A stretch of 37,375 nt of DNA from a virus, in the IMG/VR virus record IMGVR_UViG_3300046028_007538, positions 1 through 37,375 of that record. The stretch is one strand, 5' to 3'. Numbering within the stretch: position 1 is the first letter of the stretch; each line of letters begins with the position of its first letter. Of the stretch, positions 1 to 37,375 are shown piece by piece. Position numbers and translations under genes: made by a program. The notes below the pieces were generated by a model, which made no database searches, was not told the DNA's origin, and saw nothing but the letters and a program-made list of their open reading frames with translations.

Positions 1-32
1 TGGGTAGAGAGGACGTGAATGTCGGCTACCCA
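1..32. other. Inverted repeat at the end of the leftward RHH gene
   Basis: Perfect 7-base arms, TGGGTAG at 1-7 and CTACCCA at 26-32, enclose an 18-base loop. The right arm covers the stop codon of the leftward RHH gene (26-28). It could be a weak transcription terminator or part of an attachment site, but there is no T-tract and the window edge cuts the context. Confidence 0.25.
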
Positions 33-304
33 GTTTTCAGGGAACGGTCCGTCGTAGCTGTTGAGGACCCACCAACGGAACGCTTGTGTGGTGCAATAAT
101 CTTCCGCCCAGTTTGCGGTTGGGCTGAGACGTTTCCCTGTGATTTGTTATTTTTCCAATCGTTAATAATTTCTTGAATCAATGAGGAAACAGTAACCCTT
201 GACCCTCTATTTTCACTTTCTTTTTGGGCTTCTTGGATAAGCCATTTGTGAACATTTGAGGGTAAGGACACGCTGACTTTTTTGCACAGGGAGTCTGATT
301 TCAT
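26..304 (-). CDS. Ribbon-helix-helix DNA-binding regulator (CopG/Arc-like)
   Basis: A 92-residue protein beginning MKSDSLCKKVSVSLPSNVHK. The segment KKVSVSLPSNVHKWL (about residues 8-22) looks like an RHH beta strand running into helix 1, and VTVSSLIQEIINDW (about 38-51) like helix 2. This family binds DNA as dimers of dimers on short tandem repeats. The C-terminal 40 residues are polar and probably disordered. It is transcribed leftward, divergent from a second RHH gene at 463. An octamer ATTTCAAT directly abuts the start codon, followed by GTAGCA-type motifs (314-330), which suggests autoregulation. The same leader precedes the integrase. Likely a lysogeny-side regulator; that role is inferred. 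Confidence 0.72.
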   Translation of the reverse strand: MKSDSLCKKVSVSLPSNVHKWLIQEAQKESENRGSRVTVSSLIQEIINDWKNNKSQGNVSAQPQTGRKIIAPHKRSVGGSSTATTDRSLKTG

Positions 305-462
305 ATTTCAATAGTAGCAGAAATTGCTACCAAAGCAAAAATAATTTTTAGTCCGCAGATGTAGCGCTCATGCGGATGTCAAGTAAAAAACAACATTCCA
401 GCATGGGGTGATATCCTTATTTTTATTGCTACCGCTTACGACTTGGTAGTAAGAAATGCGCC
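305..462. promoter_or_regulatory. Divergent control region with GTAGCA-type motifs and dyads
   Basis: This A/T-rich intergenic region separates two divergent RHH genes. It contains GTAGCAG (314-320) facing TTGCTAC (324-330), another TTGCTAC (426-432) and a degenerate GGTAGTA (445-451). A separate dyad has TCCGCA (352-357) and TGCGGA (371-376). These are plausible operators for the RHH proteins and a genetic-switch region. No canonical -35/-10 pair stands out. Confidence 0.5.
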
Positions 463-633
463 ATGCAAACTGCATTTGTAAAAACCAGCGTGAGCATGCC
501 GAGCGACATGCTGGATTGGCTGAAACAGACAGCCGCAGCGGAAGGCCGCATGCCCGTGTCTCGAATCATCGCTCAACTCGTGAAAGAGAAAATGGATCGG
601 CAAAAAGCGACCAACAGGAGGGCATCGAAATGA
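463..633 (+). CDS. Small RHH DNA-binding protein
   Basis: A 56-residue protein starting MQTAFVKTSVSMPSDMLDWL. FVKTSVSMPSDMLDWLKQ (strand and helix 1) followed by MPVSRIIAQLVKEKM (helix 2) is a compact RHH fold close to the minimum family length. The gene ends at TGA 631-633, overlapping the next start codon by ATGA, so the two are probably translationally coupled. It opens the rightward early operon opposite the leftward RHH gene, so the pair may act as opposing switch regulators, although no binding data exist. The reading frame is supported by the RHH pattern; the other frame running through here from 456 has no such pattern. Confidence 0.68.
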   Translation: MQTAFVKTSVSMPSDMLDWLKQTAAAEGRMPVSRIIAQLVKEKMDRQKATNRRASK

Positions 634-830
634 TCACTATTGATGAGGCGGCTGCGGAGCTTCGGTTGGCTCCGTTCACGGTGCGAAAATATGCCAGGTT
701 GAATATCATCCCGGCGACGAAAGTCGGGCGGTCTTGGATGTTCGACAATGCGGAGACGCTGAAGGTGGCGCTCCAGGTAAAGGGTGGAAACAAACTTCAG
801 CAGGCTCGCTTGCGGGGGAGGATCCAATGA
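630..830 (+). CDS. Excisionase-like HTH protein (MerR/HTH_17 type)
   Basis: A 66-residue protein starting MITIDEAAAELRLAPFTVRK. The pattern of an acidic EAAAELRL helix, PFTVRKYARLNIIPATKVGRSW and a final W/F-rich strand is typical of the winged-HTH DNA-binding domain of phage excisionases and AlpA-like regulators. The start at 630 is chosen because it overlaps the preceding stop (ATGA) and has AGGAGG at 616-621; the frame is open further upstream but lacks such support. In a genome with an integrase, an excision or recombination directionality role is likely, but a transcriptional role is equally possible from sequence alone. Confidence 0.7.
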   Translation: MITIDEAAAELRLAPFTVRKYARLNIIPATKVGRSWMFDNAETLKVALQVKGGNKLQQARLRGRIQ

Positions 831-979
831 AGCGGTCGAAGGTTTTCCTCTGCGAGGGGTTCTGCCACCTCACCGGACAGATCCGAGACCTCATTCCCGC
901 CGCTGGATTCGGCGAGGCTAAGACCAAGTTTTACCTCAAGCACCGCGTGCAAGCGACGCATGTCTGCCTCGAAAGATAA
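827..979 (+). CDS. Small hypothetical protein
   Basis: A 50-residue open frame starting MKRSKVFLCEGFCHLTGQIR, joined to the previous gene by an ATGA overlap with GGGGGAGG just upstream (814-821). It is basic with three cysteines and has no domain I recognise. The reading frame is supported by the overlap chain through this operon rather than by homology. Confidence 0.45.
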   Translation: MKRSKVFLCEGFCHLTGQIRDLIPAAGFGEAKTKFYLKHRVQATHVCLER

Positions 980-982
980 TTT

Positions 983-1105
983 ATGGAACACGAACAAATA
1001 GTGCGTCAGTTGCAGTATGCGTGGGAATTTGCCCGCGCAATGGGGCCAGCGTTTTGCTTGGCCGGGGTTACCTATTGGGTCTCAACTTGGGGGGAGGCAC
1101 GATGA
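983..1105 (+). CDS. Small hypothetical protein, possibly membrane-associated
   Basis: A 40-residue frame starting MEHEQIVRQLQYAWEFARAM. Its second half (AMGPAFCLAGVTYWVSTW) is hydrophobic enough for one membrane helix, followed by GEAR. The start codon follows an A/T-rich leader (ATAATTTATG) and the stop overlaps the next start (ATGA at 1102-1105). Function unknown. Confidence 0.42.
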   Translation: MEHEQIVRQLQYAWEFARAMGPAFCLAGVTYWVSTWGEAR

Positions 1106-1359
1106 GCGCTTTCTATGTCATCGATACGGAGGCTGAAAAAGTCGGGATGATGAACATTTTCGGCCCCTACGAAACCCGCGCAGGAGCAGAGGCATTCATT
1201 CGCAAAGACTTTTCGGATTGGTGGCAAGAGTCAGACACGCCCTTGAATGATCGGGATGAGGCATCTTCCGCGACTTATCAGATTCTGCAACTGGTTGCCG
1301 AGGTGAGGCCAGTCGGTAGCTCTTCGCTGAAGGTCAAACTGGTGGAGGAAAAGAAATGA
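1102..1359 (+). CDS. Hypothetical early protein
   Basis: An 85-residue protein starting MSAFYVIDTEAEKVGMMNIF. The start at 1102 is preferred over upstream in-frame starts because it overlaps the previous stop and has GGGGGGAGG just before it. The sequence is acidic with mixed alpha/beta character and no recognised family. The phrase YVIDTEAEKVGMMNIFGPYET resembles small phage proteins that assemble a beta sheet, but this is only an impression. It overlaps the next gene by four bases. Confidence 0.55.
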   Translation: MSAFYVIDTEAEKVGMMNIFGPYETRAGAEAFIRKDFSDWWQESDTPLNDRDEASSATYQILQLVAEVRPVGSSSLKVKLVEEKK

Positions 1360-1550
1360 GCGAGTGGACGCATGTGGACGCTTCGATGCCGGACTCGGAC
1401 ACGGATGTCATCATCCACACAGAGGACGGAGAGGTGGGTGCGGGCTACCACGACGGTCTGGATTGGCGGTGGCTGAGTGGGGGAGTTGTGAACATTGCCA
1501 CCACTCACTGGATGGCTTTTCCGAAACCTCCAGTGAAGGAGGCGGCATGA
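1356..1550 (+). CDS. DUF551-like small phage protein
   Basis: A 64-residue protein starting MSEWTHVDASMPDSDTDVII and ending near HWMAFPKPP. The order W-x3-D-x2-P-x5-V, then an internal Y-H-x2-L-x-W strand, then ITHWMAFPKPP corresponds to the DUF551 pattern common in phages and prophages. The family function is not known. It lies in a chain of overlapping starts and stops with its neighbours, so it is co-translated with early genes. Confidence 0.66.
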   Translation: MSEWTHVDASMPDSDTDVIIHTEDGEVGAGYHDGLDWRWLSGGVVNIATTHWMAFPKPPVKEAA

Positions 1551-1747
1551 AAACCAGCGACGATCTTTCAACAATCTCTCACATGGTCACTTTTGGCGGT
1601 CGGTTTGCGCAGGCTTTGGCGAAGGCGGCTTTGGCTGCTGATGACGATAATTTGGCCCTCATCAAAAGCACTTGGCCATCGATGTGGGAAAAATACGCGC
1701 AGTGGATCAAGCCAACCGCTGCCCGCGATGGGGAGGACGAGAAGTGA
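1547..1747 (+). CDS. Hypothetical early protein
   Basis: A 66-residue protein starting MKTSDDLSTISHMVTFGGRF. The start overlaps the preceding stop (ATGA 1547-1550) with AAGGAGG upstream. The protein is predicted mostly helical (FAQALAKAALAADDDNLALI) with a tryptophan-containing second helix (WPSMWEKYAQWI) and an acidic tail. Function unknown. The layout fits small phage proteins delivered early, such as host-interaction or counter-defence factors, but nothing in the sequence proves this. Confidence 0.52.
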   Translation: MKTSDDLSTISHMVTFGGRFAQALAKAALAADDDNLALIKSTWPSMWEKYAQWIKPTAARDGEDEK

Positions 1748-1908
1748 GCGTGGAGTTTGGACTGACTTTGGCCGCCCTGACGCTGGGGTCGTGCTTTGCA
1801 AGCTACTGGTGTGGAAAACAAAGCATGTTGTGGAGGATGCGCCAGCATGACGAGCGCCGCCGAGAGAGGCAGCGCCGGTGGGAGGAATTTTACAACGAGG
1901 AGGACTAA
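1744..1908 (+). CDS. Small single-span membrane protein
   Basis: A 54-residue frame with a GTG start overlapping the previous stop (GTGA). An N-terminal hydrophobic segment FGLTLAALTLGSCFASYW (about residues 5-22) looks like one transmembrane helix. It is followed by a strongly basic, arginine-rich cytoplasmic-type stretch RRRERQRRWEEFYNEED. No family recognised. The same frame is open upstream but the coupled GTG fits the operon pattern better. Confidence 0.5.
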   Translation: MSVEFGLTLAALTLGSCFASYWCGKQSMLWRMRQHDERRRERQRRWEEFYNEED

Positions 1909-1912
1909 TTTT

Positions 1913-2863
1913 ATGAAACTGAACATAGTAACAGGTAAGATACAGCGGGCCCAGCGGGTCTGTTTTTATGGAGTCGAAAGCGTGGGGAAGACTACGCTGG
2001 CGGCCAAGATGCCGCAGCCGATTTTCTTGGATGTGGAGAAGGGGTCGGCGCACCTCGATGTGCCTCGGCAGGAGATCAAGACTTGGGCGGAGCTGCTGGA
2101 AGTGGTGAAGGAGCTGGCCTCGGGGAGCTATGGCTACAAGACGGTGGTGCTGGACTCCATCGATTGGGCGGAGCGGCTGAACCATACCGATCTGTGCGAG
2201 CAGAAGAAGATCAAAAGCCTTGAGGAGATTCCCTACGGCAAGGGTTTTGTGATGGCGGCGGAGCGTATGGCTCGCTTCCTCAATGATCTGGACCGTCTTG
2301 TGGACGCTGGAATGCATGTGGTGCTGATCGGCCATGCTCAGGTGAAGCGCCAGGAGCCGCCGGATCAGGTCCAGGCATTTGACCGCTACGAGCTGAAGCT
2401 GACAAAGCAGGCTTCGCCGCTGGTGAAGGAGTGGGTGGATCACCTTTTCTTTCTGAACTTTAAGACTCGTATCGTGGAGAGCGAGTCGGGCAAGGCGAAG
2501 GGCCGTGGGGGTAAGGAGCGTGTGATCTATACGACGCATGCGGCGGCCTACGATGCGAAGACTCGCTCGGAGCTGGCGGATGAGTTGCCGCTGGAATTTG
2601 CGAGCATTTCCTCGCTTTTCGGGGCGGTGAAGGCTCCGACCAAGGCGGTTGCGGTGGAGATCCTCGGCCGTGAGCACAAGGAGACGAAGGCGGCTCTTGC
2701 CATTTATCTGGATCCGCATGAGGCGGCTGTGAATGCCTGGTGCATCTCGACGGGTAAGATCGCAGAGGGGCAGACTTGGCGCGATATGCCGCCGGCGTTC
2801 TTGGGGCAGGTGGAGAAACGACCGGAGGATTTCCTCAAGACCGTGGCGAAAACTGTCGCGTGA
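1913..2863 (+). CDS. Sak4-like RecA-fold ATPase (AAA_24), phage recombination
   Basis: A 316-residue protein starting MKLNIVTGKIQRAQRVCFYG. The P-loop is GVESVGKTT (residues 20-28), with a Walker B-type strand YKTVVLDSID near 75-84, a polar-ended strand VVLIGHAQVK near 130, and a basic loop. This is the architecture of phage AAA_24/Sak4-type ATPases, which are shortened RecA relatives that anneal or pair single strands with a phage SSB. The neighbouring nuclease and SSB-like gene fit a recombination module. The start at 1913 follows GAGGAGGACTAATTTTATG. The C-terminal 90 residues look less conserved. Confidence 0.78.
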   Translation: MKLNIVTGKIQRAQRVCFYGVESVGKTTLAAKMPQPIFLDVEKGSAHLDVPRQEIKTWAELLEVVKELASGSYGYKTVVLDSIDWAERLNHTDLCEQKKIKSLEEIPYGKGFVMAAERMARFLNDLDRLVDAGMHVVLIGHAQVKRQEPPDQVQAFDRYELKLTKQASPLVKEWVDHLFFLNFKTRIVESESGKAKGRGGKERVIYTTHAAAYDAKTRSELADELPLEFASISSLFGAVKAPTKAVAVEILGREHKETKAALAIYLDPHEAAVNAWCISTGKIAEGQTWRDMPPAFLGQVEKRPEDFLKTVAKTVA

Positions 2864-3123
2864 GCATCGAGCGCACATGTCGTGAGGCGCTGGGAGAGAA
2901 CGATGAGTGGTTCACTAATCGCAACACTCCTGGCGCGTTCATCGAATTTAAACTTCGATTCGAGACTTACTCGCCAAACGACATTCGCGCTATGGGCTCC
3001 TACCTCTCGCCAGCGGCCTGCGAGGAGATCAAGGCGGCTTGCGACAGGTTTTTGGCCTCCCGAGGCAAGCTGACAGGAAGAGACTACGCAAAACTGATTA
3101 ATAGAAAACACCATGACATCTAA
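2860..3123 (+). CDS. Hypothetical protein between ATPase and nuclease
   Basis: An 87-residue protein initiated by GTG at 2860, overlapping the ATPase stop as GTGA; its sequence starts VSIERTCREALGENDEWFTN. The C-terminus overlaps the next gene by 11 bases. It is mixed charged, with a helical C-terminal part (AACEEIKAACDRFLASRGKL). No family recognised. Its position suggests a small partner in the recombination module. Confidence 0.5.
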   Translation: MSIERTCREALGENDEWFTNRNTPGAFIEFKLRFETYSPNDIRAMGSYLSPAACEEIKAACDRFLASRGKLTGRDYAKLINRKHHDI

Positions 3124-4138
3124 CATAAGACACAGCATGTTGCCGAAACTGGCGGCGTGCCCAAAATACACACCGAAGCCGGGGGATGCAGGACCGGCTG
3201 CCCAGCGGGGCACCTTAATGGATGAGGCTTTTCGCTTAGGGTTGCAGGGCGACCGCACCAAGATCGATGCGCTGCCGGCGGAGGATCGTCCGGCAGTGGA
3301 GTGGGCGGTCGCCCTCATGGAGGACTACAAGCGGACGGGCACCATTGAGGCACGGGAGGAATTCCTCTCCATGCACACGCCGGGCATCGCCCATGTCGGC
3401 ACGGCCGATGCGCTCTGCACCAAGATGGGGTGGGTGGCAGATTTGAAAACGGGAAAATTACGGGATTACATGCCTCAATTGGCCGCATACGCCTATGCCT
3501 GCATGCATTTTTACTTTGAGGAGGAGTGGGTGGCCCATGTCCTCTACTGCGACCACCAACTGGTAAAGGGCTATCGGTTTACGAAGGATCAAGCCCGCCA
3601 GATCGTGGAGCGCATCATCGCTGAGGTGAACGACCCCTCAGCCGAGCCTCGGGTTTCGGAATACTGCTCCTGGTGTGCGAATCAAAATACATGCCCTGCC
3701 GTGGTGAAGCCGGTGGAAGCTGGATTGGCTCTGGCAGCACAGCCGGTGACGAGTCTCGAAACCATCCTTACCACCATCATGGATTCGCCTGAGCGTATGG
3801 GGGAATTTTTCGCCCAATGGAAGATGGCGGAGAAGCTGGTGGCGGAGCCGGTGGAGAAGGCCATGAAGGATCGCCTCGAGACAGGTGCCGAGGTGACGGG
3901 TTGGAAGCTTATCGAGGTGAAGGGCCGCGAGTTTTTCGAGGCGGATGCCATCCTGTGGGCCGCCAAGCGCAAAGACCTGACACTAAAGTCCGTGGTGCTC
4001 GCTATGGGCGGCAAGATGAGCGGGAAAGCCTACAGAGACTGGCTCACCTCTCTCGGGGAGCACCCCCTCAACGCCCACATAAAGAGCGGCACCAGCTCGA
4101 AACAACTCAGACAAGTCAAGGTCACGAAGACGAAATAA
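3113..4138 (+). CDS. PD-(D/E)XK nuclease, Cas4/RecB-like (DUF2800 type)
   Basis: A 341-residue protein starting MTSNIRHSMLPKLAACPKYT. The nuclease core is visible as GTAD (D at about 99), the catalytic DLKTGK (D110-x-K112) and the PQLAAYA helix (about 121). A C-terminal cysteine cluster EYCSWCANQNTCP, with an earlier CP near residue 16, is the pattern of Cas4/RecB-like enzymes that hold a Fe-S cluster. Phage versions annotated DUF2800 typically sit next to an SSB-like protein and RecA-like ATPase, as here. Likely a DNA exonuclease producing single strands for annealing. Confidence 0.8.
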   Translation: MTSNIRHSMLPKLAACPKYTPKPGDAGPAAQRGTLMDEAFRLGLQGDRTKIDALPAEDRPAVEWAVALMEDYKRTGTIEAREEFLSMHTPGIAHVGTADALCTKMGWVADLKTGKLRDYMPQLAAYAYACMHFYFEEEWVAHVLYCDHQLVKGYRFTKDQARQIVERIIAEVNDPSAEPRVSEYCSWCANQNTCPAVVKPVEAGLALAAQPVTSLETILTTIMDSPERMGEFFAQWKMAEKLVAEPVEKAMKDRLETGAEVTGWKLIEVKGREFFEADAILWAAKRKDLTLKSVVLAMGGKMSGKAYRDWLTSLGEHPLNAHIKSGTSSKQLRQVKVTKTK

Positions 4139-4222
4139 TTTTTTCGCCCGGCTGGAAACATCCGGCGGCAGGGGCAAAGGGGGGCTGCGCAATCCCAAAA
4201 AACGCAGACCAATCAATACATT

Positions 4223-4729
4223 ATGCCTACATACCAAGCAAAAAAACCAGAAGCACCTCAGAGCAACAGCAAATACCATGTCGAGCCGGGGGCCTATAAG
4301 TGTGAAGTTTTCACAGCCGAGGAGAAGCGGAGCAAGAAAAAGCCGGACGGCTCGGGGGATAACCCGATGATCGAGCTGGTGCTCAAGGTCATGCTGCCGG
4401 ATGGCAAGACAGGGCCGGAGATCCGCGACTACCTTGTTTTCACGCCCAAGAGCGGATGGAAGATCGATGCGTTCCGGGCCTCCTCGGGCGAGGCGGTGCT
4501 CGAGGGCGATGCCGAGCTCACAGCGGAATCCTGCGAGACCCGCGAGGTGGTGGCCATGATCGGCGACAAACCGGGCGAGAAGGAAGGCATCTTCTGGAAT
4601 ACCATCGAATACTACCTCCACGGTGAAGAGCGGGCCGATTTCCTCTCGGGCAAGTTGGTAGCTGGACCTGTGGCCAAGCCTGCGGCGAAACCTGCGGCAG
4701 TCGCTGACGGTGACGACATCCCGTTCTGA
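4223..4729 (+). CDS. Phage single-stranded DNA-binding protein (DUF669-like)
   Basis: A 168-residue protein starting MPTYQAKKPEAPQSNSKYHV. The middle is beta-rich (GAYKCEVFTAEEKR, IELVLKVMLPDG, IRDYLVFTPKSGWKI), consistent with an OB-fold. The C-terminus is an alanine-proline linker ending in DGDDIPF, the acidic and phenylalanine-terminated tip characteristic of bacterial and phage SSBs that recruits partner proteins. Flanking nuclease, ATPase and resolvase genes support the role. An 84-base non-coding gap precedes it; it holds an A/T-rich start context and no clear Shine-Dalgarno. Confidence 0.75.
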   Translation: MPTYQAKKPEAPQSNSKYHVEPGAYKCEVFTAEEKRSKKKPDGSGDNPMIELVLKVMLPDGKTGPEIRDYLVFTPKSGWKIDAFRASSGEAVLEGDAELTAESCETREVVAMIGDKPGEKEGIFWNTIEYYLHGEERADFLSGKLVAGPVAKPAAKPAAVADGDDIPF

Positions 4730-4731
4730 TC

Positions 4732-4959
4732 ATGAGGGGAATACTGGAATTTGACTTGCCGCAAGACGCGGCAGAGATGCGCTACGCACAGGCAGGGCTC
4801 GACGCCCTGCTGGTGCTTAACGACTTCGATCAAGAGTGCCGGAGCCGTCTCAAGCACGGCGCCGGCGCGTTTGCCGATCTCGATGAGAACACCATCGAGC
4901 ATGTGCGCGGATGGTTGGCGGGGGCATCCCTCCGCCGCAACCTACCAGAGCTGGAATGA
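4732..4959 (+). CDS. Hypothetical small phage protein
   Basis: A 75-residue protein starting MRGILEFDLPQDAAEMRYAQ. It starts three bases after the SSB-like stop and overlaps the resolvase start. FDLPxDxxExxxAxxGxDALLVLNDFDQECR resembles small phage proteins encoded next to SSB and resolvase genes, with an all-alpha fold expected. Function unknown. Confidence 0.6.
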   Translation: MRGILEFDLPQDAAEMRYAQAGLDALLVLNDFDQECRSRLKHGAGAFADLDENTIEHVRGWLAGASLRRNLPELE

Positions 4960-5399
4960 CTATCCTTGCCCTCGACCCCGGCACTACAGATACAGCGTTT
5001 GTCCTTTGGGACGGGCGCCGCATCCTTGAGGCCGACCACCTGCCCAATGCGGAGATCCGCCAAATCTTGATCGGCCGCGAATATAACAAGTGCGCCTGCG
5101 AGATGATCGCCTCCTACGGCATGGCGGTGGGCAAGGAGGTCTTCGAGACCTGTGTCTGGATCGGGCGGTTCGTGGAAGTGGCTCGCGTGGAGCCGCGCTT
5201 GGTCTACCGGCGCGATGCAAAACTCCACCTCTGCCACTCTCCCAGAGCGAAGGATGCCAATGTGCGGCAGGCGCTCATCGACCGCTTGGGTCCGCAGGGC
5301 ACGAAGAAGAACCCTGGCCCGACCTACGGCATGCGCTCACACCTGTGGGCGGCGCTGGCTGTGGCGGTGTATGCGGGGGATGTGAAGGAAAATGAATGA
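4956..5399 (+). CDS. RuvC-like Holliday junction resolvase
   Basis: A 147-residue protein starting MTILALDPGTTDTAFVLWDG. The first strand LALDPGTTDTA has the RuvC/RNase H-like D-P-G-T motif with catalytic D7. CEMIASYGM supplies an acidic residue (E49), and the C-terminal helix HLWAALAVAVYAGD carries a histidine near 129 and a late aspartate. The length fits phage RuvC-like resolvases. The enzyme would cut branched recombination or replication intermediates before packaging. ATG 4956 is chosen for its overlap with the preceding stop (ATGA). Confidence 0.75.
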   Translation: MTILALDPGTTDTAFVLWDGRRILEADHLPNAEIRQILIGREYNKCACEMIASYGMAVGKEVFETCVWIGRFVEVARVEPRLVYRRDAKLHLCHSPRAKDANVRQALIDRLGPQGTKKNPGPTYGMRSHLWAALAVAVYAGDVKENE

Positions 5400-6114
5400 G
5401 TTGGCTCTTTTCGCAGGCGCTGGTGGAGGAATACTCGGCGGCAAACTCCTTGGATGGCGCACCGTGTGCGCTGTGGAGTGGGACGCCTACGCAGCAAGCG
5501 TGCTCGTGGCTCGGCAAAACGATGGATGTCTGCCGCCTTTCCCGATCTGGGATGATGTTCAAACCTTTGACGGAAAACCATGGCGAGGAATTGTTGATGT
5601 CGTTTCTGGAGGTTTTCCCTGCACCGACATTTCCTGTGCCGGAAAAGGGGCAGGCATCGACGGAGAAGCCAGTTCGATGTGGAGGCACATGGGCAGGATC
5701 ATTGGCGAAGTTCGACCCCGCTTCGTCTTTGTGGAGAACTCACCAATGCTTACTCTTCGAGGACTCGACCGAGTGCTTGGAGACCTTTCCACGCTGGGGT
5801 TCGATGCGCGATGGGGAGTTGTGGGAGCTCACCACGCCGGTGCACCTCACAAGCGAGAACGAATCTGGATCGTGGCCAACGCCTCAAATGGTGGATTACA
5901 AGGGCACCACAAGCGGCAGCAAATTCCAGCAACGCCAAGCGCAGTTTGCCACATGGACAGATGGAGAAGATGTGTCTGGAACGATTTACCCACACCCCGA
6001 TTTTTACGACGCCTTAATGGGGTGGCCGACGGAGTGGAGCGCATTAAGCGCACTGGAAACGGACAAGTTCCAGCAGTGGCTGCGCTCGCATGGAGAATTT
6101 TAACTAAAGAATAA
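5392..6114 (+). CDS. C5-cytosine DNA methyltransferase (Dcm-type)
   Basis: A 240-residue protein starting MNELALFAGAGGGILGGKLL. Motif I LALFAGAGG binds S-adenosylmethionine; motif IV GGFPCTDIS has the catalytic cysteine (C77); motif VI is ENS rather than the usual ENV; motif VIII is HKRERIWIV; motif X is GNGQVPAVAALAW near residue 222. The region between motifs VIII and X, which holds the target recognition domain, is only about 45 residues, shorter than usual. It probably methylates phage DNA to escape host restriction. The start overlaps the resolvase stop. An entire second frame is also open over this gene. Confidence 0.85.
   Translation: MNELALFAGAGGGILGGKLLGWRTVCAVEWDAYAASVLVARQNDGCLPPFPIWDDVQTFDGKPWRGIVDVVSGGFPCTDISCAGKGAGIDGEASSMWRHMGRIIGEVRPRFVFVENSPMLTLRGLDRVLGDLSTLGFDARWGVVGAHHAGAPHKRERIWIVANASNGGLQGHHKRQQIPATPSAVCHMDRWRRCVWNDLPTPRFLRRLNGVADGVERIKRTGNGQVPAVAALAWRILTKE
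5396..6103 (+). other. Second full-length open frame overlapping the methyltransferase
   Basis: A 235-residue frame in the +1 register of the methyltransferase begins MSWLFSQALVEEYSAANS and stays open almost to the same end. It includes ETFPRWGSMRDGELWEL and the C-terminal LMGWPTEWSAL followed by ETDKFQQWLRSHGEF. From memory, sequences of this kind are common in phage and metagenome protein sets, so similar frames recur with related methyltransferase genes. Whether it is translated is unknown; conservation may simply shadow the methyltransferase frame. Confidence 0.3.
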
Positions 6115-6119
6115 TTTTA

Positions 6120-7634
6120 ATGCAATACCCTGAGAAAGAGAGCGCCGTCGTCGGCTATATTAGTGTCGCTGGCTTCGCCGGCGTGCCGAAGTCGGCGGTC
6201 GTCGAGCCGGAGGCATTCAGTTCAACACTGAATGGGCTCTACTACGCCGCCGCGCACCGGCTGCACCACGCTGGCAAGGCTGTAGTCGGCACGACGATCC
6301 TCGAGGCTATCGAGCGGGAACCGTATTGGCTGAAGCTGGCCGAGGCTGAGGCGCAGGCCGCCGGTATGGTGTCGTGGCAGGACGGTGTGGTGCTGGCAGA
6401 TACCTCGCTGGCATTTAGCCCAGCGGGCGGTGCGATTGTCGCGGAATACTTGGAGGATATCTCCAGCGCATACAACCTACGCAAGGCGACACAGATCGGG
6501 CGCAAGCTGGCGACTGGCGACATGCCTGTGGCTGAGGCCCTCGAGGAGCTCAAACTCCTGGCGAAGCCGAAGTCGGCCATGGTGGGCGTGGAAATGCATA
6601 CCTTTGAGCAGCTTTTCAAATACACGCCTAAGGATGATGCAAGCACGCTGGTGGGCGACCGTTGGTTGTGCCGTGGCGGGCAGCTTCTCCTCCTCGGGCA
6701 GTCGGGCATCGGCAAATCTTCCTACACGATCCAGCAAGCGATGACCTGGGCACTGGGGATGCCATTTTTTGGAATGAAGCCGAAGCAGAAGCTCAAGTGC
6801 CTGATCGTGCAGGCTGAGAACGATATGGGCGACATGGCCGAGGTGGTGCAAGGCGTGATGTCGTATGTAGTAGCCCAATCCAAGATGACGCAACGCGAGG
6901 CGGTGGATATCCTGCGGGAGAATGTGATCGTGGCTCGCGTCACAGCGCAGACCGGCGAGTCATTCATCGAGGTCGTTCGCGAGCTGATCGTCAAGCACGG
7001 TCCATTCGATCTCGTCTATGGGGATCCGCTTCTCTCATTCATCGGCGACGACATTTCCCAGCAGTCTGTAGCCTCGCACTTCTTGCGCGAGCTCTGCAAC
7101 CCGCTGGCGTTCGAGCACGGCTTCGCATGGGTGTGGTCCCACCACACGGGCAAGCCACAGAGCGACAGCAAGAGCCGGGCGCATTGGAATGCGAATGACT
7201 ACGCCTACATCGGCCTCGGCTCATCGGAGCTAACCAACTGGGCCCGCGCCATCTGTGTGCTGCAAACCACCAAGCACGAAGGAATCTTCAAGGTTCTCCT
7301 GGCGAAGCGGGGCAACCGCGCCGCTGTAGTCGATGACCACGGCCACCCGACCACGGACATAGTCATCAAGCACGCCGACCGTGGACTGCACTGGGAACCG
7401 ACCACTCTCCCCGAGGAGTCCGAAGAAGACGCCAAACCCCAAGGCAAGTCGGGACGCACGCCGAAGATCGGACCACTCCAAGAGGCTGAGATCATTGCCA
7501 AGCATGCCATATGGCCGGATGGCGCCCGTGGATTCTACGGCGAGATGATAGCCAAATACGGCGTCTCCCGCGACACAATCGAGCGCATACTCAGGCGCTC
7601 TAAGAACTCAACTCAAACCCAAAAGGCAGCGTAA
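6120..7634 (+). CDS. RepA/DnaB-like replicative helicase (AAA_25)
   Basis: A 504-residue protein starting MQYPEKESAVVGYISVAGFA. The N-terminal 150 residues are helical and resemble a DnaB-type N-terminal domain. The Walker A motif GQSGIGKS is at 193-200 and a Walker B-type strand FDLVYGDPLL at about 296, followed by the sensor-like WVWSHHTGKP. This matches hexameric RecA-fold helicases of the RepA/AAA_25 group. The C-terminus (about 450-495) has a GxxYGEMIAKYGVSRDTIERIL helix-turn-helix-like segment that could bind the origin. It follows a TAATTTTAATG leader and is immediately upstream of the repeat array, as expected for an initiator helicase. Confidence 0.8.
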   Translation: MQYPEKESAVVGYISVAGFAGVPKSAVVEPEAFSSTLNGLYYAAAHRLHHAGKAVVGTTILEAIEREPYWLKLAEAEAQAAGMVSWQDGVVLADTSLAFSPAGGAIVAEYLEDISSAYNLRKATQIGRKLATGDMPVAEALEELKLLAKPKSAMVGVEMHTFEQLFKYTPKDDASTLVGDRWLCRGGQLLLLGQSGIGKSSYTIQQAMTWALGMPFFGMKPKQKLKCLIVQAENDMGDMAEVVQGVMSYVVAQSKMTQREAVDILRENVIVARVTAQTGESFIEVVRELIVKHGPFDLVYGDPLLSFIGDDISQQSVASHFLRELCNPLAFEHGFAWVWSHHTGKPQSDSKSRAHWNANDYAYIGLGSSELTNWARAICVLQTTKHEGIFKVLLAKRGNRAAVVDDHGHPTTDIVIKHADRGLHWEPTTLPEESEEDAKPQGKSGRTPKIGPLQEAEIIAKHAIWPDGARGFYGEMIAKYGVSRDTIERILRRSKNSTQTQKAA

Positions 7635-7650
7635 TCAGCGTGAATACAAG

Positions 7651-7808
7651 TGCCGCAAAACTACCGCAAATTTACCGCAAAATAACAAATATGCGGCACA
7701 TGAATAACTGCCGCAAAACAACTGCCGCAGAACCCCCCTATAAAGGGGGGGGTTTCTGCGGCAGTAGATTTTTCGGCAGAGTTATTTCAACCATGACTAC
7801 CGCAAAAT
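7651..7808. repeat. CCGCAAA repeat array, candidate phage replication origin
   Basis: A 180-base gap after the helicase gene holds repeated TGCCGCAAAA/TACCGCAAA units: about 7651-7660, 7662-7670, 7674-7682, 7709-7718, 7722-7732 and 7798-7807, plus inverted copies at 7691-7697 and 7754-7764. Such clustered short repeats (iterons) next to a replicative helicase gene are a usual sign of a phage or plasmid origin. Binding by the helicase or another initiator is inferred. Confidence 0.5.
7721..7773 (+). terminator. Long GC-rich hairpin with T-tract
   Basis: A 12-base-pair stem (ACTGCCGCAGAA pairing with its complement) followed, after one bulged T, by six C:G pairs encloses a short A/T loop (7721-7765). 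TTTTT lies at 7769-7773. The structure fits an intrinsic terminator for the early operon. Its arms also carry two copies of the surrounding repeat unit, so it may serve as an origin hairpin instead or as well. Confidence 0.5.
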
Positions 7809-7814
7809 AGAATT

Positions 7815-8078
7815 ATGCTGGATACGACCAAAGACCCCAAGATCACTTGCCAAGCCTGCGGCCGCGAATGGCAAGACCACCCAGGCGTCGCTCACACTTG
7901 CCGACTCGCCTCAGACCTCGCCACCTACCTGCGATGGGCGCTCGATCACATCACCCCACCAGAATACACCCGAGACATCGGAGAACAGGAAGTCTACTGG
8001 CACTCCGCCGAAGAAGCCCGGCGCCTCATCGTCGAAGCCAGCAACTGGAAATCACCACGCCCATGCCCACGCCCATGA
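7815..8078 (+). CDS. Small zinc-finger-like protein
   Basis: An 87-residue protein starting MLDTTKDPKITCQACGREWQ. C12-x2-C15, H and a following C (CQACGREWQDHPGVAHTC) form a likely zinc-binding knuckle. The rest is helical, with a hydrophobic segment around LATYLRWALDHITPPEYTRD. It follows the origin-like region and the A/T-rich context AGAATTATG. The stop overlaps the next start. Function unknown; DNA or protein binding is plausible. Confidence 0.55.
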   Translation: MLDTTKDPKITCQACGREWQDHPGVAHTCRLASDLATYLRWALDHITPPEYTRDIGEQEVYWHSAEEARRLIVEASNWKSPRPCPRP

Positions 8079-8938
8079 AACCCATCAAACCTCAACGCCC
8101 AGCCAAACCCGAAACCAAACACAGCATCGCCACCAAGCTGGCCACCGAATTCCAAGTCTCCGTCCAGACAGCCACTCAATGGTTCGATGCCGGGTGCCCC
8201 ATGGACTACGAGGAAGCCAAGGAATGGAAGCTTCAGAGACGCGCACAGGCCGCAATTAAGTCCGAGATAGGTTCTCAGCCCAACAAGCTGGAAAAAGCCC
8301 TACAACAGGCCAAAGCGTGCGAAGAAACGGTGAACTGGGATGCCATGTCCACCCAGTTTCGGCAGATGTGCGATATCGTCGCCGAGTTTTTCCTCATGGG
8401 CATGACGGTCTCCGCCATTTACACCAAGCTGGGAGTAGCCATCCCTGTCATCAATCGCATCATCGCTAACCATCCCGACACCAAAGAGAAGGAGGCCCAA
8501 TCCAGAACCAATCGCCTCCGAGAGATCGCCAGGCTGTCATCCGATGCACTCGTTGACATGCTCGGCAACCCTACGCAACTCGCCAAGATGAAGCCCGCCG
8601 AACTCAACTTCATCCTCGGCACCGCTCAAGACAAGCTCAGAGACTCCGAAGGTGGAGCGCAGCTAACCATCAGCATTCACAATAAGATCCAAGCATTGTC
8701 CTTTGAAGAACTAATGAACAGCATCCCCAAACAAGTCGATGCCATCGATGCAGAGTTCGAGATCGAGACCCCCAAGGGAACCAGTAACAGTGCGCAGGCC
8801 CCTGTTTCAAAACCACCGCTCAGTCTCAATAACGGCCCTAAAAACAGGGTAATTACTGACGAGTCATTGCAAATGAACCATAGCCGACTACCTATAATCG
8901 GTGTTATCAGAAGTTATCAACCGGTAATCGCCCGATAG
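8075..8938 (+). CDS. HTH protein, candidate small terminase subunit
   Basis: A 287-residue protein starting MKPIKPQRPAKPETKHSIAT. An N-terminal helix-turn-helix (SIATKLATEFQVSVQTATQW, then a FDAGCPMDYEEAKEW segment) resembles Nu1-type terminase small subunits. A second HTH-like segment lies in VAEFFLMGMTVSAIYTKLGV. The middle is a long helical region (LREIARLSSDALVDML) and the C-terminus is polar and low-complexity. It lies two kilobases before the large terminase, a position consistent with DNA recognition for packaging. A transcriptional or replication role is possible. ATG 8075 is chosen for its overlap with the preceding stop; ATG 8063 is an alternative. Confidence 0.5.
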   Translation: MKPIKPQRPAKPETKHSIATKLATEFQVSVQTATQWFDAGCPMDYEEAKEWKLQRRAQAAIKSEIGSQPNKLEKALQQAKACEETVNWDAMSTQFRQMCDIVAEFFLMGMTVSAIYTKLGVAIPVINRIIANHPDTKEKEAQSRTNRLREIARLSSDALVDMLGNPTQLAKMKPAELNFILGTAQDKLRDSEGGAQLTISIHNKIQALSFEELMNSIPKQVDAIDAEFEIETPKGTSNSAQAPVSKPPLSLNNGPKNRVITDESLQMNHSRLPIIGVIRSYQPVIAR

Positions 8939-8952
8939 GGGGGGGAGGGGGG
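8936..8952. repeat. Homopurine G-tract (G8AG6)
   Basis: The stop codon TAG of the preceding gene runs into a G-rich tract of about eight G, one A and six G. The tract could be a slippage point or a structural signal near packaging genes. No function is established. Confidence 0.3.
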
Positions 8953-9007
8953 TCGGTCCGCTGGCTCCGCAAAATTCCCCCCACTCGTCCAGCCCCCGAA
9001 AAATTTT

Positions 9008-9286
9008 ATGAAAAAACATCAACCTAACAAGCAAGAAACAAAACAAGATCAACCGCCTATGCCTCCTGAGTGGCCGAGGATGGGCAAGGCCGCGCCAGGG
9101 AGGCAGCCGCAGAACCCCCGTGTGTTGAGGGTAGACCTCGACGGCGAGGTGGTGAATGTGCAAGTGCGGTCGAATACCTTCTACCGGGCGAACGAGCCGG
9201 TCTTGGTGGGAGTGGACGCCGGCGGGGCGTTGGTGGCGGTGAAGCCGAAGACGAATGCGCTGTTGCATGGGGGGTATGAGGGATGA
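9008..9286 (+). CDS. Hypothetical protein
   Basis: A 92-residue protein starting MKKHQPNKQETKQDQPPMPP. The first 35 residues are polar and probably disordered. The C-terminal half (VLRVDLDGEVVNVQVRSNTFYRAN followed by PVLVGVDAGGALVAVKP) is a short beta-rich domain. It follows a GAAAAATTTTATG leader. No family recognised. The stop overlaps the next gene, so it belongs to the operon leading into the terminase. Confidence 0.55.
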   Translation: MKKHQPNKQETKQDQPPMPPEWPRMGKAAPGRQPQNPRVLRVDLDGEVVNVQVRSNTFYRANEPVLVGVDAGGALVAVKPKTNALLHGGYEG

Positions 9287-9684
9287 GTGACACGCCTGAG
9301 ACGAATGCTGCGCAATGTGAGGGGCTGCTTAGAACAAATCCGATTCCAATGATGGTCGTTACAGCCAACTTTGCCCGCAAGTTGGAGCGCGAGCGCGACG
9401 AGGCGCGGGAGCAAATTGATAACATTCGCAAGATGCTATCCGAAGGCGGACAGGCTGTTGGAAATGCAGAACACGACTATTTAATTATTGATATGATTGC
9501 AAATTTGATTAAATCAAAAAATTACTTTGTCCGAAAAAGCGATTCATTGGAGCGCGAGCGCGACGAGGCGTGGAAGATCGCAGGCAGGTTGGCGCATTTT
9601 CTGGAGCGTCCAGCTTACTCGGTGGATGAGGCAATTGCCCGCATGGAGGCCTTGAATTTTTATAAGAAGCAAAAAAGCCAATGA
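9283..9684 (+). CDS. Coiled-coil phage protein with internal repeat
   Basis: A 133-residue protein starting MSDTPETNAAQCEGLLRTNP. The opening SDTPETNA with a following FARKLERERDEAREQ segment is a recurring phage pattern. LERERDEA occurs twice and is encoded by an exact 24-base direct repeat (9382-9405 and 9547-9570). The segment between them (about residues 50-88) is AT-rich and hydrophobic (YLIIDMIANLIKSKNYF). Function unknown; a helical adaptor or early regulator is plausible. Confidence 0.6.
   Translation: MSDTPETNAAQCEGLLRTNPIPMMVVTANFARKLERERDEAREQIDNIRKMLSEGGQAVGNAEHDYLIIDMIANLIKSKNYFVRKSDSLERERDEAWKIAGRLAHFLERPAYSVDEAIARMEALNFYKKQKSQ
9382..9570 (+). repeat. 24-base exact direct repeat flanking an AT-rich segment
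   Basis: Copies at 9382-9405 and 9547-9570 encode LERERDEA in the same frame, 165 bases apart. The interval is AT-rich between about 9470 and 9545, unlike the GC-rich surroundings, which suggests an internal duplication or in-frame insertion. Confidence 0.8.
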
Positions 9685-9932
9685 TTTGCACCACCTGCCA
9701 ATCTTCCACCCGAGTGGTCTCCTGCCGTTCTGTTGGCGAGGGATTCATTCGGCGTCGCCGGTGCGAGAACGGCCACCGGTTTAACACCGCCGAGGTCTCG
9801 CACCCTGAGCCGTTCCCGTGGTTGAAGAAAACCGCGACCAAACGCCCTAAGCGCCGCAAACTCGCCCGCAAGGCCAAGCCTAAGGCCTCCGATTGGCTCA
9901 CCCGCATCAACGACAAGCTCGCTACCCTATGA
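9681..9932 (+). CDS. Zinc-ribbon protein (NrdR/Ogr-like)
   Basis: An 83-residue protein starting MICTTCQSSTRVVSCRSVGE. CxxC (3, 6), a CRSVGEGFIRRRRC segment and NGHRF form a treble-clef-like zinc ribbon similar to the N-terminal domain of NrdR-type repressors. The second half is very basic (KKTATKRPKRRKLARKAKP), suggesting nucleic-acid binding. It immediately precedes and overlaps the large terminase gene, so a role in late transcription or packaging is a reasonable guess but not shown. Confidence 0.6.
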   Translation: MICTTCQSSTRVVSCRSVGEGFIRRRRCENGHRFNTAEVSHPEPFPWLKKTATKRPKRRKLARKAKPKASDWLTRINDKLATL

Positions 9933-11539
9933 CATTTTCGCAAACCGCCCACCCGCTGCTGCCATTTATCCCGCCGGAGCTTTTCGTTTCCGACTTTGAG
10001 GCGGCAAAGACCCTCTTGGCCGAGAGGGAACGCCGGATCACCCTGGAAAAAGAGGATCCCATCCGCTACGGCTACGAGCCTGAGCATTGGACCAAGGCCG
10101 AGAAGATCGCCAAGCGCTACCGCGACCTTTTGGTGCTGGGCGGCAACCGCTCCGGCAAGTCCACATGGGCGGGGAAAATGGTCGTCCGCACCCTGCTGGA
10201 GAAGCCCGCGAGCCGCGTGTGGTGCTTCCAGACCACCAACGACAACTCGATCTCCATGCAGCAGCCCATCGTGTGGAACTTCATGCCCGCCGAGCTGCGA
10301 ACGGCCAAGCGTAGCAAGATCACCAACATTTCCTACACGCAGAAGAACGGTTTTTCCGAAAACACCGCCGTCCTTCCGAACAAATCGCAGGTCTGGTTCC
10401 GAAATTACGCTCAGGATGTGACCACCATCGAGGGCGGCGAGATCGATCTCGCCTGGTGCGACGAATTAGTCCCCCTCGACTGGCTTGAAACCATCCGATT
10501 TCGACTTCTCGACCGAAATGGCATCCTGCTCGTCACATTTACGCCCATCGAAGGCTACAGCCCCACGGTAAAAAACTATCTCCAGGGCGCGAAGACGCTT
10601 GAGGAGTGCGATGCCGAGCTATTGCCGAGAAAAAGCGGCAAGGGATTTGAAAAAGTCCCCGTCGTGCAGGAATGCACCAGCCGTCACGCCGGCATCATCT
10701 ATTTCCAGACAAAAAACAACCCGTGGGCAGGCTACGGGCGCATGAAGACCGAGCTCGCCAAGCAACCGCGAGAAAAAATCCTCTGTCGCGCCTACGGCGT
10801 CCCCGTCAAGGCCGCCGCCACGCGCTTCCCGAGGTTCCGCGAGTCGGTGCATGTCGTCAAGGCCGACCAGATTCCTCAGGACGGCACGAACTACCTCTTT
10901 TGCGACCCTGCGGGCGGAAAAAATTGGTTTATGCAGTGGATCCGCATCGACGCCGCCGAGCGGGCGTGGGTCTACCGCGAGTGGCCGCAGACCGACACCT
11001 ACATCGAAGGCGTCGGCTACGCCGGGCCGTGGGCGATCAGCAGCGGCAAGAAAGCCGACGGCGAAGCAGGCGAGGGGCAGAAATCCTTCGGCTTCGGCCT
11101 GCTCGCCTACAAGCGGGAAATCGAGCGCATGGAAGCCCTCGACGGGGTCAAGGTCTTTGAGCGCTGGATAGACTCAAGGTATGCGAACACCACCGTCGCC
11201 GGCACCCGCGAGCAATCCACCACCCTCCTCGAGGAGCTCGAAGATGTCGGCATGTCCTTCCGATCCTGCCCTGGCGAGAACATCGAAGAGGGGGTCGGCC
11301 TCATCAACAACGCACTTTACTATGACGAAGAAGCACCCATCGACCACACTAACGCCCCTCGGCTGTATATCTCCGAGTGCTGCACCAACACCATCTGGGC
11401 CCTCAAGGAGTGGACCGGCAGCGACGGCCAGAAAGGCGCCAGCAAAGACCCCATCGACTGCCTCCGGTATTTACTCACCTCAGGAGTCGGCAATGTGGAA
11501 GGAGGGCGGCTCCATGTTACCGGAGGAGGTGCCTATTAA
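9929..11539 (+). CDS. terL: Terminase large subunit
   Basis: A 536-residue protein starting MTFSQTAHPLLPFIPPELFV. The ATPase has Walker A GGNRSGKST (71-79), a Walker B-type IDLAWCDEL (about 172-180) and a TFTPIEG coupling motif near 203. The C-terminal RNase H-like nuclease domain shows a metal-binding D in LFCDPAGGKNWF (about 326) and a late acidic KDPIDCLRYLL motif. This is the DNA-packaging motor of a tailed phage. Its start overlaps the zinc-ribbon gene. The end overlaps a small HTH gene by 26 bases. Length and order are normal for the family. Confidence 0.93.
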   Translation: MTFSQTAHPLLPFIPPELFVSDFEAAKTLLAERERRITLEKEDPIRYGYEPEHWTKAEKIAKRYRDLLVLGGNRSGKSTWAGKMVVRTLLEKPASRVWCFQTTNDNSISMQQPIVWNFMPAELRTAKRSKITNISYTQKNGFSENTAVLPNKSQVWFRNYAQDVTTIEGGEIDLAWCDELVPLDWLETIRFRLLDRNGILLVTFTPIEGYSPTVKNYLQGAKTLEECDAELLPRKSGKGFEKVPVVQECTSRHAGIIYFQTKNNPWAGYGRMKTELAKQPREKILCRAYGVPVKAAATRFPRFRESVHVVKADQIPQDGTNYLFCDPAGGKNWFMQWIRIDAAERAWVYREWPQTDTYIEGVGYAGPWAISSGKKADGEAGEGQKSFGFGLLAYKREIERMEALDGVKVFERWIDSRYANTTVAGTREQSTTLLEELEDVGMSFRSCPGENIEEGVGLINNALYYDEEAPIDHTNAPRLYISECCTNTIWALKEWTGSDGQKGASKDPIDCLRYLLTSGVGNVEGGRLHVTGGGAY

Positions 11540-11705
11540 ACGCCGCACGCTGCGCAAGCGCGATGTCATGGACCTCCTCGGTATTTCCGAGCGCACCTAC
11601 AAGACCTACATCGAGGTCGGCCTGCTGCACCCGCTGCCCGCACCTCGGCAGAAACGCCACACCTTCAGCCTCCCCGCCATCATCAAAAAATTCCAACTCG
11701 CCTGA
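11514..11705 (+). CDS. Small MerR/excisionase-like HTH protein
   Basis: A 63-residue protein starting MLPEEVPIKRRTLRKRDVMD. RDVMDLLGISERTYKTYIEVGLL is a winged-HTH motif followed by a basic wing (RQKRHTFSLPAIIKKFQ). GGAGGGCGG just upstream supports ATG 11514 rather than ATG 11493. It overlaps the terminase end by 26 bases. An HTH protein in this position could regulate late genes or recognise packaging DNA. Confidence 0.6.
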   Translation: MLPEEVPIKRRTLRKRDVMDLLGISERTYKTYIEVGLLHPLPAPRQKRHTFSLPAIIKKFQLA

Positions 11706-11709
11706 CCCT

Positions 11710-11997
11710 ATGTTCAACCTAAAAAAACAAACCACCCGCTACATCCTCTCCGACCGCCTCGACGACGACGACATGGCGACCGCGCTCTGCATGCCCGGCA
11801 GCAAGCCGCTCGTCGTGCAAGCCGTCCTCCAAGTCCTCCGCGACCATATCGATGACGCCACCGAATTGGTCGGCAGCATCAAGGTCGCCACCGAGCACGG
11901 CCAGCTCGCCCACTGCGCCGGCGCCCTCGACGCTCTGCGCGGCCTCGAGTCTGACCTCCTCCAGCGCATCGACGAAGCGAGCAAGAGCATTAAATAA
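11710..11997 (+). CDS. Hypothetical helical protein
   Basis: A 95-residue protein starting MFNLKKQTTRYILSDRLDDD. It is acidic and mostly helical (VVQAVLQVLRDHIDDATELV, ALDALRGLESDLLQRIDEAS). It lies between the terminase and scaffold genes with a 4-base gap to the preceding HTH gene. No family recognised; a small head-morphogenesis factor is plausible by location only. A gap of about 160 bases follows, without a clear promoter or hairpin. Confidence 0.5.
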   Translation: MFNLKKQTTRYILSDRLDDDDMATALCMPGSKPLVVQAVLQVLRDHIDDATELVGSIKVATEHGQLAHCAGALDALRGLESDLLQRIDEASKSIK

Positions 11998-12161
11998 TCC
12001 TTAACGGTTTGCTTTTTTCTGCCGTTATAGGTCGGTCGATGCCTCTTTCTGCCGCTGTGGGCGCGGCTCTGTAGATTTCCATAATTCTGTCGTCATTCTG
12101 AATGGAACGAGCTCCTGTGCCGCTCGACCCAGAAGGCACTGACCCACTTGGTTGGATTACC

Positions 12162-13181
12162 ATGACGACAGACACCACAGACACCCCAATGACGCTCTCT
12201 GATATTGCGGCCGAAATCGGCTTCGATCTCGAAGAGATAACCCCGCAGGAACAACCCGCCGCCGAGGAGACCGAGGACGCGCCAGAAGCGCAGCCAGAGG
12301 CCACCGACACGGAGGATGCCTCAGCGGAAACTGATCTTTCACAGGATACCGACAAAACTGACGACGACAGCGACGCCGAGTCCGAAGAGGACAAAGACGA
12401 CGCCGAGCCCGAAGAGGAAAAGAACCCCGTCCCCGAGAAGCTCCTCAAGCGCATCGACAAAATCACGGCCAAACGCCGCGAGGCCGAAACACGCGCAGAG
12501 ACCCTCGAGAGCGAGGTCAGCGAGCTGCGAGCCAAACTCGACGCCACCGTTCCCATCCAGATTACGCCCACCGCGAGCGACCCGCTCGCCGATGTGGAGA
12601 ACGCCGAGCAACTCGACGACCGAGTTGCCACCGCGAAGAAAATCCGCGCCTGGGCGATCAAGAATTTGGAAGGCGGCACCGTTCAGAATGCCGCCGGCGA
12701 AGAAGTTTATTACGAGCCCTCCCAAGTTCGTGAATACCTCGCCACCGCCGACGAGCTCCTCACCGAGCACGCCCCCAAGCGCAAGGAATGGATCTCGCAG
12801 CGCAACGCAGTGCTTCCCGAGGCCCGCTCCGTTTATCCGGCGCTCTTCAAAGCAGGCACCCAAGAGCACGAAAGTCTCATGGCCACCCTCAAAGCCCATC
12901 CCTACCTCAAAAACATGCCGCAGATCGAGATGATAGTCGGCGATGCGATGGAAGGCATGAAGCTCCGCTTCGCCCGAGCCGAGGCCATGGCCAAAAAGTC
13001 CGCATCGTCCAAGCCCGAGTCGAAATCCCCCGTGAAAGCCAGCAACCCGCCGAGTCCCGCCAAAGGTGCCCGAGTGCCCGCCCAAGACATAGCGAACCGC
13101 GAAGGAGCAAGAAACCTGTTCACTCGAGGCGCCTCGCTCAAGACCGACGACATCGCAGCGTATCTCGAAGGAGCGCTGTAA
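12162..13181 (+). CDS. Candidate scaffolding protein
   Basis: A 339-residue protein from ATG 12162 (MTTDTTDTPMTLSDIAAEIG). The N-terminal 100 residues are highly acidic (DTEDASAETDLSQDTDKTDD, then an Asp/Glu-rich stretch). A helical coiled-coil (ITAKRREAETRAETLESEVS) and a C-terminal half with Ala-rich helices follow. The composition and position immediately before the major capsid gene are typical of a capsid scaffolding protein; a protease domain is not visible. The frame is open up to ATG 12102 (MERAPVPLDPEGTDPLGWI), so the start is uncertain. Confidence 0.62.
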   Translation: MTTDTTDTPMTLSDIAAEIGFDLEEITPQEQPAAEETEDAPEAQPEATDTEDASAETDLSQDTDKTDDDSDAESEEDKDDAEPEEEKNPVPEKLLKRIDKITAKRREAETRAETLESEVSELRAKLDATVPIQITPTASDPLADVENAEQLDDRVATAKKIRAWAIKNLEGGTVQNAAGEEVYYEPSQVREYLATADELLTEHAPKRKEWISQRNAVLPEARSVYPALFKAGTQEHESLMATLKAHPYLKNMPQIEMIVGDAMEGMKLRFARAEAMAKKSASSKPESKSPVKASNPPSPAKGARVPAQDIANREGARNLFTRGASLKTDDIAAYLEGAL

Positions 13182-13215
13182 CCCCACAAATCCAAACCAA
13201 CCCCCCCCTTAACTT

Positions 13216-14235
13216 ATGCCCGCTACACTCATCACAAACCAAACTGGCATCCGCCAGGATCTCTCCGACCTCATCGCGGTCGTAGACGCAAAAACCTGCC
13301 CCGTCATCTCGATGGCGAAAAAAGGCGCAGAGCCCATCAACCCCCTCACACAATGGCAAGCCGACGCATTCAATGCGGCGACGGTTCCCGCTGGCGTGCT
13401 CTCGAACACAGATGTTTCCTCATCTGATTTCGTGGACAACGCTGCCAACCGCGTGCTCCTCTCAGCCCGCATCCAGAAATTCCGCGAAGTCCCATCCGTG
13501 GACGATCTCGCGCAGCATGTTTCCGAAGTTGCCGGTATCGGCAAAAAGAAAGAAATGGCCCGCGCCGTCAGCAAATCCCTCGAGCAAATGAAGCGCTCCA
13601 TGGAAGCCGCATTCTGCTCCGACCAAGAAGGCGTTGAGCAATCCGGCGCGACCCCCTACAAGACCCGTGGTCTTGGCAAGTGGATCCAGAATGGCGCTCA
13701 GTCCGACCTCCCGGTCAACTCCGCCTACCGCACGCCAACCGCGTCGATCAACACGACCGTCACCGCCTCGCTCACTGAGAACAACATCCAGGATATGTTG
13801 CAATCCCTCTACGAGCAGACCGGCAAAGCACAGACCTACAGCCTCGTCTGCGGGCCTGCCCTCAAGCGCCAGTTCACCGCGTTCACACGCACGCAGTTCG
13901 CTTCGACGAATGTCGCCAGCGCCATCCGCGTGTTGAATCAAAAAGACAGCTCCAAAATCGTCAGCACCGTTGACATTTTCGAGGGCGACTTCGGCACACT
14001 CGAGCTCATCCCATCGCTCTTCCTGGCGAAGGACGCGACCGTCAACGCAGCCGCCGTGCAGAACGGCCGTGGCTATGTCCTCGATATGGACATGGTCGAG
14101 CTCCGCTACAACCGCAAGCCCCGCTTCCAAGAACTGGAAGACCGTGGCGGTGGACCACGCGGCATCGTGGACGCGATCTGCGCCCTCTGCGTCAAGAGCC
14201 CTCTGGCTCTCGGTAAGTTCGCACCGACTGCCTAA
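13216..14235 (+). CDS. Major capsid protein (SU10/DUF5309-like)
   Basis: A 339-residue protein starting MPATLITNQTGIRQDLSDLI. The segment FVDNAANRVLLSARIQKFRE and the following helical AGIGKKKEMARAVSKSLEQM match the E-loop and spine regions of HK97-fold capsid proteins of the SU10/DUF5309 type. VDIFEGDFGTLELIPSLFLA and the C-terminal VELRYNRKPRF segment are in the expected order. The N-terminus shows no removable delta domain. Gene order (scaffold, capsid, portal further on) and high expression of such proteins agree. The gene is 33 bases after the scaffold gene. Confidence 0.82.
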   Translation: MPATLITNQTGIRQDLSDLIAVVDAKTCPVISMAKKGAEPINPLTQWQADAFNAATVPAGVLSNTDVSSSDFVDNAANRVLLSARIQKFREVPSVDDLAQHVSEVAGIGKKKEMARAVSKSLEQMKRSMEAAFCSDQEGVEQSGATPYKTRGLGKWIQNGAQSDLPVNSAYRTPTASINTTVTASLTENNIQDMLQSLYEQTGKAQTYSLVCGPALKRQFTAFTRTQFASTNVASAIRVLNQKDSSKIVSTVDIFEGDFGTLELIPSLFLAKDATVNAAAVQNGRGYVLDMDMVELRYNRKPRFQELEDRGGGPRGIVDAICALCVKSPLALGKFAPTA

Positions 14236-14306
14236 TACAGCCTCCCCCGCATAGGCACAGGAGGGGCGCTCACACCCTCCAGACCCAACCCCGAGCGCCC
14301 CTCCCA

Positions 14307-14660
14307 ATGCGGGACACTTTCCAAAAAATGTCCGACCTCGCAGTAGAACTCGAAGCCGATCTTGGTGACCTCGCCCCGCTGGTCACCGAGGAACTCCGCA
14401 CCGGCTGGCACGCCAGCATGGTGAACGCTGAGATGCGCCAGCAGCGCATCAAGGCCGCCAGCGACCGCATCGCCGCAGCACGCAGCACCGTCGACGGCAT
14501 CGGCCAGCACACCATGAGCGTTGATTTCGATTCCTACATCTACTGGAACAACCTCCTACCCGGTTGTTGGAAGGACAAAGGATTCCGCGAGGAATTCAAA
14601 AAAGCCAACCCCCACACCGTCGTCACCACCACCGCCAAGCCGCTGATCGTCGTTCCATGA
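14307..14660 (+). CDS. Hypothetical head protein
   Basis: A 117-residue protein starting MRDTFQKMSDLAVELEADLG. It is helical at the N-terminus (LAVELEADLGDLAPLVTEEL, then a second helix MRQQRIKAASDRIAAARS) and beta-like at the C-terminus. It lies between the capsid and portal genes and overlaps the portal start by ATGA. No family recognised; a minor head or decoration protein is plausible from position. ATG 14328 is an alternative start. Confidence 0.58.
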   Translation: MRDTFQKMSDLAVELEADLGDLAPLVTEELRTGWHASMVNAEMRQQRIKAASDRIAAARSTVDGIGQHTMSVDFDSYIYWNNLLPGCWKDKGFREEFKKANPHTVVTTTAKPLIVVP

Positions 14661-16753
14661 AATCCTCCGCCATTTCAGAAATTATCGGCCTCGTCGAGCA
14701 AGCGGAGACCGACGCAGCGAACTACTGGTCGAGGAAAAATCTCAACTACAACCAGCGCTTCTGCCTCTGGCCAGGGCAAGACGACACAGGCCGCAAAATC
14801 TCGGCCAACCTCGGCAAGGCCGCGTTCCCATGGGATGGGGCAAGTGATTCCCGCATAAGACTTTCCGATATGCTCATCAACGAGCGTGTGCGCCTTCTCA
14901 AGAATTCCTTCGGCCGCGCCCGCCTTGCAGTCCTGCCCACCGAATCCACCGACATCCACGCCGGCAAGAAAGTGGAGACCGTCATCCAGTGGATACTCAA
15001 CTCGCACTGCGCCGCCATGACCAAGCGCGAGATCGAACTCGCCGCAAACATCCGCGAGACCTACGGCCTCGCTGTGATGGGCGTCTTCTGGCGCCGCACC
15101 ACTCGCAACGAAAAACTCACCTTCACGCTCGAGTCCCTCCAGATGCAATACATGGAGACCGGCGACCCGGCTATTGCCATGATGATCGAGGCCATCCTCG
15201 ACCCCACGCAGGAAGAATTCGTCGCCCGCGAGATGGAAAACTTCCTTCCAGGACAAGGCACCGCAGCCAATGTCCGCAAGCTCCGCGAGACCGGAGCGTT
15301 TGAATACGACTCGCCCTACATCTTCGAGAACCTCCCCGACTGGCAGGCTTACGAGCCCTGGGAGGACATCATCTTCCCGCCCTCCACCTACGACCTCCAG
15401 CGGGCACCCTTCATCGCCTGCCGTGAACTCCTCCGCGAAGACGAGCTCCGCGAGCGCGAAATCACCGAGGACTACGACCCACTCTGGATCGAGGAAGCCA
15501 TCAAGCACAAAGGCATCTCCCGCCGCACCGGCCGCAACATGTATCGCATCACCGATACATTCCTGCTCTCCGACGACCGCGATATGATCGAGGTCTGGCG
15601 CGTCTACCAGAAGAAGTGGAACGAAAAAATCGGCGCCATGGAGGTCATCTGCACCCACATCCAGCCCAGCGTCGTGGACCGCGTCGCCAAGTCCGAGGCC
15701 ATGGGCTACGAGCACGGCCAGTATCCTTTTGTGGAGCTCCCGCTCGAGCGCACCAGCCGCCCACTCATCGAAGCCCGAGGCGTGCCCGAGCTCGTCGCCA
15801 CCCAGCAGAGCGAGATCAAGGTGCAGCGCGATTACCGCAGTGACCGCGCCTCACTGACCATTCTGCCTCCGCTCAAAGTCCCCGCCAATCGCGGCAAGAT
15901 GGAGATCGTCCTCGGCCCCGCCAAGCTGCTTCCCGAGCGCCGCCCCGGCGAATTCCAATGGATGGCCCCGCCTGTGAATGACATGGGCACCATCGAAATC
16001 GAAGCCGCCACCCGGCGCGATGTGGACGAATATTTCGGCATTCCCCGCGCCGACATGGCCCCGCAACGAGCACTCCTCGCCCAGCAGGATTTGGTCGATA
16101 CCTGGCTTGCCGACATGGCCCTCATCCTCGGCCAGACCTTCCAGCTCTGCCAACAATACCTCGACGACATCCAGTTCGTGCGAGTCGCCGGCGGCCTGCC
16201 CACACCCTTCCGCGCCAGCCGAGAAGACATCCAAGGGAAATACGACATGCGCCTCGACTTCGACGCCCGCACGCTCGACTCCGAGGCCCTTAAGATCAAA
16301 CTGCAAGGTCTCACCCAGCTCATCCCTCTCGACACGCAAGGCGTCATCGACCGCGCCGGTCTCGTCAAATTCCTCTTCGGTTCCATCGACCCTAATCTCG
16401 CCGGCCTCCTCATCCGCGATGCCGAAGCCGCGAGCCAACAGGAGATGGACGACGAGCAAGTGCAATTTACAAAAATCGCCGCTGGCGCCGAGCCACCGCT
16501 CAAGAGCGAGGGCCAGAATTTCCAACTCCGCCTGCAAACCCTGCAAAACATCATCCAGAGCAACCCAGCGATCCAGCAACGCCTCCAGCAGGATCAAATC
16601 TTCGCCGCCATGCTCAACGCCCGCATGGAGTCCTTCTCCTTCCAAGTCCAACAACAACAAAACGCCCAGATCGGCCGCGTCGGCGCTCAACCCGGCCTGC
16701 AAAAAGTCGCCGAAGAAATGCAACAATCCCCCCAACAACCACCCCCCCAATAA
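14657..16753 (+). CDS. Portal protein
   Basis: A 698-residue protein starting MKSSAISEIIGLVEQAETDA. The N-terminal region (LNYNQRFCLWPGQDDTGRK, RIRLSDMLINERVRLLKNSF) is characteristic of large podovirus-type portals. A central region with FENLPDWQAYEPWEDIIFPP forms the wing and stem, and the long helical C-terminus is glutamine-rich (QVQQQQNAQIGRVG), as in P22-like portals with a barrel. It forms the dodecameric DNA channel at one capsid vertex. The start overlaps the previous stop. Followed six bases later by the first connector gene. Confidence 0.85.
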   Translation: MKSSAISEIIGLVEQAETDAANYWSRKNLNYNQRFCLWPGQDDTGRKISANLGKAAFPWDGASDSRIRLSDMLINERVRLLKNSFGRARLAVLPTESTDIHAGKKVETVIQWILNSHCAAMTKREIELAANIRETYGLAVMGVFWRRTTRNEKLTFTLESLQMQYMETGDPAIAMMIEAILDPTQEEFVAREMENFLPGQGTAANVRKLRETGAFEYDSPYIFENLPDWQAYEPWEDIIFPPSTYDLQRAPFIACRELLREDELREREITEDYDPLWIEEAIKHKGISRRTGRNMYRITDTFLLSDDRDMIEVWRVYQKKWNEKIGAMEVICTHIQPSVVDRVAKSEAMGYEHGQYPFVELPLERTSRPLIEARGVPELVATQQSEIKVQRDYRSDRASLTILPPLKVPANRGKMEIVLGPAKLLPERRPGEFQWMAPPVNDMGTIEIEAATRRDVDEYFGIPRADMAPQRALLAQQDLVDTWLADMALILGQTFQLCQQYLDDIQFVRVAGGLPTPFRASREDIQGKYDMRLDFDARTLDSEALKIKLQGLTQLIPLDTQGVIDRAGLVKFLFGSIDPNLAGLLIRDAEAASQQEMDDEQVQFTKIAAGAEPPLKSEGQNFQLRLQTLQNIIQSNPAIQQRLQQDQIFAAMLNARMESFSFQVQQQQNAQIGRVGAQPGLQKVAEEMQQSPQQPPPQ

Positions 16754-16759
16754 CAACCC

Positions 16760-17605
16760 ATGAGAGCCGTAACATTCCAATCCGTCCTCGACGGAGCCGC
16801 AGCCCGCATCGGGCTTGATCCAACGCAGACTATCCAGCCATCCACGGCGTCTGCGCTTACTGAATATATCAACACCCGCTGCCGCTTTGCTTGGGAAGCC
16901 TACAAATGGCCTGAGCTTTCGGCTATCGAGAAGCGGCAGTTCCGCCCGACTTTTGATGCGGCAATCGTTTACGCCGTTGGCGCAGAGGTTTTTTACCTTG
17001 GCCAATACTACCGCAAAATCACTGTTGGCTTGGCTGGCGTGCTGCCTACCGTCACGGCGACATGGACCTCGGCCGCGACCCTCACCGATTTCGTGCGGTC
17101 GATTGACTTTGACCAAACCTTTACGGCCACATCGAGCACCGTAAAGGCCACGCCGATTGGCGAGGTGATGCATGTTTACCGGCAGGACCCCCGCGTGGTG
17201 CGCTACGCCGAGCGTGTCAACTTTTGGGTCACAGACTCGGGGGCCATCGTCGGTCCGACGCAGTTCACAAATGCGACGCCGAACGAGGTGTATGTGGAGT
17301 TCACGATCCGTCCGACAATGTTCAACACCTCCTCCAACGACGAGGACTTCCCTCGCGTGATTTCCGAGTATGTCAAATTCTCGGCTGCCGCCGACGCTCT
17401 GCGCGAAGACGGGCAGTTCGACAAAGCCTCCTACATGGATGGCCTCGCCGCCGATGCGCTCCAGAAGGAGATGGACATCATCGAGCTCAAGCAGGGCCAG
17501 ACTCGCTTGCAGGGCAACCGCCGCGACCTCTTCCCAAGCACTCCGATGCAGCGTGCATCGTCCAGCCCCGTCGCCAGCGCACTCGACAAAGCCGCCCGCC
17601 AGTAA
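16760..17605 (+). CDS. Head-tail connector or tail-tube protein 1
   Basis: A 281-residue protein starting MRAVTFQSVLDGAAARIGLD. The N-terminal signature (LD-x3-AR-x-GIDP/GLDP) and the C-terminal F-x2-AADALREDGQFDKASYMDG helix are shared with the next gene, so the two are paralogues from a duplication. Location directly after the portal fits an adaptor (P22 gp4-like or T7 gp11-like) that joins portal to nozzle. The middle part is beta-rich and contains many Thr residues. Family assignment is by pattern and order. Confidence 0.65.
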   Translation: MRAVTFQSVLDGAAARIGLDPTQTIQPSTASALTEYINTRCRFAWEAYKWPELSAIEKRQFRPTFDAAIVYAVGAEVFYLGQYYRKITVGLAGVLPTVTATWTSAATLTDFVRSIDFDQTFTATSSTVKATPIGEVMHVYRQDPRVVRYAERVNFWVTDSGAIVGPTQFTNATPNEVYVEFTIRPTMFNTSSNDEDFPRVISEYVKFSAAADALREDGQFDKASYMDGLAADALQKEMDIIELKQGQTRLQGNRRDLFPSTPMQRASSSPVASALDKAARQ

Positions 17606-17608
17606 CGC

Positions 17609-18553
17609 ATGAAAACCGTCCGCCTCCAGCAGCTCCTCGATAGCATTACAGCCAGGGCAGGGATCGATCCCAACCTGCCTGAGAATGCGCGTCGCGGGGC
17701 GCTGGTGATGGACTATGTGCAGGAGGCCGTCAACTACGCTTGGACTTTTTTCGATTGGCCAGAGATCAACCATATCGAGGAGCGCATCGTTCTGGGTGCA
17801 GGCTTTGCCGAAGGTGGCTACACCTACGAGAGCGATTATGCCGGGACCGTCTCCTACATTGGCCGCGCCATCGAGGGCAGCACATTTGACCAAGCCGTGT
17901 GGCGTATCAAGCGCGTCACCACCAATGCCGCCGGAGCAGCGCTCAACATCGACACCGCACTCAATGTGGCGTGGAACAACCGACTCACCGCAACCTATGT
18001 CGAGGATAGCCAAAACTCGCCATCCACCGAGATTCCGTATGTGTTGATTTACTCGGAGGGCCGCACGCCCATTGGCGCAGTCTCTGCCGTGTATGCGTCA
18101 AACCCCGACACCTCGCTCGCGTATTCGCTGAAATTCAGCGTCACCGAAGACCGGATCTTGATTACCGATACCGCCTACGCTGGCGGCACGGTTTACATCA
18201 GCTTCTGCGAGCCAGTGCCGGAACTCACTATCGCCAGCTACGAGGCCCAGACTGCCTATGCGAGCGGCGACCTCGTTTACCACAACCCCACCGGCGACTG
18301 CTACCGCGCCACCCTCGCCACCACCGGCAATGTGCCAACGAATACCGGCTACTGGTCGAAGCAAGCCATCCCGTTTTTTCTCGGAGATTACATCAAGACC
18401 TCCGGCCTTGCCTCTATCATGCTCGAAGAGCCCGGCCTGGAGAACAAATCCAACTACCTCACCGCCCGCGCCGAGGGTCAACTCCTCAAGGCCATGGACG
18501 ACGCCTGGCTCCGCAAAGGCGAGATCCGCCGCTACTCCGCGCAGTTCCAATAA
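17609..18553 (+). CDS. Head-tail connector paralogue with a carbohydrate-binding-like insert
   Basis: A 314-residue protein starting MKTVRLQQLLDSITARAGID. It starts three bases after its paralogue and shares its N-terminal and C-terminal signatures. Unique to this copy is residues 209-251: ASYEAQTAYASGDLVYHN followed by CYRATLATTGNVPTNTGYWS. The A-Y-x2-GD-x-V, C-Y-R-A and a final W-S are the pattern of a CBM5/12-type (chitin-binding-like) module, placed in an exposed loop. It may decorate the tail and bind surface glycans; that function is inferred. Confidence 0.66.
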   Translation: MKTVRLQQLLDSITARAGIDPNLPENARRGALVMDYVQEAVNYAWTFFDWPEINHIEERIVLGAGFAEGGYTYESDYAGTVSYIGRAIEGSTFDQAVWRIKRVTTNAAGAALNIDTALNVAWNNRLTATYVEDSQNSPSTEIPYVLIYSEGRTPIGAVSAVYASNPDTSLAYSLKFSVTEDRILITDTAYAGGTVYISFCEPVPELTIASYEAQTAYASGDLVYHNPTGDCYRATLATTGNVPTNTGYWSKQAIPFFLGDYIKTSGLASIMLEEPGLENKSNYLTARAEGQLLKAMDDAWLRKGEIRRYSAQFQ

Positions 18554-18559
18554 CCCCCC

Positions 18560-18584
18560 TTGACACCCCACCCGATAATAAAAG
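18560..18584 (+). promoter_or_regulatory. Promoter-like motif TTGACA-N9-ATAATAAAAG
   Basis: TTGACA (18560-18565) and ATAATAAAAG (18575-18584) are separated by nine bases. The same arrangement with ten bases occurs at 23649-23674. The spacing is much shorter than a sigma70 promoter needs, so the meaning is open. The first gene after it starts at 18592. Confidence 0.4.
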
Positions 18585-18591
18585 TAACCCC

Positions 18592-18879
18592 ATGAGCAAC
18601 CCCACCGTCCAAATCGCCGCCCGCTCCTCTGCTGGCATCGTGCAACCCGTCCAAGCCACATCAGATGGGGCTCTGCGAGTCACCACCGGATTTCCAGTTC
18701 CTCTCTACGACAAGTTTGAAGTCTTCAAAGTCGGTGCCACGAACAACACCAATTACACCGAATACTCCTTCGCCGGAACCGCAGTCGCCCGCATCCGCAT
18801 GACCTATTTCGGCGGCGTTCCCACGACAGACAACACCCAGCTCCAAACCTCCTTCGTTCAGTATCCCCCATTCGCGTAA
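18592..18879 (+). CDS. Hypothetical tail-region protein
   Basis: A 95-residue protein starting MSNPTVQIAARSSAGIVQPV. It is beta-rich and lacks cysteines (RVTTGFPVPLYDKFEVFKV, TVARIRMTYFGGVP). Found at the start of the tail-fibre region after the promoter-like motif. Likely a minor virion protein or fibre attachment factor; no family recognised. Confidence 0.55.
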   Translation: MSNPTVQIAARSSAGIVQPVQATSDGALRVTTGFPVPLYDKFEVFKVGATNNTNYTEYSFAGTAVARIRMTYFGGVPTTDNTQLQTSFVQYPPFA

Positions 18880-18881
18880 CC

Positions 18882-19154
18882 ATGTCGCAAGTTTCGTTCG
18901 ATCCCCTCACTGGAAACATGATCTCGACCACCGCCCAGGTGGCGCAGCTCGACTCCTCGGGCCAAATCTCCGGCACGATGATCCCGGACGATTTCGACGA
19001 TGTGCAGAGGTTCGACACCGTGGCCGCCTTCCCGCCCGTGGGCGTCGTAGCCCGTATCTATTTTCCAGCAGACACCAACATCCCGCACCGTTGGGATCCG
19101 CCCACACTTTCCTACATACCCATCGTCGCCGATTCGGACGGCGGTGAGTTTTGA
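18882..19154 (+). CDS. Hypothetical tail-region protein
   Basis: A 90-residue protein starting MSQVSFDPLTGNMISTTAQV, two bases after the preceding stop. TAQVAQLDSSGQISGTMIP resembles the spacer and linker repeats seen in phage fibre and baseplate proteins, and the C-terminal part PPVGVVARIYFPADTNIPHR is beta-rich with a WDPPTLSYIPI end. It may adorn or attach the tail fibre. No family recognised. Confidence 0.55.
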   Translation: MSQVSFDPLTGNMISTTAQVAQLDSSGQISGTMIPDDFDDVQRFDTVAAFPPVGVVARIYFPADTNIPHRWDPPTLSYIPIVADSDGGEF

Positions 19155-19202
19155 AGGAGTAACCCCGCAGTAACAACCCCCCCATAGAAAGCATCCAATA
19201 AC

Positions 19203-19955
19203 ATGCCCTCAAACATTCGCATTAAACGCAGGCTGACCGGTGCAGCCGGAGCTCCTGCAAGTCTCCTCTCAGGTGAGCAAGCCTACAACAAAGTTGACGG
19301 AATCCTCTACATCGGCGACGGCTCCGCAGTCGTGCCAGTAGGCGGTTCGCACTTCGCGACAGCAGCAGCCCTCGCCAGCGAGTCCAGCGCACGCGTTTCA
19401 GCCGTATCGGCAGAAGCCAGCCGCGCCACCGCAGCGGAATCCGCCCTCGGAACACGCATCGACAATGTCCTCAGCAATGTGGACGGTGCAGCCCTCGACT
19501 CCCTCACAGAGGTTGTCTCGGCCTTCCAATCGGCAGACAGCACGCTCAACGGTGCTATCACCAGCCTCGCTTCCAGCGCTTCCAGCGCCCTCACCACAGA
19601 GGTGAACCGTGCGACCGCAGCCGAAGGCGTCATCGCCGCGAATCTTGCCACCGAGATCACCGACCGCGCCGCAGCCGACACGACCCTCCAGGGCAATATC
19701 AACACCGTTGCAGGCAATCTCTCCACAGAGACCTCCGCTCGCACCAGTGCCGACAGCACCTTGACATCGAACCTCTCGAGCGAAATCTCGCGTGCGACCG
19801 CCGCTGAAGGCGTCATCGCCGCCAATTTGGCGACAGAGATCACGGATCGCGCCGCAGCAGTCTCCTCCGAGGCCAGCACACGCGCTTCGGCCGACTCAGC
19901 CCTCGATTCGCGTCTCGACGCCATCGAAGCCGAAATCGACGGCGGCAGCTTCTAA
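19203..19955 (+). CDS. Tail-fibre-like coiled-coil protein
   Basis: A 250-residue protein starting MPSNIRIKRRLTGAAGAPAS. The first 35 residues (IRIKRR, a GAPASLLSGEQAYNK segment, LYIGDGS) are the N-terminal domain of phage fibre and hyaluronidase-like proteins that fixes the protein to the virion. The rest is low-complexity Ala/Ser/Thr/Glu heptad repeats (SRATAAES, EITDRAAA), predicted as a trimeric coiled-coil shaft. Two 22-codon DNA repeats (19611-19676 and 19794-19859) lie in it. No distal receptor domain is present, so the tip may come from another protein. Confidence 0.7.
   Translation: MPSNIRIKRRLTGAAGAPASLLSGEQAYNKVDGILYIGDGSAVVPVGGSHFATAAALASESSARVSAVSAEASRATAAESALGTRIDNVLSNVDGAALDSLTEVVSAFQSADSTLNGAITSLASSASSALTTEVNRATAAEGVIAANLATEITDRAAADTTLQGNINTVAGNLSTETSARTSADSTLTSNLSSEISRATAAEGVIAANLATEITDRAAAVSSEASTRASADSALDSRLDAIEAEIDGGSF
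19611..19859 (+). repeat. Two diverged 66-base repeats in the fibre shaft
   Basis: Copies at 19611-19676 and 19794-19859 both encode the same 22 residues, beginning ATAAEGVIAANL and ending EITDRAAA, with mostly synonymous differences. They are 183 bases apart and in frame, indicating an old internal duplication of the coiled-coil shaft. Confidence 0.8.
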
Positions 19956-20055
19956 GCTCCCTCCCTCCCCACAGCGGTGGCGCGGTTCATCCCGCGCCAT
20001 CGCTCCACGGGGCCCCTTTCTTAAAACTTAATCCTTAAAACTTAAAACTTCCCAA
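19956..20055 (+). other. Intergenic stretch with TTAAAACTTAA-type repeats
   Basis: The 100-base gap contains CTTAAAACTTAATCC followed by CTTAAAACTTAAAACTTCC close to the next start. The rest is GC-rich without a clear hairpin. It may be a promoter or translational leader; the function is unknown. Confidence 0.25.
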
Positions 20056-20424
20056 ATGGCCACGGTCCTCAAGCTCCTTCGCACCACGGTTCCAGGCCGA
20101 GTGCCCACCGCCGCGCAAGTGGCCCAGGGCTCCCTCGCCCTCAACCTCGCCGACCGGCGTCTGTATTCCAAAGACCACACCAACGAAGTTTTCCGCCTCG
20201 CCCGCCCCCGCGACCCCTCCGACTACCAGCTCCTCCACGCCGTGGACGGCGACCATCTCTACCTCGGCCGCCTCGCCTGGGCAGACTACCCCGCCTCCGG
20301 CCCCGCCGAGGACTCCACCGCCTGGACCATCTACAAAATTTCCACCAACTCCGCAGGCAATGTCCTTTCGGAGCAATCCGCCACCGGCGCGTGGTCGAAC
20401 AAACAATCTCTCACCTACAGCTAA
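20056..20424 (+). CDS. Tail-fibre N-terminal-domain protein
   Basis: A 122-residue protein starting MATVLKLLRTTVPGRVPTAA. The segment LKLLRTTVPGRVPTAAQ followed by QGSLALNLADRRLYSKDH is the virion-anchoring domain of phage tail fibres, similar to the N-terminus of the preceding protein. The remainder is short and beta-rich, ending with a W-S-N-K-Q-S motif. It is probably a small adaptor or fibre base. Starts three bases after the TTAAAACTTCCCAA leader. Confidence 0.6.
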   Translation: MATVLKLLRTTVPGRVPTAAQVAQGSLALNLADRRLYSKDHTNEVFRLARPRDPSDYQLLHAVDGDHLYLGRLAWADYPASGPAEDSTAWTIYKISTNSAGNVLSEQSATGAWSNKQSLTYS

Positions 20425-20427
20425 AAC

Positions 20428-20940
20428 ATGATCGCCACACCCATCCTCTCCGGTGCCTCTGGCACAAAGACCCTCGCGGTATTCACCCCGCGCCATAGCT
20501 CGCCGCCAGCGACTCTGTTTGCCACTCTCGACACGCGCAACTCGGTTGCCGTGCTCGATTTTGACTCTGCCACCGACGAGAGCGCAATCTTCCCGTCAAT
20601 CGTCCCAGAGGCGGCTGACCTTGCCAGCGGCTTGAGCGTGCGAATCACATGGATGGCGACCACCGCCACCACTGGCAATGTTCGGTGGCGCGTAGCATTG
20701 GAGCGCGGCAACACCGACCTCGATGCTGACAGCTTCGACACCGCTGCCGAGGGCAATGGCGCGGCAAACGGCACAAGCGGCATTCCAACTACGACCAGCA
20801 TCTCACTCACCACCCTCGACAGCGTGGCAGTCGGTGAGCCTTACCGGATCAGAATTTCTCGCGTCGGCAGCGATGCCACAAACGACACCATGACAGGCGA
20901 TGCCGAGTTGATCGCCGTCGAAGTAAGGAGCGCGGCGTAA
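20428..20940 (+). CDS. Hypothetical virion protein
   Basis: A 170-residue protein starting MIATPILSGASGTKTLAVFT. It is beta-strand-rich with many threonines (ISLTTLDSVAVGEPYRIRIS, SDATNDTMTGDAEL), consistent with a jelly-roll or fibre module. It starts three bases after its neighbour's stop. Similar sequences occur in phage receptor-binding regions, but no family is firmly recognised. Confidence 0.55.
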   Translation: MIATPILSGASGTKTLAVFTPRHSSPPATLFATLDTRNSVAVLDFDSATDESAIFPSIVPEAADLASGLSVRITWMATTATTGNVRWRVALERGNTDLDADSFDTAAEGNGAANGTSGIPTTTSISLTTLDSVAVGEPYRIRISRVGSDATNDTMTGDAELIAVEVRSAA

Positions 20941-20942
20941 TT

Positions 20943-21611
20943 ATGGCTTACGAATTCACAGCGGCCAACTTGCGACACTTAAGTGTGGCCGACACGGCGG
21001 CACTCGACATTACAGGCAGTATTACATTGTCAGCGTTTGTTAAAAGTTCTGGAAGTTTTGCCTCAAATCGAGGCGTAATAGCAAAATACCAAAATAATCC
21101 TACCCTTAATCAGAGGAGTTATAATATTTTTGTAAACAATACCGGGCTTCCGAGCTTTGTCATTAGTTCAAGCGGAACATTTGAATCCGCAAATTTAATC
21201 GCGGGAACAAATTCCATTGGGACAAATTGGACTAATTTATGCGCAACATTTAATCCATCAACAAGACAAGAGTTATTTTTAAATGGAGTAAGCGAAGCCT
21301 TGAAAACGAGCAGCGTTGCTGCAAGTATTTTTTCTGGCTCCGCTCCGCTTTGGATCGGAGCGCAAAATGACATCGTTACAGCAAACGCCCATTGGGATGG
21401 TTTAATAGCCGAAGTCGGCATCTGGAACGTAGTCCTCACCGCCGCCGAAATCGCCTCCCTCGCCAAAGGCATGACCTGCGACAAAATCCGTCCTCAATCG
21501 CTTGTCTTTTACGCCCCTCTCGTCCGCGACCTCATCGACGCCAAAGGCGGATTGACCATCACCAACAACAACGGCGCAACAGTTGCCAACCATCCACGCA
21601 TCTACCCATGA
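20943..21611 (+). CDS. LamG-like (concanavalin-fold) tail protein
   Basis: A 222-residue protein starting MAYEFTAANLRHLSVADTAA. The order SVADTAALDITGSITLSAFV, NWTNLCATFNPSTRQELFLN, PLWIGAQND and WDGLIAEVGIWNVVLTAAE is the LamG/jelly-roll lectin-type domain, with the final GLIAEVGIWNVVLT segment especially characteristic. Such domains bind carbohydrate and are frequent in phage tails. About 21040-21400 is AT-rich while both ends are GC-rich, so the domain interior may come from a different source. The stop overlaps the next start. Confidence 0.82.
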   Translation: MAYEFTAANLRHLSVADTAALDITGSITLSAFVKSSGSFASNRGVIAKYQNNPTLNQRSYNIFVNNTGLPSFVISSSGTFESANLIAGTNSIGTNWTNLCATFNPSTRQELFLNGVSEALKTSSVAASIFSGSAPLWIGAQNDIVTANAHWDGLIAEVGIWNVVLTAAEIASLAKGMTCDKIRPQSLVFYAPLVRDLIDAKGGLTITNNNGATVANHPRIYP

Positions 21612-22021
21612 TTTACCTCAACACCACCACCAACGAACTACGCGAACTCCCCGAGAGCTACATCGCCGCACTCATCGTCGCCGGGAACCCTAAAGCCGAG
21701 CAATGGCAAGCAGCGCCACTAAAGCCAAGCGAAGACGCCGTGTGGCAAGACGGCCAATGGATCACGCCATCCGCGCCCACCTACACCGCCGAGGAATGGA
21801 CCGACTCCCAAGGCTACGGTGGCAACCGCTCCACCACGATGCTCTATCAAAAGCTTCGCCTCGACGCCTCCGCGAAATCCTCGCCCAAGCTCGTCGCAGT
21901 CCAAGGCTGGCTCGACGGAATGATTGCCCTCGGCCTTGCCCCTGCCGCCAGCAACTGGCCCGCCGCACCGCACTCCTTCGAGGCAACGCTCACCGAAACA
22001 CTCACCATCCTAAACTCCTAA
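21608..22021 (+). CDS. Hypothetical tail-region protein
   Basis: A 137-residue protein starting MIYLNTTTNELRELPESYIA, coupled to the LamG gene by ATGA. A W-x6-W pattern (QWQAAPLKPSEDAVWQDGQW) occurs early. The second half is helical (MLYQKLRLDASAKSSPKLVA then VQGWLDGMIALGLAP). It may act as a chaperone or assembly factor for the fibre, because tail-fibre assembly genes often follow receptor-binding genes. No family recognised. Confidence 0.55.
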   Translation: MIYLNTTTNELRELPESYIAALIVAGNPKAEQWQAAPLKPSEDAVWQDGQWITPSAPTYTAEEWTDSQGYGGNRSTTMLYQKLRLDASAKSSPKLVAVQGWLDGMIALGLAPAASNWPAAPHSFEATLTETLTILNS

Positions 22022-22025
22022 AACC

Positions 22026-22646
22026 ATGGCCAACGAACTTAATATCGCGCTCGCAAAATCGGGCCTCACCGTCACCGCCCAACGCTACCAATCCGGCGCT
22101 GCCGTAGGCTCTGCCATCTCCTGCCCCGAAGTCGGCACCAGTGGATTCTACTCAGGCAACATGACCGGCACGGCTGGCACCTACCAAGTCGCATTCCTCG
22201 CATCCGCCGCCAATGTCGGCAGCGGCAGCATCGTGTGGGACGGCACCGCCGAAGTCGCCCCCAGCACCCTCACCGCCGCGCAGGTAAACGCGGAGGCTGA
22301 CACAGCCCTTGCCGATGTTGGCCTGACAAACACCGTTACCGGGCGCATCGATGCCGCGATCTCATCAAGGCTCGCGCCAAGCGGCACGCTGGCAACCGTC
22401 ACGACATTGACCAACGCGCCGACCGTCCCAACCGCCGCCGCCATCGCCACACAAGTCCGCACCGAACTTGCCACCGAACTCGCCCGAGTGGACGCCGGCA
22501 TCAGCACCCGCGCCACCCCGGCCAGCATCCCTGCCGCAGACATCACGGCCATCAAGGCTAAAACCGACGCCCTCGTCACCGACCGCCTCGCCCAGGTCTC
22601 CACCGTCTCGACCACCGGAGCGCAGCTCGCCGCCGCCCTCAGCTAA
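22026..22646 (+). CDS. Ala/Thr-rich virion protein with coiled-coil segments
   Basis: A 206-residue protein starting MANELNIALAKSGLTVTAQR. The first 80 residues are beta-rich (GTYQVAFLASAANVGSGSIV). The rest is alanine- and threonine-rich (TAAAIATQVRTELATELARV), a repeated phage fibre/baseplate pattern. It precedes the lysis genes and probably completes the receptor-binding cluster. A functional domain is not recognised. Confidence 0.6.
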   Translation: MANELNIALAKSGLTVTAQRYQSGAAVGSAISCPEVGTSGFYSGNMTGTAGTYQVAFLASAANVGSGSIVWDGTAEVAPSTLTAAQVNAEADTALADVGLTNTVTGRIDAAISSRLAPSGTLATVTTLTNAPTVPTAAAIATQVRTELATELARVDAGISTRATPASIPAADITAIKAKTDALVTDRLAQVSTVSTTGAQLAAALS

Positions 22647-22647
22647 C

Positions 22648-22827
22648 ATGGACACGCACCAAGCCACAGCCTCGTTCACCGGCCTGCTCGCTACAGCGAC
22701 GGGGCTCACGGTCTCCATGCTGCCGGAGCTCGAGGCGTGGTTGCGTGTGGCCTCGCTCGTCATCGGCTGCCTGGTCGGCCTCGCCTCGCTCTACGCCATC
22801 CTCCGCAACAGAAAACACCCCCAATAA
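22648..22827 (+). CDS. Holin-like membrane protein 1
   Basis: A 59-residue protein starting MDTHQATASFTGLLATATGL. Two hydrophobic segments (FTGLLATATGLTVSMLP and VASLVIGCLVGLASLYAIL) with a basic RNRKHPQ tail fit a small two-helix holin-like protein. It starts one base after the preceding stop, at the head of the lysis cassette. Definitive holin assignment needs lysis data. Confidence 0.65.
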   Translation: MDTHQATASFTGLLATATGLTVSMLPELEAWLRVASLVIGCLVGLASLYAILRNRKHPQ

Positions 22828-22843
22828 ACCCCAATGATCCCCT

Positions 22844-23011
22844 ATGAATAACATCCTCTCCCGCCTCAAAGAGAAGTCGACCTATGCTGGCCTTGCCGCC
22901 CTCCTTAGCGCCTTCGGCCTTGTCATCGACCCCTCCTTGTTTGGCCATGCCAGCACGATCCTCATCTCCCTCGTCGGCCTCTACGAAATCGTCCGCCGGG
23001 AGAAAGAATGA
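22844..23011 (+). CDS. Holin-like membrane protein 2
   Basis: A 55-residue protein starting MNNILSRLKEKSTYAGLAAL. One hydrophobic helix covers YAGLAALLSAFGLVID and a second covers ASTILISLVGLYEIV, ending VRREKE. The K-E-K-S-T and W/Y-A-G-L start is common among phage holins. It may work with the neighbouring membrane protein as a holin/antiholin pair. The stop overlaps the next gene (ATGA). Confidence 0.68.
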   Translation: MNNILSRLKEKSTYAGLAALLSAFGLVIDPSLFGHASTILISLVGLYEIVRREKE

Positions 23012-23184
23012 TCCACCCCGCCCAGATTGTCCTCGGCCTGCTCGCTACCGCCTTCTCCGTAGGAGCGCTCCTGCTCCTCGGTGGATGCGCCAGCATCGGC
23101 TCCCCGCAGCTCTGCCTCAAGACCGACTACGGCAATTTCTGCTACCAGCTCCCCGAGCTGCCCGCGCCGACCTCGAGCAAATGA
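23008..23184 (+). CDS. Small lipoprotein, candidate outer-membrane spanin
   Basis: A 58-residue protein starting MIHPAQIVLGLLATAFSVGA. The signal peptide ends in a lipobox LLGGC with the lipidated cysteine at C27. The mature 32 residues contain two further cysteines (LCLKTDYGNFCYQLP) and a proline-rich tail. Its position between holin and endolysin suggests a spanin-like or envelope-lysis role in a Gram-negative host. No inner-membrane spanin partner is visible, so a superinfection-exclusion lipoprotein is an alternative. Confidence 0.55.
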   Translation: MIHPAQIVLGLLATAFSVGALLLLGGCASIGSPQLCLKTDYGNFCYQLPELPAPTSSK

Positions 23185-23633
23185 CCTTCGACGAGCGAAC
23201 TGAGCGCAACATCTCGACGCTGCACCCGGCCGCCCAGCCGAGAGCGCGAGAATTTATGCGGCTCGCGCTCGACCTCGCAGGCAAGCACGGCGTGGCGGTC
23301 CGCATCATCAGCGGCCTGCGTAGCTACGCCGAGCAAGATGCGCTCTACGCCAAAGGCCGCACCACCGCAGGCCCGAAAGTCACCAACGCCCGCGCTGGAT
23401 TTTCCAATCACAATTTCGGCACCGCCTGGGACATCGGCCTCTTCAAGGGCAAATCCTACCTCACCGACTCGCCCATCTACACCGAGATCGGCCAAGCCGC
23501 CCGCAGCCTCGGCCTCACCTGGGGAGGGGATTTCAAAAGCTTCAAAGACACACCCCACTACGAAGTGCCTACCGGCCTCACCCTCGCCCAAATGCGCCAG
23601 CGAGTCGCCGCAGGCAAAGACATCTTCGCATGA
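23181..23633 (+). CDS. Endolysin, VanY/L-Ala-D-Glu peptidase type (M15)
   Basis: A 150-residue protein starting MTFDERTERNISTLHPAAQP. IISGLRSYAEQDALYAKGR and SNHNFGTAWDIGLF contain the zinc-binding H77 and D84; TPHYEV supplies the third ligand H126. This is the M15 peptidase signature (HxxxxxxD...H) found in T5- and A118-like endolysins that cut peptide cross-links of peptidoglycan. Four-base overlap with the lipoprotein gene. There is no signal peptide, so release needs the holin. Confidence 0.88.
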   Translation: MTFDERTERNISTLHPAAQPRAREFMRLALDLAGKHGVAVRIISGLRSYAEQDALYAKGRTTAGPKVTNARAGFSNHNFGTAWDIGLFKGKSYLTDSPIYTEIGQAARSLGLTWGGDFKSFKDTPHYEVPTGLTLAQMRQRVAAGKDIFA

Positions 23634-23648
23634 GCAAGCCCGACCCCC

Positions 23649-23674
23649 TTGACAAGGTTTCCCTATAATAAAAG
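23649..23674 (+). promoter_or_regulatory. Promoter-like motif TTGACA-N10-ATAATAAAAG
   Basis: TTGACA (23649-23654) and ATAATAAAAG (23665-23674) match the motif at 18560, with the gap one base longer. Preceded by ACCCCC in both. GGAG follows directly and the next ATG is at 23678, so part of the motif could also be the ribosome-binding region. Confidence 0.4.
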
Positions 23675-23677
23675 GAG

Positions 23678-25753
23678 ATGCCAGACGACCAGACCATCAC
23701 AGAAGGCGACGCCGGGTTTCTCGGCATGGCCTCGCGTCTCAATCCCCTCCAGCTCCAGCCGGGCATGGTCCAGTATGTCGAAAACATGCGCCTCGACCGA
23801 GGCGTGGCGCAGACCCGCAAGGGTGCCAAGCGCTTGGCGGAATCCATCGGCAACATCGGCGACCCGGTAACGGTGCCATTCCAACTCGCGCTGGACAAAT
23901 CCATTTCCTCCATCGCTCGCGGCGGCACCAGCAACCTCACCGCCACAGCCACTCTCACAGCGCATGGCTACGCCACGGACGACTATGTGAACATTCGCGG
24001 AGCCGCTCAATCGCAATACAACGGGAATTTCTACATCAGCGTGAGCGGAGCAAATACCTTCACCTACACGATGGCTGCCGACCCCGGCGCATCGGCCAGC
24101 GGCACGCTCCTCGCCAATCGTGGGCCGGTGATTCAAAATACCTACATCGGCGGCATCATAGGCGCTGGCATCTACAGCTCCCCACGGCTGGACAACAGCA
24201 ACGAATACATAGTCCTCGCCGGGCCTAACGCCTGCTACCTGTGGCGCGACGGTGCAGCCCTGCAAACCATTTCCTACCCGACCACCGATACCATAGCGGG
24301 AGGCGACGACATCGAGATCATCCAGGCATTTGACAAACTCTACCTCCTGCGCACCCGGGAGGAGCCGCTCTTCCGTATCCAGACGCTTGAGCAGACGAGC
24401 GGCACAGCCACGGCCACTACCATTGGCACACACCCCTACCAGATCGGAGAGGTGGTGCGCATCAGCGGGGCAGGGGAGGCCGGATATCTGGCGGATTTCG
24501 AGGTTACTGCGAGAACCTCCACGCAATTTTCCTTCGCCGTGCCCGCTGCCACAGCCGCCACAGCCACAGGACAAATCATCGCCCAGCGGGTGCAGGCTGC
24601 CTTGGTGTGGGATGGCGTGCTGGCAAATGCTTTTACGCGAGTGGCCCAAGGCACGCATCCGATTGGAGTCACCTACTCGGGCCTGCCATCGACAAGCACG
24701 GCCACCTACCTGAATAACACGCTCATCATCGCCCGCAACCGCGACGAGCTGCTCATCTCGGATGTTTTCGACGCCGAGACCTACGATCCCGTTTCCAAAT
24801 CCTTCCGCGCCAATGCGGGCAGCAACGACTACATTGTAGCTCTGCACCCCTATGCCGAGGGCCAAGTGCTCGTCTTCTGCCGCAAATCCATCTGGCTTGC
24901 CACGCCTGTCTTCGGGGAGGATGGAGTTACCCTCGACGGTGGACGATCCAGCCTGCAACTCCTCACCAACGAAGTGGGCTGCTCCGCCCACCGCAGCATT
25001 GCCACCGCAGGCGTGTATGTCTTTTTCTTGAGCGACAACGGCGTTTACCGCCTCGACAATCAATTTGACCTTAAGCTGCGCGGATCCACGCAGACACTCT
25101 CGGACCCCATCGCCGACCTCGTTGGCGGCATCAATGCCACGGCAGCGCACCTGAGCAATGGCATCTACCACGGCAACCGCTACTACCTCGCCCTTCCGCT
25201 CGGCACCAGCACACAGCCGAACAGCCTCTTTGCTTTCAACATGCTCAACCAACAATGGGAGAGCCGCGACACCTACGGATTTCCCATAGACCGCCTACTC
25301 GTCTCGGACTACGGCACCGAGCGCCGCCTCTTTGCCGCCACCGCCGCTGGCAAGCTCTTCCTCCTCGACGAGCAAGAGAGCGGAGCGGATGACACCGCCT
25401 CCGGCCTCGGCACCAGCAATGTGGCGGGCCTCCTGCTCACCCGCCGTTATGGATTCGACGGCCTCAACGCCAAGCGCCTCCTGCGGGCTAAAGCCAGCGT
25501 CGTGCTTGATGCCGGTGCCGCCTGCACGCTCGATGCCGTGACCACCGACTACGATAAGGACTTCCAGATCGCCTCCCTCACAAACGCAAGCGGGAGCACC
25601 GAGGACTACACCATCAAAGCTCCCCTCCGCTGCAAAGCCACCGCCCTCGATCTCCGGTTCCGCACCTCCGCCGGCCGCCCTATCCTCCGCACCATCACCG
25701 CCGAAGCCGCCCGCTCCGGCATGTCGCCGCAAGAAACCCGAACCCTCAATTAA
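23678..25753 (+). CDS. Tail nozzle or stabilisation protein (P22 gp10-like)
   Basis: A 691-residue protein starting MPDDQTITEGDAGFLGMASR. N-terminal FLGMASRLNPLQLQPGMVQY and NMRLDRGVAQTRKGAKRLAE are typical openings of podovirus nozzle or stabilisation proteins. The rest consists of many strands that read like beta-propeller blades (LYLLRTREEPLFRIQTLEQT, VLVFCRKSIWLATPVFGEDG). In P22 and related phages, gp10 closes the tail tube beneath gp4. The gene follows the lysis cassette with its own promoter-like motif. Its C-terminal half includes a long variable domain (residues about 560-690). Confidence 0.7.
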   Translation: MPDDQTITEGDAGFLGMASRLNPLQLQPGMVQYVENMRLDRGVAQTRKGAKRLAESIGNIGDPVTVPFQLALDKSISSIARGGTSNLTATATLTAHGYATDDYVNIRGAAQSQYNGNFYISVSGANTFTYTMAADPGASASGTLLANRGPVIQNTYIGGIIGAGIYSSPRLDNSNEYIVLAGPNACYLWRDGAALQTISYPTTDTIAGGDDIEIIQAFDKLYLLRTREEPLFRIQTLEQTSGTATATTIGTHPYQIGEVVRISGAGEAGYLADFEVTARTSTQFSFAVPAATAATATGQIIAQRVQAALVWDGVLANAFTRVAQGTHPIGVTYSGLPSTSTATYLNNTLIIARNRDELLISDVFDAETYDPVSKSFRANAGSNDYIVALHPYAEGQVLVFCRKSIWLATPVFGEDGVTLDGGRSSLQLLTNEVGCSAHRSIATAGVYVFFLSDNGVYRLDNQFDLKLRGSTQTLSDPIADLVGGINATAAHLSNGIYHGNRYYLALPLGTSTQPNSLFAFNMLNQQWESRDTYGFPIDRLLVSDYGTERRLFAATAAGKLFLLDEQESGADDTASGLGTSNVAGLLLTRRYGFDGLNAKRLLRAKASVVLDAGAACTLDAVTTDYDKDFQIASLTNASGSTEDYTIKAPLRCKATALDLRFRTSAGRPILRTITAEAARSGMSPQETRTLN

Positions 25754-25755
25754 CC

Positions 25756-26415
25756 ATGGCCACCGTCACCCCAGGAAAAGTTTTTACCTCCAACGAAATC
25801 GTCACCCCGGCAAACCTCAACCTGCTCGGCAAGCCATCGGTCGCCCTCGCAAATAACGAGGTGACAACTTTAACAATCGCCGATGGCGCTGTCACTCAAG
25901 CCAAGCTCAACTCCAGCGTCACGTTTGTGCCGACTGGAGCCATCATGCCGTTTGCCATGAACACCGCGCCAAGCGGTTGGCTTGCCGCTAATGGGAATGA
26001 GTATTCCAAGACAGGCACATACGCTGCTTTATTTGCGGTGATCGGCGCGACCTACGGCGAGACCAATGGATCCGGCAGCACTGGCACGACGCATTTCCGC
26101 GTGCCCGACCTGTGCGGATATTTCGTGCGCGGCTCTGGAACAAATAGGGACGGCACGGCCTCTGGCACATTTGGACAGAAGCAAGCAGATGCCGTTGGGC
26201 CGCATACGCATGGGTATGATGATTATTACCAATCTTCATCATTAAGCAAAATAAACGACAATGACAGAACGGATGCAGCAAGTATCCGTATGGTTAATGT
26301 CGATATAGTTGAAACAAACGTAGATCTTAATCGGACAACAAAAAGCCAATCCCCCGCCTCCACCACCGAGACCCGACCCGACAACATCGCCATGTTGTAT
26401 TGCATTAAAGCCTAA
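25756..26415 (+). CDS. Phage tail collar domain protein
   Basis: A 219-residue protein starting MATVTPGKVFTSNEIVTPAN. The segment VPTGAIMPFAMNTAPSGWLA and the following GATYGETNGSGSTGTTHFRVPD plus GYFVRG are the tail collar domain (PF07484), in which a tail protein forms the receptor-facing knob. N-terminal residues 1-60 resemble fibre-attachment domains. The C-terminal 50 residues are encoded by AT-rich DNA (about 26200-26345), unlike the rest, so this tip may have been exchanged. The stop and next start share a base. Confidence 0.82.
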   Translation: MATVTPGKVFTSNEIVTPANLNLLGKPSVALANNEVTTLTIADGAVTQAKLNSSVTFVPTGAIMPFAMNTAPSGWLAANGNEYSKTGTYAALFAVIGATYGETNGSGSTGTTHFRVPDLCGYFVRGSGTNRDGTASGTFGQKQADAVGPHTHGYDDYYQSSSLSKINDNDRTDAASIRMVNVDIVETNVDLNRTTKSQSPASTTETRPDNIAMLYCIKA

Positions 26416-26810
26416 TGACCCCCTTCGACAAAGCCATCCTCTGGCAGCGCGAGCATAGCACCGAGCCCTTCGAGGATCTCCTCGCTTGGCATCTGCGCCA
26501 CGGCCTTGTCCATAGCACCCCCACCGTCTTCCTCCTCGCCCACGAAGCCCACTACTCCCCCGAGACCAATACCATGACCTACGACCTCCCCCCCAACGCC
26601 TGGTTTGTCGAGCTCGCCGCATCGGTCGGCCACGCGAACCCCGTCCGCGAATTTCTCCGCGTCGCCACGCACCCCCAAGAGTGGGCCATCTGGCACCGCC
26701 GCAATTCCTTCCAACCCCACGCCTACCCATGGGCCAAACTCGCCCGCCGCGTCGGCCTTGGAGGGACGACCTCCGTGTCGTCCGTAGCTTCCGAAAGGGG
26801 GGTAGCATAA
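26415..26810 (+). CDS. Hypothetical phage protein
   Basis: A 131-residue protein starting MTPFDKAILWQREHSTEPFE. W-x-R-E-H and the internal F-x-D-L-L-A-W-H-L-R-H-G-L-V and the later ETNTMTYDLPPNAWFVELAA segments give an alpha/beta protein with many aromatics. It overlaps the neighbours by single bases (TAATG on both sides), so it is co-transcribed with the collar and the following virion gene. Function unknown. Confidence 0.6.
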   Translation: MTPFDKAILWQREHSTEPFEDLLAWHLRHGLVHSTPTVFLLAHEAHYSPETNTMTYDLPPNAWFVELAASVGHANPVREFLRVATHPQEWAIWHRRNSFQPHAYPWAKLARRVGLGGTTSVSSVASERGVA

Positions 26811-27985
26811 TGGGCGGTTCCTCAGCACAAAAACCAAAGGAACAAAAAGCTCCACCACAAGCGCAGCCTATCGACTACGGCGCTTTGATGGCGCAATCGC
26901 GTGGAGCCGCTAAAGAGGACTACCGCGACCAGCTCAACGCGCAGATCGAAGCCTATCCGAAACTCGAAGCCCTCCAGCTTGGCACGGTTGGCAAGCTCTC
27001 CGATAGCCTCTCTGGCAACAACAACGCCTACACCCAACGCGCCACCAACCAACTCATCGCCGCCGAAGACCAAGTCACCCAACTCGGCCGCATTGGCGAC
27101 TACACCGAGCAGCTCGGCTACGCCGCCGCCCGCGACCTTGAAGGAACGGACATCGAACGCGAGCTTCAACGCCAAGCCACCAGCGAACTCGCCCTCGGCC
27201 GCAGCCTGAGCCCCGAGCAGGAGCGCCAAGCCACCCAGCAAGCCCGCGCCGGAATGGCTGCCCGCGGCCTTGGAGTCGGCACTGGAGCCCTCGCTGCCGA
27301 AGTGCTAAACCGCGATGCCTACGCCACCGAGCGCGAAGCGAGCCGCCGCAACTTTGCTGGATCCACCAATCAAATGCTTGCCAGCAACCGTCAAAACCGC
27401 ATCGGCCAAGTCGGCACCGTCCTCGGCCAGTCCGCCAACACCAGGATGAACCAAGCCAACCTCCGCAGCAGCCTCGCCGGTGCTAACATCACCATCGACC
27501 CCTACGCCCGCGCCATGAACCCCGCCCTCGGCATGGGGGCCAGCACCCTCGGCAACTCCGGCCAGATGATCGGCAACACCTACTCGAACGCCAACCAAAT
27601 GGCCGGAAATGTCGCAGGCGTCAACGCCTCCATGCTCGACTCCCGCTGGAACACCGTGCAAAACAACAACGCCTCCCTGCAAGGCGCCTACATGGGAGCC
27701 AAGGCGAGCGACAATGCCGCGAATATGGGCCTCCAAGGAGCAGCCATGGGAGCCAGCGCCGTCATCGGAGCCGCCGCTGCCGCCTGCTGGGTAGCCCGCG
27801 CCGCCTTCGGCACGGCCACTACTCGTTGGGTGGAATACCGCCGCGCCATGCTCCGCCATGCCAGCGACCGCACGATCCGCCTCTACTGCCAGCACGGCCA
27901 ATCCATCGCCGCCGCCATCACCACGCCACTCCGCCGCCTCCTCGCCCGCCTCACACTCCGCACCCTTCAATGGTCTTGGAACTAA
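26810..27985 (+). CDS. Virion-type protein with a CFI-box-like C-terminus
   Basis: A 391-residue protein starting MGGSSAQKPKEQKAPPQAQP. About residues 20-320 are Gln/Asn/Ala-rich helix with repetitive NANQMAG and GLGVGTGALAAEV segments, typical of podovirus internal virion proteins. The alanine-rich stretch GAAAAA precedes C326, which opens CWVARAAFGTATTRWVEYRR. This resembles the C-terminal motif C-F-I-A-T-A-A-Y-G of the CFI-box class, followed by a basic helical tail. The start at 26810 overlaps the previous stop. The last 16 bases overlap the YcaO gene, which makes the two co-expressed. Confidence 0.72.
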   Translation: MGGSSAQKPKEQKAPPQAQPIDYGALMAQSRGAAKEDYRDQLNAQIEAYPKLEALQLGTVGKLSDSLSGNNNAYTQRATNQLIAAEDQVTQLGRIGDYTEQLGYAAARDLEGTDIERELQRQATSELALGRSLSPEQERQATQQARAGMAARGLGVGTGALAAEVLNRDAYATEREASRRNFAGSTNQMLASNRQNRIGQVGTVLGQSANTRMNQANLRSSLAGANITIDPYARAMNPALGMGASTLGNSGQMIGNTYSNANQMAGNVAGVNASMLDSRWNTVQNNNASLQGAYMGAKASDNAANMGLQGAAMGASAVIGAAAAACWVARAAFGTATTRWVEYRRAMLRHASDRTIRLYCQHGQSIAAAITTPLRRLLARLTLRTLQWSWN

Positions 27986-29145
27986 CAGAGAAAATCCGAC
28001 TCGAAGGAGCCCACCGCGCCTGCACGCCCGAGCAAACGCTCGAGCGCATGCGGCCGCATTTCCACGCCGCAGGCATTACCCGCCTCGCCGAGATCACCGG
28101 GCTCGACCGCATCGGTATCTGTGTCGCCCAGTGCATCCGGCCAGATGCCATAGTGCTGGCCGTAGATTCCGGCAAAGGAGCCACTCCTGCCGCAGCGAAA
28201 TGCTCGGCTATGATGGAAGGCTTCGAGCGCCATGTCGGCGAGACCAGCCTCCCCCGGCACATCCTCGCCACCGCAGCGCAGCTCGGCGACAAAGCCGAGA
28301 CCCGCCTGCCGCTCTCCAAGGGAGCTGTCTTCCACCCCACCGCTCTCATGCCGTGGACCGAGGTGCGCGGCCTACAGAGTGGATCCGCTCGCATGGTGCC
28401 TACCGACACCGTGCGCCTCCTCGCCCGTCCAGACCCCGCCCCGCTTACCAGCCTGCCATTTGCAACCACAAGCAACGGCCTCTCCTCTGGCAACACCTAC
28501 GCCGAAGCTGTCTGCGGTGGCCTCTACGAGTGCATCGAACGCGACGCCACAGCCATCGCCCAGCACAGGCTACAAGATTTTCCCCGTGTCGATCTCGACA
28601 CCATCACCGACCCCACCGTAGCCCGGCTCGTCCGCACACTGCGAGACGCCGACATCACCCCCGTGCTCCTCGATGTCACCAGCGACATCGGCCTGCCCAC
28701 CTACATAGCCTACCTCATCGACTGCGAGAGCGGCTGCGGAGTCAATAAAGGCTACGCCGCTCACCTCGATCCAGCCGTGGCCCAAGCCCGTGCTCTCACC
28801 GAGACCATCCAAGCCCGCGCCGTATGGATCGCCGGGAGCCGCGACGACTTCCTCCACGCCCGCTACGAGATGGTCAAAGCCACCGACTCCTCCGCCATTC
28901 TCGCCCGCCTCTACAAGCACGCCACCATTAGCGCAAACGCCCATCCCGACCGCTCCCGCGACACCTTTGAGGCAGACATAGACATCCTGCTCGCTCTCCT
29001 CGATGCCGCCGGTATTTCCGAGCCACTCGTCTATGAGTTCCCCCACGACTACCCATGCGCCGTGGTGCGAATCATAACCCCCACGCTGGAAGGCTACACC
29101 TTCGACTACTCGCAACCAGGCCATCGCGCCAGGAGGGCGAAATGA
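27970..29145 (+). CDS. YcaO-domain ATP-dependent peptide-modifying enzyme
   Basis: A 391-residue protein starting MVLELTEKIRLEGAHRACTP. YcaO ATP-binding motifs are in order: S79-x3-E83-x2-E86-R87 (KCSAMMEGFER), E187-x2-E190-R191 (LYECIER), and E278-x2-Q281-x-R283 (TETIQAR). YcaO enzymes phosphorylate a peptide amide, letting sulfur or a side chain attack; TfuA-associated types form thioamides. The C-terminus GHRARRAK lacks the Pro-rich end typical of azoline-forming cyclodehydratases, and no cyclodehydratase partner is present. It is followed directly by TfuA (ATGA overlap). The 16-base overlap with the virion gene shows late expression. Its presence in a phage is unusual. Confidence 0.88.
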   Translation: MVLELTEKIRLEGAHRACTPEQTLERMRPHFHAAGITRLAEITGLDRIGICVAQCIRPDAIVLAVDSGKGATPAAAKCSAMMEGFERHVGETSLPRHILATAAQLGDKAETRLPLSKGAVFHPTALMPWTEVRGLQSGSARMVPTDTVRLLARPDPAPLTSLPFATTSNGLSSGNTYAEAVCGGLYECIERDATAIAQHRLQDFPRVDLDTITDPTVARLVRTLRDADITPVLLDVTSDIGLPTYIAYLIDCESGCGVNKGYAAHLDPAVAQARALTETIQARAVWIAGSRDDFLHARYEMVKATDSSAILARLYKHATISANAHPDRSRDTFEADIDILLALLDAAGISEPLVYEFPHDYPCAVVRIITPTLEGYTFDYSQPGHRARRAK

Positions 29146-30158
29146 AAATCTTCCTCGGCCCCACACGCCCCGGCAATATCCCCGCCGATGCCGACCTCCG
29201 CCCCCCGGCCCAGCAAGGCGACATCGCCGCCGCCGCTCTCGAAGGCCCAGATACCATCCTCCTCATCGACGGCCTCTTTCACCAAAGCCTCGCCCCCTGG
29301 CACAAGGAAATCCTCTTCGCCATCGAGCAGGGATGCCGCGTCATTGGAGCAGGCAGCCTCGGCGCACTCCGCGCCGTCGAGTGCGCCCGCTACGGAGCCG
29401 AGCCCGTCGGCATCATCGCCGGGTGGTATGCCGACGAATCCTGCACCGACGATGCCGATGTAGCCCTCGCCCACGGCCACGCCGAAGACGGCTACCGCGC
29501 CCTCTCCATTCCAATCGTCAACCTCCGCGCCACCGCCGAGTGCCTCGTCGCCGACGGCCTCCTGCCGGCGGCCGACCTCGCAGGCATCCTCGCCACAGCC
29601 CGCAGCATCTACTATGTCGAGCGCAGTTGGACCCGCCTCCGCCAAGCCCTCGGCCCCGTAGCAGACCTCCTCCGCGAGAACTACATCGACCAGAAAGCCC
29701 TCGACGCCGAGGAAGCCATCCGCCACGCCCAGCATGTCGCCGCGCCCCTCCAGCGCGACACTCCCCTCCACACGCACAGCGCCTATTTCCTCGCCCTCCT
29801 CGCCAACGACCTGCCAACCGGCGATGGGCAACGCCAGCACCACCTCACCAGCGAAGCCGACCGCACCCTCGCCACCGACCGCCACCTCGTCTCCGAGTTG
29901 GCCCAACTCCTCGGCATCGTCACCACCCCCGAAGACATCTTCGCCGCCAGCACCCGCATGTGGCAGCGCCTCGGCATCACCGACTCCACCGCCGCGCAAG
30001 CCTGGCTCACCGACCACGCCTGGACCGACCAGCAATGGTTCGCCCACGCCCAGCGCGAAGCCCTCCGCCAAGCCGCCCGCGATTGGCACGCCGCCACCGG
30101 AGCCTGCTTCGATACCGTCCCACTCACCCTCGCCCACAAACTCCTCAACCCCGCCTAA
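29142..30158 (+). CDS. TfuA-like partner protein of YcaO
   Basis: A 338-residue protein starting MKIFLGPTRPGNIPADADLR. The TfuA core is visible: FLGPTRP, ILLIDGLFHQSLAPWHKEIL, VIGAGSLGALRAVECARYG (about 67-85), the acidic DDADVALAHG (about 103-112) and GYRALSIPIVNLRAT. TfuA partners YcaO in thioamide formation, probably helping to deliver sulfur, as known from methyl-coenzyme M reductase and thioviridamide pathways. AGGAGGG at 29131-29137 supports the start, which overlaps the YcaO stop. The second half (150-338) is helical, longer than the TfuA core and of unknown role. Confidence 0.86.
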   Translation: MKIFLGPTRPGNIPADADLRPPAQQGDIAAAALEGPDTILLIDGLFHQSLAPWHKEILFAIEQGCRVIGAGSLGALRAVECARYGAEPVGIIAGWYADESCTDDADVALAHGHAEDGYRALSIPIVNLRATAECLVADGLLPAADLAGILATARSIYYVERSWTRLRQALGPVADLLRENYIDQKALDAEEAIRHAQHVAAPLQRDTPLHTHSAYFLALLANDLPTGDGQRQHHLTSEADRTLATDRHLVSELAQLLGIVTTPEDIFAASTRMWQRLGITDSTAAQAWLTDHAWTDQQWFAHAQREALRQAARDWHAATGACFDTVPLTLAHKLLNPA

Positions 30159-30164
30159 ACCCCC

Positions 30165-30704
30165 ATGCAATACGCCCCCGCCGTCACCGACCGCTCCGCC
30201 GAGATTTACGCCCAAGGTGCCAACAACGCCACCAACATCCGCGCCCAAGGCCAAGCCAACTTTCAGAATTCCCTCACCTCCTCCTTCAACACAGCCATGG
30301 GCATGGTTAGCAATAATATAGAGAAATCCCAAGAAAACCGCATCGCCTCCGACGGCGCCAATGCCAAATTCGACATGCTCAAAGGCATGAAAAAAACCGA
30401 CGGCAGCGATCTTTTCACTCAAGACACCATCGATAAATTCGACACCATGCCGCTCGGCAAGCGCCAAGCCTATGTCCAAACGGCAGAATCTATTATGGAC
30501 GACGATCTCAAGCGTTGGATGTATTCTCAGCAATACAACGCCCAAAACAACCGCGTGAACGCGCAGATGCTCGCCCAGCAACCCGCCGCCAACCAAGTCC
30601 CCATGAGCCCATCGGTTAATCCGGCGCCAGCAACCAATCCAGCCCCGGCACCAGCAGCTCCATACACCTTTAACCCGCAAATCAGAACCTCACCGGCTAA
30701 CTAA
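30165..30704 (+). CDS. Putative internal virion protein
   Basis: A 179-residue protein starting MQYAPAVTDRSAEIYAQGAN. It is Gln/Asn/Ala-rich and helical (NIRAQGQANFQNSLTSSFNT) with a C-terminal Pro-Ala tail (NPAPATNPAPAPAAPYTF). This composition is common in ejection proteins packaged with the genome. It starts six bases after the TfuA stop, so TfuA is embedded in one transcript with virion genes. No family recognised. Confidence 0.58.
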   Translation: MQYAPAVTDRSAEIYAQGANNATNIRAQGQANFQNSLTSSFNTAMGMVSNNIEKSQENRIASDGANAKFDMLKGMKKTDGSDLFTQDTIDKFDTMPLGKRQAYVQTAESIMDDDLKRWMYSQQYNAQNNRVNAQMLAQQPAANQVPMSPSVNPAPATNPAPAPAAPYTFNPQIRTSPAN

Positions 30705-30706
30705 CT

Positions 30707-31609
30707 ATGTATCCCCCCTACCAAGACCCGGCACTGCCCCAGCAGCCCACGGATGAAGACCTCGCGGCATTCACTCGGCCTGTGGCAGAAATGGACATGT
30801 CTCAGCAAGCGGCTCCGGTAGCCCAACCCCGCGCTGCCAAGGGACTCTCCTTCGACTGGTCCGTGCTGAACGCCCAGACCCAAGAGGAATACGATGCCAA
30901 GCCCCCCGCCATCCGCCAATTGATTCACGAAATCCAGACGCAAGGCATTTTGCCCAGTCAAGAAGCCGCTGCCAACCGCGTCATGGAAATCCAGAAAATG
31001 CTCGACGAGCGCAACTCGCCAAAAGCCCAAGCCGAGGCATCCGCAGCTCAGTTGTCAGCCCGCAAAACCCAACTCGATATCGGCAAGCTCGAGCAGGAGA
31101 CCATCGCCAAGGCTAAAGAGCAGGCCGAGCTCAACACGCGCAAGCAGCTTGTCCTTGAAAAAATCAACAAATACACAACCCCAACAGGCCCAAACTCAAC
31201 GCTTTTGACAGACCTTGTGGGCAAGTGGGACGGCACAGCCGGAGCCATGCTTGATGCCGGCGGAGCCAATGACCAGCGAGCTGCTCAACGCGCCGAGCTT
31301 GAGCGCCTTGTCAACAATGATGTCTTGGAACTGACAAAATTCCTAAAACCAGTTTCTCAGGATGAGCTCAAATTCCTCAAAAGCATGAGCCCCCGCCTGC
31401 ACCAGAACGACACCATCTGGAGGGAATATCTCCTCGACGCCAAGTCCCGCATCGAAGGCATGGGTGGATCCGCCCCGCAAACCGCTCCCCAAGCCGCCCC
31501 CGCACAACCCCAGAAACCCGCCACCCAAAACATTCGCAAAACTCCCGCAGGCGACCTCATCCAACTTCCCAATGGCAAATACTATCCCGCTCAATTCTAC
31601 CGCCCTTGA
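30707..31609 (+). CDS. Putative internal virion protein
   Basis: A 300-residue protein starting MYPPYQDPALPQQPTDEDLA. Proline- and glutamine-rich ends surround a long helical, charged core (QLDIGKLEQETIAKAKEQAE). The C-terminus ends PNGKYYPAQFYRP after an Ala/Pro-rich linker. It overlaps the next gene by 38 bases. Composition and position suggest an ejection or inner-core protein; function unknown. Confidence 0.6.
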   Translation: MYPPYQDPALPQQPTDEDLAAFTRPVAEMDMSQQAAPVAQPRAAKGLSFDWSVLNAQTQEEYDAKPPAIRQLIHEIQTQGILPSQEAAANRVMEIQKMLDERNSPKAQAEASAAQLSARKTQLDIGKLEQETIAKAKEQAELNTRKQLVLEKINKYTTPTGPNSTLLTDLVGKWDGTAGAMLDAGGANDQRAAQRAELERLVNNDVLELTKFLKPVSQDELKFLKSMSPRLHQNDTIWREYLLDAKSRIEGMGGSAPQTAPQAAPAQPQKPATQNIRKTPAGDLIQLPNGKYYPAQFYRP

Positions 31610-34600
31610 GGACAGGGAATATTCCCAAGATGAAGTAGATGCCATGGCAGCCGCCGAGCTGCCGGTGCAGGACGCCCCTATTCCCCCAAACGCCTCTACG
31701 GCCTCAGCCGCCGCAAGCGGAGCACCTGAACCGACAGGATCTGCCGGACTGATCACCGGCGAGGGGGCGCTGCCTGCCCGCGGACCCGCCATAGGCCCCG
31801 TTGCCCAGCTTGAAGATCGTGAATACACGGCCGAAGAAATCGACCTACTTGAGCAAGCCAACCGACCCAAAGGTTACACTCAAGACGAGGTGGACAAAAT
31901 GGTCATGGAAGCCCTCGAAGATCCAAACTACATCCCGACACGCGACGAGTATTTCGACCAAAAGGCCACCAAGGAGCGCCTCAAGGCCCAAGGCAAAATC
32001 CCTGGCAATGGCGAACTCGCAGCCAAGGCCGTCGGCGGGTTGTTCGTCACCGCAGCGGATGTTTTTTACACACTGGCGGTAGACCCAGAGGGAAGCGTGA
32101 CACGCATCCCAGAGACATGGGACCGAATCAAAGCAGACACCCTCAAGGAGCCAAAATCAGAGGCTCTTGCCAAAGCCCCCGCCACACTCCAGACCGGCAT
32201 CGGCCGCGCTGCCTTGAGCGCCATGCAGCTCGGAGGCTGGGCCAAGCAGGCTCTGGAAGGCCAACCTAAATATATCAACGAGGCCACGGGAGAGTTTTTG
32301 TTTGCCGAGGCGCAAAACCCAATGATCCTCGCTGGGTTCCAAGAGCGATATCCAAATCAACCGATCCGCCCAACCAACGAGGAGGATTTGAAGGATTACG
32401 AATTCAAAAACCATCTTTGGGAAAAAGGCATCGACGCCCAATATCAAGAGCTCGGGCAAAAGACCGCGCCCACCGAGCTACTCACCCGCGTGCTCACCGG
32501 CCGCAACCAGCAAGAGACGCCCATCGAGTCCCAGGCTCAGGTGCTCGAGATCGCCACCGACCCGACCAACATCATCCCTTTCAGCGCCGGTGCAAAACCC
32601 CTCGGCCTCTCCCGAGGCATGAAGATTGTTAGTTCCAAGACCGCCAGCGGCATTGAAAAACTCGCAGGCGGCCTCGTCAAAGGCAACGACGCCCTCGCCG
32701 AGCGCTTTGCCAAGGTCGTTACGGAAAAGACAGGCGTGAGCCCGCAAAACATCTCTGCCGCTGCAAACGCCATGACCTTTGGCCGCAATGTCGGCATCGG
32801 TGGCGGTATCGCTGCGGGCGCCTCAGCCCTTGGAGCGCCGCCAGAAGTCACCGCCACCATAGCTGGGTTCTATCCAGTCTACAAAGCAGGCGTGGGCGTG
32901 CTCCGCAAGATCGAGACTGGAGCAGGCACTGCCAAGATCATCCTCCGCGAATCCGCCGACGCCACCAATGGCCTGGACCAAGCCGCCCGAGCCGCCGTGT
33001 TGGCCAATCCAGCCGTGCCCTCCATTTTCAAAGAAGTCCTCGAGCGCCCAAGCCAGTTCGTGAGCATCGAGTCCACGCCCGCCCGCCTCGCCGCGAATCA
33101 AGCCCTCTCGCCGCAGATGCGTGCCTTCATGGGCAAGCTATCCAATCCCGCAATCGTCCAAGCCGTCCGCGGATCCAGCGCCCTCGCCACAGGTGCCGCA
33201 AAAGGTGCCGCAGCAAATGTTCCCTTCGCCCTCCTCGCCGCCAATGCCGGTCAGGATGAAGACGCCGCCGCCATGCTCGCCATGGGCGGCACCTTCGGCG
33301 CCCTCGGCGGAGGAGTGGACCGCTTCACCGGCCTCGCCCAGCGTCGCCAACAAGCCGCTCTCAGCGATGTGTCTCGCATGCTCGTCGATGTCGAACTCAA
33401 CGGTGGAGATGTCGGCAAAATGATGTCTACACAGACGCCCGACAACCTGGTGAAGCTCGCCGCCATGCAGGGCACCTTCCGCAACGGCCTCGACTTCGTT
33501 CCCCTCAGCGCCGAGGACTACGACGCCAATGTCGCCGCCCAAGGCGGAGCCGGAACCGCCGGCATGTTTGTGCAGGCCCCGCTCGGCGAACGCGCCAAGG
33601 TATTCATCAACCTCGACGCCCGCCGTGGAGGAGTCGAACCCCACGAATTCGGCCACGCCCTCCTCGCCAGCGGTGCCCTCGACGGCCAGCAAAAATACGC
33701 CGCCCGTGCCTGGGTGGATAAAACCTACGGCCCCGAAGGCGTCCAAGCCCGTGCCCGCGAATACGCCAGCAACATCATCCGAGGCAAAAACGCCAGCGCC
33801 TTCCCCGACGGCAACTTCGAGATCAGCCCCGGCACACTCGCCGCCGAGATGGATAACCTTAGCCAAGGCGGACTCGCCCGAGGCGACATGGACGGCCTCG
33901 ATTGGGCCCGCGACGAGATTTTCGCCGAGACCTTCGCCAAGGCCAGCAACACCATGGATTTTGCCGCCATCCGCCGAGGAGCCCCCGCCGGAGGCAACAT
34001 GCTCACCTTCGCCGAGAGCGTCCTCGGTGCCCAAGCCCGCGCCCTCAGCGCCAGCGGTGTCCGCATCGACCCGCAGACCGGCCAAGCCCTCGACACCCCC
34101 GGCAGCCTCTTCAAAGAGAACCCCATCCTCGCCACCGACAAGGCCCTCCTCACCCAGCTCGGCACCTACATCAACAACTACCGCCAGTGGGCCAACGACC
34201 CCACTCACGAAAAGCCCCGCCCAAACCGCATCGCCCCCAGCGGCCGCGCCAGCGACATCGCCAACAACCCCCAGGTCACATTCTACGACCGAGGCGACGG
34301 CGTGAAGGCCACCACCTTCGCCACGCAAGACCCCGCCACCGGACAAGCCATCCTCCGCGACCAGCGCGACCTCAACCAAGAACACGCCAAGGTCAAAGAG
34401 CAGATCCGAAACATCGTCGGCTCCAAACTCATTCCAGACTCCAACCCCGTCCTCGGCCCCAAGAAGACCGCAGATGGCCGCGTCACCGTGCGAGGCCGAG
34501 TCCTCCCGCCCAGCTTCGATTTCCTCAACGGCTTCATGCCCCACATCCGCGCCTTCGCCCGCCAGTTCGAGGCCCTCGGAGCCGCAGGCGAGAGCATGCA

Positions 34601-36260
34601 GGTCCGCTACCACGCCATCGGCAGCGGAGACACCGGCGCCTTCCGAGTCAACCGCCTCGGCAACCTCGAAGCCATCACCCGCGAAGTCATTCCCTGGGGA
34701 TGGGAACTCACCAAAGCAGGCAACCTCAACGCCACCGTGCTCGACCTCTCGCAATTCCGCAACCGCGCCATGCGAGGCATCGCCGAGCGCAACCCCGCCC
34801 TCGCCCCCTTCGACTACGACATCGGCAAGATCGAAGCCGACCTCAAGACCTACATGGAGAACCACCGTCAGGAACTCCCCGGCGCCACCAAGATCGGCGA
34901 CGAGAAACGCGACACCATCAACGCCATCCTCGGCATCGCCACCATCAAAAACCGCGAGCGCAACGCCCTCTCCGGCAGCTTCGGCCCCGGCAGCGCCATC
35001 AAACAATTCCGCCTCGACCGCGTAGACGCCGCCATAGGCACCGGCCGCCAAGGCTTCCACTTCGACTACGACCGCGCCAACCGCAACTTCATGCCCGACA
35101 AGCCAGCCCCCATGCCGGACTTGTCAAGAGACCTGCCAGGGCAGGCTATGCCGGAAATGCTCAGCATTCGCGTGCAATTTGGCCGCACCGGACAAACCTA
35201 CAGCATTATCGCGCCTGGCCAAGCCATGCCCGAAGCATTCCACGGCACGCCGCACAAGGTGGACAAATTCACCACCGGAAAGATCGGCACAGGCGAGGGG
35301 GCGCAGGCTTATGGGTGGGGGCTTTATTTTGCGGATAATAAGAAAGTAGCAGAGGGCTATCGAAATTCTTTAAGCTCAAAAACCCCAAACGCATCTTCAC
35401 GGGATTTTTACAATGGAGCAGAATTGCCGCCTGTTGCAAAATCATGGGAAAAGCAAGACCCTAAAACCTTTGCAATCCGATCACTATCAAATGTTCCTGC
35501 TGGGTTAAGCGGTGACCAAAAAGCAGAATGGGCTATTAAAAATGTCCGCCGTGTTTTTCCAAACGCTCCATTGGAATTTGAAGATTCGGTTGCTGATGCA
35601 GCAAGAGAAGCGAACCCTAATGCGTTAGAGACAAAAAAAGGCAACTTCTACACCGTCGATCTTGATGTCGAACTGGAAGACCTGCTCGACTGGGACAAAC
35701 CGCTAAGTGAGCAGGGCGAGAAAGTGAAGGGTGCGTTTAATTTGAAAATATGGAATGAGGACAGATTCAAAATCACCGACCTTGATGGAATTGATAACAT
35801 TTTATCTAAAGACGCAACATTAGGAGAGGCATATCAACTAATGGGAGAGCCTAAAGATGTGTCATTATATCTCCTCGCCGCAGGCATCCCCGGCATCCGC
35901 TACCTCGACGGCGGCAGTCGCGTCGGGTTTGGAAAAGTCACGCTCAAGGCAACTGTCCGGCAAATGTTTACCGAGGGATATTGGGTGGCTCAAGACGGAG
36001 CAGGCAATCGTTTAGCCAAAGGAACAGAAGCGGAAGTGAAAAAAGCAGCAGCAGACTACGACGCTAAAAAAGAAACCGCCGGTAACGATCCCACCTACAA
36101 CTATGTCGTCTTCGACGAGAACCTCATCAAGATCACCGAGGAGAACGGCAACCGCATCCCCACATCGCAAGCCCTCGCCGCCCCCGGCCAAGCGATGCCG
36201 GATGCGGTGCCGGAGTTCGACTCAAAAGCTGGAGCATTGGAAGGGCCGGACGAAGAGTAG
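31572..36260 (+). CDS. Giant polyvalent ejection protein with zincin and ART-like domains
   Basis: A 1562-residue protein from ATG 31572 (MANTIPLNSTALEDREYSQD); 36 further in-frame codons upstream are less likely. Near the N-terminus, DREYSQDEVD, DREYTAEEID and KGYTQDEVDK form a threefold motif. Residues 691-695 are HEFGH, a zinc-metalloprotease (zincin) motif, with DEIFAETFA at about 781-789 as a candidate third-ligand helix. The final domain, from AFHGTPHKVDKF (about 1222) through GAQAYGWGLYFADNKKVAEG to GIRYLDGGSR and YNYVVFDENLIKIT, resembles ART-type polyvalent domains. PGQAMP occurs at 1189, 1215 and 1538 around it. Part of the ART DNA (about 35330-35870) is AT-rich. Probably ejected into the host with DNA; enzymatic activity is inferred. 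Confidence 0.78.
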   Translation: MANTIPLNSTALEDREYSQDEVDAMAAAELPVQDAPIPPNASTASAAASGAPEPTGSAGLITGEGALPARGPAIGPVAQLEDREYTAEEIDLLEQANRPKGYTQDEVDKMVMEALEDPNYIPTRDEYFDQKATKERLKAQGKIPGNGELAAKAVGGLFVTAADVFYTLAVDPEGSVTRIPETWDRIKADTLKEPKSEALAKAPATLQTGIGRAALSAMQLGGWAKQALEGQPKYINEATGEFLFAEAQNPMILAGFQERYPNQPIRPTNEEDLKDYEFKNHLWEKGIDAQYQELGQKTAPTELLTRVLTGRNQQETPIESQAQVLEIATDPTNIIPFSAGAKPLGLSRGMKIVSSKTASGIEKLAGGLVKGNDALAERFAKVVTEKTGVSPQNISAAANAMTFGRNVGIGGGIAAGASALGAPPEVTATIAGFYPVYKAGVGVLRKIETGAGTAKIILRESADATNGLDQAARAAVLANPAVPSIFKEVLERPSQFVSIESTPARLAANQALSPQMRAFMGKLSNPAIVQAVRGSSALATGAAKGAAANVPFALLAANAGQDEDAAAMLAMGGTFGALGGGVDRFTGLAQRRQQAALSDVSRMLVDVELNGGDVGKMMSTQTPDNLVKLAAMQGTFRNGLDFVPLSAEDYDANVAAQGGAGTAGMFVQAPLGERAKVFINLDARRGGVEPHEFGHALLASGALDGQQKYAARAWVDKTYGPEGVQARAREYASNIIRGKNASAFPDGNFEISPGTLAAEMDNLSQGGLARGDMDGLDWARDEIFAETFAKASNTMDFAAIRRGAPAGGNMLTFAESVLGAQARALSASGVRIDPQTGQALDTPGSLFKENPILATDKALLTQLGTYINNYRQWANDPTHEKPRPNRIAPSGRASDIANNPQVTFYDRGDGVKATTFATQDPATGQAILRDQRDLNQEHAKVKEQIRNIVGSKLIPDSNPVLGPKKTADGRVTVRGRVLPPSFDFLNGFMPHIRAFARQFEALGAAGESMQVRYHAIGSGDTGAFRVNRLGNLEAITREVIPWGWELTKAGNLNATVLDLSQFRNRAMRGIAERNPALAPFDYDIGKIEADLKTYMENHRQELPGATKIGDEKRDTINAILGIATIKNRERNALSGSFGPGSAIKQFRLDRVDAAIGTGRQGFHFDYDRANRNFMPDKPAPMPDLSRDLPGQAMPEMLSIRVQFGRTGQTYSIIAPGQAMPEAFHGTPHKVDKFTTGKIGTGEGAQAYGWGLYFADNKKVAEGYRNSLSSKTPNASSRDFYNGAELPPVAKSWEKQDPKTFAIRSLSNVPAGLSGDQKAEWAIKNVRRVFPNAPLEFEDSVADAAREANPNALETKKGNFYTVDLDVELEDLLDWDKPLSEQGEKVKGAFNLKIWNEDRFKITDLDGIDNILSKDATLGEAYQLMGEPKDVSLYLLAAGIPGIRYLDGGSRVGFGKVTLKATVRQMFTEGYWVAQDGAGNRLAKGTEAEVKKAAADYDAKKETAGNDPTYNYVVFDENLIKITEENGNRIPTSQALAAPGQAMPDAVPEFDSKAGALEGPDEE

Positions 36261-36261
36261 G

Positions 36262-37305
36262 TCACAACCCCCAAAACCTCTCCGCCTCCGCTTGGCGCAC
36301 CGCACGCGCATAGGTCTTGTTCACCATCTGCGGTGACGAGTGACCGAGGAAAAAGGCCGTTTTCCCCGAGTCCTGCCACATTGCCAAGTGCATCGAGGCT
36401 GCTGTGTGGCGCAGGCAATTCTGAGGCCATTCCTCCCAGCCCATTTCCTGAGTGATTTTCGTCCGGCCGCGCTTAATGTAGTCCTCCTCCAGGCAATCCC
36501 ACTTCTCCGGGAGATGCCGCGTCACCGCCGGCAAGATCGGCACATAGCGCTTCCTCGGCACTGGATCCGTGGACTTCGTCTGCGGAACCAGAATCTCTGT
36601 CTCCTCCACATGCTCCGGCAAAGCCCGCCCCACCTCCGAGGCCCGCATGCCCCCGAAGACACCCAGCACCAACCAAGCCCGCAGCCGGTCATCCTCGGCC
36701 GTCAACTCCAGCAGCCGCGCCACATCCTTCGTTTCCAATAGATGATGCTGCGCCGTCTTCTTCGGCACCTCCGCCTTCAACACCGGCGACTTCTCGATGT
36801 AGTCATATCTGACGAGCCAATTAAAAAACAACCGCAGGTAAACATAGCCCTGCGCCCGCGTCGTCCCGCTCCAGTTTTTACGCTTCAAAAACGCATCAAT
36901 CGTCCTCGCAGACACAGCCGCCAAATCCAGCGAGCCATACTTCTCTGCAAACTCACCCCACCACCACTTCACCAACCGCAGGTGATTCCCTTTTAAATCC
37001 TCCCCCCGCGCTGCCATGAAATCCTTTCTCGCCTTCGTCACCGTAAACCCTCGCGCTCCCTCAAACGATTCCGTCCCCCGGCGCGACAATTGATCCAATG
37101 TTTGCTGCCGAGCCTGCTCCGCCTCCCCCCAACTTGCGAAAAATTTCCTCGTTACTTTTTCTCCAATCCGAGTCCTCAAACGCCAAACTTTTCCCCCCCG
37201 CCGCTCCATTTCCGTAACCGTAACCGAAAATTTGTTGGTGCCACAGGGTGCGACTTGTTGCTGATTCATAATCATAGTGGTGCCACGGGTGCCACGAGAA
37301 AGCAA
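36262..37305 (-). CDS. int: Tyrosine integrase
   Basis: A 347-residue leftward protein. The catalytic set is R221 (GGMRASEVG), K244 (PQTKSTDP), R299 and H300 in QNCLRHTAAS (the usual first H is replaced by N), H322 (LGHSSPQMV) and the nucleophile Y332 (NKTYARAV). An N-terminal arm/core domain precedes it. It inserts phage DNA into the host attachment site. The TTG at 37303-37305 is preferred because the octamer ATTTCAAT abuts it exactly as it abuts the RHH start; ATG 37275 and 37269 are alternatives. The gene ends two bases from the polyvalent gene on the opposite strand, with no terminator between. Confidence 0.9.
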   Translation of the reverse strand: MLSRGTRGTTMIMNQQQVAPCGTNKFSVTVTEMERRGGKVWRLRTRIGEKVTRKFFASWGEAEQARQQTLDQLSRRGTESFEGARGFTVTKARKDFMAARGEDLKGNHLRLVKWWWGEFAEKYGSLDLAAVSARTIDAFLKRKNWSGTTRAQGYVYLRLFFNWLVRYDYIEKSPVLKAEVPKKTAQHHLLETKDVARLLELTAEDDRLRAWLVLGVFGGMRASEVGRALPEHVEETEILVPQTKSTDPVPRKRYVPILPAVTRHLPEKWDCLEEDYIKRGRTKITQEMGWEEWPQNCLRHTAASMHLAMWQDSGKTAFFLGHSSPQMVNKTYARAVRQAEAERFWGL

Positions 37306-37375
37306 ATTTCAATGATAAAGTAGCAATAAGTAGCAATCGGTAGCACGATAAGCAAAAACCCAGCAGACCCAGTCT
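37306..37375. promoter_or_regulatory. Integrase upstream region with GTAGCA repeats at 10-base spacing
   Basis: ATTTCAAT (37306-37313) directly abuts the integrase TTG start. GTAGCAA at 37320 and 37330 and GTAGCAC at 37340 stand exactly one helical turn apart. This mirrors the leader of the leftward RHH gene (octamer at 305-312, GTAGCAG at 314-320). The repeats may be operator sites of an RHH regulator or arm-type integrase sites. No attachment core could be recognised at the right edge. Confidence 0.55.

Follow-up and report, generated by a model that had tools for sequence, protein, structure and literature searches.

Two genes at opposite ends of a temperate phage record, one for a predicted ribbon-helix-helix (RHH) regulator and one for a tyrosine integrase, are preceded by the same octamer and by GTAGCA-type motifs, which raises the question of whether a single regulator could control both. 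The stretch of DNA analysed here, referred to as the window, is the entire IMG/VR record IMGVR_UViG_3300046028_007538 (37,375 bases). The record is classed as linear, contains no exact end repeat of 10-299 bases, and encodes a terminase as identified by Pfam and PHROG profile searches. Two divergent small regulator genes, RHH1 and RHH2, are located at its left end, and the start of the HTH_17 gene overlaps the RHH2 stop codon (ATGA). The coordinates of these and other features are listed in the table. Against Pfam PF00589 the integrase scores 22.4 bits (1.2e-4), under the family cut-off of 27.1. One integrase relative is found in a Terrimicrobiaceae genome contig, and the host of this phage is therefore probably a member of the Verrucomicrobiota. 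In seven related loci (L002, L003, L007, L008, L010, L011 and L014) the integrase and RHH1 genes converge end to end; unlike these, the window has its integrase at the opposite end of the record from RHH1, with both genes on one strand. This layout could mean either that the integration module is reversed relative to the relatives or that the record is a linearised prophage. In the structural-gene half of the window, two adjoining genes on the plus strand (27826-29145 and 29055-30158) have Pfam matches to YcaO (5e-63) and TfuA (1.3e-33), a pair that we take to be thioamide- or azoline-type modification enzymes.

The RHH folds of the two regulators are predicted from weak profiles, mutual similarity and a low-confidence model. 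RHH2 matches the PHROG Arc-like repressor profile (2.2e-4) and Pfam RHH_5 (3.3e-4; 20.8 bits, under the cut-off of 26), and RHH1 matches no Pfam or other family above cut-off in the profile searches. The two proteins are 37.5% identical over 40 amino acids. The monomer model of RHH1 (mean pLDDT 60.6) contains helices at residues 16-33 and 39-55 and no strand, and it has no Foldseek match at E 0.001; neither protein matches the sequences of solved structures up to E 1. Among proteins at the RHH1 position elsewhere, that of L044 matches Arc above the cut-off and that of L046 matches RHH_9 below it. The predicted strands of both window proteins show an alternating K-x-S-x-S pattern followed by a hydrophobic residue and P; in AmrZ, the alternate residues Lys18, Val20 and Arg22 of the N-terminal strand read the bases (PMC3325190, in excerpt). 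The RHH1 tail (window positions 26-100) is predicted to be disordered and ends in a ...STxxxxxRK(T/A)G-like sequence, which is kept in L003, L004, L009, L014, L025, L034, L224 and L046 even with a different RHH domain, as if regulators had been swapped upstream of a fixed end.

Table. Positions in the window of the genes, putative control sites and attachment-related repeats considered in the text
Feature	Position	Strand	Remarks
RHH1	26..304	minus	ORF of 92 aa; predicted RHH regulator, strand motif KVSVSLP
Octamer ATTTCAAT	305..312		six bases preceding the ATG, with the final two of the putative RHH1 -10 box
Putative RHH1 -10 box TACTAT	311..316	minus	six bases from the ATG
Putative operator O1	313..331		inverted half-sites AGTAGCAG / GGTAGCAATT; matrix ranks 5 and 4; kept in relatives
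Element TTGACA + CCGCA-N-TGCGG	353..382	minus	kept across RHH classes
Putative operator O2, at RHH2 promoter	424..454	half-sites 424-433 minus, 445-454 plus	matrix ranks 2 and 3; kept in relatives
RHH2	463..633	plus	56 aa; predicted Arc-like RHH regulator, strand motif KTSVSMP; profiles weak
HTH_17 excisionase-like protein	630..830	plus	Pfam HTH_17 1.9e-7; PHROG excisionase 4.4e-6
Tyrosine integrase	36262..37305	minus	347 aa counted from TTG; PHROG integrase 1.2e-28
TGGCACC repeats, probable integrase arm-type sites	37236..37298	minus	copies at 37236-37247, 37278-37289 and 37287-37298
TGAAAT (37306-37311) and putative -10 box TATCAT (37312-37317)	37306..37317	minus	start geometry before the integrase TTG
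Three putative direct RHH half-sites over the integrase promoter	37319..37348	plus	10-base spacing; matrix ranks 1, 6 and 12
Probable 3′ half of a terminator hairpin	37354..37375	minus	by eye, from the hairpin between the tRNA end and int in L043 and others

The initial annotation had noted that the octamer abuts both starts, and this was borne out. Exactly two copies of ATTTCAAT are present in the window, at 305-312 and 37306-37313, adjoining two start codons on the minus strand, the RHH1 ATG at 302-304 and the integrase TTG at 37303-37305. This number is not above chance (mean 0.90; two or more copies in 21 of 100 shuffles). The hexamer TACTAT is located exactly six bases ahead of the RHH1 ATG in all 11 close relatives. 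A search of relatives for the octamer, as had been proposed, recovered it exactly in the RHH1 leaders of 4 of these 11; at the integrase start it is adjacent in none of 20 integrase relatives, nor does it occur within 120 bases upstream. The most plausible reading of the octamer is ordinary promoter geometry, in which a -10 box ends within it and its other six bases lead up to the start codon. The RHH1 and integrase mRNAs are probably nearly leaderless, and this would explain why the octamer is common to both. In view of its ordinary count and its patchy occurrence among relatives we rejected one conserved shared leader, and a role for it as a signal in its own right is not supported. Since it is near both ends of the record, the octamer was also considered as attL/attR copies; this was rejected because the att core in relatives is, by eye, a tRNA 3′ end upstream of int and because the record lacks end repeats.

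The GTAGCA motifs fared differently. Those at the left end are real, yet they form an inverted dyad, GTAGCA (314-319) GAAAT TGCTAC (325-330), rather than a direct repeat; a second dyad of the same word at the start of RHH2 (463) had been overlooked. The first dyad (O1) overlaps the RHH1 TACTAT box, and the second (O2) is at the putative RHH2 promoter, which is harder to make out, its best -10 hexamer in the window matching at 3 of 6 positions. Both O1 and O2 half-sites are found in the window and in all 11 close relatives, and one operator word thus occurs at both divergent promoters. At the other end, the GTAGCA copies at 37320, 37330 and 37340 were confirmed at exact 10-base spacing, and no such triple array appeared in 100 shuffles. 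We then built a weight matrix from 44 O1 and O2 half-sites of the 11 relatives, which are closely related and make the matrix less rich than their number suggests, leaving the window out, and scanned the whole window on both strands. The six best places are 37319 (15.3 bits), 424, 445, 322, 313 and 37329 (11.4 bits); they comprise every half-site of O1 and O2 along with two of the three repeats in the integrase leader. The third repeat, at 37339 (10.1 bits), ranks 12th, behind five scattered words (10.5-11.2 bits). Among 2000 dinucleotide shuffles of 37306-37375, none reached the sum of the top three scores and 9 reached the maximum. The word RGTAGCAAT occurs four times (mean 0.16; four copies in 0 of 100 shuffles), each time in one of the two leaders. 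The longest word common to the two leaders, a 10-mer, is only weakly significant (reached in 12 of 300 shuffles), and by the same test the L002 leaders share an unrelated 11-mer. These results support, at the level of sequence, a match between the integrase-leader repeats and the half-site of the RHH switch operator.

We then sought to address what the operator word follows among related phages. A search with RHH1 found 14 viral loci. Eleven of them (L002-L011 and L013) have the same RHH1, RHH2 and operators; in L012 the surroundings of RHH1 differ, and in L014 and L015 the RHH pair itself is a different one. Wider scans of viral contigs with RHH1 and RHH2 returned the known phages and L250, and RHH2 had a match in 3 of the 213 genomes of the order to which the genome of L046 belongs. 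In 21 control regions scanned with the matrix, which included 3 of the 11 close relatives and for which the L251 region was set roughly, matches of at least 9 bits per region number four in the window, L002, L007, L011 and L224 (with an overlapping pair in L224), three in L025 and L250, two in L036 and L031, and one in L032, L251 and L252. The remaining nine regions (L014, L026, L027, L028, L029, L035, L038, L044 and L046) have no match at this threshold. L025, L224 and L250, which are outside the matrix set, have window-like RHH strands and at least three matches of at least 9 bits; in L025 and L224 the half-site also occurs in direct repeat, 10 bases apart, at RHH2, as it does at the window integrase. 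Loci with other RHH classes carry other words, repeated at both starts (by eye): GGTAGCACC-type in L027, L034, L035, L028 and L029, AGTGCACC-type in L026 and L046, TTTGTGCACA-type in L038, L041 and L044, and TTGCC-type in L031 and L032. At the positions expected to read the bases, every second one of the strand, RHH1 and RHH2 alike have Lys-Ser-Ser in the window, in the 11 relatives and in L250; for RHH1 of L025 and L224 the script anchored the strand differently (K-K-S), and a reading by hand (KVSVSLS) gives K-S-S. In L014, L027, L028, L029 and L035, RHH2 has Lys-Ser-Ser, RHH1 has Lys-Asn-Ser, and the window half-site is absent. This pattern points to RHH1 as a main reader of the half-site. 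Across the 11 relatives the operators are constant, whereas at least four dissimilar kinds of ORF come after RHH2 (by eye), so the operator does not follow that gene. At the sequence level, the evidence supports an operator word that changes with the RHH pair rather than with the ORF next to RHH2. The TTGACA element with its CCGCA...TGCGG dyad, located between the two RHH promoters, is also found in L002, L025, L032, L038, L044 and others, and in some phages both arms of the dyad have matching changes (by eye).

For the integrase, a query made from the alignment of the window and L007 integrases identified 22 viral relatives of 47-61% identity; single-protein searches had found nothing in viral contigs, phages or plasmids. 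Twenty of the 22 loci were used, L044 and L045 being cut, and their 20 leaders comprise 19 distinct ones; L043 and L007 are one contig. In all 20, a TTGA[AG]A box is followed after 16 bases by a -10-like hexamer ([TG]AAAAT or TGAAAT) and, after a short gap, by the ATG; the gap is six bases in 18 and seven in 2. Directly after the ATG, all 20 have GACGCAAC repeats or close versions of them, read as MDATDATRRN or near variants. The window TGGCACC repeats are in the same place, in the first codons of the integrase, where they encode RGTRGT. No possible start codon precedes the TTG downstream of an in-frame TGA, which is two codons upstream of it; at the corresponding distance from the later ATGs (37275 and 37269), the best hexamer matches no more than 3 of 6 positions. 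The start geometry of the relatives is therefore matched at the TTG and not at these ATGs, which supports the TTG start proposed earlier for the integrase. A -35 box was not found for it (best 2 of 6), and a leaderless UUG would be a poor start. In the relatives, a tRNA 3′ end is located upstream of int, and two more repeat copies lie beyond it where their sequence reaches (both by eye). As the right end of the record resembles half of the hairpin between tRNA and int in several relatives, the att core is probably just outside that end. ARAGORN found no whole tRNA in the window, which holds only the integrase-side repeats. The arm-type repeats are inside the first nine or so int codons in L024-L043 and the window (37278-37298), as if the attachment site had shaped the protein N-terminus.

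The identity of the motif, its conservation, its change with the RHH pair and the start geometry, all read from sequence, make it reasonably probable that this phage has a divergent two-RHH lysogeny switch whose operator is also placed over the integrase promoter. Positions 305-462 would be the control region of the switch, with RHH1 on the minus strand and RHH2 on the plus strand coupled to the excisionase-like HTH_17 gene. RHH dimers would read GGTAGYAA half-sites, in O1 over the RHH1 promoter and in O2 over the RHH2 promoter, and three more half-sites, direct and one helical turn apart, would cover the integrase promoter between the terminator and the TTG. As the probable lysogenic repressor, RHH1 would bind side by side on O1, O2 and the integrase array and keep the RHH2-excisionase genes and the integrase repressed together. 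Here binding, its cooperativity, which of the two RHH proteins binds, and repression rather than activation are what we infer.

The proposal that one regulator serves both genes holds insofar as the array matches the switch half-site and the half-site follows the RHH pair; it fails to extend to the relatives, none of whose integrase leaders among those examined has the site. The 120 bases upstream of int in the 20 integrase relatives contain no GTAGCA, GTAGTA, GTGCACC, TGTGCACA or octamer, and score 6.4 bits at most with the matrix. In the set of 11 close switch relatives, all six readable integrase leaders (L002, L003, L007, L008, L011, and L005 through L021) are also without the site, with a best score of 7.5 bits compared with 15.3 in the window; in L010 the sequence before int is 8 bases long, and no complete int start is present in L004, L006, L009 and L013. 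The suggested search of relatives for the repeats at the integrase was thus negative. A scan of viral contigs for three tandem GTAGCA found 54 stretches, none with a tblastn match at 1e-3 to the window integrase, RHH1, RHH2, HTH_17 or three other integrases. The control recovered 14 of 14 relatives, and the fourth integrase of the panel (L016) is a longest-ORF guess and probably not an integrase. A scan with TGGCACCCGTGGCACC gave at least 119 stretches, and among the matches listed there is none at 1e-4 for the 173 loci L047-L219. The operator word at an integrase is known from one record, close to its end, and is not a family rule. It could be argued that the match is a chance similarity in the AT-rich promoter of a single record, without regulatory meaning, as would fit the ordinary octamer count, the 12 of 300 shuffles in the common-word test, and the searches in which no second phage with the array was found. 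The matrix ranks, the 0 of 2000 shuffles and the 0 of 100 shuffles with four RGTAGCAAT copies argue against this, and we regard it as quite unlikely.

Two further explanations concern the protein that occupies the array. The HTH_17 excisionase might bind it as an array for recombination directionality at attP, in which case its likeness to the RHH operator would be coincidental. Directionality factors typically have direct repeats next to int, spaced by one helical turn (PMC7498355, in excerpt). At this position the integrase leaders of the relatives have a different array, of TTGAAA type and phased at roughly 10 bases, that does not follow RHH type (by eye), and the window HTH_17 protein shares only 41-49% identity with its counterparts in L006, L007, L009 and L013, so its site could differ. 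On the other hand, the word of the array is the RHH operator by a matrix built without the window, and the operator word is constant while the HTH gene changes; this explanation seems unlikely to us. Alternatively, an RHH protein on the array could be mainly an architectural or directionality factor, like Apl of 186, with control of int transcription as a side effect. The array is located between the arm repeats and the presumed att core, with spacing as for Apl at attP and switch. The phage has its own excisionase-like gene, however, the relatives presumably recombine without this array, and our literature search found no RHH directionality factor, all of which makes such a primary role improbable. 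A combined version, in which the RHH protein is an Apl-like dual factor that sets the switch, binds the phased attP array and controls both int transcription and the direction of recombination, is likewise held to be improbable. If true, it would provide an RHH-type directionality factor, in phages that exchange regulator pairs together with matching operators.

Parts of the two-RHH switch that we favor can be compared with known systems. Lambda CI and Cro are divergent regulators with common operator words between them, and CI is made from the leaderless PRM mRNA; they have HTH folds and a different operator layout, and the lambda integrase is controlled otherwise. The window has the corresponding features of divergent regulators and one operator word at both promoters. 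In phage P22, Arc and Mnt have their operators at ant; neither is known to have one at the integrase gene, and the two are not known to have an operator word in common. Arc and Mnt are both RHH repressors used for lysogeny (PMC10516654, in excerpt), and in having two phage RHH repressors serving lysogeny P22 resembles the arrangement proposed here. In Sulfolobus virus SSV1, the RHH regulator F55 maintains lysogeny by binding to tandem repeats at several promoters, its own among them, and no mention of integrase control by F55 was found in the excerpt of that source (PMC5569661). It differs in belonging to an archaeal virus, in being a single RHH protein and in its repeat word. The source on directionality factors cited above (PMC7498355) describes Apl of coliphage 186, one small protein that binds direct repeats with a spacing of 10-11 bases both at attP and between the promoters of the switch; it also describes repression of the int promoter from sites at att in P4 and KplE1. 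With its three direct copies at 10-base spacing next to int, the window is similar to systems with Apl/Cox/Vis-type factors; its att core is probably outside the record. Apl is an HTH protein and an excisionase, unlike the present case, in which the word goes with RHH proteins and a separate HTH_17 gene is the candidate for the excisionase. Beyond Apl, F55 and Arc/Mnt, the window would join a two-RHH switch to integrase control. Our literature search on RHH proteins with excisionase and recombination directionality factor found no paper, and a search by title and abstract, with most subscription journals outside its scope, found no such switch for Verrucomicrobiota phages among the papers listed. 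The principle is familiar from other phages, and these players and their wiring look new.

If the two-RHH switch is correct, a group of temperate phages would choose between dormancy and lysis by matched RHH repressor pairs and not by CI/Cro-type proteins. Operators and proteins would change together, giving about six natural specificities to decode (classes by eye). An operator added at the integrase promoter would illustrate how a phage can link immunity to integration through a small number of base changes.

Finally, a run of 8-25 G is present about 35 bases after the RHH1 stop, before the integrase end, in 7 of the 13 loci examined (L004, L005, L009, L010, L011, L014 and L015); the window ends before that place. 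L014 and L015 are identical over the 3 kb before the RHH1 stop, yet their runs have 12 and 14 G, respectively.
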